In this document: one piece after another, positions 1 through 53,900 of the stretch
Layout of the letters: each line of letters starts with the position of its first letter
Position numbering within the stretch: position 1 is the stretch's first letter
IMG/VR virus record: IMGVR_UViG_3300032308_002516
Coordinates: 1-53,900 of that record
Length of the DNA stretch: 53,900 nt
From: a virus
Reading direction: 5' to 3' (one strand)
Position numbers and translations under genes: made by a program
Notes under the pieces: model-generated
What the model was told of the DNA's origin: nothing
Databases searched by the model: none
What the model saw: only the letters and a program-made list of their open reading frames with translations

Positions 1-69
1 AAACTCAAAAATGGAGTAAAGTGGTTAGATACTCCGGAGCATCGGTCGATTAAAATAAACGGTCATTGA
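1..69 (+). CDS. 3' end of an unidentified plus-strand gene (partial)
   Basis: An open frame runs from the first base to a TGA at 67-69. It encodes about 22 residues (…NGVKWLDTPEHRSIKINGH) with codon use like the neighbouring genes. Its 3' end would overlap the convergent gene that ends at 50, as other convergent pairs in this window do. The piece is too short to assign a family, and it could be chance. Confidence 0.4.
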   Translation, partial: KLKNGVKWLDTPEHRSIKINGH

Positions 70-688
70 GACTGATTTGTATAGCATCTCTTTGACCGTT
101 GATATTGTGAACACTGTGTAGTATTCTAGCATTTAGAATCACCCATCTTTCTTTTTCAAATTGTACTTCTTTTAATTTGATCATGTTTTTAAAAATATTT
201 GTGTAAACATTGCGATCTCGAATTATTGGATGACCGTTTTCTCTCCACCATATCGTTGTCTGATCGGCATTACTAACATCAAACAGATAAAGCAATAGGT
301 AATCCCTTGTGGTGTCGGTGTGAGGACCTAATACTTGGTCTTCTTCATTTTCCTTATGAGACGGTGCTATAGAAGCATCGATAAATCTATCAGTAATGTT
401 TTCTGATATCCATTGTTTGAATTTCTCGTTTACTGAAAAACGAACCACTGACCTACTTGTTATAGTTTTTCCGTGATCATTTAATTTCCTAAACATTTTA
501 TAAGAAATTTCTTTCTTTTCATCATCGACTTTTTGTACCCACTGTGATGTCAAAGATTGTAATTTTTTAGATTCCTCTAACTCAGCCCGTTTGATTCTAA
601 GAACATTTTTTGATTCTTCTAAAAACTTTTCAGGAACTTTGGGCAAGTCTAAATATCTATAGTACCAAATTTCTTCTTCTAGAGACAT
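50..688 (-). CDS. 2OG-Fe(II) oxygenase-like protein
   Basis: This 212-aa protein carries the signature of a cupin-fold 2-oxoglutarate/Fe(II) oxygenase: an HTD metal motif (H123 and D125) in a G-P-H-T-D context, a distal His (H191 or H194) and a downstream Arg (R200) that would hold the 2OG carboxylate. Such enzymes hydroxylate or desaturate small molecules, proteins or nucleic acids; the substrate cannot be told here. The first 90 residues are charged and helical with no clear domain. I start at the ATG at 688; a TTG four codons upstream (700) is in frame but less likely. It is divergent from the Rieske gene at 780 and is one of nine such oxygenases in the first 21 kb. Confidence 0.75.
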   Translation of the reverse strand: MSLEEEIWYYRYLDLPKVPEKFLEESKNVLRIKRAELEESKKLQSLTSQWVQKVDDEKKEISYKMFRKLNDHGKTITSRSVVRFSVNEKFKQWISENITDRFIDASIAPSHKENEEDQVLGPHTDTTRDYLLLYLFDVSNADQTTIWWRENGHPIIRDRNVYTNIFKNMIKLKEVQFEKERWVILNARILHSVHNINGQRDAIQISLNDRLF

Positions 689-764
689 ATTTTTTTCCAA
701 TATATATATTTTAATTTATGCGAATTTTCAAAACCAGAATAAATTTGTTTGATAAAAAAACAAC

Positions 765-772
765 AATAAATA
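765..772 (+). promoter_or_regulatory. T4-type late promoter box (AATAAATA)
   Basis: AATAAATA matches the T4/cyanophage late consensus NATAAATA and lies 7 nt upstream of the ATG at 780. Initiation 5-7 nt after the box would give an mRNA with essentially no leader. Confidence 0.6.
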
Positions 773-779
773 TCATTCT

Positions 780-1637
780 ATGTTCTTAGCCCATAAATCA
801 GATCTTAAAATCAATTTTGCCAAACCATTGATACAATTTGACAAGAAAAAAATTTTAGTTAACAATCAAAGTTTGATGTTGTTAAACAATATCTGCCCTC
901 ATCAAGGAAGTCTTATCTTAACCGAACCCACAGACAAAATTAGCTGCAGATATCATGGCTGGACCTGGGATCATGCAGGTAGGCCTCTAAATTCCGGCAA
1001 TACTGAAATATGTAATAATTTTAATTTAGTTAAAAAAAATACCTACGAAATTAACGATTTAATTTTTACTGATCCTATTGATTTAGGATCAATCAAAGAA
1101 ATAGATTTTAGTTATATGACTCTAGTTGAATCCAGGGTAGATAGCGTACTTACTGATTACGGAAATATTATAGATGTATTTTTGGACGTAGATCATATAC
1201 CCATCGTTCATTCTTCTATATACGACAGCATAGGAGTGAAAAATGATGTTGAGTGGGTGTATTATGATTGGGGTAGCATTCAACTAGTTCATCAATCCAC
1301 TGACTATTCTGAAGAGTTCAAAGAAACATTAATAGGGATGCCTGATCAAAAATTAGCAGCAGTATGGATTACTGTATATCCATATACAACTATTGAATGG
1401 CAACCCGGAGCTTTGTTTATCAATGTATGTGTTCCTAGAAATGAATGTACTGATGTTTGTGTTTTCAAATACAGAGATAGTAGATATAGAGAAAATAATT
1501 GGAAGATAAATTCTGAGATATGGGAAACTGCCTGGTTACAAGATAAACAGCAAGCAGAATCAATAATAAACAGATCCATGTTTGATGCTCATCTAGAAAC
1601 CAGTAAGATACATTTTAGAAATTGGAATAAAAAATGA
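780..1637 (+). CDS. Rieske [2Fe-2S] non-heme iron oxygenase
   Basis: The 285-aa product has an N-terminal Rieske domain with CPH (C39, H41) and CRYHGW (C56, H59) cluster ligands. A catalytic domain follows with a D-x-D-H-x4-H element (H139, H144), as in the iron site of ring-hydroxylating or quaternary-amine-demethylating oxygenases; D255 is a candidate third ligand. It is shorter than the usual 350-450 aa alpha subunit, and no dedicated reductase is in the window, so electrons would have to come from host proteins. Its stop overlaps the next start (ATGA at 1634-1637), coupling it to a PP-loop protein. Reaction inferred from the family: O2-dependent hydroxylation or demethylation of an unknown small molecule. 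Confidence 0.85.
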   Translation: MFLAHKSDLKINFAKPLIQFDKKKILVNNQSLMLLNNICPHQGSLILTEPTDKISCRYHGWTWDHAGRPLNSGNTEICNNFNLVKKNTYEINDLIFTDPIDLGSIKEIDFSYMTLVESRVDSVLTDYGNIIDVFLDVDHIPIVHSSIYDSIGVKNDVEWVYYDWGSIQLVHQSTDYSEEFKETLIGMPDQKLAAVWITVYPYTTIEWQPGALFINVCVPRNECTDVCVFKYRDSRYRENNWKINSEIWETAWLQDKQQAESIINRSMFDAHLETSKIHFRNWNKK

Positions 1638-2557
1638 TTCACGGTTTTGAAAATGGAAAATTCTATATAGATTTTATTTCTTCTTCTAGACCCATAGGTA
1701 ATATGAGAGAGGAGGCTGACAGAAGGGCGTTAGAGATCGCCAAAGATAATCCAAAATGTATTTTGAGTTTCAGTGGGGGTATAGATAGCCAAAGTGTTCT
1801 GCATAGCTTTTACACACAAGGACTCCCATTAGAAACTGCATTTATGTTCTGTCCCGGATATAACGATAACGAGTACGAACAAGTTAAAATTCTAGACAAA
1901 AAATATAAAATTTCTACAGAAGTTATTACTATTGATCCCATGGCCTGCAGAGAAGAAATTGAATTTTTAAGTCTCGAATTAGATATACCGGGGAAAAATC
2001 ATTTACTACAAAGAAAATTTTTAAGTTATCTCCCACCCGATTATACTTTTATACAAATCGTACATGACCCTTTTGTCTATATCAATCCAGTTTCTAGAAA
2101 CAAATATTACTGTCAAGGTTATTATTGGCCGGAAATAGCTCGGCAAATAGCATTAGACTCACTAGGAAGGCCGGGAAGAAATATATTATACGGTGATACA
2201 TGGCAATTTTTAGCCAGCATTCTTAATGACGATATTTTTAAGTCGGCAATGATCTCCTCACAGTACTTTGATAACAACGGAGCTACTATTGCTGGAAAAG
2301 ATCTTCGTGGTGTGGATAGATGGGATTATTATATCAAACCCTTAATTTATGGAAAATATTGGAAAGACGAGTTGATCTATTTTACCAAGTATCGTGGGTT
2401 TGAATTAATACCATATCTTAATGATAAAACTCCTAAAATAAAGAAACACATGATAGCCTATCCCTATGAAGAAATTATTTCTTTTTTAACTTCTCAAAAA
2501 ACAGAAGTAAAAAGAGTTTACGAAAATGTAGATTATAATCTTTCGGAAATACTTTGA
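1634..2557 (+). CDS. PP-loop ATP-pyrophosphatase (asparagine synthetase-like)
   Basis: The 307-aa protein has the PP-loop signature SGGIDS at residues 47-52 after a beta strand (ILSF), as in asparagine synthetase C-domains, NAD synthetase, QueC and sugar amidotransferases. These enzymes adenylate a carbonyl and let an amine or thiol displace AMP. There is no N-terminal glutaminase domain, so the nitrogen donor would be ammonia or another protein. It is coupled at both ends: ATGA overlap with the Rieske gene and TGATG overlap with the next PP-loop gene. The substrate is unknown. It belongs to a different subgroup from the following gene. Confidence 0.75.
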   Translation: MIHGFENGKFYIDFISSSRPIGNMREEADRRALEIAKDNPKCILSFSGGIDSQSVLHSFYTQGLPLETAFMFCPGYNDNEYEQVKILDKKYKISTEVITIDPMACREEIEFLSLELDIPGKNHLLQRKFLSYLPPDYTFIQIVHDPFVYINPVSRNKYYCQGYYWPEIARQIALDSLGRPGRNILYGDTWQFLASILNDDIFKSAMISSQYFDNNGATIAGKDLRGVDRWDYYIKPLIYGKYWKDELIYFTKYRGFELIPYLNDKTPKIKKHMIAYPYEEIISFLTSQKTEVKRVYENVDYNLSEIL

Positions 2558-3789
2558 TGAAAAATAAAATTGGATTTTACTATAAAGTCAAAGACAAAAT
2601 ATTTTACAATAAAATAGATGCGATCATGCATGCTAGTAAAACTTTAGACGATGTCTCTTGGCACTTTCACCAAGATATATTTGAAAAAATAAATTGGACT
2701 ATAGAACCGGATGCAGACTTAGATGAATTCTATAAAAATCGAGCCCAACAAATACGAGAAGAATATGACTATGTCGTAATTTTATGTAGCGGCGGAGCGG
2801 ATAGTACCAATGTCGTAAAGAGTTTTTTAAACAACGACATTTTTCCTGACGAAATCATAGCGGCAGCACCTATGTCTGGGCTAAACAACTTTGATTTCAA
2901 TACCAAGGATACTAGCCACATAAACACAATGTCCGAAACAAAGTATGCTCAACTTCCGTTGATGGACGAAATATCATCTAAATTTCCCAACGTTAAAATC
3001 ACACTCCATGATTATTTTCATGACATGTTAGATTATAAGTCGGAAGAATGGCTATATCAATGTGAAGATTGGGTTCATCCGTCTAGCCGTGCTAGATATA
3101 GATATGAAAGAATTCCACACTTGAAAAAAATAGCAGAGGCCGGCAAACGCATGGCATTTGTATACGGTATTGATAAACCAACATTAGCTGTAGATGATCA
3201 TACTGGGGATATCTATACTGTATTTGCTGACCTTCCTGTTAACGTTCAGAGATTACCGTTCGATAGGGATTATTTAAATGTAGATAACGTTTTATTTTAC
3301 TGGAATGGTCAATTACCTTTAATGATGGTCAAACAGGCACATCAGTTATCCAGATGGATTTTTAAACCGGAAAATATCAGAGCATTAAAATATCTAAGAA
3401 TACAAAGCAGAGCGTTGAAAACTTCCTGGGCCGAAAACCGATTCCGACATAGCCGATATGAGAGAGCAATAGTTCCCTGCATTTATCCCTCTACGCATAG
3501 ATCGATTTTCCAAGCAGAAAAGCCGATAAGCATTTTTCTAGGAGAACACGACGGTTGGTTCTATCAACTACATAACAAAACTATGCTTAATCAGATGATG
3601 GTATCAGATACCATTAGTTTTTTTAAAAAAATAAATCCTAAATATATTAATCCAGGAAATAACGGATTTCAAACTTTTATTAATTCTTATAAAATTGGAA
3701 AAGTTTCAGACTTTACAGAAAATCAAGATACCTTTAAGAGCATGCTAGATCTACCAGAGGTATTAGTATCTCGTTATTTTGATAGATAA
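2557..3789 (+). CDS. PP-loop protein, long paralogue A
   Basis: This 410-aa protein has a PP-loop SGGADS at residues 78-83, preceded by a conserved REEYDYV stretch. It is clearly paralogous to the gene at 21251: both share a W-x-F-x(3)-IF…W start, the same P-loop block, a DYF-D-ML segment and a C-terminal FLG-HD-WFYQLH motif. The long C-terminal part (residues 200-410) is unlike known asparagine synthetases that I can recognise. I choose the ATG at 2557, which overlaps the previous stop as TGATG; a TTG one codon earlier is possible. The role is probably ATP-dependent amidation or ligation, substrate unknown. Its 3' end overlaps the convergent cupin gene by 16 nt. Confidence 0.75.
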   Translation: MKNKIGFYYKVKDKIFYNKIDAIMHASKTLDDVSWHFHQDIFEKINWTIEPDADLDEFYKNRAQQIREEYDYVVILCSGGADSTNVVKSFLNNDIFPDEIIAAAPMSGLNNFDFNTKDTSHINTMSETKYAQLPLMDEISSKFPNVKITLHDYFHDMLDYKSEEWLYQCEDWVHPSSRARYRYERIPHLKKIAEAGKRMAFVYGIDKPTLAVDDHTGDIYTVFADLPVNVQRLPFDRDYLNVDNVLFYWNGQLPLMMVKQAHQLSRWIFKPENIRALKYLRIQSRALKTSWAENRFRHSRYERAIVPCIYPSTHRSIFQAEKPISIFLGEHDGWFYQLHNKTMLNQMMVSDTISFFKKINPKYINPGNNGFQTFINSYKIGKVSDFTENQDTFKSMLDLPEVLVSRYFDR

Positions 3790-4397
3790 GTTCTGGTTAT
3801 CATCGGATTAGATTCATCTCTAGGGCCATCCTCGCTATCCGGATGGAATGCTACCAAGCTCATACTATGGTCCTGTGTTCTAAATCTATGTTTTGAAAAT
3901 CGATCTAATATAAAAATTGTTCCTGAAGATAATTCATAAATCTGATCATTAACATCTGCGAATCCCTGCCCAGATAGAACCATACCAATTCTCACGCTAG
4001 GATGAGTATGAAAAGTCTGATTTATTTCTGGAGGGAAAAAAAGATAATTAAGACAAGGATCCCCGTCTCTGGGAGCCGGTATCACACAAGAATTAGAACA
4101 TCCGTCTATGTAACTCAGGTTACCCGGAGATAAAGTATTTAAAAGTGTTAGAATTTCTTCATTCATATTGAATCCAAGTAATTCTATAATAACACCTTTC
4201 CCTTCTACTTCAAATCCTTGATTGAGAGAAGCAGATATTTTTCCTTTTCCGGAAATCGAATCTCCTCGTATTTCACCGTCACAGATTATCATTCGAGTTA
4301 TAGATTGATTTTTAAATGATCGAGTACCATTCAAAATTTTAATACTCAAGCGGTGTCGATCAAAAATGTCTGTATCTTGTGTGATAAATCTAATCAT
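3774..4397 (-). CDS. Cupin-domain protein
   Basis: The 207-aa protein ends in a cupin barrel: motif 1 as FHTHPSVRIGMVLSGQG (about residues 132-148) and motif 2 as G-T-x(5)-F-S-x-H (about 162-172). The two His of HTH and the later His are the likely metal ligands. The N-terminal 100 residues are beta-rich and may form a second, degenerate barrel. Cupins include dioxygenases, isomerases and sensors, so the reaction is not defined. It is an isolated reverse-strand gene between two forward genes, with a late-type box 4 nt upstream of its ATG. It overlaps the end of the PP-loop gene by 16 nt. Confidence 0.7.
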   Translation of the reverse strand: MIRFITQDTDIFDRHRLSIKILNGTRSFKNQSITRMIICDGEIRGDSISGKGKISASLNQGFEVEGKGVIIELLGFNMNEEILTLLNTLSPGNLSYIDGCSNSCVIPAPRDGDPCLNYLFFPPEINQTFHTHPSVRIGMVLSGQGFADVNDQIYELSSGTIFILDRFSKHRFRTQDHSMSLVAFHPDSEDGPRDESNPMITRTYLSK

Positions 4398-4401
4398 ACA
4401 T

Positions 4402-4409
4402 TATTTATC
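4402..4409 (-). promoter_or_regulatory. T4-type late promoter box (GATAAATA, minus strand)
   Basis: On the minus strand GATAAATA stands 4 nt before the ATG of the cupin gene, so a transcript from it would be leaderless. Confidence 0.5.
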
Positions 4410-4426
4410 AGTGGGTGTTTTTCCTC

Positions 4427-4434
4427 TATAAATA
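4427..4434 (+). promoter_or_regulatory. T4-type late promoter box (TATAAATA)
   Basis: This exact late consensus lies 20 nt upstream of the radical SAM ATG at 4455. It argues that this ATG, not the in-frame ATG at 4353, is the true start. Confidence 0.65.
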
Positions 4435-4454
4435 TCCGACAGAAATCAAATTAT

Positions 4455-5918
4455 ATGGATATAGTATTATTAACCGCGTGTGTCGGCAAAGAATTTAAAC
4501 TTTTCAGAACTCTAGGAACTTATCAAATCGCATGGTATCTTCGTAACTTTGATTATTCTGTGCAGGTGATAGATTTTATACATAAATTTTCTGAAGAGCA
4601 AATTTGGAAATTGATCGAAAAATATGTAAACGATAAAACAAAAATTGTCGGATACAGCCCAATGATAGATTTTCCGGAACACGGAGAATACAACAATAAG
4701 ATCGAAAGAATATTATTACGTATCAAAAAGAAATTTCCACAGATAAAAATCGTAGCAGGGGGTGCCTCAGCACAGGCGTTTGTTAAGAAATATAGAAATA
4801 AAAGTTTATTTGATGTTATTTTTATGGGACATGCCGAAGATACAATGTTGGCTTTCTGTAACCATATATTTAGAGGGGCCGCACCCCTGGCATATGAAAA
4901 AATCGAGGGAAATGTTGTAATTAGAGAAAATATTCCTCTTCCTCAGATATTTGAAAAATTTGATATTAAAAAATGTACACACACGTGGAGCCAAAATGAT
5001 TTTATACAACCGAGAGAGACTTTGCCGATAGAACTCGGAAGAGGGTGTGTATTTGCCTGTAAATTTTGTCAATATCCTTATATAGGAAAATCTAAAAACG
5101 ATTTTACTAGAGAAATGGAATTAATAAAAGAAGAAATACTTAGAAATTACCAGCAGTTCGGAACAACTCGTTATTACATGGTCGACGATACTTTTAATGC
5201 TGATAGAACACGATTAAAAGAATTTACAGAGATGGTAAAAACTTTACCTTTTGATCTTCAATACGCAGCATATCTAAGACTTGATTTAATTCATAAATGG
5301 TCGGAGCAGGAAGATCTCCTTCCAGAATCGGGATTAGTTAGTTGTTTTTTTGGAATAGAGAGCTTTAATCAAGAAGCAGCAGATTTAGTTGGAAAAGGGT
5401 GGCAAAACAAAAAAGTAAAAGATTATCTTCCTGATCTTTATCATAATAAATGGAAGAGAAAAATTTCTCCGAGACTTGGATTAATTTGCGGACTTCCGCC
5501 TGAAACATTTAATGAAATGTTTGATACCCATAATTGGTTAGTAGAAAATAAATTACCTAGCTGGTATTGGGCGCATCTCCAGATCAATCGTGATAAAATT
5601 AACTCATACACTTCGGAATTCGAAAGAAATGCAGAAAAATATGGTTTTTCTTTCGAAAGCGATAATGGTAGGGTTATCTGGAAACATAGCTTATACAACG
5701 AAAGACAGACCGAAGACATGGCAACCACTCTAAATAATTTGTCTAAGCCTTACACCACCCCTAGCTGGATGCCCCTTTTAGAATTAGGCAATTATACAGA
5801 CGATATAAATCTTTATAGAGTAACGGCCCATGATAGTATAGATTGGAATCCAATACGTCAAGGAAGGCTCAATTTCCTAAAAAATTACTATACCCAACTG
5901 TTAAATCAAAATATCTAA
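4455..5918 (+). CDS. Radical SAM enzyme with B12-binding-like N-terminus
   Basis: The 487-aa protein has the radical SAM [4Fe-4S] motif CxxxCxxC (C198, C202, C205 in ELGRGCVFACKFCQYP). A Rossmann-like N-terminal region of about 150 residues precedes it (IVGYSPMID, IVAGGASA) and resembles the B12-binding domain of class B methylase/cyclase radical SAM proteins, though the DxHxxG cobalamin motif is not obvious. Family knowledge: such enzymes cleave SAM to a 5'-deoxyadenosyl radical for methylation or rearrangement. The start at 4455 is preferred because a late promoter box sits at 4427-4434; an upstream in-frame ATG at 4353 would lie inside the divergent cupin gene. The 3' end overlaps the convergent DUF3050 gene by 4 nt. 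Confidence 0.85.
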   Translation: MDIVLLTACVGKEFKLFRTLGTYQIAWYLRNFDYSVQVIDFIHKFSEEQIWKLIEKYVNDKTKIVGYSPMIDFPEHGEYNNKIERILLRIKKKFPQIKIVAGGASAQAFVKKYRNKSLFDVIFMGHAEDTMLAFCNHIFRGAAPLAYEKIEGNVVIRENIPLPQIFEKFDIKKCTHTWSQNDFIQPRETLPIELGRGCVFACKFCQYPYIGKSKNDFTREMELIKEEILRNYQQFGTTRYYMVDDTFNADRTRLKEFTEMVKTLPFDLQYAAYLRLDLIHKWSEQEDLLPESGLVSCFFGIESFNQEAADLVGKGWQNKKVKDYLPDLYHNKWKRKISPRLGLICGLPPETFNEMFDTHNWLVENKLPSWYWAHLQINRDKINSYTSEFERNAEKYGFSFESDNGRVIWKHSLYNERQTEDMATTLNNLSKPYTTPSWMPLLELGNYTDDINLYRVTAHDSIDWNPIRQGRLNFLKNYYTQLLNQNI

Positions 5919-6706
5919 TTATGCATAAATTGGGATCTGTGATTTTGAATAATATCGGCAACCGAATCCCATAATTCGATTCGAGCTCTAAGAGCTTCAA
6001 TGGCGGCTTGTTCAGCTTCATGTATGTGGACAGGATCGTGATCACAAAGGTCCTGTACTAAAGAAATACTAGCCGGACCATGCTCCTCACTATCTATTTC
6101 TATGTGGCGTTCTAAATAATAATAAAATTTAGGACAATCGATTTTAGAAATATTTAAATTACTGGATAAATTTTGAAACATTTGCGGTATAATAGTTTCT
6201 CTACCAAAACAAAAAGCAGCAGCAATTATATGAGGTTCACCAGTATCAATAAATTTAAATGTTTTTTTTACAAATTTTAAACTAGCGTCGGGAATACTCA
6301 CTTCTTCTATCGCAGAATATACTCCCTGGTCTTTGACAGCTTCCACCCATTTTTCTATAGTGTTAGCATCGGCTCCAACTTCTAACATCGCTTGACAGTA
6401 TAGATCGTGGTGAGCTATACTGTTTATACCGTCTATATCTAGATCACTTTCTTCTGCTAACACGATTTCATTTATGAGTCTAGCTGCACCGCTTCTGATA
6501 TTTCTAGTCGGTATCCAGCAATTTGTACTTGGACAAATATGATTTTGTAGACTCTTTAGAAGACACATAAAATCCCAAACCGCAAAAACATGATGCTCCA
6601 TGAATATATGAAGATCGGTGATATCTTTAATGACATTTCCGACCAATAAAGGATGCTGTTCTAATTGGTTTTTTAACTGATTAATTTTCGTTAGAGGCAA
6701 GATCAT
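5915..6706 (-). CDS. DUF3050 heme-oxygenase-like (HDO-type) protein
   Basis: The 263-aa all-helical protein matches the DUF3050 pattern: FMEHHVFAVWDFM (residues 35-47), an INE-x(4)-EE segment near 78-86 and YLERHIEIDSEEHGP (197-211). The spaced Glu/His residues (E37, H38, E80, E86, E170, E199, H209) are candidates for the di-iron site of heme-oxygenase-like oxidases such as UndA and BesC, which oxidise amines or fatty acids with O2. Specific function unknown. It overlaps the upstream oxygenase gene by ATGA (6703-6706), so the two are translationally coupled and probably act on one pathway. Confidence 0.7.
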   Translation of the reverse strand: MILPLTKINQLKNQLEQHPLLVGNVIKDITDLHIFMEHHVFAVWDFMCLLKSLQNHICPSTNCWIPTRNIRSGAARLINEIVLAEESDLDIDGINSIAHHDLYCQAMLEVGADANTIEKWVEAVKDQGVYSAIEEVSIPDASLKFVKKTFKFIDTGEPHIIAAAFCFGRETIIPQMFQNLSSNLNISKIDCPKFYYYLERHIEIDSEEHGPASISLVQDLCDHDPVHIHEAEQAAIEALRARIELWDSVADIIQNHRSQFMHN

Positions 6707-7209
6707 GATAGCGGATTTTCATTTACACACATCACTATGTGGATTCTATCACTATCTCCACCATTGATAAATGTGTGCTTTTTAGTAGTGTTGGTCCAAT
6801 AAACGAATCCCGCAGGCAATCTTTTACATTGAGAAAAGTGAGGCCATATCATCCAACATTCGTCATTGGTCGTTATAGGAATGTGAATTCTCGGTGTGGG
6901 ATCAGCATGAACTGAGTACATCTTATTCGGGGGCATGATCATTATCCTTGTTCTAAAACCATTATGCTTTTGAATCAACTTTTCGATAATAGTGTTAGAC
7001 AAGCTGGCATGGATGTTGATATATTCTTTTTCTTCTCGAATATCTAACTCTTCAATCCTTCCAGTTCCAATGTCCCAATCATCTAAACCTTCTGTTAAAC
7101 CTTGACAGATTAATTGAAGTTTGCCCTGCCCGTAATTTTTAACAATTTCAAAAACTTCATTTTGTAAATTTTCAAAATCTTCAATTTTGTACAATGGATC
7201 TAATAACAT
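6703..7209 (-). CDS. 2OG-Fe(II) oxygenase / aspartyl-hydroxylase-like protein
   Basis: The compact 168-aa double-stranded beta-helix protein has an H-A-D metal motif (H101, D103), a distal His (H145 in KKHTF) and R155 for 2OG. The R-x-H-I-P-I segment after the metal motif recalls aspartyl/asparaginyl beta-hydroxylase folds. It heads a two-gene minus-strand cassette with the DUF3050 gene. A late-type box AATAAATA lies at 7219-7226, 9 nt before its ATG. Substrate unknown. Confidence 0.75.
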   Translation of the reverse strand: MLLDPLYKIEDFENLQNEVFEIVKNYGQGKLQLICQGLTEGLDDWDIGTGRIEELDIREEKEYINIHASLSNTIIEKLIQKHNGFRTRIMIMPPNKMYSVHADPTPRIHIPITTNDECWMIWPHFSQCKRLPAGFVYWTNTTKKHTFINGGDSDRIHIVMCVNENPLS

Positions 7210-7218
7210 GGTAATTTT

Positions 7219-7226
7219 TATTTATT
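7219..7226 (-). promoter_or_regulatory. T4-type late promoter box (AATAAATA, minus strand)
   Basis: On the minus strand AATAAATA precedes the ATG at 7209 by 9 nt and would drive the oxygenase-DUF3050 pair. Confidence 0.45.
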
Positions 7227-7266
7227 TAGGAGCATAGGCATAAATTAATTTACTGTTCTGGTGAAG

Positions 7267-7295
7267 TTGACAATTTGGATTTTTGATGTTATAAT
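7267..7295 (+). promoter_or_regulatory. Sigma70 promoter, consensus -35/-10
   Basis: TTGACA (7267-7272), a 17-nt spacer and TATAAT (7290-7295) are a perfect bacterial housekeeping promoter. Transcription would start near 7302, leaving a short leader with the strong Shine-Dalgarno GAAAGGAGG before the ATG at 7321. Confidence 0.9.
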
Positions 7296-7320
7296 ATAAC
7301 TATATAGAAAGGAGGGCAAG

Positions 7321-7926
7321 ATGCCTAGCGTATTTTTAGTTAGCGACACGCATTTCGGACACGCTGGCGTTTGCCGCTTCACCCGAAATGACGGTGTTAC
7401 GAAGTTACGTCCCTGGGACGATCCCGCGGAGATGGACGAAGCCATGATCCGGGCTTGGAACGAACGTGTCCGGCCCACAGACAAAGTCTACCATTTGGGC
7501 GATGTTGTCATTAACCGTAAGGCTATGTCAACATTGGCTAGATTAAACGGTGATAAGGTTTTGATCCGTGGTAACCACGATATCTTTAGAGATGACGAAT
7601 ACCGTCAATACTTTAGAGAGTTGAGGGCATACCATGTGATGAACGGTATGATTTTGTCGCACATCCCGGTCCACGCAGATAGTTTGGGTAGATTTGGTGT
7701 TAACATCCACGGTCACTTACACGCAAATCGTGTTCGTAAGGCTCGTGGCGTTGATGCCAGGACTGGTGAAGTTTTATACGGTGACGAGATCGACCCACGT
7801 TACCACTGTGTTTGCGTAGAACAAACACCGAACTTTGCTCCTATCTTATTCGAAGACGTTATCAAGCGTATCGAAGAAGAAGGCGGTGAAATAGGTTTTA
7901 GGAACGGCAACGGTCCTATTATGTGA
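7321..7926 (+). CDS. Calcineurin-like metallophosphoesterase
   Basis: The 201-aa protein shows the metallophosphoesterase motifs in order: SDTHFGH (D-x-H), HLGD, RGNHD, a later LSH and HGHLH, giving the di-metal site of the superfamily. Phage and bacterial relatives hydrolyse phosphodiesters or phosphoproteins; the substrate here is not evident. It has a perfect sigma70 promoter, a strong Shine-Dalgarno and its own intrinsic terminator, so it is a self-contained transcription unit. Its arginines are mostly CGN, while the genes around it mostly use AGA. It looks like a moron-style insertion or an early gene placed in a late-expressed region. Confidence 0.92.
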   Translation: MPSVFLVSDTHFGHAGVCRFTRNDGVTKLRPWDDPAEMDEAMIRAWNERVRPTDKVYHLGDVVINRKAMSTLARLNGDKVLIRGNHDIFRDDEYRQYFRELRAYHVMNGMILSHIPVHADSLGRFGVNIHGHLHANRVRKARGVDARTGEVLYGDEIDPRYHCVCVEQTPNFAPILFEDVIKRIEEEGGEIGFRNGNGPIM

Positions 7927-7943
7927 TATTAACTACGCAGTTT

Positions 7944-7971
7944 ATAGGGCTCCCAGGAGCCCTATTTTTTT
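7944..7971 (+). terminator. Rho-independent terminator
   Basis: An inverted repeat of nine to ten base pairs (ATAGGGCTCC / GGAGCCCTAT) is followed by a T run. It lies 18 nt after the phosphoesterase stop codon. Confidence 0.9.
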
Positions 7972-7977
7972 GGCTGG

Positions 7978-7985
7978 CATAAATA
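7978..7985 (+). promoter_or_regulatory. T4-type late promoter box (CATAAATA)
   Basis: CATAAATA directly follows the terminator and precedes the tail-fibre ATG at 8018 by 32 nt. The leader carries a CAGGAG Shine-Dalgarno. Confidence 0.65.
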
Positions 7986-8017
7986 TAATGAATAGGATAT
8001 TTCCAGGAGTTATTACT

Positions 8018-9376
8018 ATGCCCTTACAGATTCGCAGAGGCACCAGTGCTGAAGTTAATAGTATCACACCGTTGATCGGTGAGATTGTATACGATTCAAC
8101 ATTAAAAAGAATAGTTGTAGGTGATGGCACTACACAAGGAGGAATATCTGTAGCTGGTATTAATCTTAACGAAGCAAAAGATTCTGTTTCTGAGGTGTTT
8201 TTAGGGGGCAACCATAAAAATATCTCCTTTAGCTATAACAGTGCATCGAAGGTTATTTCAGCCACTGTAACTCTTGATCAATTTGAACTAGGAACAATTA
8301 ATGCCTCTATTATTGATAACAGCTCAACTACACTTGTAGATTCCGAAACCGGAGTAATTAGATGCAGTGATTTCTTTATTAACGAAGTGAATATCACTTC
8401 CGACGGAACAAATATAAATTTACCAGCAGGCACTACTATTGATGGTAATGAGATAGAATTTTACATCGGCACAGATGATTCTACAACTACAACAGTATCC
8501 AATGCTGACACCATAAACATTTTAGGTGACAACGTAAATATCTTTACTGCGGTAAATGAGGAAGGATATATTTTTGTATATTCTGATATAAGACAAATAA
8601 CTCCTCAACCGGACGCCAATGAAACTACAGCACATTTTATTCCGTTTTTAAGTAGTTTTAACAGTGCCTCTACAATAAAATGTGATGGAACTTTGAATTA
8701 TATTCCCGATACTGGTACATTAGCAGTAGATAAAATTTTTGCTGATACTTCGATTGGATCCCCTGCTTTGAATACAACTGTATTAACTACTGGTACTATC
8801 TATGCTAATAATGTACTAGAAATTACAGCTGCTCTTAATACTGGCACGACTCAACATCTAGTACAAGTTGGCAGTAATTCGATAGATGGAAGATTTAGAG
8901 TATTTCAAAATTCATATAAGAGTCTGTCAATGGTTGTGTTTGATCAATACCATTCAACTCCTGATGTTGACGATTTAAGATTTAACAGAGGTAGAGGAAC
9001 ATCAACAGCAACTACAGCAGTACAAACTGGTGATGACATCGCAGATATTTCATTTGCGGGACACGACGGAACTGCCATGCGTCTTTCTTCGGGAATAAGT
9101 GCTAGAGTAATGGGAACAGTTTCAAGTGGTGTGGTTCCCGGAGAATTGTTGTTTAATACAACTAACAGCACAGGAACATATCTTAATGCTGTAGAAATTA
9201 ATTCTAGCCAACAAACTACTTTCAAAGGTGCTATAACATTAGCTACATATGCGGATGCTGCGGCGAGAAACACTGCGATCCCAACTCCAACCGCAGGAAT
9301 GATGGTTTATATCACTGGCACAGGAAAATTCCAAGGATATAACGGCTCGACAACCACCTGGGATGATTTGAACTAA
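8018..9376 (+). CDS. Tail-fibre / virion structural protein
   Basis: The 452-aa protein begins with a small beta-rich domain (PLQIRRGTSAE…GEIVYDSTLKRIVVGDGTT) common at the N-termini of fibre proteins in marine T4-like phages and similar to the Mtd-type fibre head. The middle is a repetitive Ser/Thr/Asn-rich beta region. The C-terminus (YADAAARNTAIPTPTAGMM…YNGSTTTWDDLN) is a cap seen on many phage fibres. I prefer the ATG at 8018, after CAGGAG, over in-frame upstream starts that overlap the late promoter box. No reverse transcriptase or template repeat is nearby, so a diversity-generating retroelement is not supported. It overlaps the convergent QueC-like gene by 4 nt. Confidence 0.8.
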   Translation: MPLQIRRGTSAEVNSITPLIGEIVYDSTLKRIVVGDGTTQGGISVAGINLNEAKDSVSEVFLGGNHKNISFSYNSASKVISATVTLDQFELGTINASIIDNSSTTLVDSETGVIRCSDFFINEVNITSDGTNINLPAGTTIDGNEIEFYIGTDDSTTTTVSNADTINILGDNVNIFTAVNEEGYIFVYSDIRQITPQPDANETTAHFIPFLSSFNSASTIKCDGTLNYIPDTGTLAVDKIFADTSIGSPALNTTVLTTGTIYANNVLEITAALNTGTTQHLVQVGSNSIDGRFRVFQNSYKSLSMVVFDQYHSTPDVDDLRFNRGRGTSTATTAVQTGDDIADISFAGHDGTAMRLSSGISARVMGTVSSGVVPGELLFNTTNSTGTYLNAVEINSSQQTTFKGAITLATYADAAARNTAIPTPTAGMMVYITGTGKFQGYNGSTTTWDDLN

Positions 9377-9966
9377 TTGATCCCTGGATCGATTTTGTCT
9401 AACTGCTGAAAAGCCCAAGCACGTTCGTTACACTGAAAACACTGGCCGCAACGGCCAGTTTTTCTTTCTGTACAGGTGTGAGTTAACATTAACAACTGTT
9501 CTTGACCTCTGTCAAATAAAATTTTCAATATTTCGTCTTTATGCATTTTTATAAACGGCATTAAAATCTTAGGATGATCGGGACCTTGTACTCGTTTAGG
9601 ATATCCGTCCTCTGGATAAACACTGTAATCAAACGAATGAGGAGGATTTTGATTTGTAGCAAAAAACAAATAATCGATGTCAGTGTGATTTTGAAAAATT
9701 TCCCGAACAGCTATTCGACTTTGCTCTGTATGATAAGCATCGGGATTTCCTACTAATTTAGTTTCTTGAATTTTAATGTCAAACTGGTTCTCAAAATACT
9801 TGATTATTTCAGAAACAAATAAGTGAGATCCGTCGTGTTTTGGTATTGAAAAAGGTTGGAGTTGTATATTTTTATTTGATTTTAAAATCATATACATTAA
9901 AACAGCACTGTCTAACCCGCCAGAAAGCATAATTCCGTACTTTTTATTATCATTTAAAATCAACAT
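9373..9966 (-). CDS. QueC-like PP-loop protein
   Basis: The 197-aa protein has a PP-loop SGGLDS (15-20) and a C-terminal Cys cluster (C165, C173, C176, C179 in C-x7-CGxCxxC) followed by ERAWAF. The arrangement matches the zinc site of QueC (7-cyano-7-deazaguanine synthase), which turns CDG plus ammonia into preQ0. It is a little shorter than typical QueC (about 220-230 aa), and the middle departs from the classic sequence, so a related amidating enzyme is possible. A queD-like gene lies at 35696, but queE, queF and a DNA transglycosylase are not in this window. A TGTAAATA box (9971-9978, minus) lies 4 nt before its ATG. Confidence 0.7.
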   Translation of the reverse strand: MLILNDNKKYGIMLSGGLDSAVLMYMILKSNKNIQLQPFSIPKHDGSHLFVSEIIKYFENQFDIKIQETKLVGNPDAYHTEQSRIAVREIFQNHTDIDYLFFATNQNPPHSFDYSVYPEDGYPKRVQGPDHPKILMPFIKMHKDEILKILFDRGQEQLLMLTHTCTERKTGRCGQCFQCNERAWAFQQLDKIDPGIN

Positions 9967-9970
9967 GCCA

Positions 9971-9978
9971 TATTTACA
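9971..9978 (-). promoter_or_regulatory. Late-type promoter box (TGTAAATA, minus strand)
   Basis: On the minus strand TGTAAATA, a one-base variant of the late consensus, is 4 nt upstream of the QueC-like ATG. Confidence 0.4.
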
Positions 9979-9995
9979 ATTAAATAATTACTACT

Positions 9996-10712
9996 ATGAG
10001 AACTCTTGAAAAAATAAACAAAATAATAGAATCTATAGAAAACCCATACTCTATTAAAAATTTCTTAGATAACTATCAAATTTCATATCTAATAGATATT
10101 TTTAATAGTCAGGCATCTAGTATAGGTCCTTATTCGAATTTGATACAGAAAAACACAGGGCCTATAACTCTAGATCTTCGTGAATATTATCAAGATCAAG
10201 TGGTCAGTAAAATTTTAACCGGCTTAGAGACTTTAATAGGTAATTACGAAGTTACCGCAGCTTTCTTTTTTAAAACAGATTATCCTCATATCATACACAA
10301 CGACGATACATTTGAATTACCCGATACTGTATATAAGGGTATAACTATTCCTTTATTTTTAGATGGTTATTCCGAAACTTACCCTAAGTTATGTTTTTTT
10401 GATCAATTTTATTTTCACGGGCCAGCAAAATTTTTCAAAGGAAGCTCAAATGTTCCTACTTATTATAATAAACAAATATATGACTATAAAGACATTACAG
10501 GTACAGTAGATAAAAAATTTGTTGACGAAAAAAATTATTTTACGCATCTTAATCCGACATGGTTAGAGGGACTAAGTCTACATTCTACATTAGATTGGAT
10601 TCCCGGAGACGCATTGATATTTGACAGTATTAGATTACATTGTGCCAGCGATTTTAGAAATATAGGAATAAAATCAAAATTAGGTATAAGTATTTTTACA
10701 AAAAAATGTTAG
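9996..10712 (+). CDS. 2OG-Fe(II) oxygenase-like protein
   Basis: The 238-aa protein has a metal motif H-N-D (H101, D103), a PGDALIFDS turn and a distal H215. K226 or K228 sits where the 2OG-binding Arg usually is. This is the double-stranded beta-helix pattern of phage 2OG oxygenases. It begins a run of five overlapping plus-strand genes (9996-13352). An ATTAAATA sequence at 9979-9986 may be a weak late box. Substrate unknown. Confidence 0.65.
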   Translation: MRTLEKINKIIESIENPYSIKNFLDNYQISYLIDIFNSQASSIGPYSNLIQKNTGPITLDLREYYQDQVVSKILTGLETLIGNYEVTAAFFFKTDYPHIIHNDDTFELPDTVYKGITIPLFLDGYSETYPKLCFFDQFYFHGPAKFFKGSSNVPTYYNKQIYDYKDITGTVDKKFVDEKNYFTHLNPTWLEGLSLHSTLDWIPGDALIFDSIRLHCASDFRNIGIKSKLGISIFTKKC

Positions 10713-11452
10713 AAAAAGATTTTTTTACACAGCGAAGAAAAGAACAGCTTGATATCTGGCCTGATTTAGAAGAGGCAGAAGCTTGGGGAAATTATTGTTT
10801 AATTCCATTAGACATACCAAGATTCGAATATCCAGAAATAGTCGAGTGGTTTTTTAAATATTCTCAACCTACATATAAGGTCAGTCCCGACGTTGCTAAT
10901 AAATTAACAGGAGTGACAAATTTCGATGCGATAGATGTTCTTCCCACACAAGAAAAAAATCAACAAGATATTTGGACATTAAACATAAGAGACGACTTTA
11001 TGATAGATTTCAAATATGTTTACGATGACATCATGAACAATTTTCCTTTTAAATCTATTTCTAGAATAAGATTTTGGAGTAGCACGAGAAATGTTTTATT
11101 CCATCGAGATCATACTAAATTTGTAGATTTTCCGGGAGCTTTCCGTATTATGTTATATGATGAAAATCCTAAACAAACACTTAGTTTAATTGAATCTCTT
11201 CCCGGTACCCCGGACGATGTTTCTAAAAAATTTCCCATTCCTAGATTACCCAACACTAATTCTTTTGTATGGAATAATCTTAGAACAAAACATGGTAGCG
11301 AGTTTATTCCAGGGTTCCGAAAAATAATAATTATATTAGATCGGTATGAAATAGATATCGAAAGATACAAAAATTTAGTTAAGAAAAGTATAGATAAGTT
11401 TCAACAAGACTGTTTTATATCTGAAAAAAGTAAAAATGAATATTTATTGTAA
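10706..11452 (+). CDS. 2OG-Fe(II) oxygenase-like protein
   Basis: The 248-aa protein has HRDH (H133, D135), FRIMLYDENP after it, a distal H196 in a TKHGS context and R205. The order and spacing fit the Fe(II)/2OG fold. The first 100 residues are an extra domain with no recognised match. Its ATG overlaps the previous stop by 7 nt, and its end overlaps the SGNH gene by 17 nt, indicating coupled translation. The reaction is inferred as hydroxylation; the target is unknown. Confidence 0.7.
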   Translation: MLEKDFFTQRRKEQLDIWPDLEEAEAWGNYCLIPLDIPRFEYPEIVEWFFKYSQPTYKVSPDVANKLTGVTNFDAIDVLPTQEKNQQDIWTLNIRDDFMIDFKYVYDDIMNNFPFKSISRIRFWSSTRNVLFHRDHTKFVDFPGAFRIMLYDENPKQTLSLIESLPGTPDDVSKKFPIPRLPNTNSFVWNNLRTKHGSEFIPGFRKIIIILDRYEIDIERYKNLVKKSIDKFQQDCFISEKSKNEYLL

Positions 11453-12260
11453 CGGTGATAGCTTTACTTCGGGCCTAGAAATATTAGATTACCAATTTTC
11501 TAATTTTCCCGGTTATAGTCCAACTGGATCTTATTTGGCCACTGATGCCAATTATAACTGGGCAAGAGTTAGACAAAATCATGGGATCAATTTCTTTGGA
11601 TCTTATGAAGAATTAATTTTACAAGAAAGATCAGCGGCATGGCCCGGACAATTAAAAAAAATAGACAATAATATAAACTTTATCAATAGCGGAGTAGCAG
11701 GGTCGTCTATTACTGGAATAGCTAATCGTACTACAATAGATCTTTTGAAAAATAAAAATATTAAGTTTGATTTTATTTTTATACAATTAACCAGTCCTAC
11801 TAGATTTGAATTTTATAATTCAGATCTTTCTGATTCGTATTTTATGAGAGAAAAACCAATGGGCTGGATAGAATTTTTACCTAATCAATTTGAAAAGGAA
11901 ATAGCAAAAGGTTATATGAAATATTATAAAAATGAAGATTATTCTATTAAGTATTTGTATGTAATGACTGGTTTAAAAAACTTAATTAAAGGCATAACTG
12001 GAATAGATCCTATATTTTTTATTTCCTTAAAAGTTTTAAAATACCATATCCTAGATCCATTAGAAAAAAATGTTATGTTAAAAAACAATGATATCATACA
12101 AACGTTAATAAACGAATCGGGGATATTAGAAATACCCGAAGAAAATTGCATGGATACTACTCAAATTAAAAATAACTTTTTATTTACACCGATGAAACAT
12201 TTTGAATTAAGATGCCATGAAGAATTTGCTAAAACCATTTATCAAAAATATATAAAATGA
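11436..12260 (+). CDS. SGNH/GDSL-type hydrolase
   Basis: The 274-aa protein opens with block I of SGNH hydrolases, NGDSFTSG, placing the nucleophile at S9. An SGVAGSSITG stretch (about residues 84-93) may be block II, and a C-terminal HFELRCHEEFA segment could supply the catalytic His. Relatives are esterases, lipases or acyltransferase partners that act on acylated sugars, lipids or polysaccharides. There is no signal peptide, so it would act in the cytoplasm. It is embedded by overlaps in a string of oxygenase genes, suggesting it removes or transfers an acyl group on the same intermediate. Confidence 0.7.
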   Translation: MNIYCNGDSFTSGLEILDYQFSNFPGYSPTGSYLATDANYNWARVRQNHGINFFGSYEELILQERSAAWPGQLKKIDNNINFINSGVAGSSITGIANRTTIDLLKNKNIKFDFIFIQLTSPTRFEFYNSDLSDSYFMREKPMGWIEFLPNQFEKEIAKGYMKYYKNEDYSIKYLYVMTGLKNLIKGITGIDPIFFISLKVLKYHILDPLEKNVMLKNNDIIQTLINESGILEIPEENCMDTTQIKNNFLFTPMKHFELRCHEEFAKTIYQKYIK

Positions 12261-12802
12261 ATTTGTTATTTTTACCCATCGACATTGACCTATCTCGACT
12301 CAACTTTTATCAAAAAGATAGATCGATCCAATTAAAAGAATACAATCCCTATTGGTCATCCTCTCCTATAGACAAAGATACTATTGAGCGTACAAACTTT
12401 AACGAAATTTTAAATCAACTACCATTTGAAAAAATAACAACCCTGACACACAAAATACAACAAAAAAAAGTAGAAAGCCATGTTGATGTATATCCGTCTA
12501 TGACTTTTGAAAAGCACGAGCTGGCTCATATATTAGAAAACGAACCCTGTGGGTATAGATTTGTTCTTAAAGGAAACATTAACAGCATTGAAATTTTTAA
12601 TGGAAACGATTGGGTAACTGCTGAAATTCCGGCGGTTCCGTGTTGCTATCTATTAAATTCTACAAACGGGTATCATCGTATCAAAGAAGACATTAATAGA
12701 GAAACTATATACGTAAGAGGTTTCGTAGATCCAAAAAAACATAAAGATTTAATAGATCGTAGCTATAAAAAATATAAGAATTATGCAATCTCCTTATTAT
12801 AG
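12257..12802 (+). CDS. 2OG-Fe(II) oxygenase / aspartyl-hydroxylase-like protein
   Basis: The 181-aa protein has an H-V-D metal motif (H75, D77), a Y-R-F-V-L-K-G strand, a CCYLLNST turn, H140 and R148 or R154. The pattern resembles aspartyl/asparaginyl beta-hydroxylase-type oxygenases. It is joined by ATGA to the SGNH gene upstream and overlaps the next oxygenase by 20 nt. Substrate unknown. Confidence 0.7.
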   Translation: MNLLFLPIDIDLSRLNFYQKDRSIQLKEYNPYWSSSPIDKDTIERTNFNEILNQLPFEKITTLTHKIQQKKVESHVDVYPSMTFEKHELAHILENEPCGYRFVLKGNINSIEIFNGNDWVTAEIPAVPCCYLLNSTNGYHRIKEDINRETIYVRGFVDPKKHKDLIDRSYKKYKNYAISLL

Positions 12803-13352
12803 GTTCATAGAAATTCCTAGCAACTTTTTCGATAAAGAAAAAATTACTGTTGATTTATCTAAAAATTTAGATAAAAATAAAAATAAACATTGGAATAACT
12901 TAAATCACTTTTTTGATGCCAGCATATTTTCTTTCTTTTCATCCATTGATTATAATTTGATAAATTCTGAATTATTTTACACGCCCCCCTATGGAGATCT
13001 AATTTGGCATATAGACATGAATCCCCCCGAAGATTTTATTAAAATTAATTTTGTATGGGGTTCAACGTTCCACTATATGTTATGGGGAGAATTGAAAGAT
13101 CTATCCAAAACTAGACAAACTTCAAAAACAGAAGTAGACACACAATATATAAAATTATCAAACGACGAAGTAATTCTTAAAGAATCTATTACAATAGTTA
13201 AACCAGCACTGGTAAATGTCGGACGTCCACATAAAGTATTAAATCATGATAAGATAGGAAGATGGTGTTTATCTTTGATATTAACACAGAATGATCAAAG
13301 AATATTATTCGAAAATGCCGTGAGAAAACTTAGTGAGTATGTTGTAAGTTAG
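12783..13352 (+). CDS. 2OG-Fe(II) oxygenase-like protein
   Basis: The 189-aa protein has H-I-D (H76, D78), a distal H150 in NVGRPHKV and R160 in GRWCLSL, a typical small phage 2OG oxygenase layout. It resembles the gene at 14069 in the order of motifs (H-x-D, then P-H-x-V-x-N, then R-x-S-x-x). It is the last of the overlapping plus-strand set and overlaps the convergent gene at 13330 by 23 nt. Confidence 0.7.
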   Translation: MQSPYYRFIEIPSNFFDKEKITVDLSKNLDKNKNKHWNNLNHFFDASIFSFFSSIDYNLINSELFYTPPYGDLIWHIDMNPPEDFIKINFVWGSTFHYMLWGELKDLSKTRQTSKTEVDTQYIKLSNDEVILKESITIVKPALVNVGRPHKVLNHDKIGRWCLSLILTQNDQRILFENAVRKLSEYVVS

Positions 13353-14028
13353 CAATAACCTTAGCCACATTCTCTGTAGTCATAGGTATATTCAATATCA
13401 GATGTATACTGTCATTCACCCAACTAATAGTTCTATGTGTTTTTCTAGTGTTAACGTAATAGACTCTACCGTGTTCTATCTGTAATTTACGATCATCCAT
13501 CAACCAATCATAATCCAACGGTCCGCAGTTATTGACAAAGACGACTAGTCTAAAAACATCTCTAGGCATGGCTGGATGATCTCGATGAGGTACGAAGTAT
13601 CCCCCTACGTCTGATTTTACAAAAAATGTACGGCCGAGATTAGGAAATACTGAAAATAAAGAGTTAAGGCTTTGACAGGCCTTATAAACTTCAGTTTTGT
13701 TATTAAATTCTAATTCACTCAATCTACGTTTCGCAGTATAACTGGCTTCAGCTAGGCTAGGCGCATCTCTGTGTGTTTTTCCTGGTATGGTTGTTAGAGT
13801 TAAACCTTTACGATTATTCGGTCGATCTGTTCTTGGCAAGTAATCTTGCCAATCGTCTTTAAATCTTTCAAGTTCGATCATTAGTGAATTTACATCAATT
13901 TTTATCTTTAATGGCTCGAAATCACCGATGTTAATTAAACTAAGTTCGTTGGCCAACATTTCACTGCTGATATTTTTCGGATCGTAGTTTGCGGGCTGTC
14001 CGCTGATTCCTGGGGGTACCTGTGTCAT
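13330..14028 (-). CDS. 2OG-Fe(II) oxygenase-like protein
   Basis: The 232-aa protein carries VPHRDHP (H148, D150), an RLVVFVNNCGP strand, EHGRVYYVNTRKTHRT with H198 and a final IHLILNIPM strand. These fit the Fe(II)/2OG hydroxylase fold of aspartyl-hydroxylase type. The gene is reversed relative to its neighbours, with its own late box 5 nt from the ATG. The long N-terminal 130 residues are family-specific. Substrate unknown. Confidence 0.75.
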   Translation of the reverse strand: MTQVPPGISGQPANYDPKNISSEMLANELSLINIGDFEPLKIKIDVNSLMIELERFKDDWQDYLPRTDRPNNRKGLTLTTIPGKTHRDAPSLAEASYTAKRRLSELEFNNKTEVYKACQSLNSLFSVFPNLGRTFFVKSDVGGYFVPHRDHPAMPRDVFRLVVFVNNCGPLDYDWLMDDRKLQIEHGRVYYVNTRKTHRTISWVNDSIHLILNIPMTTENVAKVIANLQHTH

Positions 14029-14033
14029 AAAAA

Positions 14034-14041
14034 TATTTATA
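14034..14041 (-). promoter_or_regulatory. T4-type late promoter box (TATAAATA, minus strand)
   Basis: On the minus strand the exact consensus TATAAATA is 5 nt upstream of the ATG at 14028. It forms a divergent pair with the plus-strand box at 14057-14064. Confidence 0.65.
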
Positions 14042-14056
14042 TGCGTAATTTTTACC

Positions 14057-14064
14057 TATAAATA
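14057..14064 (+). promoter_or_regulatory. T4-type late promoter box (TATAAATA)
   Basis: The exact consensus lies only 4 nt upstream of the ATG at 14069, with no room for a ribosome binding site on the transcript. Confidence 0.65.
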
Positions 14065-14068
14065 TTTC

Positions 14069-14626
14069 ATGAAACAAGAAGTTCCTTACAGATATTTGTC
14101 TTTGATAAACGATCCTTTAGTCGAAGATTGGAAAGGCGTAATTGAAGATATCAATTCCTCATTTATCTATCTAGATAGCCAAGGAAGTCTTCTTAAACAA
14201 GAACTTAAAAATTTATTTTTTGATTGCGGATTAATACCAAAAAGAGGAAATTTGTGGTCACGAGAACCTCATAACCTTCCGCCATATCACACTGATCAAA
14301 AAGTTAATTGCGAATTGTTTGCTATCAATTGGCTATTGATCGGCGAACCCGGATTAACAGAATGGAGTTATAAAGCATTAGAATATAAAGACGATAATTG
14401 GACACCGTTATATAAAACCACATCTCCCCAATTTTGGGGAAACCTGTATATGAAACCAGACTTCACTGCTGTATTAAATAAACCTATGATGATAAAAACA
14501 GACATTCCGCATAGAGTTAATAATAGAGATAACAACACATGGAGAATATCTTACAGTTTAAGATTTGAAAATAATCCCACTTGGGAAGTGGGATTAGAAA
14601 AATTATCAAAATTTTTAGTAGACTAA
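14069..14626 (+). CDS. 2OG-Fe(II) oxygenase-like protein
   Basis: The 185-aa protein has H-T-D (H74, D76), an AINWLLIGEPG strand-turn, PHRV (H148) and R159 in a WRISYSLRF strand. This is a compact Fe(II)/2OG oxygenase, most like the gene at 12783 in layout. It starts a plus-strand cassette with the SDR and BKACE genes and has a late box almost touching its start codon. The substrate may be linked to the hydroxy- or keto-acid chemistry of the next two genes, but that is inference. Confidence 0.7.
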   Translation: MKQEVPYRYLSLINDPLVEDWKGVIEDINSSFIYLDSQGSLLKQELKNLFFDCGLIPKRGNLWSREPHNLPPYHTDQKVNCELFAINWLLIGEPGLTEWSYKALEYKDDNWTPLYKTTSPQFWGNLYMKPDFTAVLNKPMMIKTDIPHRVNNRDNNTWRISYSLRFENNPTWEVGLEKLSKFLVD

Positions 14627-14635
14627 AAAGAATAT

Positions 14636-15379
14636 ATGAAAAATAAAATTATTGTTATTACAGGGGGAAATGGAGCTGTGGCTAAAGAAGCTGCTAAAAG
14701 ATTCTCCGAAATCGGTTCTACAATTTATATCATAGTAAGAAACAATATCGACGAGGCTAGTGAATTTATTAAGAGCTTGCCCAATCAAGAGTTAAATCAC
14801 AGAGCATTTTTGTCATCCATTACAGATACCAATGCTCTTAGATCGGTAGTACAAGAAATAAAAAACATTTCCGGACGATGTGACCTCCTCATAAATTCAG
14901 CAGGAATTACTAAAAGCCTGGATAATGAAGATTTAAATTCCTATACCGATGAAATCATTGATGAAATTTTAATTAATAATGTCAGAGGAACCTTTTCAGT
15001 GATACGGGAATTTACACCATTATTACTAAACGGCGAGGAAAGTTTGATTATTAATATTACTTCAGCATCAAATAGAAGAGCTAGTCAATCGAATATTATC
15101 TACGGTGCTTCAAAGTCTGCTTTAGAATTAATTACAAGATCTTTAAGTAGAACTCTAGCACCAAAAATCAGAGTGGTATCTGTATGTCCCGGAATGTTAG
15201 AAACACCAACATCAGGGGGATATAAACCCGAAGGGACTAACGAAAGAATTGCGAAACAAATACCCCTGGGTAGAGTAGGTAAAGCTTCTGATGTTGTAGC
15301 AACTATAGAAGCATTGGCTACTTCTTTAAAATATGTAAACGGAAGTTCTATACTGTTAGATGGGGGTCGATTGGCTTGA
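14636..15379 (+). CDS. Short-chain dehydrogenase/reductase (SDR)
   Basis: The 247-aa classical SDR has a TGGNGAV cofactor loop (variant of TGxxxGxG) near residue 8, an N-S-A-G motif, a catalytic Ser in NITSAS, YGASK (Y-x3-K) and PGMLETP. Family role: NAD(P)-dependent oxidation of a hydroxyl or reduction of a ketone, as in FabG or hydroxyacid dehydrogenases. It overlaps the BKACE start (TTGA at 15376-15379), so it may supply a beta-keto acid to that enzyme; this is an inference from the gene order. Confidence 0.9.
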   Translation: MKNKIIVITGGNGAVAKEAAKRFSEIGSTIYIIVRNNIDEASEFIKSLPNQELNHRAFLSSITDTNALRSVVQEIKNISGRCDLLINSAGITKSLDNEDLNSYTDEIIDEILINNVRGTFSVIREFTPLLLNGEESLIINITSASNRRASQSNIIYGASKSALELITRSLSRTLAPKIRVVSVCPGMLETPTSGGYKPEGTNERIAKQIPLGRVGKASDVVATIEALATSLKYVNGSSILLDGGRLA

Positions 15380-16254
15380 AAACTGTAATAACCGCAGCTA
15401 TCACCGGAGCGGGGACCAAACCCGAGGATACTCCTTATCTTCCTATTACACCGGAACAGATCGCCACATCGTCACTAGAATGCGCCGAAGCAGGCGCCGC
15501 TGTGGTACATATACACGTTCGTGATCCAGAAACAGGCCGCCCGGCCATCGCTTTAGATCTATATCAGGATACTGTTGATAGAATTAAAAAACACAACAAG
15601 GATCTAATCATTAATTTAACCACGGGTCCGGGAGCAACATTTGTTCCAAGCGATGAAAAATTGTCTGTCGGGGGAGACGGCACTTATCTTTTTGATGCAG
15701 CTCTAAGAGTTCGTCACATTGAAAAAATTAAACCAGATATATGTAGTATCGACTTTAACACTATGCATCATGCTGGAAATTCAGTGCGTATTAACTACAA
15801 ACCAATTGTTAAAGAAATGATAAAAATGGTTCAAGCAGTTCGATGTAAACCTGAATTAGAAATTTTTGATAGCGGAGATTTTCGAATCGCTCAAGAATTC
15901 ATTTCTGAAGGTGTGATCGACAGTCCTCCACTATGGCAATTTGCCATGGGCATTAAATACGGTTGGTCGGCTTCTCCCGAAACATTAGACTACGCTCGCA
16001 GGCAACTTCCTAATGGTTCTGTCTGGTCGGCGTTTGGTATTAGTAAAATGCAGATGCCTATTGTAGCACAATCATGGTTATATGGCGGACATGTTCGCGT
16101 TGGCATGGAAGATAATATTTTTATCGAAAAAGGCGTTTTAGCGAAAAGCAACTCGGGGTTGGTAATAAAAGCCGCAAGAATAATTAAAGATTTAGGTGGA
16201 AAGGTAGCTAACTACACAGAAGCAAGAGAAATTTTTAATTTATATCAGAGATAA
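15376..16254 (+). CDS. Beta-keto acid cleavage enzyme (BKACE/DUF849)
   Basis: The 292-aa protein matches BKACE (3-keto-5-aminohexanoate cleavage enzyme) from the first residues: K-x-VITAAITGA, the zinc motif HIHVRDPETGRP and the NLTTGPGA substrate loop. These Zn enzymes join a beta-keto acid with acetyl-CoA to give acetoacetate and a new acyl-CoA; family members act on lysine-fermentation intermediates or dehydrocarnitine. The start codon is TTG at 15376, overlapping the SDR stop; no closer ATG fits the conserved N-terminus. Codons are somewhat less AGA-biased than in the neighbours. A hairpin terminator follows. Confidence 0.9.
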   Translation: MKTVITAAITGAGTKPEDTPYLPITPEQIATSSLECAEAGAAVVHIHVRDPETGRPAIALDLYQDTVDRIKKHNKDLIINLTTGPGATFVPSDEKLSVGGDGTYLFDAALRVRHIEKIKPDICSIDFNTMHHAGNSVRINYKPIVKEMIKMVQAVRCKPELEIFDSGDFRIAQEFISEGVIDSPPLWQFAMGIKYGWSASPETLDYARRQLPNGSVWSAFGISKMQMPIVAQSWLYGGHVRVGMEDNIFIEKGVLAKSNSGLVIKAARIIKDLGGKVANYTEAREIFNLYQR

Positions 16255-16280
16255 AAAAAGGACTCCGAAGAGTCCTTTTT
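16255..16280. terminator. Bidirectional rho-independent terminator
   Basis: AAAAAGGACTC and GAGTCCTTTTT flank a CGAA loop. The A-tract on one side and T-tract on the other suit termination in both directions between the convergent BKACE and DctP-like genes. Confidence 0.85.
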
Positions 16281-16294
16281 ACTTTAAGATTAAA

Positions 16295-17242
16295 TTATTT
16301 TGCTTTCTTAATCTTATCAACTAAACCAGCTGTGAAATAGTCTTGGAACTTATCATAGACTACTTTGGTTTCATCAGCAAATCTAGCCTTCTCTTCTTTG
16401 CTCATCTTTAGAACTTGAATACCATCTTGTTCAGCACGAGCTTGTGTAGCTAGTACATCGTCAATACTGATAGAACGTTCGTAACGAGCAGCAACTTGAG
16501 CAGCTTCAGATACTACAGTTTGTAGTTCTTCAGATAGACCGTTCCAGAAGTCTGTACCGATTAGGATCGATGTTAAGAACAAACTGTGTTCTGTGTGGTT
16601 GATAACCTTAGAAACTTTATCATGACCTAGAGCATACACACGTGGATATGTGCTTTCGCCGATATCTACATTGGCATTTCCTAGATTCTCTGATAATTCT
16701 TCTAGTTCCATTGGAACAACATCAGCACCTAGTGTCTTGAATGTTTCAATCGCCACCGGACTGTGGCTAGTGCGAACTTTAACATCACGTAGATCTTCAA
16801 TACGTGCTACAGGTTCATTTCCAGGAATAATACGGAAACCGCCCGAGTATGTGAAAGCCAAGCCTTTTACTTTCTTGCTTTCTTGTAAGCTGTCTAGCAA
16901 CTGCTTACCAACTTCTCCTTCAAATACACGACTTGCGTGATCGTGTGATTCGAACAAGAATGGCAAATCTAGTGCGAAGAAGTCCTTGTTTACTTTACCT
17001 AATGTGATTGTATAGGTTTGGCTCATTTCGATCTTGCCCTGATCTAATAGATCAACAAGCTCATGCTTGGTGACTACTACACCGTTGTTATATTTTTGAG
17101 TGTATTCACTCATAGTCATAACTTCGATTTCTAGTTGATCAGGAGCTTTTTTGTTTACTTCTTCTGCAAAAACTTTGGCAGCGCGAATAAACAATTCGAT
17201 CGGCTCGTGTGCTAGAACCCATTTAATATGCTTTTTGTTCAT
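16295..17242 (-). CDS. DctP-like TRAP solute-binding protein without signal peptide
   Basis: The 315-aa protein follows the DctP/TRAP periplasmic binding fold: FALDLPFLFES, a GFRIIPGNEPV segment, the conserved LRDVKVRTS strand, LGADVVPMELEEL and a helical C-terminus. These proteins capture organic acids for TRAP transporters. Unusually, it starts MNKKHIKWVLAHEP directly in the mature domain with no signal sequence, so it should stay in the cytoplasm or be packaged. No TRAP membrane subunits are nearby. It has a good Shine-Dalgarno (GGAATGGAG), a late promoter at 17302-17309 and about ten of eleven Arg codons as CGN, unlike its AGA-rich neighbours. This suggests high expression or a separate origin. 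Confidence 0.85.
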   Translation of the reverse strand: MNKKHIKWVLAHEPIELFIRAAKVFAEEVNKKAPDQLEIEVMTMSEYTQKYNNGVVVTKHELVDLLDQGKIEMSQTYTITLGKVNKDFFALDLPFLFESHDHASRVFEGEVGKQLLDSLQESKKVKGLAFTYSGGFRIIPGNEPVARIEDLRDVKVRTSHSPVAIETFKTLGADVVPMELEELSENLGNANVDIGESTYPRVYALGHDKVSKVINHTEHSLFLTSILIGTDFWNGLSEELQTVVSEAAQVAARYERSISIDDVLATQARAEQDGIQVLKMSKEEKARFADETKVVYDKFQDYFTAGLVDKIKKAK

Positions 17243-17301
17243 TTTGAGTACTCCATTCCTTTAAACGTTAAGGTTGAGTAGGGTCATGACTCCCTACTCT
17301 T

Positions 17302-17309
17302 TATTTATA
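17302..17309 (-). promoter_or_regulatory. T4-type late promoter box (TATAAATA, minus strand)
   Basis: The exact consensus lies on the minus strand between the TctC-like and DctP-like genes. It gives a leader of roughly 50-60 nt that includes a GGAG ribosome site before the ATG at 17242. Confidence 0.7.
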
Positions 17310-17315
17310 CTCTGT

Positions 17316-18209
17316 TTATCTTTTGGATTGCTCGATCTGTGTTTTATACTTGATTTGTAGATTTCTTACCATAGAAATGGATTTTTCATAAAACTGATCT
17401 GCAGGAATGTTATCAAACTGCGGAGGTCTAACGGCACTCAGTTTAAACACTTCAGTTTCACCGATTTTAGCAGTGGCTTGTTCTAGTATTTTTCCGATTA
17501 CCGCACGTCTTGCTGCTGGCATGTCTTTATGCGATACTAGGATGTTAAAAATATAGGGTGAATTTATACCCATTTCCTTTAATGTTGGAATCTTAGGTTC
17601 CTGCGGGAGTCTAGTAGGACAGCTGGCCGCTATCATCGTCATTTTTGGATTTTTAGTTTTTAACGATTGATATGCTTCATATCTGTCTATAACGAATTCA
17701 ACTCCGTTTTCTCCGGTCATGTTTACCAAGGCATCGTTGTTAGATTTGAAAACAATATATCTAACTGAAAACTTATATTTTTCTCCTAGAGCTAAGGCTG
17801 TTAGATGAGCAGCATTTCCATAACCTACTCCGCCAACTACAAATTCTTGTTGTCCTTTAAGTGGTTTATTGGTAATCACGGCCCAGCAGGCATCCCCCAA
17901 CGCATACACAGGAACATAATCCTGTTCATTTATTTGACCAGAAGCTACGTTTTCTACAAAAGCCGGAGCGATAATAGCTAAAGAGTTTAAGGCATCCAAC
18001 GATTTCACTGCTATAATTTGATTGCCACCAGGTTTGAACTCCAGCGAAAACTTATAGATATTTTGGCTGGTATTAGCTTCGTCTATGATTTTTAACATAG
18101 CAGATGTAGCACTATGTCCTGGACTATAGGGAGAAATTATTTTTATAGATTCAGTCGCATAACTAGTAGATGAAATAGCTAATAACAGTAAAAAAATTAT
18201 CTTTTTCAT
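17316..18209 (-). CDS. TctC/Bug-family periplasmic solute-binding protein
   Basis: The 297-aa protein has a clear signal peptide (MKKIIFLLLLAISSTSYA, cleavage after residue 18). A tripartite-tricarboxylate-type receptor fold follows: the mature start IKIISPYSPG, then FKPGGNQ, GGVGYGNAAH and IPTLKEMG. Bug proteins bind carboxylates, amino acids or similar ligands for TctAB transporters and are especially numerous in Burkholderiales, which may hint at the host. No TctAB genes are present. Exported to the periplasm it could feed a host transporter. It uses AGA-type Arg codons, unlike the DctP-like gene downstream. Confidence 0.85.
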   Translation of the reverse strand: MKKIIFLLLLAISSTSYATESIKIISPYSPGHSATSAMLKIIDEANTSQNIYKFSLEFKPGGNQIIAVKSLDALNSLAIIAPAFVENVASGQINEQDYVPVYALGDACWAVITNKPLKGQQEFVVGGVGYGNAAHLTALALGEKYKFSVRYIVFKSNNDALVNMTGENGVEFVIDRYEAYQSLKTKNPKMTMIAASCPTRLPQEPKIPTLKEMGINSPYIFNILVSHKDMPAARRAVIGKILEQATAKIGETEVFKLSAVRPPQFDNIPADQFYEKSISMVRNLQIKYKTQIEQSKR

Positions 18210-18287
18210 GCGGTATTTCCTTAACGAGATCGGTGCTTGTACTTATTATTAAAATTATCAGGATTAATTTTTTTTAAGTTCACAGAC

Positions 18288-18295
18288 TTTAAATA
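18288..18295 (+). promoter_or_regulatory. Weak late-type promoter box (TTTAAATA)
   Basis: TTTAAATA, one mismatch from the consensus, is 7 nt before the ATG at 18303 and heads the coupled PP-loop/ATP-grasp operon. Confidence 0.35.
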
Positions 18296-18302
18296 AAAAG
18301 CA

Positions 18303-19178
18303 ATGATCTTCCCAAAAAACGATTACATTAGGACTTTTGGTTCGGGCAAAAACTTTCGAGCCGAAATCGATCCACCGTCAAATAAACACAGCGACTTCCA
18401 TAAGATTTCTCTAGAAGTAGCCGAGGAAATATACGATCTTCGGCAAGGAAAATTATATCTTATGTATAGCGGCGGAGTAGATAGTGAATATATACTAAAT
18501 CTTTTTTTATCCTTAAAAATAGATATCACACCGGTAATTATAAAATTAAATCCAAACTATAACGAACACGATGTCAAATATGCCTTCGAATTCTGCGAAT
18601 CTAAAAAATTGAAGCCTATTATAATAGATTTTGATTTTGATGAATTTGTAGAATCGGGGAGAATAGTCGACATTGCCGCCGAATACTGTATCGGTGCATA
18701 TCAATTACCCGGAACATTCTCCTGTGTCGATCAATTAGGAGGCACAGTTGTAATGGGCAGTCACGGCCCGCCACACATGACTTTAGACAAAAAAAACAAT
18801 ATCTGGATGGTCGATGAAATAGAACCGCTCCACACTGTTTTAAAATATTTCAAAAAAAATAAAATATTCGGATGTCCTTATTTTCTAGTTCACAGACCCG
18901 AACAATATCTTTCTTTCCTGCAGCATCCTATTATGAAAAATCTTGCTAATCATCAATTTCCAGGTAAGTTAGGTAACAACTCAATCAAAGGTTTAGTATT
19001 CAACGACTTTAGTGGCTTTAACTCGATTAGGAGACAAAAGTATACCGGATATGAAAATATCGAAAGCAGTGAAATATTCGATCATCCCAATCTAAAAATA
19101 TTTGGAAAATTTAAAGAAAGGTGGTGGGGAACACACTCCGAACCATATTTTGATTTCATTTCCAGGATGGAAAAATAG
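18303..19178 (+). CDS. PP-loop ATP-pyrophosphatase
   Basis: The 291-aa protein has a PP-loop SGGVDS at 56-61 after the strand LYLMY. A conserved region follows with YCIGAYQLPGTFSC and an MGSHGPPHM loop near residues 155-163. It lacks a glutaminase domain and the Cys cluster of QueC. It resembles the gene at 1634 in overall size and style. Role inferred from the family: adenylation of a carboxyl or carbonyl, then attack by an amine. It is the first gene of a coupled operon with an ATP-grasp ligase, a 2OG oxygenase, a second PP-loop protein and a GNAT. Confidence 0.75.
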   Translation: MIFPKNDYIRTFGSGKNFRAEIDPPSNKHSDFHKISLEVAEEIYDLRQGKLYLMYSGGVDSEYILNLFLSLKIDITPVIIKLNPNYNEHDVKYAFEFCESKKLKPIIIDFDFDEFVESGRIVDIAAEYCIGAYQLPGTFSCVDQLGGTVVMGSHGPPHMTLDKKNNIWMVDEIEPLHTVLKYFKKNKIFGCPYFLVHRPEQYLSFLQHPIMKNLANHQFPGKLGNNSIKGLVFNDFSGFNSIRRQKYTGYENIESSEIFDHPNLKIFGKFKERWWGTHSEPYFDFISRMEK

Positions 19179-19194
19179 AATAAGTAAGATACCT

Positions 19195-20469
19195 ATGAAT
19201 ATCGCAATTATTTCTTCGTCCTCTAGTTATCACCAGGTGGCACAAATGTTTACTAAAGAATCAAATGTAAACAAAGTCTATCATTACGGTGCCCATCCTT
19301 CTCTGATCGAAAACGAAAAGTATTTTCCTATACCGATTTATATCCCAGTTATTCCAAAAAATAATTCTATCGACGAAGAAGTCAAGTTAATACTAGAAGA
19401 TATTCAAAGAAGAAATATAGATTTTGTGCTGACTTCATCTGTACAAGTTCCTAGTAGTTTATTAATTCACGAAGGCCTTAAAAAACTTAATATCCCATAT
19501 TTTTTTGTGAGTCCTGAAATGACCGGTTTAGAAAAAAATAAAACTTTAAGTAAAAAAATGTTTAATAGTTTACAAATACCAACTGGAATTGGGGAAACAG
19601 TAAATGGAAAATATCTGTTTGACAATTTTAGGACCATTCCTAGGCCTTTTGTTATAAAGTTAAATTTCGTTTATCAATACGGAAAACAAACTATTATAGT
19701 AACCGATGATAATTTTGAAGAGGTTTATCTTGACTTGTTTAGTGTAAGATTAGACAACAATGCTAGAATTACCAATATCGGATTTGATGTCAGTTTAATC
19801 ATAGAAAAATTTATCAACATTAAAAAAGAATATTCTTATCATGCGTTGTTTAATTCCTCTGGATGGAAATATCTAGGATCAGCTAGAGATTATAAAAAAA
19901 TCCACGATGGTGATCAGGGATTTAATTCCGTGAGTATGGGATCATATAACATGAATAATGTCGATTTTGTGGTTCATGAATACGCTGATAAAATTTTTAA
20001 TTTTTTAAAGAGTAAAAACTATATCTACAAAGGTTTTATATTTTTAGGAATAGCCGTAGATGAAAACGATGTTCCTATGATTTTAGAAATTAATACCCGA
20101 AGCGGAGATCCGGAACTACAGGCAATACTAGGTTCTGTTAATAACAATTTGAGTGAATTATTTTTAACTGCTAGTCGAGATGATCCTATTCCTGATATAA
20201 CGCACAATGAAAATAAAACTGTAACTATTAGATTAATGAATTCAGTTTACGACTGGACTAAACCTGCTTCATTTCTTCCTAAACTAAATCCCTGTCCTGA
20301 AAATATACTGCACGGATTAGAGGGAACTGATCCTTTCTATATCAAACACTCTGTTTTTACAGCATCCGATAGAACTCATCGTGCCGCTGCTGAAAAAATT
20401 TATTCATACCTAGATAGTCAATTTGTAGGACAATTTAGATATCGAAGAGACATTGGAATACTAGAATGA
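19195..20469 (+). CDS. PurD-like ATP-grasp ligase
   Basis: The 424-aa protein has the domain order of phosphoribosylamine-glycine ligase: an N-terminal Rossmann-like domain (MNIAIISSSSSYHQVA), an ATP-grasp core with a DGDQGFNSVSMGSY loop (PurD has a DGDKGPNTGGMG-type loop) and a metal-binding FLGIAVDENDVP…EINTRSGDPELQ stretch. The glycine-rich part of the PurD loop is altered, and no other purine genes are present, so the substrate may be different. ATP-grasp enzymes form amide bonds through acyl phosphates. I use the ATG at 19195; a longer frame overlaps the preceding gene. It is joined by ATGA to the next oxygenase. Confidence 0.85.
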   Translation: MNIAIISSSSSYHQVAQMFTKESNVNKVYHYGAHPSLIENEKYFPIPIYIPVIPKNNSIDEEVKLILEDIQRRNIDFVLTSSVQVPSSLLIHEGLKKLNIPYFFVSPEMTGLEKNKTLSKKMFNSLQIPTGIGETVNGKYLFDNFRTIPRPFVIKLNFVYQYGKQTIIVTDDNFEEVYLDLFSVRLDNNARITNIGFDVSLIIEKFINIKKEYSYHALFNSSGWKYLGSARDYKKIHDGDQGFNSVSMGSYNMNNVDFVVHEYADKIFNFLKSKNYIYKGFIFLGIAVDENDVPMILEINTRSGDPELQAILGSVNNNLSELFLTASRDDPIPDITHNENKTVTIRLMNSVYDWTKPASFLPKLNPCPENILHGLEGTDPFYIKHSVFTASDRTHRAAAEKIYSYLDSQFVGQFRYRRDIGILE

Positions 20470-21251
20470 AAAACAAATTATATTCTATTGATGTTTTTGA
20501 CGATATCGTTTCCAAAGAAACACAACTTAAAGTCGAAAAATATTTAGAAGATCAAACTTGGCACATCCAATGGATGCCCTTGCCCGCACTTCCGAAAAAA
20601 TTAAATAGATTTAAACCGAAGGATGGGTTATCCGGTCCGCTATCATCTTGGCCTATTGTGCAGTCTACTACTTTCGCAAGATGCTGTTTAGCTAGAGACG
20701 AGGATCATTTAAAGAATAAACATTATCTGATATGGAAGCTCTGGCAAGAAATAAATGCTGGCCTTAACAACGAATACGAAATCACAGGATACCCAGAAGA
20801 TATGTTCGATGAAGAATATTCCAAAGAACACGGAATAGACGGTTGGGGTTGGAGAGTTTATGTCAACGGATTATATGGCAGAATAACCACTGGCACTTGG
20901 GGAGCGCACAGAGATACTCCCGACCTAACTGATGAATCCAGCGTTACAATTTTATACTTCGTTAATCCAGAGTGGTATCCTAGGTGGAGTGGCGAAATTG
21001 TTTTTTACCCTGACGATTTAGAAGGATCTTCGGGAGATCATCAACAATTTAATGTTGGAGATCATCAACAGCAAAGAAATTACAATGTAGGCTGGGCTGA
21101 TCAAGGAAAGCTGGTCAGTCCGGTTCCTAATAGAGTAGTAGTATTCGACGGTAGATGCTTACATAATTGTCAGCCGCCGTCGACACCAGAAGGCGCTAGA
21201 TCAAAGCCGTTGTGGCGTGTGGTTTTTAGAGCTAGAAAAAAGGTAAAATAA
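20466..21251 (+). CDS. Prolyl-4-hydroxylase-like 2OG-Fe(II) oxygenase
   Basis: The 261-aa protein has GAHRDTPD (H148, D150), a TILYFVNPEW strand, W-S-G-E-I-V-F-Y, PNRVVVFDGRCLHNCQP (H233) and R245 or R251. This is the best-preserved 2OG oxygenase in the window and looks like the P4H catalytic family. An insertion at about residues 190-209 contains two GDHQQ copies. It is coupled to the ATP-grasp gene before it and the PP-loop gene after it (TAATG at 21249-21253). It probably hydroxylates the product or carrier made by these ligases, which is inference. Confidence 0.85.
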   Translation: MKNKLYSIDVFDDIVSKETQLKVEKYLEDQTWHIQWMPLPALPKKLNRFKPKDGLSGPLSSWPIVQSTTFARCCLARDEDHLKNKHYLIWKLWQEINAGLNNEYEITGYPEDMFDEEYSKEHGIDGWGWRVYVNGLYGRITTGTWGAHRDTPDLTDESSVTILYFVNPEWYPRWSGEIVFYPDDLEGSSGDHQQFNVGDHQQQRNYNVGWADQGKLVSPVPNRVVVFDGRCLHNCQPPSTPEGARSKPLWRVVFRARKKVK

Positions 21252-22498
21252 TGTTAGACGATTTAGGATTTTATACTGTAGGCACTGAAAAATTTTACGA
21301 AAAAATTCCTGCGATGTTCAGAGCGCAGCAATTAAAAACAGAAATGTCTTGGAATTTTAATGACGAAATTTTTTCTAAAGTAGATTGGACAAAGGAACCT
21401 TCCGAGTCTTTAGATGAGCTGTATGCTAAAAGAGCAAAACAGATAAGAGAAGAATACGATTATGTTCTTCTTTTCTGTAGTGGTGGCGCCGATAGTACAA
21501 ATATGTTTTATGCCTTTGTCAACAATGGTTTACATGTCGATGAAGTAGTAGGAAGCGCACCTATATCTGGATTAAGAGATTGGAAAAGTAATCCAACCGA
21601 TCAACGAGTAGAAAACACTATAGATGAAACTTTTCACACACAAATACCTTGGTTGAAAAAAATTGAAACTCAATTCCCTAAAACAAAAGTAACTCTTCAT
21701 GATTATTTTGATGATATGCTGGAATATAAAGCCGACGATTGGCTTTTAAAAGGAAACGATTGGATGCATCCAACTATGGCCGGTCGGTATAATCTAGATC
21801 GTTATATTCATCTGAAACGCATAGCAGAATCAGGTAAAAAAATTGCCGTGGTTCAAGGCATAGACAAACCAAAAATTTACAGGCACAAAGATAATTTTTA
21901 TCTTGTTTTTGTAGACAACGTATATAACAACAAGTACGATTCTGTAAATCACCCTAATACCAATCCGGTGTTCTTTTATCATTCGCCGCAGCTACCGCAG
22001 TTGATAATAAAACAGGCACACGTTACAGCTAGTTTTCTCATGAAACCAGAAAATAAAAGCATATATGATGTTATGCCGGGAAACGACGAACGTGCTCTTG
22101 GAAAAGATTTAAAGATATCAGCTCTAATGAATCCACCAAATCCTGGAATTTACGAAAGAGGAATAGTTCCGGCAATATATCCGGCAATTAAAAAAATATC
22201 ATTCCAAGCAGGAAAACCAGATCGAATGTTCTTAGGTAAACACGACGATTGGTTTTATCAACTTCACAAAGATATTAGAATATGGGATATGATGCAGTCA
22301 GACTTGGCTAATCTAATCAGATCATTAGATCCCAAATTTTTACTTAATGATCAATATCGTGGATTATTAGGATTTAGATACTGGAGAAAATATTATAAGA
22401 TTGGACCAGTGTCGAATTTTTTATCAAATCCGTTGAATATCCTATTAGATAGCAACAAAAATAAATCTCCGATAGAAAATATTGACGATGTGAAATGA
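21251..22498 (+). CDS. PP-loop protein, long paralogue B
   Basis: The 415-aa protein has a PP-loop SGGADS at 77-82 in the same REEYDYV context as the gene at 2557. The two align along their whole length, including the W-x-F-x(3)-IF N-terminal block, LHDYFDDML, GIDKP, a GIVPAIYPAI/AIVPCIYPST segment and FLG-HD-WFYQLH. This indicates a duplication within the same genome about 18.7 kb apart, with divergence. The conserved C-terminal blocks are not part of known asparagine synthetase families that I recognise. It is fourth in a fully coupled five-gene operon. Function unknown; amide-forming or AMP-transferring chemistry is likely. Confidence 0.75.
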   Translation: MLDDLGFYTVGTEKFYEKIPAMFRAQQLKTEMSWNFNDEIFSKVDWTKEPSESLDELYAKRAKQIREEYDYVLLFCSGGADSTNMFYAFVNNGLHVDEVVGSAPISGLRDWKSNPTDQRVENTIDETFHTQIPWLKKIETQFPKTKVTLHDYFDDMLEYKADDWLLKGNDWMHPTMAGRYNLDRYIHLKRIAESGKKIAVVQGIDKPKIYRHKDNFYLVFVDNVYNNKYDSVNHPNTNPVFFYHSPQLPQLIIKQAHVTASFLMKPENKSIYDVMPGNDERALGKDLKISALMNPPNPGIYERGIVPAIYPAIKKISFQAGKPDRMFLGKHDDWFYQLHKDIRIWDMMQSDLANLIRSLDPKFLLNDQYRGLLGFRYWRKYYKIGPVSNFLSNPLNILLDSNKNKSPIENIDDVK

Positions 22499-23040
22499 TG
22501 AATTATCACATATATGAGATACACGATCTTTCCGATCAAAAGATAGTTGAACTTTTAAAAAAAAGTATCTCGGATAAAATGTTTGATAATCCTGATATTT
22601 GTAGAAATTATCTGTACGAATACCGAAACGATTCAGCTAATTTATTTTATATTTTAAAAAACGGTAGATATCGTCAAGGAGCATATTTTGTAATAACAGA
22701 CTTTGATAATAATTTTATCGCTAGTGCAGGATGGAATGAATATGATTCCGATACAGCACTTATATTAACAAGAATGATAGTCCAGCCCGAACATCGTGCG
22801 AAGTATATTATAGGTAATCATTTATTGCCAAAAATCATAGAACAAACCAAAGACTATAAAAAGGTGTGGATCACAGCTAACAATTATAATAAATCTATAT
22901 ACACCTGGTTCGAAAGATCAAATCAAGGTAAATCTGCTTCGCTTAGTAAAAGATGGCCAGATCTATATAAAAATTTCGAACCGATCGGTCAACACACTGT
23001 CTATAATACCTTACAATGGGTCGTCCAATTAAAAAAATAA
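22495..23040 (+). CDS. GNAT-family acetyltransferase-like protein
   Basis: The 181-aa protein has GNAT features: a beta-bulge strand LILTRMIVQPEHRAKYIIG (about residues 89-107), where R-x-x-Y-I-I-G replaces the usual Q/R-x-x-G-x-G/A acyl-CoA loop, then KVWITANNYN and IYTWFERS near the C-terminus. The loop is not perfect, so it may use another acyl donor or be a divergent member. It begins at ATGATG overlapping the previous stop and ends the operon; a late box for the desaturase overlaps its stop codon. Confidence 0.65.
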   Translation: MMNYHIYEIHDLSDQKIVELLKKSISDKMFDNPDICRNYLYEYRNDSANLFYILKNGRYRQGAYFVITDFDNNFIASAGWNEYDSDTALILTRMIVQPEHRAKYIIGNHLLPKIIEQTKDYKKVWITANNYNKSIYTWFERSNQGKSASLSKRWPDLYKNFEPIGQHTVYNTLQWVVQLKK

Positions 23041-23043
23041 ATA
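23036..23043 (+). promoter_or_regulatory. T4-type late promoter box (AATAAATA)
   Basis: AATAAATA overlaps the GNAT stop codon and is 4 nt before the desaturase ATG at 23048. Confidence 0.5.
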
Positions 23044-23047
23044 TTCG

Positions 23048-23866
23048 ATGTTAAAAAAAATATCCAAAGCATTTTATTTTATCTTCATTCCTAAAATATC
23101 TCTAGCTATAATCACGGTAATTTTATTGGCTGTCGGAATAATTCCTCTATATTATCTGTGGTTCACGCTATTCATGTGGATTATGGTTTGCGGACTTGGC
23201 ATAGCTTGCGGATATCACAGAATTTTCAGTCATAAAACTCACGACATTCCCAGATGGAAAGAGAATATCATTTTGTTTTTTGCTGTGTTTGCTGGGCAGG
23301 GACCAAGTATTTTTTGGGTCGCCGCCCATAGAGGATATCATCATCCGCATGCCGACAAGGACAAAGATCTACACAGTCCAGTAGTTAAAGGTTATTGGCA
23401 TGCCTTTTACGGGTGGATTAAACAAATAACAGAATCTAACGTGGTAGTTAATATAAAATATTCCTCAGACCTAATGCGTAAATCTAATCATGTTTGGTTT
23501 TTTAATAACTACATGAAAATTTTATGGGGCGTTCCTTTATTGTTATGTTTGATAGATTGGAAACTAGCTTTTACTGGATTTTTTCTTGTTACGGGATTTT
23601 TCGGTGTGATACAAGACAACTTGATAAACGTGTTCGGTCACCAAAAAATGTTAGTAGGATATAGGAATTTTAAGACAGACGATAATTCACATAATAATCC
23701 CATCATGGGGTTGATAACTTGGGGACAGGGTTGGCATAATAATCACCACCATGCTCCCGGAAATTATGACTTCGGAAAAGGAACATCGGGAAAATGGTGG
23801 GAGTTTGATCCCTGCATATTATTTCTACCCTTTGTAGGAAAAGGAAAAAATTACCAATCTCGTTGA
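23048..23866 (+). CDS. Acyl-CoA/acyl-lipid fatty-acid desaturase (delta-9 type)
   Basis: The 272-aa integral membrane protein has the three His boxes of DesC/stearoyl-CoA desaturases: HRIFSH (57-62), HRGYHH (94-99) and GWHNNHH (H230, H233, H234). Hydrophobic helices lie at about 15-55, 72-92 and 155-190. The family inserts a cis double bond into saturated acyl chains in the cytoplasmic membrane using O2 and an electron donor. In a phage it could tune host membrane fluidity or build an acyl group for the AMP-ligase encoded at 25955. Its last 16 nt overlap the convergent PP-loop gene. Confidence 0.92.
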   Translation: MLKKISKAFYFIFIPKISLAIITVILLAVGIIPLYYLWFTLFMWIMVCGLGIACGYHRIFSHKTHDIPRWKENIILFFAVFAGQGPSIFWVAAHRGYHHPHADKDKDLHSPVVKGYWHAFYGWIKQITESNVVVNIKYSSDLMRKSNHVWFFNNYMKILWGVPLLLCLIDWKLAFTGFFLVTGFFGVIQDNLINVFGHQKMLVGYRNFKTDDNSHNNPIMGLITWGQGWHNNHHHAPGNYDFGKGTSGKWWEFDPCILFLPFVGKGKNYQSR

Positions 23867-25104
23867 AATCGAGATATATGATACCTTATGTATTCTTGTA
23901 CATCCAAGTCGTCTATACTTAATAAGTTATAGTCGCTATCTAAGCCAAATCTAGCATTAGGCTTAAGCCTATCCGGAAGATCACTAACATCCTGATGATA
24001 CATAACATTTGGACCTAAGCTTCCGAGTTTAAGTTTAAAAAAATAATACCAATCGTTTTTGTCTAAGTCGTGTATGTATTTTCTAGCAGCCATTTTATAA
24101 GTAGTAGGTCCGTATAGGATTTTTTCCCCGTTATTATTATTGACCATCGACCATTTTTGATATTCCACGCTTGCGAACCAGTTAATGGCCCAATCATTAA
24201 TCACTGTGCCGTAGTCTAGTTTATCATTTAAAAAAACAGAAATCCTAACAGCACAACTTACCCATTTAATATTAAACAAGACCCACCAATAGTAATCGTG
24301 TAGGCTTTGAATAGGAACTGTAGAAGTTTTGATATTCTTTTCAAATTTATCATACCACGATTCCCCCAAATAAGGACACTGTGGAGTAGACCAATGTTTT
24401 ATGATCAAATCCTTATATTCTGAATAATGAACATCAGGTGAGGCCATTTTACTTTGTATATTAAGTAAATGATTTCTAGAGTTAGGCGATACTTTATCTA
24501 GATAAAATTCATAATTTTGCTGTAATTCTAAGAAGCTCATAGTTCCGAATATACAATCGCCTTCATCAGCAGTGATGGGTCTTAATCCTAGATTTATAAG
24601 GGAATCATATTTGTACTGTGCTGAATCATATATTTGAAACTTGTTCCAAATAAACTTCTTCCAAAATATAGGATTTTCTATCATAGAGTGTCCATTGGCA
24701 CATACACTGACATTTTTGATCTCTTCTTGAGTTAGATTCTTAATCAATGCTGCCATTATCACAGTACTATCAAATCCTCCTGAATACATGACTACAAATT
24801 TTTGATTTTTATTTTTAATTAGGTCAGCAATTTCTCTAGCACGTAAATCTGAAACTTCGTCGAATGATTTATTAAAAACAGGATCATACTCTGGCATTTC
24901 AAAACCAGGTGGAATTTCCTGTGGCCATGCCATAGACCATTCTCCATTCCTACTAACGAATCTCTGTGGTTTATATAGGGTGCTGAGATCTAATATAAAC
25001 TTTCCACCCGATCCCGCATCCTCACGAAGACTATCCCAAAAATCTTGCTGATAATAATTGTAGGTTATACCGCTTAGATATAAAACTGAATTTTTTGATA
25101 ACAT
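23851..25104 (-). CDS. Asparagine synthetase-like PP-loop protein
   Basis: The 417-aa protein has a PP-loop SGGFDS at 108-113 (FVVMYSGGFDSTVIM) followed by a helical synthetase-type domain of about 300 residues. It contains a YLGESWYDKFEK segment and a C-terminal LPDRLKPNARFG. Its first 100 residues are short and not a class II glutaminase, since the Cys nucleophile is missing. It is the most asparagine-synthetase-like of the six PP-loop proteins. It lies one base downstream of an unknown 266-aa gene on the same strand and is probably coupled to it, so that protein may be its partner. Confidence 0.75.
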   Translation of the reverse strand: MLSKNSVLYLSGITYNYYQQDFWDSLREDAGSGGKFILDLSTLYKPQRFVSRNGEWSMAWPQEIPPGFEMPEYDPVFNKSFDEVSDLRAREIADLIKNKNQKFVVMYSGGFDSTVIMAALIKNLTQEEIKNVSVCANGHSMIENPIFWKKFIWNKFQIYDSAQYKYDSLINLGLRPITADEGDCIFGTMSFLELQQNYEFYLDKVSPNSRNHLLNIQSKMASPDVHYSEYKDLIIKHWSTPQCPYLGESWYDKFEKNIKTSTVPIQSLHDYYWWVLFNIKWVSCAVRISVFLNDKLDYGTVINDWAINWFASVEYQKWSMVNNNNGEKILYGPTTYKMAARKYIHDLDKNDWYYFFKLKLGSLGPNVMYHQDVSDLPDRLKPNARFGLDSDYNLLSIDDLDVQEYIRYHISRFQRDW

Positions 25105-25105
25105 G

Positions 25106-25906
25106 TCAGACTACCCATGTTGTTTGATTATTTCGATGTTTTACAAATCCTGCCGGGCCTAGTTTTTTTAGTTCGCTAGGTTCTTCGATTCCCATGATAA
25201 GGTAAAACAGTTGCCTTGTATCTGACGGGTCGTTTTTAGAATGTTCTAACCAAGCATTATTAATCGATACCATGGCGGAATCGATAGAATCAGATTCATA
25301 TAAAATTGTTTTGATTAAATTAATAATTCCTTGCTCTGCAGAAGTATTATCATGATAAATTTTAAAATCTTTAGGAAATTGATCATGGAAAAAAACATCT
25401 AGGTATTCTTTTTCTGGAAAAAAGTTTTTGAAATTTACAGATAAAGTTATTGCGTATAAGGTTCTCAAAGAAAATAAGGCATATTCTTGTAATCTAAGAA
25501 GTATATCTTTTCTAGGTTCCTCAACAAAATCTACAGGCCAGCCTTTTTCTATAATGATATTCTTTGGTATTTTTGATAGAGATGCTGACTGCCTGTGTGC
25601 CATGACTATAGGACTACCGTATCCCTTTTCATCTTTTTTATGTCTGGTGGAAAAATTTAAACAATTTTCATTATTCATGTCCGGTGTAACTTGATCTAGC
25701 ACATAAACTATGTTCGAAACTTTAGAAGATAAAACTTTACCTGTTTCATAAATCATCCAGGGATCGTAATTGTCAATAATAAGAAACCGGTCTACCCCTG
25801 GGGAAAAAATTGCGTAACTATTTTTTTTATTCCAACTTAACGGATAAAAGGTTTTATGAAACCCATCTACGGCATCTAACCATGGTTTTTTAGTGTATCT
25901 ATTCAT
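25106..25906 (-). CDS. Unknown protein coupled to the asparagine synthetase-like gene
   Basis: I do not recognise this 266-aa protein. It has no signal peptide or membrane helix. It shows alternating beta strands early (YAIFSPGVDRFLIID, about residues 31-45, and SNIVYVLDQ) and a helical C-terminal half. A GWPVDFVEEPRKDILLRL segment near residue 123 may be a conserved core. Its stop is one base before the ATG of the PP-loop gene, so the two are almost certainly co-translated. It could be an amine-supplying or substrate-binding subunit, but that is a guess. A late box lies 7 nt upstream of its start. Confidence 0.7.
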   Translation of the reverse strand: MNRYTKKPWLDAVDGFHKTFYPLSWNKKNSYAIFSPGVDRFLIIDNYDPWMIYETGKVLSSKVSNIVYVLDQVTPDMNNENCLNFSTRHKKDEKGYGSPIVMAHRQSASLSKIPKNIIIEKGWPVDFVEEPRKDILLRLQEYALFSLRTLYAITLSVNFKNFFPEKEYLDVFFHDQFPKDFKIYHDNTSAEQGIINLIKTILYESDSIDSAMVSINNAWLEHSKNDPSDTRQLFYLIMGIEEPSELKKLGPAGFVKHRNNQTTWVV

Positions 25907-25913
25907 TGCGTTT

Positions 25914-25921
25914 TATTTATA
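25914..25921 (-). promoter_or_regulatory. T4-type late promoter box (TATAAATA, minus strand)
   Basis: The exact consensus is 7 nt before the ATG at 25906. It is back-to-back with the plus-strand box at 25937-25944. Confidence 0.65.
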
Positions 25922-25936
25922 CGGTGGTTTTCTTAC

Positions 25937-25944
25937 TATAAATA
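25937..25944 (+). promoter_or_regulatory. T4-type late promoter box (TATAAATA)
   Basis: The exact consensus is 10 nt before the ATG of the AMP-forming ligase at 25955. Confidence 0.65.
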
Positions 25945-25954
25945 TTTTTCCAAA

Positions 25955-27418
25955 ATGTCAATTATGTTTAATAATCTTGGAAAAATTATTTCCCCGTTAT
26001 GTGATCTTGAAAAGGTTGCAGTAATCGATCTCAGTAATGCATCTCGATCTTATACATATAAGCAGGTAGATCAACAAGCAGATGCTGTAGCACGTGGCTT
26101 GGCTACAAAAAATATCAACGTAGGCGAAAAAATTTCCATACTTTCAGACAATTCTGTAGATGTAATTTCTGTTTTTTTCGGGACATTAAGACTAGGCGCT
26201 ATTCCTGTATTGATTAATACTAATTTTTCAGACGAACAGATTAAAATTATCTTGTCAGAAACGAACAGCAAAATATTATTTGTTGACAGAGATAAAAAAT
26301 TCGATATACCCACTATTCATTTTAACAGCGACTTTAAAGAATTTTTGAACTACGGAAGTTTAGATTGTTATAAAACAAAAGAAGATGATATAGCTTTTAT
26401 TTTGTATACTTCAGGAACTCACGGAAGTCCAAAAGCAGCTTGTATAACTCATCGGGGTCATATTTGGGCCTTAGAACGAAATATATCATATGATAAAAAT
26501 TCTTCAGAAAGAATTTCTTTAATATCTGCTCCATTATATCACTCCAATGGGCTGTCTACCTTCGAGGGATCGTTTGCTGGAAATTCTCAAATTATTCTAC
26601 TTCCTAAATTTAATCCCTTGGGCTGTATAAAAGCTATAGAAAAATATCAGGTAAACACCATGTACTGTGTTCCGTCAATGCTTGCTATGATAATTCGTGA
26701 GGATTATATCAAACAAGCCAATTTAAATTCATTGAAATTAATTAGATCAGCATCATCACATTTCAGTCAAAATTTGTTTGATTCTGTAAAAAAATATTTC
26801 CCAAATGCTAATGTTCTTAATAGCTACGGACTCACTGAAGTTGGGCCGGCATTATTTGGACCACACCCAGATAAGATACCGAGACCAGTTACCAGCGTAG
26901 GGTATCCAGCTAAGGGTATCGAATACCGAATCGTAGATGGTGTTCTACAAATCAAAAGTCCTAGTATGATGTATTCGTATTATCATAGTCAAAATAATAC
27001 GAATTCATTTACAGATGACGGATTTTTTATTACCAACGATTTATTCACAGTAGATGAACATGGATTTTATTATTTTTTAGGAAGAAACGACGACATGTTT
27101 AAATGCGGAGGGAACAGCGTATTTCCTAAAAAAGTTGAAGAAATCTTAGAAAGTCATCCTTCTGTAATTTCTGCTGTTGTATTAGGATTTGAGGATGAAA
27201 TCAAAGGTCATAAGCCCTACGCTTTTGTTATTGTAGAAAATCACAAATCCGTCAGCGAAAAGGAGCTTAAAAAGTACGTTCTAGATCGCGGCCCCGCATT
27301 TCAACACCCTAGAAAAATATGGTTTTTGGACGAGTTTCCGCTGCTCGCAGGAAACAAGATCGACAAAGAAAAACTCAAAATTCTATATAAAAATGAGATC
27401 ACAGCACAATTAAGGTGA
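25955..27418 (+). CDS. AMP-forming acyl-CoA synthetase / adenylation enzyme
   Basis: The 487-aa ANL-superfamily enzyme has motif A3 LYTSGTHGSPK (about residues 150-160), NSYGLTEVGP (A5), a YFLGRNDDMFKCGGNSVFP hinge (A8) and an NKIDKEKL C-terminal catalytic Lys (A10). It activates a carboxylic acid with ATP to an acyl-AMP and passes it to CoA or another thiol. The substrate is not readable by eye. No carrier protein or condensation domain is near, so free-standing acyl-CoA synthesis is most likely. It may pair with the desaturase or BKACE genes of the island. Confidence 0.92.
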   Translation: MSIMFNNLGKIISPLCDLEKVAVIDLSNASRSYTYKQVDQQADAVARGLATKNINVGEKISILSDNSVDVISVFFGTLRLGAIPVLINTNFSDEQIKIILSETNSKILFVDRDKKFDIPTIHFNSDFKEFLNYGSLDCYKTKEDDIAFILYTSGTHGSPKAACITHRGHIWALERNISYDKNSSERISLISAPLYHSNGLSTFEGSFAGNSQIILLPKFNPLGCIKAIEKYQVNTMYCVPSMLAMIIREDYIKQANLNSLKLIRSASSHFSQNLFDSVKKYFPNANVLNSYGLTEVGPALFGPHPDKIPRPVTSVGYPAKGIEYRIVDGVLQIKSPSMMYSYYHSQNNTNSFTDDGFFITNDLFTVDEHGFYYFLGRNDDMFKCGGNSVFPKKVEEILESHPSVISAVVLGFEDEIKGHKPYAFVIVENHKSVSEKELKKYVLDRGPAFQHPRKIWFLDEFPLLAGNKIDKEKLKILYKNEITAQLR

Positions 27419-27450
27419 AAAAATTAATAAATACCAAAAGGAGAATTCTC

Positions 27451-27750
27451 ATGTCGTACATGTACAAGACAAGGACCATTAAGCCAGAAAATGAAAAATG
27501 GTATCCGGATGTTGAACCTGTAAAACACGCTGATTTTATGAAATGGTTTAAATCATATCCAGGAGTTGTCAGCTTTCAAAACAGAAGAGAAAGCGAAAAT
27601 GAGCATATAAGATGGGTTGAATTTTCCGATCAAGAGTCTTACGAAAGATTCATAGTTGAAAGAAATCAAAGAGAAGATTATATCGAAAGGCAGCAGTGGT
27701 TAGAATCTCACGGATTTATCGTAGAAGTTCTGGCTTATCCTAAAAACTAA
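27451..27750 (+). CDS. Small protein of unknown function
   Basis: The 99-aa acidic/aromatic protein has a start preceded by AAAGGAG, a strong ribosome site that fixes the ATG at 27451 over the in-frame GTG at 27415. An alpha-beta pattern (PGVVSFQNRRES…HIRWVEFSDQESYERFI…GFIVEVLAY) suggests a ferredoxin-like or antibiotic-monooxygenase-like (ABM) small fold, but I cannot assign it. It is followed by an 80-nt gap with a promoter and the tRNA-like gene. Confidence 0.7.
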   Translation: MSYMYKTRTIKPENEKWYPDVEPVKHADFMKWFKSYPGVVSFQNRRESENEHIRWVEFSDQESYERFIVERNQREDYIERQQWLESHGFIVEVLAYPKN

Positions 27751-27795
27751 CTGTTTGAAACTATCATCTTTAAGATATTGAATATATCTATTTTC

Positions 27796-27824
27796 TTGCA
27801 TAATTCCAAATAAAAGTATATAAT
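27796..27824 (+). promoter_or_regulatory. Sigma70 promoter for the tRNA-like gene
   Basis: TTGCAT (27796-27801), a 17-nt spacer and TATAAT (27819-27824) end 6 nt before the first base of the tRNA-like gene, so transcription would start at or next to its 5' end. Confidence 0.75.
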
Positions 27825-27830
27825 AAGCTT

Positions 27831-27941
27831 GTGGCCGTGAGCAAATTGGCAAAGCTCCCGCCAGGCCCATAGCTTGGAATGGGGACGGGGCGCTGACATA
27901 GTTCGTAGCCTTTGTAGGTTCGAAACCTACCGGCCACACCA
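27831..27941 (+). tRNA. Unusual 111-nt tRNA-like gene, anticodon uncertain (CAU?)
   Basis: A perfect 7-bp acceptor stem (GTGGCCG / CGGCCAC), discriminator A and encoded CCA are present, as is a canonical T arm (GTAGG-TTCGAAA-CCTAC, 27914-27930). A D arm (GAGC or AGC paired with GCTC or GCT) carries a GG in its loop. The middle is 18 nt or more too long. One reading gives an anticodon arm CCAGG-CCCATAG-CTTGG (27861-27877, anticodon CAU but C at position 33 instead of U) and a 36-nt variable region. Another pairs TCCCG (27856-27860) with CGGGG (27886-27890) around a 25-nt loop. It may be a working tRNA with an insertion, a decaying tRNA, or a tRNA mimic. Confidence 0.65.
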
Positions 27942-27985
27942 AATACTCCGATAAGTATTAGACGCATTTTTATAAGGAAAACAAA

Positions 27986-28180
27986 ATGTCAAACACAGTA
28001 GAACAATTAAAAACTCAATTTGAAGCTTTTCTAGCAGAAGATTCTAAATTCACTGGTGGGAACAATGCTGCCGGTACCCGTGCTCGTAAAGCCCTACAAG
28101 AAGTTGCTAAGTTGGTCAAGGCTCGCAGAAACGAAATCACAGCTGAGAAAAACGCTCGCAAGGAAGCTAAAGCAGCCTAA
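27986..28180 (+). CDS. Histone H1-like (Hc1-type) basic protein
   Basis: The 64-aa protein has a helical first half and a lysine/arginine/alanine-rich second half (AGTRARKALQEVAKLVKARR, then a KNARKEAKAA tail). The sequence is typical of the small H1-like proteins found in many marine T4-like phages and in bacteria with Hc1. It probably binds DNA or RNA non-specifically. The start is supported by TAAGGAAA upstream. Arg codons are CGT/CGC, unlike the AT-rich island. Confidence 0.85.
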   Translation: MSNTVEQLKTQFEAFLAEDSKFTGGNNAAGTRARKALQEVAKLVKARRNEITAEKNARKEAKAA

Positions 28181-28181
28181 G

Positions 28182-28748
28182 ATGTATCTTGACGAGGATG
28201 CCTTTACCAGCGGCCAAGTTCTAAGCAAACTTTGGTTAGCCGAAACCATAGAACAAGTCATCATACATAATGATTTTAACAAAGAATTAAACATTCTTAA
28301 TCTAGGTGGCTGGTACGGCATCCTGCATTTTATTTTCAAGAGCAGAAATAAACTTAAAATTAAAAAATATCTAAATCTAGACATAGATCAAGAAGCCTGC
28401 GATATATCAGAGAAAATCAACGAAACCTGGGTTTGGCAAAACTGGAAGTTTAAAAGTATTTCCGATGATGCTAACATATACAAATACACCATAGACGATT
28501 TTAATGTTGTTATCAACACCAGCGTAGAACACATGAATTCAACCCAATGGTTTGACAACATTCCAAAAGACGTTTTGGTTATTTTACAGAGCAATGATAT
28601 GCCGCATGACGATCATATACAGAATCACCACAGTCTAGAAGAATTCATTAAAGAATTTTCCCTTAACGAAATATTGTATCATGGTCAAAAATTATTCCAG
28701 TACGATGATAAATCTTTCAAGCGGTTCATGCTCATAGGAGTCAAATAA
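28182..28748 (+). CDS. SAM-dependent methyltransferase-like protein
   Basis: The 188-aa protein resembles a class I methyltransferase: motif I as ILNLGGWYG (about residues 34-42, variant of the usual D/E-x-G-x-G), an acidic residue after strand 2 (LNLDID, near 62-67) and motif IV as VVINTSVEHM (about 106-115). The substrate is unknown; phage relatives are often uncharacterised. The start at 28182 is one base after the H1-like stop codon, which favours it over a longer frame overlapping that gene. Confidence 0.65.
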   Translation: MYLDEDAFTSGQVLSKLWLAETIEQVIIHNDFNKELNILNLGGWYGILHFIFKSRNKLKIKKYLNLDIDQEACDISEKINETWVWQNWKFKSISDDANIYKYTIDDFNVVINTSVEHMNSTQWFDNIPKDVLVILQSNDMPHDDHIQNHHSLEEFIKEFSLNEILYHGQKLFQYDDKSFKRFMLIGVK

Positions 28749-29218
28749 TGAACGACGATAAAAACGATTCAACTGACAATACTATTGTATTAGATATCGG
28801 TGATTATGGAGCAGCACAACCCTCATATGCTACGTACAGTCTCGACGGAACAGATACTATAACTATAGATCCATCACTTTATACTGTAAATTCTAGTATC
28901 ACTGCCCCGTCGACTATAACTTGGTCACAAAATTATGGAACAACTTATACAGGAACCGGCATATGGGGTAACACTGACGCTAATGTTAAAATCGACACAG
29001 ACGGTATTAATATCAAAGAAGGTGGAGATATAAAGATAGCAGGAAAGAGTCTTTCAGATGCTATAGAAAAAATCGAAGAACGCTTAGGTATTCTTAATCC
29101 CAATCCAGAATTAGAAGATCGTTGGGAACAATTAAAAGAACTGCGTAAACAATACATAAAACTAGAAAAAGATCTTCTCGAAAAAGAAAAATTGATGAAA
29201 ATTTTAAAGGAAAAATAA
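28748..29218 (+). CDS. Probable virion-associated protein with C-terminal coiled coil
   Basis: The 156-aa protein has a Ser/Thr/Asp/Tyr-rich beta-type N-terminal half, then DGINIKEGGDIKIAGKSLS and a helical, charged C-terminus (residues about 103-156) with heptad-like Leu/Ile spacing. Proteins with the same KSL.DAIEKIEERL…NPELE..W.QLKELRKQYI ending are common in marine T4-like phages. Role unknown, probably structural. It is coupled by TAATG to the gene before it and by overlap (ATG at 29218) to thyX. Confidence 0.65.
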   Translation: MNDDKNDSTDNTIVLDIGDYGAAQPSYATYSLDGTDTITIDPSLYTVNSSITAPSTITWSQNYGTTYTGTGIWGNTDANVKIDTDGINIKEGGDIKIAGKSLSDAIEKIEERLGILNPNPELEDRWEQLKELRKQYIKLEKDLLEKEKLMKILKEK

Positions 29219-29889
29219 TGGATGTACGTTTGGTATCCTATTCACAACCAACCGCAGAATTTACAGATCTGGGCATCACAGATGCGCAGGAACTCATTGC
29301 GTATTGCGCCCGTGTCAGCAATCCATCAAACCAATTCAATACAGAGACATCAGAGAAGCTTATACGATATCTTGTTAAACACGCACACTGGTCACCCCTT
29401 GAAATGGTATCAGCCTGTGTCGAAATCACCACAACCAGAGATATCGCAAGACAAATCCTTCGACATAGAAGTTTCTCCTTCCAAGAGTTCAGTCAGCGAT
29501 ATGCTGATCCTACTACAGACCTCTCGTTTGTGGTTAGAGAAGCACGACTTCAAGACCCAAAAAATAGACAGAACTCAGTCGAAACGAGCGATGAACGTCT
29601 ACAAAGAGATTGGGAACGTCAACAGCAACAGGTCATCGCATATGCCCGAAGTGCTTACCAGTGGGCTATCGCTAAGGGCATAGCCAAGGAGCAGGCCCGT
29701 GCTGTGCTACCAGAAGGACTGATCGAAAGTAAACTTTACATGAACGGCACATTGCGCTCGTGGGTACACTTCATTGAGCTACGTTCTGGAAATGGCACAC
29801 AGAAAGAACATCAGCTCGTAGCATTGGCTTGTGCTAAAGCCATCGCTGCTATCTTTCCAATGACTAACAGTTTAATTGCCAAGGAGTAA
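29218..29889 (+). CDS. thyX: Flavin-dependent thymidylate synthase ThyX
   Basis: The 223-aa protein has the ThyX signature RHRSFSFQEFSQRYA (near residues 81-95), a slight variant of RHRxxSxNxxSxRY with Q in place of N. It also has ARAVLPEGL and RSWVHFIELR. ThyX converts dUMP to dTMP with FAD, NADPH and methylene-tetrahydrofolate. In phages it supplies dTMP for replication. Its start overlaps the stop of the previous gene. Another frame of similar look overlaps the 5' half, but it lacks a family and is rejected. Confidence 0.95.
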   Translation: MDVRLVSYSQPTAEFTDLGITDAQELIAYCARVSNPSNQFNTETSEKLIRYLVKHAHWSPLEMVSACVEITTTRDIARQILRHRSFSFQEFSQRYADPTTDLSFVVREARLQDPKNRQNSVETSDERLQRDWERQQQQVIAYARSAYQWAIAKGIAKEQARAVLPEGLIESKLYMNGTLRSWVHFIELRSGNGTQKEHQLVALACAKAIAAIFPMTNSLIAKE

Positions 29890-29891
29890 TT

Positions 29892-30047
29892 ATGAAAACT
29901 GATTTTTTAAAGGCTGCTTTAGAAAAGAAAAAAGCCAACCAAAAACAAACTAATACTAAAAATGCCAAGGATGGTGATCACGGCATTCACGGTAGCCAAG
30001 TATCTACAAACAAACCAGCAAAGAAATCTGCGGGCCGTGGACGATAA
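29892..30047 (+). CDS. 51-aa basic protein of unknown function
   Basis: A short gene starts at ATG 29892 after AAGGAG and ends at TAA 30045-30047. The product is Lys/Asn/Gln-rich (ALEKKKANQKQ) with a GDHGIHG turn and an AKKSAGRGR tail. It may be a small nucleic-acid-binding protein. It overlaps the next gene's likely GTG start by 11 nt, in another frame. Confidence 0.65.
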   Translation: MKTDFLKAALEKKKANQKQTNTKNAKDGDHGIHGSQVSTNKPAKKSAGRGR

Positions 30048-30420
30048 TTTAAAACGATTTTGTGAAAACTACGAAGTACGTGTCTTAAACGATCAAAGAC
30101 GTAGGGCACGATATCATCCTCCTAGTTTTTTTACTGACCCTAGCAACGCATCAGTCATCAGAAACGATGTAATAGAATACGAAAGCGAAAAAGTTTATAC
30201 TGTAGAAATTCCAGAAAGTCGTTTACGAGCTCTTATAGAATTAGAGCAGCGTTTCTTTAAATGGCAGTATCATACCAAAAACGAAGTAGATTTCTTCGAT
30301 ATGCTAATGAGCAAAGAACGAGAAGAAGCTGCTATTAGATATCAAAATGAAGCTGTCCAAAAAGCGTACGAACAATATTCAATGCTCCTAAATTTGGCAG
30401 GTTACCAGAGAAAATTTTGA
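30037..30420 (+). CDS. Unknown phage protein with GTG start
   Basis: The 127-aa protein starts at GTG 30037 as MDDNLKRFCENYEV. It is charged and helical with a C-terminal acidic/aromatic region (ALIELEQRFFKWQYH…DFFDMLMSKEREEAA). In-frame ATGs at 29962 and 29971 are less likely because the intervening codons lie inside the well-started 51-aa gene in another frame. It may be translationally coupled to that gene. Proteins of this kind are common among marine T4-like phages; function unknown. Confidence 0.6.
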   Translation: MDDNLKRFCENYEVRVLNDQRRRARYHPPSFFTDPSNASVIRNDVIEYESEKVYTVEIPESRLRALIELEQRFFKWQYHTKNEVDFFDMLMSKEREEAAIRYQNEAVQKAYEQYSMLLNLAGYQRKF

Positions 30421-30438
30421 ACTATTTTTCAATCGTTA

Positions 30439-30467
30439 TTGACAGGTTTTGAGAAATCTTGTATAAT
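30439..30467 (+). promoter_or_regulatory. Sigma70 promoter, consensus -35/-10
   Basis: TTGACA (30439-30444), a 17-nt spacer and TATAAT (30462-30467) give a start near 30474 and a leader of about 20 nt for the gene at 30495. Confidence 0.9.
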
Positions 30468-30494
30468 TAACTTGTTCGACAGAAAGAAATTATA

Positions 30495-31319
30495 ATGAGA
30501 AATTATTGGACATGCTCAAAATTCGCAGATTGGCTTCGTGGCACTACTAAGCTGAAGTGCGGCACCGGTAAAGAGTGGCATGAATGGGAAAAGGCTGCTA
30601 AGGCCCGATATCCGATACGATGTTGGCTGGCTGAAGAAGGTCTGGATAAACTTCAAGATGTTTGGTGTTGGATTCCTGAAAGGATCAATGATGTTCGATA
30701 TTACATTAACAACCGTTGGATTACTCGTACTCATGCTCTTACCGCTCATCCCCGCGACATACCGCGTGGTCAGTGGAGAGACGTGGGGAACCGCTTTCTG
30801 CCTTGCCTATTCAATGAGCTGGTTGATTTTGTTGAAATAGAACAGGCTTGGCATACTTGTATGTGGGACGAAGAAGCACGTAAAAAATATTCTCCGCCTT
30901 GGTGGCGCAGTGGTTGGCTGCGTTGGAGAACTTGGCGCTGTCCAGAAGCAGGCATCGCTCATCTAAAATGGGCAATGACTCTTACTAATAAAGAATTCAT
31001 AGAAGAAGGCGAGCAAGAAGAACCTACCTATCAAGCTAAAGCAGCAAAAGAAATCCTTGAACTCTATACATGGTGGAAGGAAGTCTATCCAAAACGTCCA
31101 GATCCTATGGATGCCAGCGGTTGGAGTGATTACTGCGAAGCAATGCGAGTAAAATATCCTGGTAGTTTTATGGCCAGTCTAGACAGCAAGGATGCCGAAG
31201 ATCGAAAGGCTAGTGATAAGGCTCATAAGTTACTACGTAAGATTGAAGAGGCTTATGAAAAAGAAGATGAAGAAATGATGATTCGTCTTATTAAGATACG
31301 CGAAAGTCTATGGACTTAA
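30495..31319 (+). CDS. Tryptophan-rich protein of unknown function
   Basis: The 274-aa protein is rich in Trp and Cys in the first 150 residues (W-x-C-S-K-F-A-D-W-L at the start, DVWCWIPERI, PPWWRSGWLRWRTW). A helical acidic C-terminal part (about 165-274) follows. No known domain is evident; the aromatic N-terminal region could bind nucleic acid or protein. It sits at the head of a run of small genes under a strong sigma70 promoter, so it is probably an early or middle gene. It overlaps the next gene by 10 nt. Confidence 0.7.
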   Translation: MRNYWTCSKFADWLRGTTKLKCGTGKEWHEWEKAAKARYPIRCWLAEEGLDKLQDVWCWIPERINDVRYYINNRWITRTHALTAHPRDIPRGQWRDVGNRFLPCLFNELVDFVEIEQAWHTCMWDEEARKKYSPPWWRSGWLRWRTWRCPEAGIAHLKWAMTLTNKEFIEEGEQEEPTYQAKAAKEILELYTWWKEVYPKRPDPMDASGWSDYCEAMRVKYPGSFMASLDSKDAEDRKASDKAHKLLRKIEEAYEKEDEEMMIRLIKIRESLWT

Positions 31320-31510
31320 AACCTTTTTCTCCTTTTCGTGCCTGGGTACATAATTTGTGGGTTCAAAACTGCGAAGAAAGACAATTCTATAAAGATGGCC
31401 CTCAGTTAAATGTAGTAGAATATTTTAAAGAATTTAAGTGGTGGTTGCGTAGAGAATATAGATACCAAAGGGAAAAAGAACTTGATAAACGACGAAAACG
31501 AACTATATAA
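31310..31510 (+). CDS. Small unknown phage protein
   Basis: The 66-aa basic, aromatic protein (MDLKPFSPFRAWVHNLWVQ… ending EKELDKRRKRTI) starts at 31310 inside the end of the preceding gene and overlaps the following gene's TTG start by 29 nt. No domain is recognised. Confidence 0.6.
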   Translation: MDLKPFSPFRAWVHNLWVQNCEERQFYKDGPQLNVVEYFKEFKWWLRREYRYQREKELDKRRKRTI

Positions 31511-31682
31511 CAAGTACATGGCTTTTCATGACATCATGCTAGAAGAATATGACCCTATGGAGATTGCCGCAATATTGGTCATACAAGGTTTAACATTTTA
31601 TCGTAGTTTTATGAGCGAGGAAGATTATCAACGTATGGTTACCAGTATCTACGATCATAAAGATGAAGTAAGGACCTTTTAA
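31482..31682 (+). CDS. Small conserved phage protein (TTG start)
   Basis: The 66-aa acidic protein contains NELYNKYMAFHDIMLEEYDP and EIAAILVIQGL, a pattern known from many marine T4-like phages with a similar N-terminus. The start is probably TTG at 31482, after AAAGGGAAAAAG; a shorter version would begin at ATG 31518. Function unknown. Confidence 0.7.
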   Translation: MINDENELYNKYMAFHDIMLEEYDPMEIAAILVIQGLTFYRSFMSEEDYQRMVTSIYDHKDEVRTF

Positions 31683-31687
31683 TAAAA

Positions 31688-32101
31688 ATGAAAGCAGAAA
31701 CACCAGCACAAGGCATTTTAAAAACGAACGATTTTGGTAATTCAAAATGGTATAAAGTTGTTTGTGGTTGCGGACAACCTGACCACGATCTGAACTTCGA
31801 AGTCGACGCGGACGAAACCGGTGTAAATGTAAACACTTATGTTACTGTAAAAACAGACTATTGGTCAGAAAACATAAAAAAACGATACGATATCGATAAT
31901 CCCTATCTACAAGAACTAGATTGGGCCTTAAAAGATATTTGGAATGGGTTCGTTACTCGACTAACGCTAACCTGGATGATATGGACAAAAGGATATGTCC
32001 AATGCGAAACAACTGTTCTTATGAGCGAACAACAGGCTCTCAACTACGCAGAAGCAATTAAATCCTCTATTCAAGATGTCAAAGATTTCAAAAAGTCCTG
32101 A
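31688..32101 (+). CDS. Unknown protein, predicted beta-rich
   Basis: The 137-aa protein contains a CGCGQPDHDL segment that could bind a metal, followed by beta strands and a TWMIWTKGYVQCETTVLMS stretch. A helix with SEQQALNYAEAIKSS ends the protein. It sits in the small-gene run and overlaps the next gene by 26 nt. No family is recognised with confidence. Confidence 0.6.
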   Translation: MKAETPAQGILKTNDFGNSKWYKVVCGCGQPDHDLNFEVDADETGVNVNTYVTVKTDYWSENIKKRYDIDNPYLQELDWALKDIWNGFVTRLTLTWMIWTKGYVQCETTVLMSEQQALNYAEAIKSSIQDVKDFKKS

Positions 32102-32621
32102 ACGACATACTTTCCAAAAGGAAGGCTATGTCAAGCGTCAGGCAGAAAAAGGCGAACCTGTTAATGAAGATTATCTTGACTGGTTTGAAAAAGTTCTAGA
32201 AGAACACAATACTAAATTCGACGATCCCCAAAGCAGAATAAACAACATGGAATACGATCTCCTAACCAATGATTGGATTTTGGAGAAAGTTCGCACCAGA
32301 GATGAATATGCCCAAAATTTATATGCGGCTATGTGTAACAACGGTTTTATTAAATTGGATGTGATTCCTATCCTTAAACAACAAGAATGGTCATGTTCTT
32401 GGAGATACTCTGGCGGCATAATAGCAGACATGCGACAACAAGGCGACTTTATAGATTGGTATTGTTCGGGCATTCGAAATGATTATCAGGACGAAGATTC
32501 TGAAAAATTATGGAATCAGCGTAAATATGTTCCTGAAGGTTATATCACCGACGAGATCCGGAATGATCTCCAACGTCTTGGCTGGGCAATAGCACCTGGT
32601 GGAGATTGGGAAAAATTTTAA
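32076..32621 (+). CDS. Unknown phage protein
   Basis: The 181-aa, charged protein starts at ATG 32076, overlapping the previous gene. It has WRYSGGIIADMRQQGDFIDWYCSG near residues 109-132 and PEGYITDEIRNDLQRLGW at the end, which look like a conserved core. Similar sequences are frequent in marine phages without assigned function. Confidence 0.65.
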   Translation: MSKISKSPERHTFQKEGYVKRQAEKGEPVNEDYLDWFEKVLEEHNTKFDDPQSRINNMEYDLLTNDWILEKVRTRDEYAQNLYAAMCNNGFIKLDVIPILKQQEWSCSWRYSGGIIADMRQQGDFIDWYCSGIRNDYQDEDSEKLWNQRKYVPEGYITDEIRNDLQRLGWAIAPGGDWEKF

Positions 32622-32644
32622 CTTTAGGAGAAAAGTGAATCAAA

Positions 32645-32836
32645 ATGACCTGGGAACTTTATGAGGTCTGGTCCGATTTCGACGGGCACGAAGAACTAGT
32701 AGATACTACTAAAAGCAGAAAAGAAGCGCAGAGTCTAGCCAAAAAAACTCTCAATGAGGGCGCAGATCAAGTTTGGATCTGTAGAGAAACCGGTGACGGT
32801 GACTATGAAGAAATTGATCGGTTGACAGCTGATTAG
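32645..32836 (+). CDS. Small unknown phage protein
   Basis: The 63-aa acidic alpha-beta protein (MTWELYEVWSDFDG start; helix EAQSLAKKTLNEGA; strand DQVWICRET) lies just after a TTTAGGAG sequence. It ends at a sigma70 promoter whose -35 is inside its last codons. Function unknown. Confidence 0.6.
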   Translation: MTWELYEVWSDFDGHEELVDTTKSRKEAQSLAKKTLNEGADQVWICRETGDGDYEEIDRLTAD

Positions 32837-32850
32837 AATACTGCTATAAT
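32822..32850 (+). promoter_or_regulatory. Sigma70 promoter, consensus -35/-10
   Basis: TTGACA (32822-32827) overlaps the end of the preceding gene; a 17-nt spacer and TATAAT (32845-32850) follow. The start near 32857 gives a leader of about 25 nt with a TTGGAG site. Confidence 0.9.
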
Positions 32851-32882
32851 AACTAAATTAATTAACAACTTTGGAGTGAAAT

Positions 32883-34073
32883 ATGGCCAAGGCCGCAACT
32901 AAAACTCGTGTTACAAAAAAGCAGGTTAACGAACATCGTACTCGTGCCGCCAAAGATCTAAGTCCAAAATGGGACGGCCACGAAAATATGACCGCTGACG
33001 AGTTTAGTCGACACTTCCGTCTTTCTATGGACTACTATCGTTTTGAATTTAATGGCAAGGATCTCAAGCCTAAAGTCATTAATTGGATGAGTACTAACGG
33101 TTACACTAAAGACCAAATCAAAGCATTCAAAGACACTAAAGATAATCGCAGTAATTTAACTATGGGTGCTATCGCAGCCAATCTGCTTCGCGGCATGCCC
33201 TCAGTTCGAGCAGACTTCAACGAAGGTCGTAATACTGCTCAATGGCTTGGTGCCGCTATCGCTAAGGTCATTGAAGAAGGTAAAAACGATGAACAAGAGA
33301 CCGAAGAGGGCAGTGAACCTAAACCAGTAATGGTACAACCTAGTATTCAAGAGCGACTACGTGAAGCAGCTTGGCGCATGACTGAGGAAATCGAGGATGC
33401 TCTCGAATCCTTCAGTGAAGATCCGGAATCTTTTGATCCCAAAGCATTCAAAATGTTGAATCTTCTCCGAGGCAAACAGGCCAAGGCCGCACATGCTCGA
33501 GTTATAAAAGATCTTTACACGCCTCAACACGATGAGCTAGTTGAAGCTGCACAGGGAAATTGTGATCAACTTAAAGAAGCTTATAGTCATCTTAGTAAAG
33601 CGAATCTTAAGAAAATCACATCATTTTACGCTGAGGTACTGGCTGCCTGCGATATGCTAATGCAGGAAGCTAAGGTAAATCGAGCTCCTAGAAAAACCAA
33701 GGCTAAACCGGTTGAAAAAATAGTAGCTAAACTTAAATTCATGAAACAAGACGAAAAACTCAAGTTAGTTTCTATTAGTCCTGCAGATATTGTGGGTGCT
33801 AAAGAGCTTTGGGTTTTCAACACAAAGAGCCGAAAACTTGGCAAATATGTAGCAGCTGAATTCAGCGACCTGGGTGTAAAAGGCACTACAATCACAGGCT
33901 ACGACGAGCATAAGAGCGTACAAAAGACCCTGCGCAAGCCGGAAGAACAGCTCAAAGAGTTCAAGGCTGCGGGCAAGGTAGCTCTACGCAAGTTCCTTGA
34001 AGACATTAAAGCAGTAGATATTAAGCTCAACGGGCGTATCAACGAAGATACCGTACTTCTTAAAGTACAGTAA
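32883..34073 (+). CDS. Conserved phage protein of unknown function
   Basis: The 396-aa protein has a basic N-terminal 30 residues, a helical acidic middle (DEQETEEGSEPKP linker near 140-152, then a helix-rich section) and a lysine-rich link (NRAPRKTKAKPVEK). A small C-terminal beta domain follows (AKELWVFNTKSRKLGKYVAAEF). This type occurs widely in T4-like marine phages, often in a DNA-metabolism neighbourhood, without known function. The basic ends suggest nucleic-acid binding. It has its own sigma70 promoter and CGT-rich Arg codons. Confidence 0.7.
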   Translation: MAKAATKTRVTKKQVNEHRTRAAKDLSPKWDGHENMTADEFSRHFRLSMDYYRFEFNGKDLKPKVINWMSTNGYTKDQIKAFKDTKDNRSNLTMGAIAANLLRGMPSVRADFNEGRNTAQWLGAAIAKVIEEGKNDEQETEEGSEPKPVMVQPSIQERLREAAWRMTEEIEDALESFSEDPESFDPKAFKMLNLLRGKQAKAAHARVIKDLYTPQHDELVEAAQGNCDQLKEAYSHLSKANLKKITSFYAEVLAACDMLMQEAKVNRAPRKTKAKPVEKIVAKLKFMKQDEKLKLVSISPADIVGAKELWVFNTKSRKLGKYVAAEFSDLGVKGTTITGYDEHKSVQKTLRKPEEQLKEFKAAGKVALRKFLEDIKAVDIKLNGRINEDTVLLKVQ

Positions 34074-34093
34074 ATCAAATTATGTTAGAGCGT

Positions 34094-34101
34094 GATAAAT
34101 A
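34094..34101 (+). promoter_or_regulatory. T4-type late promoter box (GATAAATA)
   Basis: GATAAATA lies 5 nt before the ATG at 34107 of a structural gene. It marks a switch to late transcription in the middle of the early-type block. Confidence 0.6.
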
Positions 34102-34106
34102 TTGGT

Positions 34107-34982
34107 ATGAACAATGCCAATTTAGATCAATCCCTAACAGACCTTAACAAGATTATCAAAGATCTTGCCGATGCTGCTTCCCGACCTGTAACGCAGGAAA
34201 TCACACAATTTATAGAATTTCGTGCCAAAGACGGTGGATCAAACAACGGAAAAGGTATCATCTGGACTGGTGAAGGAACAGCTAAACAGCTGATTTTCAA
34301 AGCCAATGCCAGCAGAATTTATTCCACTGAACATTTTGAACTAGACAAAGACAAATCATTCGCTATCGGCGGGATGAAAGTCCTAGACGGAAAAGAGCTA
34401 GGACCGACAGTGGTTAAAAGTCATCTACAGCAAGTGGGTAGATTAAAAGGTCTTATAGTCGACGGGCATCTAAATGTAGATCAATATCTGTTCTATAACG
34501 GTAAAACCAACAGATTAGGTTTAGGAACTGACAGTCCTAACGGTGCTCTTTCTGTAGCAGAAAACGCTATAGAAGTAATGTTAGGCACTACAAAAGATCT
34601 ACACGGCATGGTCGGTACTTATGCTGCTACGGATTTTGATATCGTCACTGACAGTACATCGAGAATATCTGTTAAAGCGAACGGCGATGTCTCTATTGGA
34701 AATCCTAATCGAAATCCTGTGAAAGTATCGATCAACGGTAAACTCAGCGTTGGCGTACAAACCGCTGATCCAAATGTTGATCTGCATGTAGCTGGTTCAG
34801 TAAGATTAAATAACCGACTGCAGATGGTAGGATCTAGTTCGCCTAAAGAAGGAACATTCAATCAAGGTGATATAGTCTGGAATGAAAATCCTTCACCGGG
34901 GCAGCATATCGGTTGGGTGTGTTCTAGAGCCGGAAGCCCAGGTTCGTGGTTTCCATTCGGAGAGATCGTACAGCGAGGTTAA
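34107..34982 (+). CDS. Virion structural protein, fibre/baseplate-like
   Basis: The 291-aa protein has a helical N-terminus (residues 1-30) and an EFRAKDGGSNNGKGIIWTGEG segment. A repetitive beta region follows with strand repeats such as NVDQYLFYNGKTNRLGLG, SVKANGDVSIGN and VSINGKLSVG. It ends HIGWVCSRAGSPGSWFPFGEI, a frequent C-terminal cap in phage fibres. I start at ATG 34107; a GTG five codons upstream would overlap the late promoter box. Likely virion role, expressed late. Confidence 0.7.
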   Translation: MNNANLDQSLTDLNKIIKDLADAASRPVTQEITQFIEFRAKDGGSNNGKGIIWTGEGTAKQLIFKANASRIYSTEHFELDKDKSFAIGGMKVLDGKELGPTVVKSHLQQVGRLKGLIVDGHLNVDQYLFYNGKTNRLGLGTDSPNGALSVAENAIEVMLGTTKDLHGMVGTYAATDFDIVTDSTSRISVKANGDVSIGNPNRNPVKVSINGKLSVGVQTADPNVDLHVAGSVRLNNRLQMVGSSSPKEGTFNQGDIVWNENPSPGQHIGWVCSRAGSPGSWFPFGEIVQRG

Positions 34983-34987
34983 TCCTC

Positions 34988-35611
34988 ATGACCAAAGTAG
35001 CTGTTTTCGGTAACGGTGAAAGCCGTAGATCTTTAGATATCAATTCATTTCGAAACGATCACATTATCATCGGCTGTAATGCCATACATCGAGACTTTCA
35101 AGTAGATCATTTGGTTTGTTGCGATAGAAAGATGGCTGAAGAAGCCACCGATAATCTAGAAACTAAAAGTTCTTTGATCTATGTAAGAGAAGAACATTAT
35201 CATTATTTTAGAAAAGTTAGAAAGAATAAACACATACGACTATTACCAGATCTTCCTTACACAGGTGAAAGGCGAGCAGATATTCATACACATTGGGGAT
35301 CGGGTGCCTACGCAGTGCTGATCGGATGTTTGCTTTCTCCCGAAGAAATGCATTTATTTGGTTTTGACTTATATGGCAACGACGGTTTAGTTAATAATGT
35401 ATATAAAGGCACTGATAATTATAAAGGCATAAATGGATCTGCTGTAGATCCATCTTATTGGATCTATCACATATCTAAATTATTTTCTTGCTTTCCAAAT
35501 ATAGAATTCAAAATACACAACGACAAAAATTGGAAAATGCCTTTACAATGGCAACAAAAAAACGTAGAAAAATTAGAAACCACTTGCTCTGTTCATAAAT
35601 ATCTCGTATAA
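34988..35611 (+). CDS. DUF115/MptE-like protein
   Basis: The 207-aa protein has the GNGESRRSLDI nucleotide-binding-like loop at residues 8-18, then IIGCNAIHRDF and VCCDRKM, and HLFGFDLYGNDGL. The layout resembles DUF115 and the glycosyltransferase-like family often found in marine phages. It may act on a nucleotide-sugar or pterin diphosphate, but this is not established. The start at ATG 34988 follows the previous stop by 5 nt; an in-frame upstream start at 34946 would overlap that gene. Confidence 0.7.
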   Translation: MTKVAVFGNGESRRSLDINSFRNDHIIIGCNAIHRDFQVDHLVCCDRKMAEEATDNLETKSSLIYVREEHYHYFRKVRKNKHIRLLPDLPYTGERRADIHTHWGSGAYAVLIGCLLSPEEMHLFGFDLYGNDGLVNNVYKGTDNYKGINGSAVDPSYWIYHISKLFSCFPNIEFKIHNDKNWKMPLQWQQKNVEKLETTCSVHKYLV

Positions 35612-35612
35612 T
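35584..35612 (+). promoter_or_regulatory. Sigma70 promoter
   Basis: TTGCTC (35584-35589), a 17-nt spacer and TATAAT (35607-35612) lie at the end of the DUF115-like gene. They give a leader of about 75 nt before queD, in which AGTGG (35621-35625) can pair with CCACT (35641-35645). An AGGAG lies at 35684-35688. Confidence 0.75.
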
Positions 35613-35695
35613 AGTTCAATAGTGGTCTTAGGCGTTCATCCCACTCTAAATACTCTGCATGTCATCAAACTTGCTACTATTACAGGAGACTAGAG

Positions 35696-36220
35696 ATGGC
35701 AAAATATCTTTCAACAAAAACTTACGGCAACGATAGGGGTCTAAGTTGCTGCTTCCGTCAGTGGCGATCGACTCACAGTCATTGCTCACTACTTCACGGA
35801 TATTCAATCGGAATCAAACTAATTTTTGAATCGGAAACCTTAGACGATCGCAATTGGGTCATGGACTTCGGTGGACTCAAAGCATTTAAAGACTGGACAG
35901 AATATATGTTTGACCATACACTCTGTGTCGCAAAAGATGATCCTCACAGAGAAATGTTTGAAAAGATGGCTAAACTAGGCTTACAAGATCAAGGCGGTGT
36001 ATGTGATCTTAGGATCGTAGAAGGTGTGGGATGCGAAAAATTTGCTGAACTGGCTTATAAAGAAATGGAAACTATCCTACATATTTTTAAAACAGATAAC
36101 GAATATTTCTGTCCTAATGGTAATATTTTTAAAGCTAGATATCCTGTAGGATCGGGTGTAAGATTAAAATCAGCAGAAGTGTTTGAACATTCTGGTAATT
36201 CAGCAGTTTACGAAGGATAA
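35696..36220 (+). CDS. queD: QueD / 6-pyruvoyl-tetrahydropterin synthase-like
   Basis: The 174-aa protein has the PTPS fold: a CCFRQWRSTHSHCSLLHGYS region with the catalytic-type Cys four residues before the His of HGY, WVMDFGGLK, FDHTLCVAKDDP and GCEKFAE. QueD makes 6-carboxy-tetrahydropterin from dihydroneopterin triphosphate on the way to 7-deazaguanines. The second His of the usual HGH is a Tyr, as in the phage branch with an STKTYG start, so the metal site may differ from the textbook enzyme. It is coupled by TAATG to a glycosyltransferase gene. Confidence 0.85.
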   Translation: MAKYLSTKTYGNDRGLSCCFRQWRSTHSHCSLLHGYSIGIKLIFESETLDDRNWVMDFGGLKAFKDWTEYMFDHTLCVAKDDPHREMFEKMAKLGLQDQGGVCDLRIVEGVGCEKFAELAYKEMETILHIFKTDNEYFCPNGNIFKARYPVGSGVRLKSAEVFEHSGNSAVYEG

Positions 36221-37044
36221 TGGACTACGATCGTTCTTTGCTCAAAGAAATCCTGAGCAAACCCGAATGGAAACACTTTAAAGCCACTGGAAAGCTACCA
36301 GAAGGGTTTCAGTATCCTCATCCTAAACTTATCCCCCCAGGGCAAACATCTACTATAACTGTTCTTTGTGTTAGATTTGGCAGTGGATACGGAATTGAAT
36401 ATGTAGAAAAACTAAGGAACATGGTATCGAGAAATATCACTGTTCCTTATGAATTTTGCTGTCTTACAGATGATCTTACTCCTATACAAGGTGTTCGATT
36501 AATATATCAAAAAAATGCCGGCTACTTCAAACAATGGTGGCACAAAGTACACATGTTCGACGTTTCTTTACCTATAGAAGGAAGGATACTATACTTCGAT
36601 TTAGATGTTATCATCAATTCTAACATAGACAAGCTTGTAAAAAATCAAGTTGATTTTTTAGGCATACGAGATTTCAATAGAAAATTCCATCCAGGATGGC
36701 GAATACTAAACAGTTCTGTTATGACATGGATACACGGAAGCCAAAATAAGATTTGGAACGAATTTAAAAATAATCCGGCTCAGGCGATGAAACTGCACGG
36801 AGATCAAGATTGGATATGGAAATGTGCTAAAGATAAAATCAAATTTTTTCCGGATCAATGGATACAGAGTTATAAATGGGAGATCCGTAAAAAAGAAGAA
36901 ATATCACTTATTAACGGACAAAGAAACTTTCGAGAAGTCAAAACTACTGTAGATATACATCCAGAATGCTGTGTAGCTGTGTTTCACGGGGATCCAAAAC
37001 CACAGGATATCAAAGATAGATTCGTCATTGACAACTGGCAATAA
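36220..37044 (+). CDS. Glycosyltransferase (GT8-like)
   Basis: The 274-aa protein has a nucleotide-binding-type strand (TITVLCVRFGSGYG), a DxD motif in RILYFDLDVII (about residues 122-132), NSSVMTW, HGDQDWIW and a C-terminal VFHGDPKPQ. The pattern fits retaining GT-A transferases of the GT8 type. It may glucosylate phage DNA bases, as T4 does, or modify surface glycans. It overlaps queD by TAATG, which suggests a link to a nucleoside- or pterin-derived substrate, though this is only a neighbourhood inference. Confidence 0.8.
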   Translation: MDYDRSLLKEILSKPEWKHFKATGKLPEGFQYPHPKLIPPGQTSTITVLCVRFGSGYGIEYVEKLRNMVSRNITVPYEFCCLTDDLTPIQGVRLIYQKNAGYFKQWWHKVHMFDVSLPIEGRILYFDLDVIINSNIDKLVKNQVDFLGIRDFNRKFHPGWRILNSSVMTWIHGSQNKIWNEFKNNPAQAMKLHGDQDWIWKCAKDKIKFFPDQWIQSYKWEIRKKEEISLINGQRNFREVKTTVDIHPECCVAVFHGDPKPQDIKDRFVIDNWQ

Positions 37045-37056
37045 TCATGTTATAAT
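37028..37056 (+). promoter_or_regulatory. Sigma70 promoter, consensus -35/-10
   Basis: TTGACA (37028-37033), a 17-nt spacer and TATAAT (37051-37056) run into the next gene. The ATG at 37063 is 6 nt after the -10, so this mRNA may be leaderless. Confidence 0.9.
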
Positions 37057-37062
37057 AGTAAC

Positions 37063-37245
37063 ATGAATGATAAAATCAAGAAAATCGCAGAGAAAACCAA
37101 TTTTACCATAGCAGACAGTCCATTATGGAAATTAAAAGTGGAAGAGTTTGCTGAAGAACTAGTAAAAGAGTGCGCCGCGTTTATGGACGAATATTCTGAT
37201 CGAACAGGACGTGATTTGTTAGACCATTTCGAAATTAAAAAATGA
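37063..37245 (+). CDS. Small unknown phage protein
   Basis: The 60-aa helical protein (KIAEKTNFTIADSPLWKLKVEEFAEELVKECAAF) is a small phage protein type often found next to repair genes. Function unknown. It overlaps uvsE by 4 nt (ATGA), and a perfect sigma70 promoter abuts its start. Confidence 0.65.
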   Translation: MNDKIKKIAEKTNFTIADSPLWKLKVEEFAEELVKECAAFMDEYSDRTGRDLLDHFEIKK

Positions 37246-38264
37246 TAAAAAGGATTGGCTTTGCCTGTAAGTGGATAGACCATCCCGGTCAAGTAGATGG
37301 TATTAAGCCTAAAGACGACTGTAAAAAATACAATACAGGTAGCACCACAGTAGCTTGGTTAAATAGACAGACCAAGGATGTGGCAGTAGAAAAGCTCTGG
37401 TCGTTAATGGAGCAGAATATTGAATCGTGCCGCTTACTTGTTGAACGAGTAGGAGAACTTGATGAAAATCTTAGAATGGTACGACTCAGTAGCGATATAC
37501 TTCCTGTGTACACTGAGCCAACTTGGAGTTGGTTTTGGCGGACTCCCGATGTCCGAGCCTATTGTGAAAGAGCATTTGGAGCCGTGGGCGATTTGGCCCG
37601 CAAGAATAATGTTAGGCTTAGTTTTCATCCTGGCCAGTTTACTGTGTTGGCTAGCGATAATCCAGATATCGTAAATCGTTCAATTGAAGAATTTGAATAC
37701 CATGTGGACATGGCTCGCTGGATGGGCTATGGCAAAACGTTCCAAGACTACAAGATCAACGTCCACATCGCAGGACGACAAGGACCGATGGGCATCGTTG
37801 CTGCATTGGCTAGGATGACCCCCGAGGCACGTAATTGTCTTACTATCGAGAATGACGAAATATCCTGGGGCATCGATTCTAGTATTGAACTAGTTGATCA
37901 CTGTGCCCTAGTTCTTGACATACATCATCATTGGATACACTCAGGAGAATACATTGAAGCGAACGACGACCGTGTTAAAAGGATTATTGATAGCTGGCGT
38001 GGTCAGCGGCCTGTTATACATTATAGTGTATCACGGGAAGAACATCTTACTGATCATTCCACCGACACCTTACCCAATCTTAGCACGTTAATGGAAAGTG
38101 GGCATAAAAAAGCAAAACTCAGAGCTCATTCGAATTTCTACTGGAATCGAGCAGCTAATGAATGGGCACTGAGTTTTAGGGATAACTTCGACATCATGTG
38201 CGAGAGCAAAGCGAAAAATCTCGCATCATTCGCTCTTTACGAACAAGCAGTCAATGGATCATAG
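37242..38264 (+). CDS. uvsE: UV-damage endonuclease UvsE/UvdE
   Basis: The 340-aa TIM-barrel endonuclease has family blocks IGFACKW (start), LRMVRLSSDILPVYTEP, LSFHPGQFTVLASDNPDIV, a CLTIENDEISWGID region and VLDIHHHWIH. It cuts DNA 5' of UV photoproducts and other lesions using divalent metals. In marine phages it would repair sunlight damage early in infection. It is coupled to the 60-aa gene before it and overlaps the next gene by 11 nt. Confidence 0.95.
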   Translation: MIKRIGFACKWIDHPGQVDGIKPKDDCKKYNTGSTTVAWLNRQTKDVAVEKLWSLMEQNIESCRLLVERVGELDENLRMVRLSSDILPVYTEPTWSWFWRTPDVRAYCERAFGAVGDLARKNNVRLSFHPGQFTVLASDNPDIVNRSIEEFEYHVDMARWMGYGKTFQDYKINVHIAGRQGPMGIVAALARMTPEARNCLTIENDEISWGIDSSIELVDHCALVLDIHHHWIHSGEYIEANDDRVKRIIDSWRGQRPVIHYSVSREEHLTDHSTDTLPNLSTLMESGHKKAKLRAHSNFYWNRAANEWALSFRDNFDIMCESKAKNLASFALYEQAVNGS

Positions 38265-39036
38265 TAGTATACCATTTCCTGTAGAATCGCCATTTCATAT
38301 GCGTCCACACATGAAACTATGGGACGGTTCCGATCCCATACTTTTCAAGGACGAAGAATATGATATGTATATCGAAGAAAAGAAAAAATATTATGGTCCG
38401 TTCTACGGAGACAATGTTGATAATTCTTTGATAAAATCTGCGATACAATCTTTAAAAAAATACACAACAGTTCCTCTTATAGATAACGACTCCGACGGGC
38501 TTGTATATAAACTGACGATGAGTATGCAGGAAGATTTTGTCATATTGGCTTCAAATCAAAAAGGCCAATTTTCTGCACAGGTATTAAGTGTACATCTTCC
38601 ATCTGGCTGGAACCCTAAGGAAAAAGCGAACTTAAATTTTTTAGAAATACACGAACCCCTGGCAGATGCCGAAATGATAAAGCGATCTTCCGATCATATC
38701 AGCAAGCTGATCTGTACCAAAGGCCCATTTGTTAGACATGTGTGGACTATTTCTAACAGTGATCAACTAAGCAGAAGACCGGATCTAACCTGGCCCTGGT
38801 CGGACGAGAATCTAGATCAAATGTACTATCGAGTCGAAAGACAGACGACTATTCCAGTCAACGAGAACTGTGCTCTATTCCTTATAAGAGTATTTGTCTG
38901 CCCATTAAAAGACATATTTGAAGATCAGGAAAAGAAAGATCGAATCATAGACAGCGTCTTTTCTATGACCGATGCTGTATTAGAGTATAAAAATTTAAAA
39001 TACGTTAAAGAATATTTTAGTCTGCATGCCTTGTGA
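38254..39036 (+). CDS. DUF3445 / heme-dependent oxidative N-demethylase-like
   Basis: The 260-aa protein has the DUF3445 opening PFHMRPHMKLWD, the middle SVHLPSGWNPKEKANLNFLEIHEPL and a YRVERQTTIPVNENCALFLIRV stretch. The family includes a heme-dependent N-demethylase of dimethylamine catabolism, though most members are uncharacterised. The heme-binding residues cannot be verified here. Its start is inside the end of uvsE. It ends over the 3' end of the convergent speD gene by 20 nt. Confidence 0.75.
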   Translation: MDHSSIPFPVESPFHMRPHMKLWDGSDPILFKDEEYDMYIEEKKKYYGPFYGDNVDNSLIKSAIQSLKKYTTVPLIDNDSDGLVYKLTMSMQEDFVILASNQKGQFSAQVLSVHLPSGWNPKEKANLNFLEIHEPLADAEMIKRSSDHISKLICTKGPFVRHVWTISNSDQLSRRPDLTWPWSDENLDQMYYRVERQTTIPVNENCALFLIRVFVCPLKDIFEDQEKKDRIIDSVFSMTDAVLEYKNLKYVKEYFSLHAL

Positions 39037-39376
39037 TATAATTCACACGCATTTTTTTAGGATGGAAATATTCGTTGACTACCATCTTAGCAGTTTCAAT
39101 ATCAAATGTCTTACAACTAAAGACATCAAAGTAGGCAGTACCATCTAATTCCATAAAATGACCACAGATGTTAGAAGTGGTTATTAACTGCATCAAACTG
39201 TATCCCTGCTTAGGATCACCCGGCAACAGATATTCGATAATCGGTTCCCCGTGTGCTGTCATATCTATCCTAGAAACTAGATCCTTGATAAAATCATAGA
39301 TATTGTCGCGGCTTGCGATACTTTCGATATCGCAGCCGCTACAATCTAGCATTAGGTGATAACCCCAATAGCTCAT
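39017..39376 (-). CDS. speD: S-adenosylmethionine decarboxylase proenzyme (SpeD-like)
   Basis: The 119-aa phage-type AdoMetDC has a GYSLMQLITTSNICGHFMEL core. Compared with the bacterial enzyme, S68 stands at the pyruvoyl-forming serine, H73 at the processing His and C88 (DVFSC) at the catalytic Cys; the residue before the serine is Thr where ES is usual. The enzyme makes decarboxylated SAM for spermidine synthesis. Spermidine may neutralise packaged DNA. It starts directly after the dockerin-like gene on the minus strand (TGATATG) and is probably co-expressed with it. Confidence 0.85.
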   Translation of the reverse strand: MSYWGYHLMLDCSGCDIESIASRDNIYDFIKDLVSRIDMTAHGEPIIEYLLPGDPKQGYSLMQLITTSNICGHFMELDGTAYFDVFSCKTFDIETAKMVVNEYFHPKKMRVNYITRHAD

Positions 39377-39377
39377 A

Positions 39378-39680
39378 TCACTTGGCCTTGGGCTTACGTC
39401 CAGCTGCTTTCTTTACGGTTTGCTTGGCCTTGGCAGTTGTTTTTTTAACAACTGTCTTGGCTTTTTCTGCAACAACCTTAACGTCAGCAGCATCTACCTT
39501 GCCGTCTTTGTTTGCGTCAGCGGTTTCTGTTACACCGCAGACAACATTCTGAACAGCAGCTTTTACATCAGCAGAATCAACTTTTCCATCTTTGTTTACA
39601 TCGAAGCTTTTTGCGCTACGATTGTAATAAACAAAAAAGCCAATTACCACTAGGGCGATTGCTATAAGTACGATTTCCAT
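39378..39680 (-). CDS. Membrane-anchored EF-hand/dockerin-like protein with basic tail
   Basis: The 100-aa protein has an N-terminal hydrophobic helix (residues 2-19), then two copies of a Ca-binding loop, DVNKDGKVDSADVKAAV (about 27-43) and DANKDGKVDAADVKVVA (about 55-71). A Lys/Ala/Thr-rich H1-like tail (about 72-100) ends it. DxNxDGxVxxxD is the dockerin/EF-hand loop. The combination of membrane anchor, two Ca loops and polybasic tail is unusual. The gene has a strong AAGGAG and a late-type box (TGTAAATA at 39701-39708). Confidence 0.8.
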   Translation of the reverse strand: MEIVLIAIALVVIGFFVYYNRSAKSFDVNKDGKVDSADVKAAVQNVVCGVTETADANKDGKVDAADVKVVAEKAKTVVKKTTAKAKQTVKKAAGRKPKAK

Positions 39681-39700
39681 GGTTAAATCTCCTTGTGGTT

Positions 39701-39715
39701 TATTTACACTAAATA
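39701..39715. promoter_or_regulatory. Divergent late-type promoter boxes
   Basis: TGTAAATA (39701-39708, minus strand) faces the dockerin-like gene with room for an AAGGAG leader. ACTAAATA (39708-39715, plus) is 6 nt before the SOD ATG at 39722. Both vary from the consensus at one or two bases. Confidence 0.45.
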
Positions 39716-39721
39716 TGCAAT

Positions 39722-40288
39722 ATGGACATAAAAAAGTACGTAGATATTGTCGTTTTGGCAGAATCTAAAGCAGATTCTATAGAACAAGAAAAGCTATCTT
39801 TTGGACATAAAGATCTAGATCCCGTTATGAGCGAAGCCACGCTAAAGTATCACTACGACGGATTAGCTGCCAAATACTCCGAACGCTATAACGCAGGCGA
39901 GGGAGATCCAGATTTTAACTACGGTGGTGCTATGCTCCATAATATCTTCTTTTCTAATTTGGCCCCTCCTAAATCATCAAATAAACCTTCGGGGCTCAGT
40001 AAGACGTTGATAGATAAAAAATACGGTGATTTTGACAAGTTTAAAGCTGCTGTGGAAAAAACTGCTATGTCAATACAGGGCAGCGGTTGGCTATATATGG
40101 ATATGTCTGGAGAAATCCGCACGATACGCAATCATGAGTATAAAAAGAATATGCGTATTGCTATGTTGATCGATTGGTGGGAACATGCTTGGGCCCTTGA
40201 TTATCAACAGGACAAAGCCAAATACCTAAACAATATTTGGCGTATCATCAACTGGGAAACCGTTGACATTAGACTACAAGGAGTGTAA
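39722..40288 (+). CDS. Fe/Mn superoxide dismutase
   Basis: The 188-aa protein has the SOD metal ligands in context: YHYDGLAAKYSERY, GGAMLHNIFF and the IDWWEHAWALDY motif (D-x-W-E-H). It also has SGWLYMDMSG. It disproportionates superoxide. A phage copy could protect infected cells that carry O2- and iron-using enzymes such as those in the first 25 kb. Its stop is next to the start of a 37-aa gene. Confidence 0.9.
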   Translation: MDIKKYVDIVVLAESKADSIEQEKLSFGHKDLDPVMSEATLKYHYDGLAAKYSERYNAGEGDPDFNYGGAMLHNIFFSNLAPPKSSNKPSGLSKTLIDKKYGDFDKFKAAVEKTAMSIQGSGWLYMDMSGEIRTIRNHEYKKNMRIAMLIDWWEHAWALDYQQDKAKYLNNIWRIINWETVDIRLQGV

Positions 40289-40289
40289 A

Positions 40290-40403
40290 ATGTTAGATAC
40301 AATAGTATTATTATTAATTGGTGCCTTCATAGGTTGGCATTTTCCTGAGCCTAGCTGGGCAAAGGTGATCAAAGCCAAAGTTCTAGGAATGATCAAGAAA
40401 TAA
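40290..40403 (+). CDS. 37-aa membrane protein
   Basis: A short gene (ATG 40290 to TAA 40401-40403) directly follows SOD, after an AAGGAG. Its product MLDTIVLLLIGAFIGWHFPEP… has one transmembrane helix and a basic tail. Small proteins with this layout occur in many T4-like phages. Function unknown. Confidence 0.7.
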   Translation: MLDTIVLLLIGAFIGWHFPEPSWAKVIKAKVLGMIKK

Positions 40404-40412
40404 GGAACAAGC

Positions 40413-40799
40413 ATGGCATACTCAGAGAAAGTGATCGATCACTACGAAAATCCACGTAATGTAGGTAGTTTCTCTAAGGATGACTCCGGGGTAGGCACTG
40501 GCATGGTCGGTGCTCCTGCCTGCGGAGACGTGATGAAACTACAGATCAAGGTGGATCATGATACAGGTATTATTACAGACGCTCGCTTTAAAACGTATGG
40601 CTGCGGATCGGCGATCGCAAGTTCCAGCCTTGTCACAGAATGGGTCAAAGGAAAAACACTTGACGAAGCAGGAACAATCAAAAACAGTCAAATCGCAGAA
40701 GAGCTAGCACTTCCCCCAGTTAAGATACATTGTTCAATACTTGCCGAAGACGCTATCAAGGCCGCGATAAATGATTACCGTAACAAATACAGCAGCTGA
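40413..40799 (+). CDS. iscU: Iron-sulfur cluster scaffold IscU
   Basis: The 128-aa protein has the three IscU cysteines in context: ACGD (about C37), YGCGSAIASSS (about C63) and KIHCS (about C107), plus ENPRNVGS. IscU holds a nascent [2Fe-2S] cluster. It overlaps the IscA gene by 29 nt. No IscS is here, so host sulfur donors would be needed. It may serve the Rieske and radical SAM enzymes of the island. Confidence 0.95.
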   Translation: MAYSEKVIDHYENPRNVGSFSKDDSGVGTGMVGAPACGDVMKLQIKVDHDTGIITDARFKTYGCGSAIASSSLVTEWVKGKTLDEAGTIKNSQIAEELALPPVKIHCSILAEDAIKAAINDYRNKYSS

Positions 40800-41097
40800 A
40801 AAAATCCAACAAAATCTAAATCGTAGGGGCAAAGGCAAAGGCATTTCCATAGGCGTAAGAACCACTGGCTGCTCTGGTTTAGCCTATACTTTAGAATATC
40901 TCGACGATACTGGTAATTTAGAACCTGGTTATACCAAGCTCTATGAAAATTTCTGTGTTTATATCAACGGAAAATATCTTCCTTATTTTTCAGAATTAGA
41001 AATAGACTACGTGAAAAACGGCTTGAATGAAGGGTTTGAATTCCGAAATTCCGCTGAAAAAGATCGCTGCGGCTGCGGCGAAAGCTTCAGAATCTAG
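40771..41097 (+). CDS. iscA: A-type Fe-S carrier IscA
   Basis: The 108-aa protein has the IscA three-cysteine pattern: TTGCSGLAY (near C33) and CGCGESF near the C-terminus. It carries Fe-S clusters to target enzymes. It starts within IscU (29-nt overlap) and ends 4 nt over the convergent zinc-ribbon gene. Confidence 0.95.
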   Translation: MITVTNTAAEKIQQNLNRRGKGKGISIGVRTTGCSGLAYTLEYLDDTGNLEPGYTKLYENFCVYINGKYLPYFSELEIDYVKNGLNEGFEFRNSAEKDRCGCGESFRI

Positions 41098-41381
41098 TAC
41101 TTGCCTACTGGCCAGTCTATGCTAGCTGGCATATCCCATATCTTTTTACGCTCGACTCCTTTACGCTGAGCGAATCTTTTAGCATCACAATTAGCACAGC
41201 AATGAAAGTAATTATTGCTGAGTCTCTTTCTGTCTACTTTTTTTAAAGTCCTTTCGAAGACACTGTCACAGTTGTCGCAGCGAAATATAGCCACTGTCTG
41301 CCTACGTAGGTATTCGTGTACTAGACCTAATTTGCTGACCCTTAAATGCTGGATCATTCTTGTTTCTGTCTTGAGGAACAT
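41094..41381 (-). CDS. Small zinc-ribbon protein
   Basis: The 95-aa basic protein has two CxxC motifs (CDNCDSVF and CANCDAKRF) and a KGVERKKIWDMPAS tail. This is the layout of small zinc-finger proteins found in T4-like cyanophages. It may bind DNA or RNA. A TGTAAATA box (41386-41393, minus) is 4 nt from its ATG. Confidence 0.65.
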   Translation of the reverse strand: MFLKTETRMIQHLRVSKLGLVHEYLRRQTVAIFRCDNCDSVFERTLKKVDRKRLSNNYFHCCANCDAKRFAQRKGVERKKIWDMPASIDWPVGKY

Positions 41382-41413
41382 TGATTATTTACATCCGGCT
41401 TATAAAATTTTGG

Positions 41414-41421
41414 GCTAAATA
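41414..41421 (+). promoter_or_regulatory. Late-type promoter box (GCTAAATA)
   Basis: GCTAAATA lies 29 nt before the ATG of the 2858-aa fibre gene at 41451. Confidence 0.45.
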
Positions 41422-41450
41422 TTATCGATAACCATTTACCAGGGTAAATT

Positions 41451-44400
41451 ATGGCACGTAAGATCATTGATATAGGTGTAGTTGGCAATGACGGCACCGG
41501 CGATAGTATTCGCGATTCCTTCCGTAAAGTAAACGAAAACTTCCGTGAACTTTACAGTTCTCTAGGCTTAGGGGAAAGATTAACCCTAATCGAACTAGAC
41601 GACCTGAGATTAAACAGAGATACGCAACCTTATAAAGAATTGGGCGGATATCTAGGACAGGAAAATGCTGTTTTATCTGTAAACACTGACGAAAGCGGTG
41701 TGGCATTTAAACAGTTAGTAGGCGAGGGAGTTGCTATTGATTTCAGCAACCCCGGAGAAATTAGATTTACCACTGAGTTCTCCGCATTGGTTTCTGATCC
41801 TGATCCAAAATTAGGCAGCGATCTCAGCGCCAAATCTGGAGGTCTACAGCATAGAATCGTAGATCTTGGAACTGATCTTAGCCCATTATTCCCTATCTAT
41901 CAACACGAAGCTACTTCTAAGGGCTATGTAGATACTAAGCTAGCCATAGGCGGTACAGAAGCGATTGACCCAAGAACCAACGAAGTAAACACTGCTTTTG
42001 GTAAAATGACTGGTCCTTTGATTCTATCAAGAGACCCACAACCGGACGACGACGAAATCTACGACGGTCTTATCGCAGCTACGAAAAGATATGTTGATAA
42101 TTCGGGTTTCGGATCTAGAGTTAACTTGTATGTGGCCACGTCCGGCGAGGATGATCGAGTAGGTGTTAGCTCAGAATTACAGGGCCGAGCACTGTCTTAT
42201 GCTTATAGAACCCTCGAAGCTGCTTTAAAGAAAGCAGAAGAAATCATGCTAGAATCTCGAGTAGAGATGGGAGCATACAAAAAAGTTTTAACCTATAACG
42301 ACGGTGCTAATCAAGCTACCTTAGATTTCGTCGACGATGCCCCATTCGCTGGATCTGGGTTCGCAGGACAGGTCTATGTCAGTGTAGATACGATCACTAT
42401 TAATAATCCTGGTCAAAACTATGCCGTGGGAGATATCGTCTCACTGTCAGGTGGCGAATCTACACAGGCAGCTACCTATGAAGTATTATCTGTAGGAGCT
42501 CTTCCAGGAACATCTAAAGGTCCTATTCTAACTATTAGACAGCTGACATCTGGTGTATACAGTATAACACCAGGCAGCACAAATGTTCCTACATCAGTAA
42601 ACAGGCCCTTCGGTGTTAATGCTACTTTCAATGTAACCTACAAAGTTAACAATGTTAGAATTAAAACATTGGCTGAAGATGGAATAGATGGAAGAGGTAG
42701 TGGTTATGGCCTAGTGTCTGTACGTATTACCGGTGGGGGCGGTACTGGAGCTTTTGGTACTGCTGAAGTAGTAGGTGGACAAATATTAAGCATTACAGTT
42801 ACAGACCAAGGCAGTGGGTTTACCTCAGTGCCTAATGTGTTTGTCAGCTTGCCTAGATTCTTATTAAAGACAGAATTCCAAAGAACAGACTTTACCGGTG
42901 ACGTTACTACAAACACCGCAGCGGCCATTAGAGGAAGAGACGTTAGAGAAGGACTGTTTCTCAGAGGAGAAACCTCAGGAGCACTGGCTCAGATTCTTTC
43001 TCACAGCGGACAGCTAGATAGCGAAGGTCGTGAAATATTTGATGTCGATATCAAATACGGTACATTCGAATTAAACGAGCCTATATCCTACGGCGACGTT
43101 GCCAAAGAAACACAGATCACTATTTTAGTAGAAACCGGTATCTACGAAGAAAACTTACCGTTACGTGTACCACCTAACGTTTCTATAGTAGGTGATGAAT
43201 TTAGACGTTGTATCGTTAGACCCAAACCTGGACCTAGTTCTAGCCCCTGGGCTTTCACTTATTTCAGAAGAGATATCACTATTGGTGGACCTCCGCTGAC
43301 ACAGCAAGTATTCGACAACGTTGAAGAAATCTGGGAAGAAGAAAATATTCCTGGCGACACGCTGGTATTAACTTCAAGAACTTTCGGTTATCATTATCTA
43401 ACCAATCAAGGTCAACCAGTTATACCTTTGATCAATAACAAAGGATCATACAGAGCTGCTGCAGAACTGTTGAAATTAAACAGACAGTTCTTACAGAAAG
43501 AAGTGATAGCCTGGATCGAATATCAGATCGAACAACAACTGGCTCCATTTGACACTGACCCTACATTTAATTTCAGCAGAAATATCTGCGAAAGGGACGT
43601 AGGATTGTTGATAGATTCTATCGTATTTGACCTTAAGTACGGCGGTTCAGACAGAACCGTGTCCGCAGGTTTAAAATATTTCCAAAACGCCAGTTCTATC
43701 GGTGATCCAGAGGTGGTTCTCACAGAACAACTGTCTCAGACTGTAGCAGCCAACAGAAGGCTGTTAGCACTGGCACAACTAGTCATTAAGAACGTACAGA
43801 TAACAGAACTATTTCAATTCACAGTTCCGCAGATCATTGATAATGCTTTCATAGCAGAAAGTGGTGTAGGTGGAGCAGAAGATTCTATCACCGGTGTAGC
43901 ATTAACCAATCCCGTGGCCATTACCACTTTTAGTGCGCATGGTCTAGCACAGGGACAGAGAATAGTACTCAGCGGAATAGGCGGTGCTGTTGAACTCAAC
44001 GGTAACGACTACTACATCGATATTATCAATGCGGCTTCGTTCTATATTTTCAGAGACGAAGGACTGAACGATCCTATCGACGGAGAAACAGAAGATATAT
44101 CAAACTATACCAGCGGTGGTACAGTGACTAACCTAGGAGGTGTTCTAGGAGATCTTATCGAAATGGCATTTATCGATGTTCTCGAAGGATCAGCTTCTGT
44201 AAACTCTCCTAAAAACAACGATCAGATGGACATGTTCTTGGCTAACGACAGTAATCGTTGGCAAGCTTTAACTGGTCAGGGTCATGGTGGTTTCATGATG
44301 GTTCTGGACCCAACCGGTCAGATCCTTTCTCGTTCTCCATACGCACAGGAATGTGCTTCTTTCTCTGGCAGTACAGGAAAACAAAGATTCGCCGGTGGTA

Positions 44401-47400
44401 TGTATGTTGACGGTTTCGTTGGAAACTTAAAATTCAGAATTATCAGCAAAGACAGTAATACGTTCTTGCGTGTAGGAGAATTAAAAAGATTCCCACAATT
44501 ACCAGCATCGTTTATCGTTGAAGACACTGTTTATCGAATCAACTATGTTAGAGACTTTACATTTAACACTGCAGGATCTACAGCTTCATTCGTTCTAGAC
44601 GAAACCACACCGTGGCCATTTGAACTATTCACCTATGACGACAGCATTTGCTATCGTGACGTAGGACTGATCATAGATGGTCTAGGATTTGATCTAGTAT
44701 TCGGTTCAAACTATCATGCTAGAAAAGCCGGTCTATCGTATAGACAGGCCAACGCTGCGGTAGTAGTAGAAGATCAGTTAGATCTAACTACCAGAGGTAT
44801 TTCTTTAGCACACGATTTAGCTATCGCTAATTTGTCTGCTTATCCAGGAACGCACAGCTCCATTAGAACAGCAGAGCGTATAATCACCGAAATCGTTAGA
44901 AACGGTGCTGTGTTCGCTCCTTCCTTGACACTACCTAATCCTCCAGCATTGCCTGCTGTATTGAACAGTGCTAAGATTCTGTTATTGAATAATATTAGAT
45001 TCATACAAGAAGAAGTCATTGGCTACATCGCAGCAAATTATCCTGTATATAATAGAGACAAATGTTACAGAGATGTAGGTTATATCATTGATGCTGTGTT
45101 TAACGATTTGGTATTTGGTTCAAACTATCAATCTGTTACAGCAGGTTTAGCCTACTATAGAGATATTCCAAGTTCTGCTTATGTGATCAGCGATCAGAAA
45201 CCAGAAACTATCGCTGGTATTAACAAAGCCAGAGATTTGATCTTAGCAATAACCACAGACACTGGTGCTGAATCAGTGATCACTGCTAACTTTGCCATAA
45301 TCACAGACATCATCAACAGCGGTGTGGGTGTTGCTCCTTCCTTGAGTTATCCAACACCAGCAGGCGCTGATTCTGGTTATGTAGCTGCTGCTAACTTAAT
45401 CAATGCTAACAAGGCATTCTTAAAGACCATAGTCACTGGCTGGATCGCAGCACAAGTTACAGGAAACATAGCTCCGTTTACATCTAGCTTTACCTACAAC
45501 ACAGTTAAATGTCAACGAGATGTAGAATTATTAATCGACGCTATCAGATACGATCTGTTATACGGAGGAAATAGTTCTACCGTCACTGCCGGAGAAGCAT
45601 ATTATCAAGGTACTGTGATATCTGGTCAAGTCGATCAGACCGTGGCTGCTTATGAATTTTTACAATCAGTTATCACACAGGTCGCACAGAATATCACAGT
45701 AACTCCTACATACAGCGCATCTCCACAGGTTTCAGGAACTGCAGGATCAAGTGGTGCTGCTGATTTTATTTCTTCTAGACTAGACGAAATAGTAATTTTA
45801 GTTGAAGGTGGTGTAGTAACTGTTTCGAATCCTTCATACACTCTGGGCAACAGCACATATGCTGCTCAACGAGTTTTAGTACAGGCAGAAAAAGTTAATG
45901 TACAAGAAGACACAGTAGATTGGTTAGAAAGTTCTGAAACTGTGTTTGCCTATGATGATATCAAGTGTCGTAGAGACGTTGGTTATATCATAGAAGGAGT
46001 AGTCTACGATATTCTTTACGGCGGTAACAGCCAGAGCGTGGATTCAGGTAAGAAATATTACAGCAGTATATTACCTGGCGGTCCTTCACAGATTCCAGCG
46101 ACACAGAAAGCTGCTACTATCGATGCTCTAGGACATGCTAGATATCTAGCCAAGCAGGTGATATTAAACGCACCCCCTGCCATAGTCTACAGTACCGAAC
46201 CACAGATCACTGGATCTGCTTCTGATGTTACCACACAGAATCTCATAAATTCATTGATGTTGATCATCGAGGATATAATTGATAACGGTGTCAGCGCAGC
46301 ACCTGCTATAGTGTTACCTGACTTAGAGGATTATGTATATTCACCGACTATCAAAGCTGCTAAAGTCATATTAGACAGTGAAAGAACTGCTATACAACAG
46401 GCAGTGGTTGATTTCGTAGATGATAATGCTAACCTATACGAAGTTCTAACTCCTGGTAATAGATCTATGTTGAGCAACGACTTTACACAGCTCAACGACA
46501 TGGGCTACGGTGTAGTAGTAAACAACGGCGGCTTATCAGAGTGCGTCAGTATGTTTACCTACTACAACTATATTTCTTACTACTCAGTAAACGGTGGTCA
46601 GATTCGTTCCGTAGCAGGTTCATCAGCACACGGTGTGTATGCTTTGGTAGCAGAGGGTGCTGATCCATTAGAAGTTCCAACGCCGGTAACATTGTATTAT
46701 GATCTAAGCCAAGGTGGAGAATGTTATTTCCCCAGCGGTGTCTATGCCAACGTACAAGGTGGTCAGGAATTATATGTTACAAATTACGAATACGTTCCTC
46801 TAGATAACAGTGAGATCGAAATCGATCACGGTCTAGGATCACTATACAGATATCCAGTTACCACAGTGAGCACATCAGGTCTTCCTGCAGGTATAGCCAA
46901 ACTAAATCTTAAGAGTGCTGCAGGAGTCGGCGAAGAAGGTCTAGTAAGACAAGTTCCTAATGGCACAAAAATTACATTTAGACAGGCTTCACAGACAGTA
47001 TTAACTGGAGATGTTGTTGACGTTGTAACAAGACCATCAACTGGTTTGGTATTAAGAGAAGCCAATACAGTTTATCGTATTCTACAATTCCAAGACTATC
47101 CAGAACCACAGGGACCAAGATCAATAACACTGACATTAGGAACCCCTGGTTATGTGAACAGAGTTGATCACGGACTGTTGCCTGGATATCAGGTTTCATT
47201 CCAGACCACAGGTTCATTACCTACTGGAATTACAGCTGGTGAAATATACTACGTTTTAGCCGACGGTTACACCGAAGATAGATTTGCATTTTCTGCTACT
47301 AAAACAGGTTTGCCAATAACTCTATCCGGTTCGCAGACTGGATCAGCTAGTTATCTTGTAAGAGGACTAGCTAGAACCACTATGCGTGAGAACTATGACT

Positions 47401-50027
47401 ATATAGATCTCACAGTTTGGCCTGAGCAACCTTTCGCAGACAGCGGATTGATGTCATGCACTATAGACATAGCCAGTCCAGCTACTATTACCTGCACTGG
47501 GCACGGTCTAGCAGTTAATGATGTTGTTAGATTTGAAACTACAGGATCTTTACCTGGTGGTATATCTGAATCAAGACATTACTTCGTTAAGCAAGTTTTA
47601 AATGATAATCAATTTACCATAAAACAAGAGGCAACGGCAAGCGCCGATGCAGTAGTAACTGTAGGGACCCAATCAGGTTCGCACAGTATTGGAGCAGTAA
47701 TTGGTAGAGCCGGCGACACAGTAGTAGCAGTGGTAGCTGTTGGTCCTGCCGACGAAGAAAGGATTTTAAGTACTAAATTTGTGTTCCTAGGAGAAGAATA
47801 TCAGATTATTTCCTATGCTGATACTGCGACTACCTTAGAACCATACGCTTTAATAACTGTCAACAGACCGTTCGAAGATAGTACAGTTTATTGGACCACA
47901 CTGCCTACATTCAAGGCGGGTGTCTCTATTAATGAACCAGGTACACTGACCATACGTATTTCTCTAACTCGCGTTACTGGACACGATCTATTAGAAATTG
48001 GTACTGGATCATACGCTGATACAAACTATCCTAATGAAATTTATGGACCAGCGGTTAATCCTCTAAATGCTTCTAACGAAACGCAGGAACGAGATGTTGG
48101 TCGTTGTTTCTATGTAACCACAGACCAGTTCGGTAACTTCCAAGTCGGTCCTTACTTTAAGGTTGACCAGGGTACTGGTACTGTTACATTCTCCGCAGCG
48201 ATTGCGTTAAGCAACTTGGACGGTATTGGATTCAAACGAGGTGTTCCTATCTCTGAGTTCTCCACAGACTCAGCTTTCTCAGATAATGCTACAGACACAG
48301 TACCTACAGAAAACGCAACAAGAACATATATCGATAGACGTTTAGGTATCAATCATAACGGTAATACCGTTCCTGAAGCAAACTTGATTCCAACGCTAAC
48401 TGGTGGATTCATGGCCTTAGATGGTCAGTTGTCAATGAAAGGAGAAATGAATCTCGGGGACAACAAGATCATCAACGTAGCAGATGCTACTGAATTAAAA
48501 GATGCGGTTAATCTACAAAGTTTAACGTTTGCTAATTTCCAAGATACCACAGTTACTGGAGTCGCTGCATCTGATCTATTAGTGTTTACTGGCACAGGCA
48601 ATGCTGCTATCAACGCAGAAGTTATCGGTGATATTGATTTCACAGTCAATGTAGGAACCAACGAAGTCAACGCACAGATCAATGCTAACACCATCATTAA
48701 TGCCGACATCAAGACTGATGCTGCTGTAGAGCAGAGCAAGTTGGCTATGAATTTAGCAACTACAGCGGCAGCCGCTCCCTCTGCCACACCTGTGGCTTCA
48801 AGTGCTCTAGTGTCTGGAAGAAGATATCGTATAGCTACCACAGGCAGTAACTTTATTTCTGTAGGCGCAGCTTCAAACACTGTGGGAGTTATTTTCCAAG
48901 CTACAGGAACTGTAGCAGGTACAGGAACGGCCGTAGAGATCGACGCCATACAGGCAGGCACTGGCGTGGCCAGTTTTGATAATGCTCAGTTTACTGCGAC
49001 CAATGGTTGGATATCATTGAAATCTAATGGTACACCTATAACCAGGATCGAGCAGATAGCATCTAAAACAGTTTTAGGTAATGAAACAGCTTCTCTTAAC
49101 AATGTCACCCAGGTAGCATTTACCACTGTGGTCAGCGACGGCGGCGGTGTTAAAAAATCCCAATATTCCACAGGAACTGGTTTCTTAAGGCGTATAGGAT
49201 TTACATCTACACAAGATACAGACTACACCATCGTAGATATGGCTACTGGTTCGGCCGCAAGTCCAGAACCTAGTACATTAGTAGTTCGAAACAGCAACGG
49301 TGACTTTGGTGCTAGAAACGTAGACTTATCCAGACTTTTAGTAGATAATAAGATCACCATAGATACAGTTACTTCTGGAGTCGCTGGAGCGGGCTTTACA
49401 CAATATCATGGATTCTCAGGTCAAGTAGGTATATTGATCGGCGACGGACCTGCCGCTGACGGCAGCGACAAGCGCAGTTTCTACGATAATAACACCCATA
49501 CATTTAGAACACAGAATGGTTTGACTAATGCTCCTGTCACTGTAGGCACACTGACTGCTGGTGCTATAACCACAGGCGGAGTAGCTATAGCTGGTACAGT
49601 AACTGGTAACTGGTCGCTGACAGCAGGCAGCAAGTTCCAAGCTACCTATGCTGACCTAGCAGAATACTACGAGGGCGATAAAGAGTATGAAGTTGGAACA
49701 GTCTTGATATTCGGCGGAGACCGAGAAGTAACAGTATCTACTAAGTTTGAAGATCATAGAATCGCAGGAGTTGTGTCAGAGACTGGTGCTTATATAATGA
49801 ACAACGAATGCCCAGGCACAAAAGTTTGTATAGCATTACAGGGTCGTGTACCATGTAGAGTTGTAGGTAAAATAGAAAAAGGTGATTTACTAGTTACTTC
49901 TAATATCCAGGGGGTGGCGATTTCTGTCAAAGGAACAGCTCGACCAGGAACTATCATTGGTAAGGCATTAGAAAATTACAATTCAGATCACATTGGCACT
50001 ATTGAAGTAGCCGTAGGAAGAGCATAA
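41451..50027 (+). CDS. Giant tail-fibre / virion structural protein (2858 aa)
   Basis: The N-terminal head (MARKIIDIGV…GDSIRDSFRKVNENFRELY) is a virion-attachment signature shared with the next two genes. From about residue 225 (YVATSGEDDRVG) comes a beta-helix-type region. C-x-RDV-x2-(I/L)I(D/E) modules start at about residues 713, 1067, 1205, 1354 and 1506. HGL…TGSLP-type beta modules lie near 1903 and 2013, with a related one near 827. A C-terminal domain from about 2731 (YADLAEYYEGDKEYEVGTV…HRIAGVV) is found on many marine phage fibres. The protein would bind the host surface. It ends in TAATG with the following fibre gene. Antisense frames in this gene are shadows. Confidence 0.85.
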   Translation: MARKIIDIGVVGNDGTGDSIRDSFRKVNENFRELYSSLGLGERLTLIELDDLRLNRDTQPYKELGGYLGQENAVLSVNTDESGVAFKQLVGEGVAIDFSNPGEIRFTTEFSALVSDPDPKLGSDLSAKSGGLQHRIVDLGTDLSPLFPIYQHEATSKGYVDTKLAIGGTEAIDPRTNEVNTAFGKMTGPLILSRDPQPDDDEIYDGLIAATKRYVDNSGFGSRVNLYVATSGEDDRVGVSSELQGRALSYAYRTLEAALKKAEEIMLESRVEMGAYKKVLTYNDGANQATLDFVDDAPFAGSGFAGQVYVSVDTITINNPGQNYAVGDIVSLSGGESTQAATYEVLSVGALPGTSKGPILTIRQLTSGVYSITPGSTNVPTSVNRPFGVNATFNVTYKVNNVRIKTLAEDGIDGRGSGYGLVSVRITGGGGTGAFGTAEVVGGQILSITVTDQGSGFTSVPNVFVSLPRFLLKTEFQRTDFTGDVTTNTAAAIRGRDVREGLFLRGETSGALAQILSHSGQLDSEGREIFDVDIKYGTFELNEPISYGDVAKETQITILVETGIYEENLPLRVPPNVSIVGDEFRRCIVRPKPGPSSSPWAFTYFRRDITIGGPPLTQQVFDNVEEIWEEENIPGDTLVLTSRTFGYHYLTNQGQPVIPLINNKGSYRAAAELLKLNRQFLQKEVIAWIEYQIEQQLAPFDTDPTFNFSRNICERDVGLLIDSIVFDLKYGGSDRTVSAGLKYFQNASSIGDPEVVLTEQLSQTVAANRRLLALAQLVIKNVQITELFQFTVPQIIDNAFIAESGVGGAEDSITGVALTNPVAITTFSAHGLAQGQRIVLSGIGGAVELNGNDYYIDIINAASFYIFRDEGLNDPIDGETEDISNYTSGGTVTNLGGVLGDLIEMAFIDVLEGSASVNSPKNNDQMDMFLANDSNRWQALTGQGHGGFMMVLDPTGQILSRSPYAQECASFSGSTGKQRFAGGMYVDGFVGNLKFRIISKDSNTFLRVGELKRFPQLPASFIVEDTVYRINYVRDFTFNTAGSTASFVLDETTPWPFELFTYDDSICYRDVGLIIDGLGFDLVFGSNYHARKAGLSYRQANAAVVVEDQLDLTTRGISLAHDLAIANLSAYPGTHSSIRTAERIITEIVRNGAVFAPSLTLPNPPALPAVLNSAKILLLNNIRFIQEEVIGYIAANYPVYNRDKCYRDVGYIIDAVFNDLVFGSNYQSVTAGLAYYRDIPSSAYVISDQKPETIAGINKARDLILAITTDTGAESVITANFAIITDIINSGVGVAPSLSYPTPAGADSGYVAAANLINANKAFLKTIVTGWIAAQVTGNIAPFTSSFTYNTVKCQRDVELLIDAIRYDLLYGGNSSTVTAGEAYYQGTVISGQVDQTVAAYEFLQSVITQVAQNITVTPTYSASPQVSGTAGSSGAADFISSRLDEIVILVEGGVVTVSNPSYTLGNSTYAAQRVLVQAEKVNVQEDTVDWLESSETVFAYDDIKCRRDVGYIIEGVVYDILYGGNSQSVDSGKKYYSSILPGGPSQIPATQKAATIDALGHARYLAKQVILNAPPAIVYSTEPQITGSASDVTTQNLINSLMLIIEDIIDNGVSAAPAIVLPDLEDYVYSPTIKAAKVILDSERTAIQQAVVDFVDDNANLYEVLTPGNRSMLSNDFTQLNDMGYGVVVNNGGLSECVSMFTYYNYISYYSVNGGQIRSVAGSSAHGVYALVAEGADPLEVPTPVTLYYDLSQGGECYFPSGVYANVQGGQELYVTNYEYVPLDNSEIEIDHGLGSLYRYPVTTVSTSGLPAGIAKLNLKSAAGVGEEGLVRQVPNGTKITFRQASQTVLTGDVVDVVTRPSTGLVLREANTVYRILQFQDYPEPQGPRSITLTLGTPGYVNRVDHGLLPGYQVSFQTTGSLPTGITAGEIYYVLADGYTEDRFAFSATKTGLPITLSGSQTGSASYLVRGLARTTMRENYDYIDLTVWPEQPFADSGLMSCTIDIASPATITCTGHGLAVNDVVRFETTGSLPGGISESRHYFVKQVLNDNQFTIKQEATASADAVVTVGTQSGSHSIGAVIGRAGDTVVAVVAVGPADEERILSTKFVFLGEEYQIISYADTATTLEPYALITVNRPFEDSTVYWTTLPTFKAGVSINEPGTLTIRISLTRVTGHDLLEIGTGSYADTNYPNEIYGPAVNPLNASNETQERDVGRCFYVTTDQFGNFQVGPYFKVDQGTGTVTFSAAIALSNLDGIGFKRGVPISEFSTDSAFSDNATDTVPTENATRTYIDRRLGINHNGNTVPEANLIPTLTGGFMALDGQLSMKGEMNLGDNKIINVADATELKDAVNLQSLTFANFQDTTVTGVAASDLLVFTGTGNAAINAEVIGDIDFTVNVGTNEVNAQINANTIINADIKTDAAVEQSKLAMNLATTAAAAPSATPVASSALVSGRRYRIATTGSNFISVGAASNTVGVIFQATGTVAGTGTAVEIDAIQAGTGVASFDNAQFTATNGWISLKSNGTPITRIEQIASKTVLGNETASLNNVTQVAFTTVVSDGGGVKKSQYSTGTGFLRRIGFTSTQDTDYTIVDMATGSAASPEPSTLVVRNSNGDFGARNVDLSRLLVDNKITIDTVTSGVAGAGFTQYHGFSGQVGILIGDGPAADGSDKRSFYDNNTHTFRTQNGLTNAPVTVGTLTAGAITTGGVAIAGTVTGNWSLTAGSKFQATYADLAEYYEGDKEYEVGTVLIFGGDREVTVSTKFEDHRIAGVVSETGAYIMNNECPGTKVCIALQGRVPCRVVGKIEKGDLLVTSNIQGVAISVKGTARPGTIIGKALENYNSDHIGTIEVAVGRA
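43587..46400 (+). repeat. Five C-x-RDV modules in the giant fibre
   Basis: Module starts at 43587, 44649, 45063, 45510 and 45966 each encode C-(E/Y/Q/R)-RDV, then (G/E)-(L/Y)(L/I)I(D/E), a DL/DI strand, a (Y/F)G-rich turn and AG/SG-x-x-Y(F/Y/R). The last four are spaced 138-152 codons apart. They are imperfect protein repeats, not DNA-level tandem copies. Confidence 0.8.
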
Positions 50028-53000
50028 TGGCACAGATTATAATTGACGCAGGTATTCCACCGATAGTTTGGAGTTCAGTTCAAGATGCTTTTGATAAAAT
50101 AAATTCAAACTTCGAAGAGCTGTATCTAAATTTAGGTAATGAGGATTTAGTCAACTTTGAAAATCTTGGTACTAGTTTAATTCCAAGAACAACATCATTT
50201 TATGATCTTGGCACTAGTGCTAAAAGATGGAAAGACCTATATCTAAGCGGTAGCAGTTTATACATCGGCGATGCTGTTATAACTTCTGAAGATGGTAAAG
50301 TTAATTTACCCGCAGGCTCAACTATTGGCACATTGGCCATCGACGAAAATTATTTTAAATTTGTAACAGTTACTGGTCAGGGAACTATATCTGCTGATCA
50401 AGGCACAGATACTCTGACATTTACTGCCGGTACGGGTATGAATCTTTCAGTTGATACTGGAACAGATACCATAACAGTTAATAATGCCGGTGTTATAGGT
50501 TTAACAAATACAACTACATTGCCTGCCGGAATATCTTCGGGGTCAGGAATAGCAGTAAGTTCTGGAAATGGTTCGGTTCTTATTACCAATACAGGAACTT
50601 CACAGATACTGGGAACTGCTGGTCAAATAGGAGTAAGCAGTACTGGTCCTAGTGGTACTGGCGTAGTAACTTTAACGAACCTAGGAGTAACTAGATTAGA
50701 AACTGCTCCGGGATCTGGTATTGGTCTAACAGCTAACAACGGACTTATACAGATCACTAATACGTTGCCTAATATCGTACAGCCTGTAATTAGAAACTTA
50801 GCCGTATCGGGATCACCAGCACAGGCTACATTAATCAGCGATAACGCAAATTATACTGTAACTTTCGTGCCGGGTCTGGGCACAGGTATTACAACAAACT
50901 CTATAGCTAGAACAGTAACATTTACCAACACCGGTGTTAGATCTATTACATCGAGCAGCAACGCTATCACACTCGACTCGTCAACAGGTGTAATAACAGT
51001 AGGATTTAACAACGAAATCGATATAGTGGGATCAGTGTTTGCTGACAACTCTACTATGTTAGTCGACAGCACAAACGGTGTACTTAGAGGAACATTGTTA
51101 GGTAATCTAATTGGGCCTGTCGAGGGAGATGTTGTTGGCTCTGTATTTTCTGATAGTAGCACATTGTTAGTTGATGCTGTGTCTGGAACTATTCCTTGGT
51201 CTGTGTTAGCAGATATTCCTACAGAAGGAAAAACCATTTATGTCAATACCAACGGTAGCGATTCTAACTCAGGCAGAACAAAAGAAAAAGCATATGCTAA
51301 ACTCAGTTACGCATTATCTCAGGCCACAGCAGGAGATATAATTTCTATATCAGCTGGAACATATCAAGAAACATTCCCAATGACTGTACCTGCAGGAGTA
51401 TCTATTAAAGGAGCTGGAATAAGATCCACGATAATCACTCCCACAATAGCGACCAGTCAGAAGAGTTGCTTTTTATTAAACGGCGAGACTTCTGTGGAAG
51501 ACCTTACGATCAAGGATATGTATTACGATGGCGGAGCCAATACTGGCTACGCATTTAGATTTGCCACTGGATGTAGTATAACATCTGCTGTTCCCTTGGT
51601 ACAGCGAGTATTAGTTTACAGCAAAGGATCTGTAGTTACAGTCAACGATCCTTATGGTTATGGATCATCGGGAGCAGGTCGAGGTGCTTATTTAGACGGA
51701 GCATTAGTCAGTAGATCAAGTTTAGAACCTAGTATACAGTTTAAGAACTGTGTATTCATAGTTCCGAACAGTAGAGGTATAATAGCAACAAACGGCGCTA
51801 GACCAGACCTTCACAGTTGTTATTTTTACTTTGCTAATATAGCAGTGGAAGCTGTCCAAGGAATAACTGGTCGGGCAGCCGACGGAAAGACTTTATTGAG
51901 TTTACAAGGTGTTTCTGGATCATGGACAACACCAACCACTGTTAGTTATTACGATGTTGACGGAACGACACTGATAACTTCTGGTACATTAGAAAGTGTT
52001 ACCAATAATAGATATGTCTTAGATGGCGACATCAGTGGTTTCGCATTCGCTATAACTAGAGATCAAAAAGTTATCACAGTAAAAGGTGGAGCCGCTGTTA
52101 GTGCTACACAGTCTAACTTCGGAGCTAAGAGTCTGGCGTTAGACGGTACTGGTGATTATCTAAGTTTAGAATCTTCCGATGATTTTGAATTTGGCACAGG
52201 CAATTTTACATTAGAATGTTGGGTATATAGATCAAATGCCACAGCTACTGAATATATTTTCGATTACAGAGTCAGACCAAACGATGTAGCACCTGTGCTA
52301 TATCTCAGCGGAGGAAATCTAATTTACTATACCGCCGGATCTGCTAGGATAACCGGCACAGGTTCCGTAGGTAGTCCCAACGCATGGTATCATGTGGCTG
52401 TGTCCAGAAACAGCGGTACGACTAAACTATTCGTTGACGGTTTACAGGTCGGTTCTAGTTATTCCGACAGCAACGCTTATGTAAGATCGCCTATGGTCAT
52501 AGGTGGAGATTATCTAGGTAAAAATCTATTCACTGGTTACATAGATGAAGTTAGAGTAACCAACGGTTATTCTAGATATAACAGTAATTTCAGTTCTATC
52601 CTTAATCCGTTTGTTGGGGATAGGTACACAAAATTATTGATGCATTTTGATACAGCTATAGAAGATGATAACACGATAAATTACGATATTAGAGCGGGTT
52701 CAGGAGGCACTGCTACTGCTGTTACAGGTATAGATCGATCAGAATTCGGTGCAGAGATTTATTTAGAATCCTGCTTGATAGGTTATGGTTTATACGGAGC
52801 TAGAGCAGATGGCGCAGGAACTGTTATAAGATTAGGTTCTCATGAATTTTTCTTTGTAGGCACCGGAGCTGATCTATCTAACAATGGCCCAGGGAGACTA
52901 ACTGCCAACGAAATTTTATCTGCTAACGGAGGAAGAATATTTAATGATTCCTATCATTTTAACACTAAGAAGATAGGAAACATAGTTGAATTCGACTTAA

Positions 53001-53308
53001 CGAATCGAAAAATAGAATTCACATCAGGCGATATTGTGTTGTCGCAAAATGCCATTACCTCGGCCAGCGGTGAAAACGTTGTTATAGACCCAGGCGAAGG
53101 CGGTATATTAGATATCGAAGGCAATACAAAAATATTCGGAAACTTTACAGTAATCAGTAAAGTACCAGGTACCAGCAAAGGATCCGCAGGAGATTTAGCA
53201 GGTACTGTAGCTTTTGATGATACTTACATCTATTATTGTACCACAGATTATACTAATGGTGTAGCAGATATTTGGAAACGAACCGCACACGGTGCCGGAA
53301 CTTGGTAA
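50027..53308 (+). CDS. Tail fibre with beta-helix and LamG-like domains (1093 aa)
   Basis: The N-terminal head (IIIDAGIPPIVWSSVQDAFDKINSNFEELY) corresponds to the other fibres but lacks the GDS step. A Thr/Gly-rich shaft follows. From about residue 402, TIYVNTNGSDSNSG and PAGVSIKGAG mark a pectate-lyase-like right-handed beta-helix. From about 698 to 865 a concanavalin/LamG-like domain carries LALDGTGDYLSL, FTLECWVYRS, WYHVAVSRNSGTTKLFVDG and GYIDEVRV. LamG-type domains bind glycans, so this is a good receptor-binding candidate. The end (TYIYYCTTDYTNG…WKRTAHGAGTW) is a common fibre C-terminus. Confidence 0.85.
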   Translation: MAQIIIDAGIPPIVWSSVQDAFDKINSNFEELYLNLGNEDLVNFENLGTSLIPRTTSFYDLGTSAKRWKDLYLSGSSLYIGDAVITSEDGKVNLPAGSTIGTLAIDENYFKFVTVTGQGTISADQGTDTLTFTAGTGMNLSVDTGTDTITVNNAGVIGLTNTTTLPAGISSGSGIAVSSGNGSVLITNTGTSQILGTAGQIGVSSTGPSGTGVVTLTNLGVTRLETAPGSGIGLTANNGLIQITNTLPNIVQPVIRNLAVSGSPAQATLISDNANYTVTFVPGLGTGITTNSIARTVTFTNTGVRSITSSSNAITLDSSTGVITVGFNNEIDIVGSVFADNSTMLVDSTNGVLRGTLLGNLIGPVEGDVVGSVFSDSSTLLVDAVSGTIPWSVLADIPTEGKTIYVNTNGSDSNSGRTKEKAYAKLSYALSQATAGDIISISAGTYQETFPMTVPAGVSIKGAGIRSTIITPTIATSQKSCFLLNGETSVEDLTIKDMYYDGGANTGYAFRFATGCSITSAVPLVQRVLVYSKGSVVTVNDPYGYGSSGAGRGAYLDGALVSRSSLEPSIQFKNCVFIVPNSRGIIATNGARPDLHSCYFYFANIAVEAVQGITGRAADGKTLLSLQGVSGSWTTPTTVSYYDVDGTTLITSGTLESVTNNRYVLDGDISGFAFAITRDQKVITVKGGAAVSATQSNFGAKSLALDGTGDYLSLESSDDFEFGTGNFTLECWVYRSNATATEYIFDYRVRPNDVAPVLYLSGGNLIYYTAGSARITGTGSVGSPNAWYHVAVSRNSGTTKLFVDGLQVGSSYSDSNAYVRSPMVIGGDYLGKNLFTGYIDEVRVTNGYSRYNSNFSSILNPFVGDRYTKLLMHFDTAIEDDNTINYDIRAGSGGTATAVTGIDRSEFGAEIYLESCLIGYGLYGARADGAGTVIRLGSHEFFFVGTGADLSNNGPGRLTANEILSANGGRIFNDSYHFNTKKIGNIVEFDLTNRKIEFTSGDIVLSQNAITSASGENVVIDPGEGGILDIEGNTKIFGNFTVISKVPGTSKGSAGDLAGTVAFDDTYIYYCTTDYTNGVADIWKRTAHGAGTW

Positions 53309-53319
53309 TGGAGCGATAA

Positions 53320-53900
53320 ATGGCAAAACAAACGATAAATGTAGGCACTACAGCAAATGATAGAAAAGGCGACAGCCTACGTCTTGCGTTTCAGAAGGTA
53401 AATGCTAATTTCTCAGAGCTTTATACCGCACTGGGATTAGACGTTGCTCCACTAAATTTAGGAGCATTTGAATTTACTGGTAGTACTATGAGTACTACTG
53501 ACAGCAGTTCTATTACAATCGATCAAGCAACTACTGTTACCAGTAACTTAACTGTAGGTGGAGATATAGTTCCTAGTGTAGCTAATGGTGGTAACTTAGG
53601 TAGTCTTGCTAAACCATTCCGTAGCCTATATGTCAGCAATAGCACAGTTTTCTTGGGGGGTGTTCCTCTAAGTCTAGAACCAGGAACCAATGAACTAAGA
53701 GTTAATAATATACCTATTAGTCAAAACATTTCCTATACAGACATCCCTAACGCTCCCGCAGACATTGCAGATTTAACAGACGTAGAAGGACTTTTAACAG
53801 GTGTTCAAGGGCCCAAAGGTGATCGAGGTGAGAGAGGCTTACCAGGTCAAGATGGAGCACCTGGGCAAGATGGAGCACCTGGGCAAGATGGAGCACCTGG
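53320..53900 (+). CDS. Tail-fibre protein with collagen-like repeats (partial, runs off the end)
   Basis: It starts at ATG 53320 after GGAG as MAKQTINVGTTANDRKGDSLR, with the shared F-Q-K-V-N-A-N-F-S-E-L-Y head. The frame stays open to the end of the window. Near residues 165-193 it enters G-x-x triplets (GPKGDRGERGLPGQDGAPGQ…), a collagen-like shaft used by phage fibres for length and flexibility. It is truncated by the window edge. Confidence 0.85.
   Translation, partial: MAKQTINVGTTANDRKGDSLRLAFQKVNANFSELYTALGLDVAPLNLGAFEFTGSTMSTTDSSSITIDQATTVTSNLTVGGDIVPSVANGGNLGSLAKPFRSLYVSNSTVFLGGVPLSLEPGTNELRVNNIPISQNISYTDIPNAPADIADLTDVEGLLTGVQGPKGDRGERGLPGQDGAPGQDGAPGQDGAP
53854..53900 (+). repeat. 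18-bp collagen-encoding tandem repeat
   Basis: The unit GGAGCACCTGGGCAAGAT (encoding GAPGQD) repeats exactly at 53854, 53872 and 53890 and runs off the window. Exact copies suggest recent slippage. Confidence 0.9.

Follow-up and report, generated by a model that had tools for sequence, protein, structure and literature searches.

T4-like phages encode DctP-family solute-binding proteins that begin without an export signal and may bind carboxylates inside the infected cell

The window, as we call the whole stretch of 53,900 nucleotides analysed here (IMG/VR virus record IMGVR_UViG_3300032308_002516), encodes what is, judged by sequence and predicted structure, a complete DctP-family protein that starts where the mature fold has its first strand. 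Solute-binding proteins (SBPs) by definition work outside the cytoplasm, and bacteria normally export them past the inner membrane. The phage protein has the DctP fold but is predicted to fail export, one of the features that define TRAP binding proteins; it should be classified within the DctP family as a phage branch lacking the signal, not as a transporter component. We tentatively favor the reading that it is an abundant cytoplasmic binder of carboxylates, a sink or a carrier, tied to PP-loop chemistry. Within one phage lineage, hundreds of these SBP relatives have been kept without an export signal, under strong purifying selection and with capsid-tuned codons; either binding in bulk lets the phage control a host metabolite, or the SBP fold has taken on new work, structural or catalytic.

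The observations in the sequence are the missing signal peptide, the fold, the codons, the promoter enrichment, the purifying selection, the pocket residues and the gene linkage. The gene and its signals are:

16295..17242, (-) strand: signal-less DctP-family (TRAP, SBP family 7) solute-binding protein (PF03480), 315 aa, ATG start
17309-17302, (-) strand: TATAAATA, a T4-type late promoter-like element ~60 nt 5' of the DctP ATG
17250..17253, (-) strand: GGAG, a Shine-Dalgarno-like site 8-9 nt 5' of the DctP ATG
16255..16280 (approximate), (-) strand, usable on both strands: rho-independent-type terminator hairpin separating DctP from the convergent BKACE gene

In a Pfam profile search, the protein matched PF03480 with E=1.5e-51 (175.9 bits against a cut-off of 23.4). 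It scored 139 against the NCBIfam profile NF037995 (TRAP_S1; cut-off of 50) and 143 against TIGR00787, which is under that profile's cut-off of 175. The AlphaFold (AF2) model had a pLDDT of 95.4 and a first strand that spans residues 4-10, and Foldseek matched it to the TRAP binding proteins 4p47 and 8t9t in the PDB with a TM of 0.88. Both the profile and the fold are thus those of DctP/SBP family 7. Furthermore, the late promoter, Shine-Dalgarno site and terminator that an earlier note on this DNA had assigned to the gene were all located, as TATAAATA, GGAG and a hairpin with a U-run. The hairpin has an 11-bp stem (-14.4 kcal/mol and z -4.4 by RNA folding), and 0 of 200 shuffles were equally good.

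Could the start have been mis-called, so that a signal peptide lies further upstream? The in-frame sequence between the upstream stop and the ATG consists only of RNGVLK, and a longer start is absent. An IMG/VR search with the single protein gave 58 loci, and a search with an alignment gave 367 viral relatives; starts were surveyed in all loci retrieved and by a scan for the WV-AHEP pattern, covering at least 148 distinct genes. Among the matches listed, the nearest ATG lay 3-8 codons 5' of the invariant tryptophan of this pattern in 148 of 148 distinct viral genes, none of which had an upstream hydrophobic start segment or signal peptide, and a Shine-Dalgarno-like site was present at 136 of 147 homologues. 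In seven further matches to the pattern this ATG was missing; most resembled chance matches, the exceptions being L188 and L252. These results rule out a mis-called start. They also bear out the claim of the earlier note that the protein lacks a signal peptide, including the two checks proposed there: no longer in-frame start exists in the window, and the sister-phage copies are all without a signal peptide.

The nearest signal-bearing bacterial relatives are Bacteriovoracaceae proteins with the AHEP motif (L267-L269, L273, L274), which are 41-47% identical and have the same pocket residues. Unlike the phage proteins, they carry a signal peptide directly 5' of the shared motif, ending where the phage proteins start, as in MKNFIYLALSCFVISSSFAAAPKKPYE-IRWVLAHEP. 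No TRAP membrane genes were recognised in the inspected flanks of these genes, and the WV-AHEP signature was missing from the betaproteobacterial DctP proteins checked. Four bacterial copies (L261, L265, L266, L278) are signal-less. In a tree of 79 proteins, the signal-less bacterial copies nest among the viral ones (support for L265/L266 with the viral clade, 100/100), and transfer from phage to bacterium is therefore likely. One simple loss of the signal peptide was also considered and set aside, as the tree leaves the direction unsettled and the signal-bearing clade does not fall cleanly outside. An accidental loss seems unlikely from these sequences, because the phages that lack the signal peptide on DctP have retained it on neighbouring binding proteins. 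Two other Bacteriovoracaceae loci (L259:7213-8160 and L260:6699-7646) hold signal-less DctP proteins, 50-51% identical, beside flagellin genes, and in both the gene adjoins a homologue (29-30%) of the window ORF at 50-700.

The earlier note had also pointed to unlike codons in two adjacent genes, and the counts agree. The arginine codons of DctP are CGT 8, CGC 2 and AGA 1 (10 of 11 CGN), against AGA 7 and CGT 1 (one CGN of eight) in the TctC-like neighbour; moreover, DctP uses ATA for 0 of 18 isoleucines and CTA for 15 of 28 leucines. We ranked genes by codon similarity to the phage's own major capsid gene, using the capsid codons of sister record G001 for the window ORFs. DctP ranked first of 53 ORFs in the window (z = +4.5) and the TctC-like gene 36th. 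In sister phages, DctP ranked 2 of 134 in the retrieved portion of G001, 2 of 237 in G005, 4 of 63 in G014, and 1 and 3 of 143 in G004, where the third is a 45%-identical paralogue. These ranks are level with those of scaffold, sheath and capsid genes, the scaffold-region, tail-sheath and capsid-adjacent genes being named from their position and from how the sequence looks, and not in every case by a family search. The odd codons are thus, as far as codon usage tells, the phage's own apparent high-expression set. Foreign codons from a recent transfer were rejected, as capsid and scaffold genes of sister phages share the CGT/CTA/no-ATA pattern. Phage tRNAs were not supported as the source of the pattern; no tRNA-Leu(UAG) was found, and the window is without any tRNA.

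Across the family, 44 of the 134 distinct regions upstream of DctP (33%) contained TATAAATA, compared with 33 of 1049 other genes at the same loci (3%). Together with the capsid-like codons, this enrichment upholds, as a prediction, the suggestion that the protein is made in quantity, and the codons point to a high protein level.

The TRAP selectivity arginine, Arg-147 in SiaP, is present in 96.8% of DctP proteins (PMC4646407). Its equivalent in the window protein, R157, aligns with the KIR arginine of PDB relatives, so that the phage branch has the carboxylate-coordinating residue; it is conserved in 115 of 122 viral proteins, and R137 in 108 of 122. Residues W8, H12, E13, P14, R201 and R256 are invariant in the 122, and H219 is found in 121. 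The carboxylate-binding cleft thus appears to be retained, which suggests the class of ligand. The window gene and its L004 homologue differ by a pN of 0.126 and a pS of 0.674; over eight pairs, pN was 0.017-0.133 and far under pS in each, as expected from a protein that is, by this comparison, under strong purifying selection. Some phages hold two or three diverged signal-less paralogues, as expected for binders of different ligands. Tandem diverged copies lie in single phages at L115:5953-9982, L048:5002-6948 and L025:5989-7908.

The genes around DctP encode mainly enzymes:

14636..15379, (+) strand: FabG-like SDR reductase (PF13561 5e-39), 5' of BKACE
15376..16254, (+) strand: BKACE beta-keto-acid cleavage enzyme (PF05853 1e-89)
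17316..18209, (-) strand: TctC/Bug-type solute-binding protein with signal peptide MKKIIFLLLLAISSTSYA (PF03401 E=4e-5, under the curated cut-off)
18303..19178, (+) strand: PP-loop ATP-pyrophosphatase-like protein (SGGVDS motif; weak argG/TilS matches)
19174..20469, (+) strand: ATP-grasp (GARS-A-like) enzyme (PF01071 7e-17)
21251..22498, (+) strand: PP-loop-motif protein (SGGADS) of a family that adjoins DctP in many phages
23851..25104, (-) strand: PP-loop enzyme, asparagine/beta-lactam-synthetase-like, without a glutaminase domain; the commonest DctP co-traveller
25106..25906, (-) strand: uncharacterised protein; in L003, L014, L261 and L262 it is the partner of the PP-loop gene next to DctP

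The adjacent TctC-like gene does have the normal signal peptide that the earlier note described, and TctC-type proteins with signal peptides occur at 14 of 66 distinct DctP loci. A PP-loop-motif gene lies within two genes of DctP at 38 of these 66 loci (58%), against a background of 9.3% of ORFs in the retrieved sister-phage pieces and the window; as the loci are partly related and not independent, this is a strong association to which no formal P value is attached. The earlier note had made no mention of this link. About 42% of the loci have no PP-loop gene within two genes, and the window DctP is transcribed alone, outside any operon with the PP-loop genes. Four PP-loop-motif genes (2554-3789, 18303-19178, 21251-22498 and 23851-25104) are found in the window.

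Searching the PDB with the PP-loop sequences gave weak or no matches, and the 21251-22498 family had neither a PDB match nor a clear Pfam family. The model of the 23851-25104 protein (pLDDT 91.5) gave its best PDB matches, themselves weak (Foldseek E of 1.4e-3 at best, TM ~0.3), to asparagine, beta-lactam and carbapenam synthetases. These look-alikes activate carboxylates, and the resemblance would fit a carboxylate ligand. In bacteria too, the 23851-25104 family adjoins signal-less DctP: once in a MAG of the Xanthobacteraceae (L262) and once on a ClpX/ClpP-bearing contig (L261). On the latter, a chromosomal island (L261:1083-12578) mirrors the window, with BKACE (69% identical to window 15376-16254), a PP-loop gene, a 25106-like gene, signal-less DctP, a GNAT and two desaturases. 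The SDR reductase and BKACE pair (window 14636-16254) recurs near DctP in L013, L014 and L129. Signal-less DctP, TctC and PP-loop enzymes thus flag an unstudied phage metabolic module that is shared with bacterial islands.

The lack of a signal peptide and the predicted abundance support the part of the earlier reading that proposed a non-periplasmic use of the DctP family. Expression tuned to capsid strength and a dropped export signal suggest that the protein probably works in bulk within infected cells, and the kept cleft suggests that it is most likely soluble and binds a small carboxylate with high capacity. We infer the following scheme. The phage-specific branch, beginning at the mature fold, would remain in the host cytoplasm during infection, where it would be made late and in very large amounts and would bind the carboxylate through the retained cleft. 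As a sink, it would keep the carboxylate from host reactions; as a carrier, it would hold the carboxylate and deliver it to the neighbouring PP-loop, asparagine-synthetase-like carboxylate-activating enzymes. On the other hand, a pure carrier or pathway partner has no obvious need of capsid-level expression.

Late, capsid-level expression would also be explained if the SBP fold were built into the particle, as a decoration or a packaged protein. The T4-type late promoter, the codon use that ranks with capsid, scaffold and sheath, and about ten contigs that place DctP between tail-tube/head-closure and other structural-region genes are consistent with a virion component. The gene, however, shows no stable place in a structural cluster: it lies elsewhere beside the UvsX/DnaB replication genes or in metabolic islands, and on bacterial chromosomes beside flagellin or PP-loop genes. 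Moreover, only 2-7 residues precede the first strand, too short for a T4-type cleaved capsid-targeting sequence, and no fusion of DctP to a virion domain was seen. With the ligand-pocket residues conserved and the paralogues diversified, we consider a virion role unlikely, and this part of the earlier reading is weaker than the non-periplasmic part.

It is also conceivable, but quite unlikely, that the cytoplasmic protein has turned catalytic, in a pathway with the PP-loop, BKACE, SDR and 2OG-oxygenase enzymes. MqnA and MqnD are SBP-fold enzymes. Evolution from SBP to enzyme is established, for example, for cyclohexadienyl dehydratase (PMC7683729), which resembles the phage protein in using the SBP fold for another task, catalysis being the feature of the dehydratase. 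The near-invariant polar residues H12, E13, R201, H219 and R256 and the linked enzyme genes, shared with the bacterial island in L261, would suit a catalyst. The same residues, however, occur in the signal-bearing bacterial relatives, which are expected to be periplasmic binders, and enzymes seldom require capsid-level expression.

A metabolite sponge is possible, as the earlier note suggested; a very unlikely form of it is an anti-defence protein that sequesters a host immune or other small signal, in the manner of Tad1, Tad2 and Acb2. The folds of these proteins are not known to be related to that of DctP, and the possible common mode is bulk sequestration of a small molecule. Sponges are common in phages (PMC12043709) and need abundance, and the DctP paralogues diverge. 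However, a late promoter would be unusual timing for an anti-defence protein, the known signals are nucleotides, as are the ligands of Tad1, Tad2 and Acb2, whereas the DctP pocket type prefers carboxylates, and no defence genes were recognised nearby in searches that left out the defence library.

That this is an ordinary TRAP binding protein of the periplasm, exported by an unrecognised route or with its start mis-called, would be allowed by the family membership, the fold and the few transporter-bearing phages, but is extremely improbable given that none of the 148 viral genes listed has a longer, signal-giving start, that these phages keep the signal peptides of TctC and DctP paralogues linked to the gene, and that DctM is missing from the window and from 11 of the 13 sister records searched. 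The other two records (G005, G010) have DctM and also keep a signal-bearing DctP; at the corresponding locus L034, DctQ, DctM and a signal-bearing DctP lie directly 5' of the signal-less gene. The TRAP transporter genes in T4-like phage contigs are at L034:2808-6939, L032:2805-6933, G005:C1:110833-112077 and G010:C1:32593-33837.

The phage protein shares the full fold and the carboxylate arginine with DctP-type TRAP SBPs (PF03480; SiaP, IseP 8t9t, 4p47) but differs from them in lacking a signal peptide and mostly DctQ/DctM, in its capsid-like codons and in being phage-encoded. Two uncultured Caudovirales entries named 'TRAP transporter solute receptor DctP/TeaA' (A0A6J7WI33, A0A6J7WKL0) are 41-56% identical over the aligned part and have ~160 residues, compared with 315 in the window protein; no study of their missing signal or expression was found. 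The open-access literature searched held no description of the signal-less phage family, nor a prior one of an intracellular SBP coupled to phage PP-loop enzymes. Among cultured-phage records there was no close DctP homologue (15 matches, all <60% identity, best 29.7%, several in bacterial-looking records) and no match for the window PP-loop or TctC genes. The carriers are large, uncultured T4-like phages with Gp23 capsids; two of these capsids share 64-70% identity with their counterparts in cultured jumbo phages, PA5oct and Phosso among them. Elsewhere in the window, the phage island encodes a radical SAM protein that weakly matches a B12-binding domain (4353-5918), and 7970-9376 encodes a protein with a major-tropism-determinant N-terminal domain (Mtd_N).
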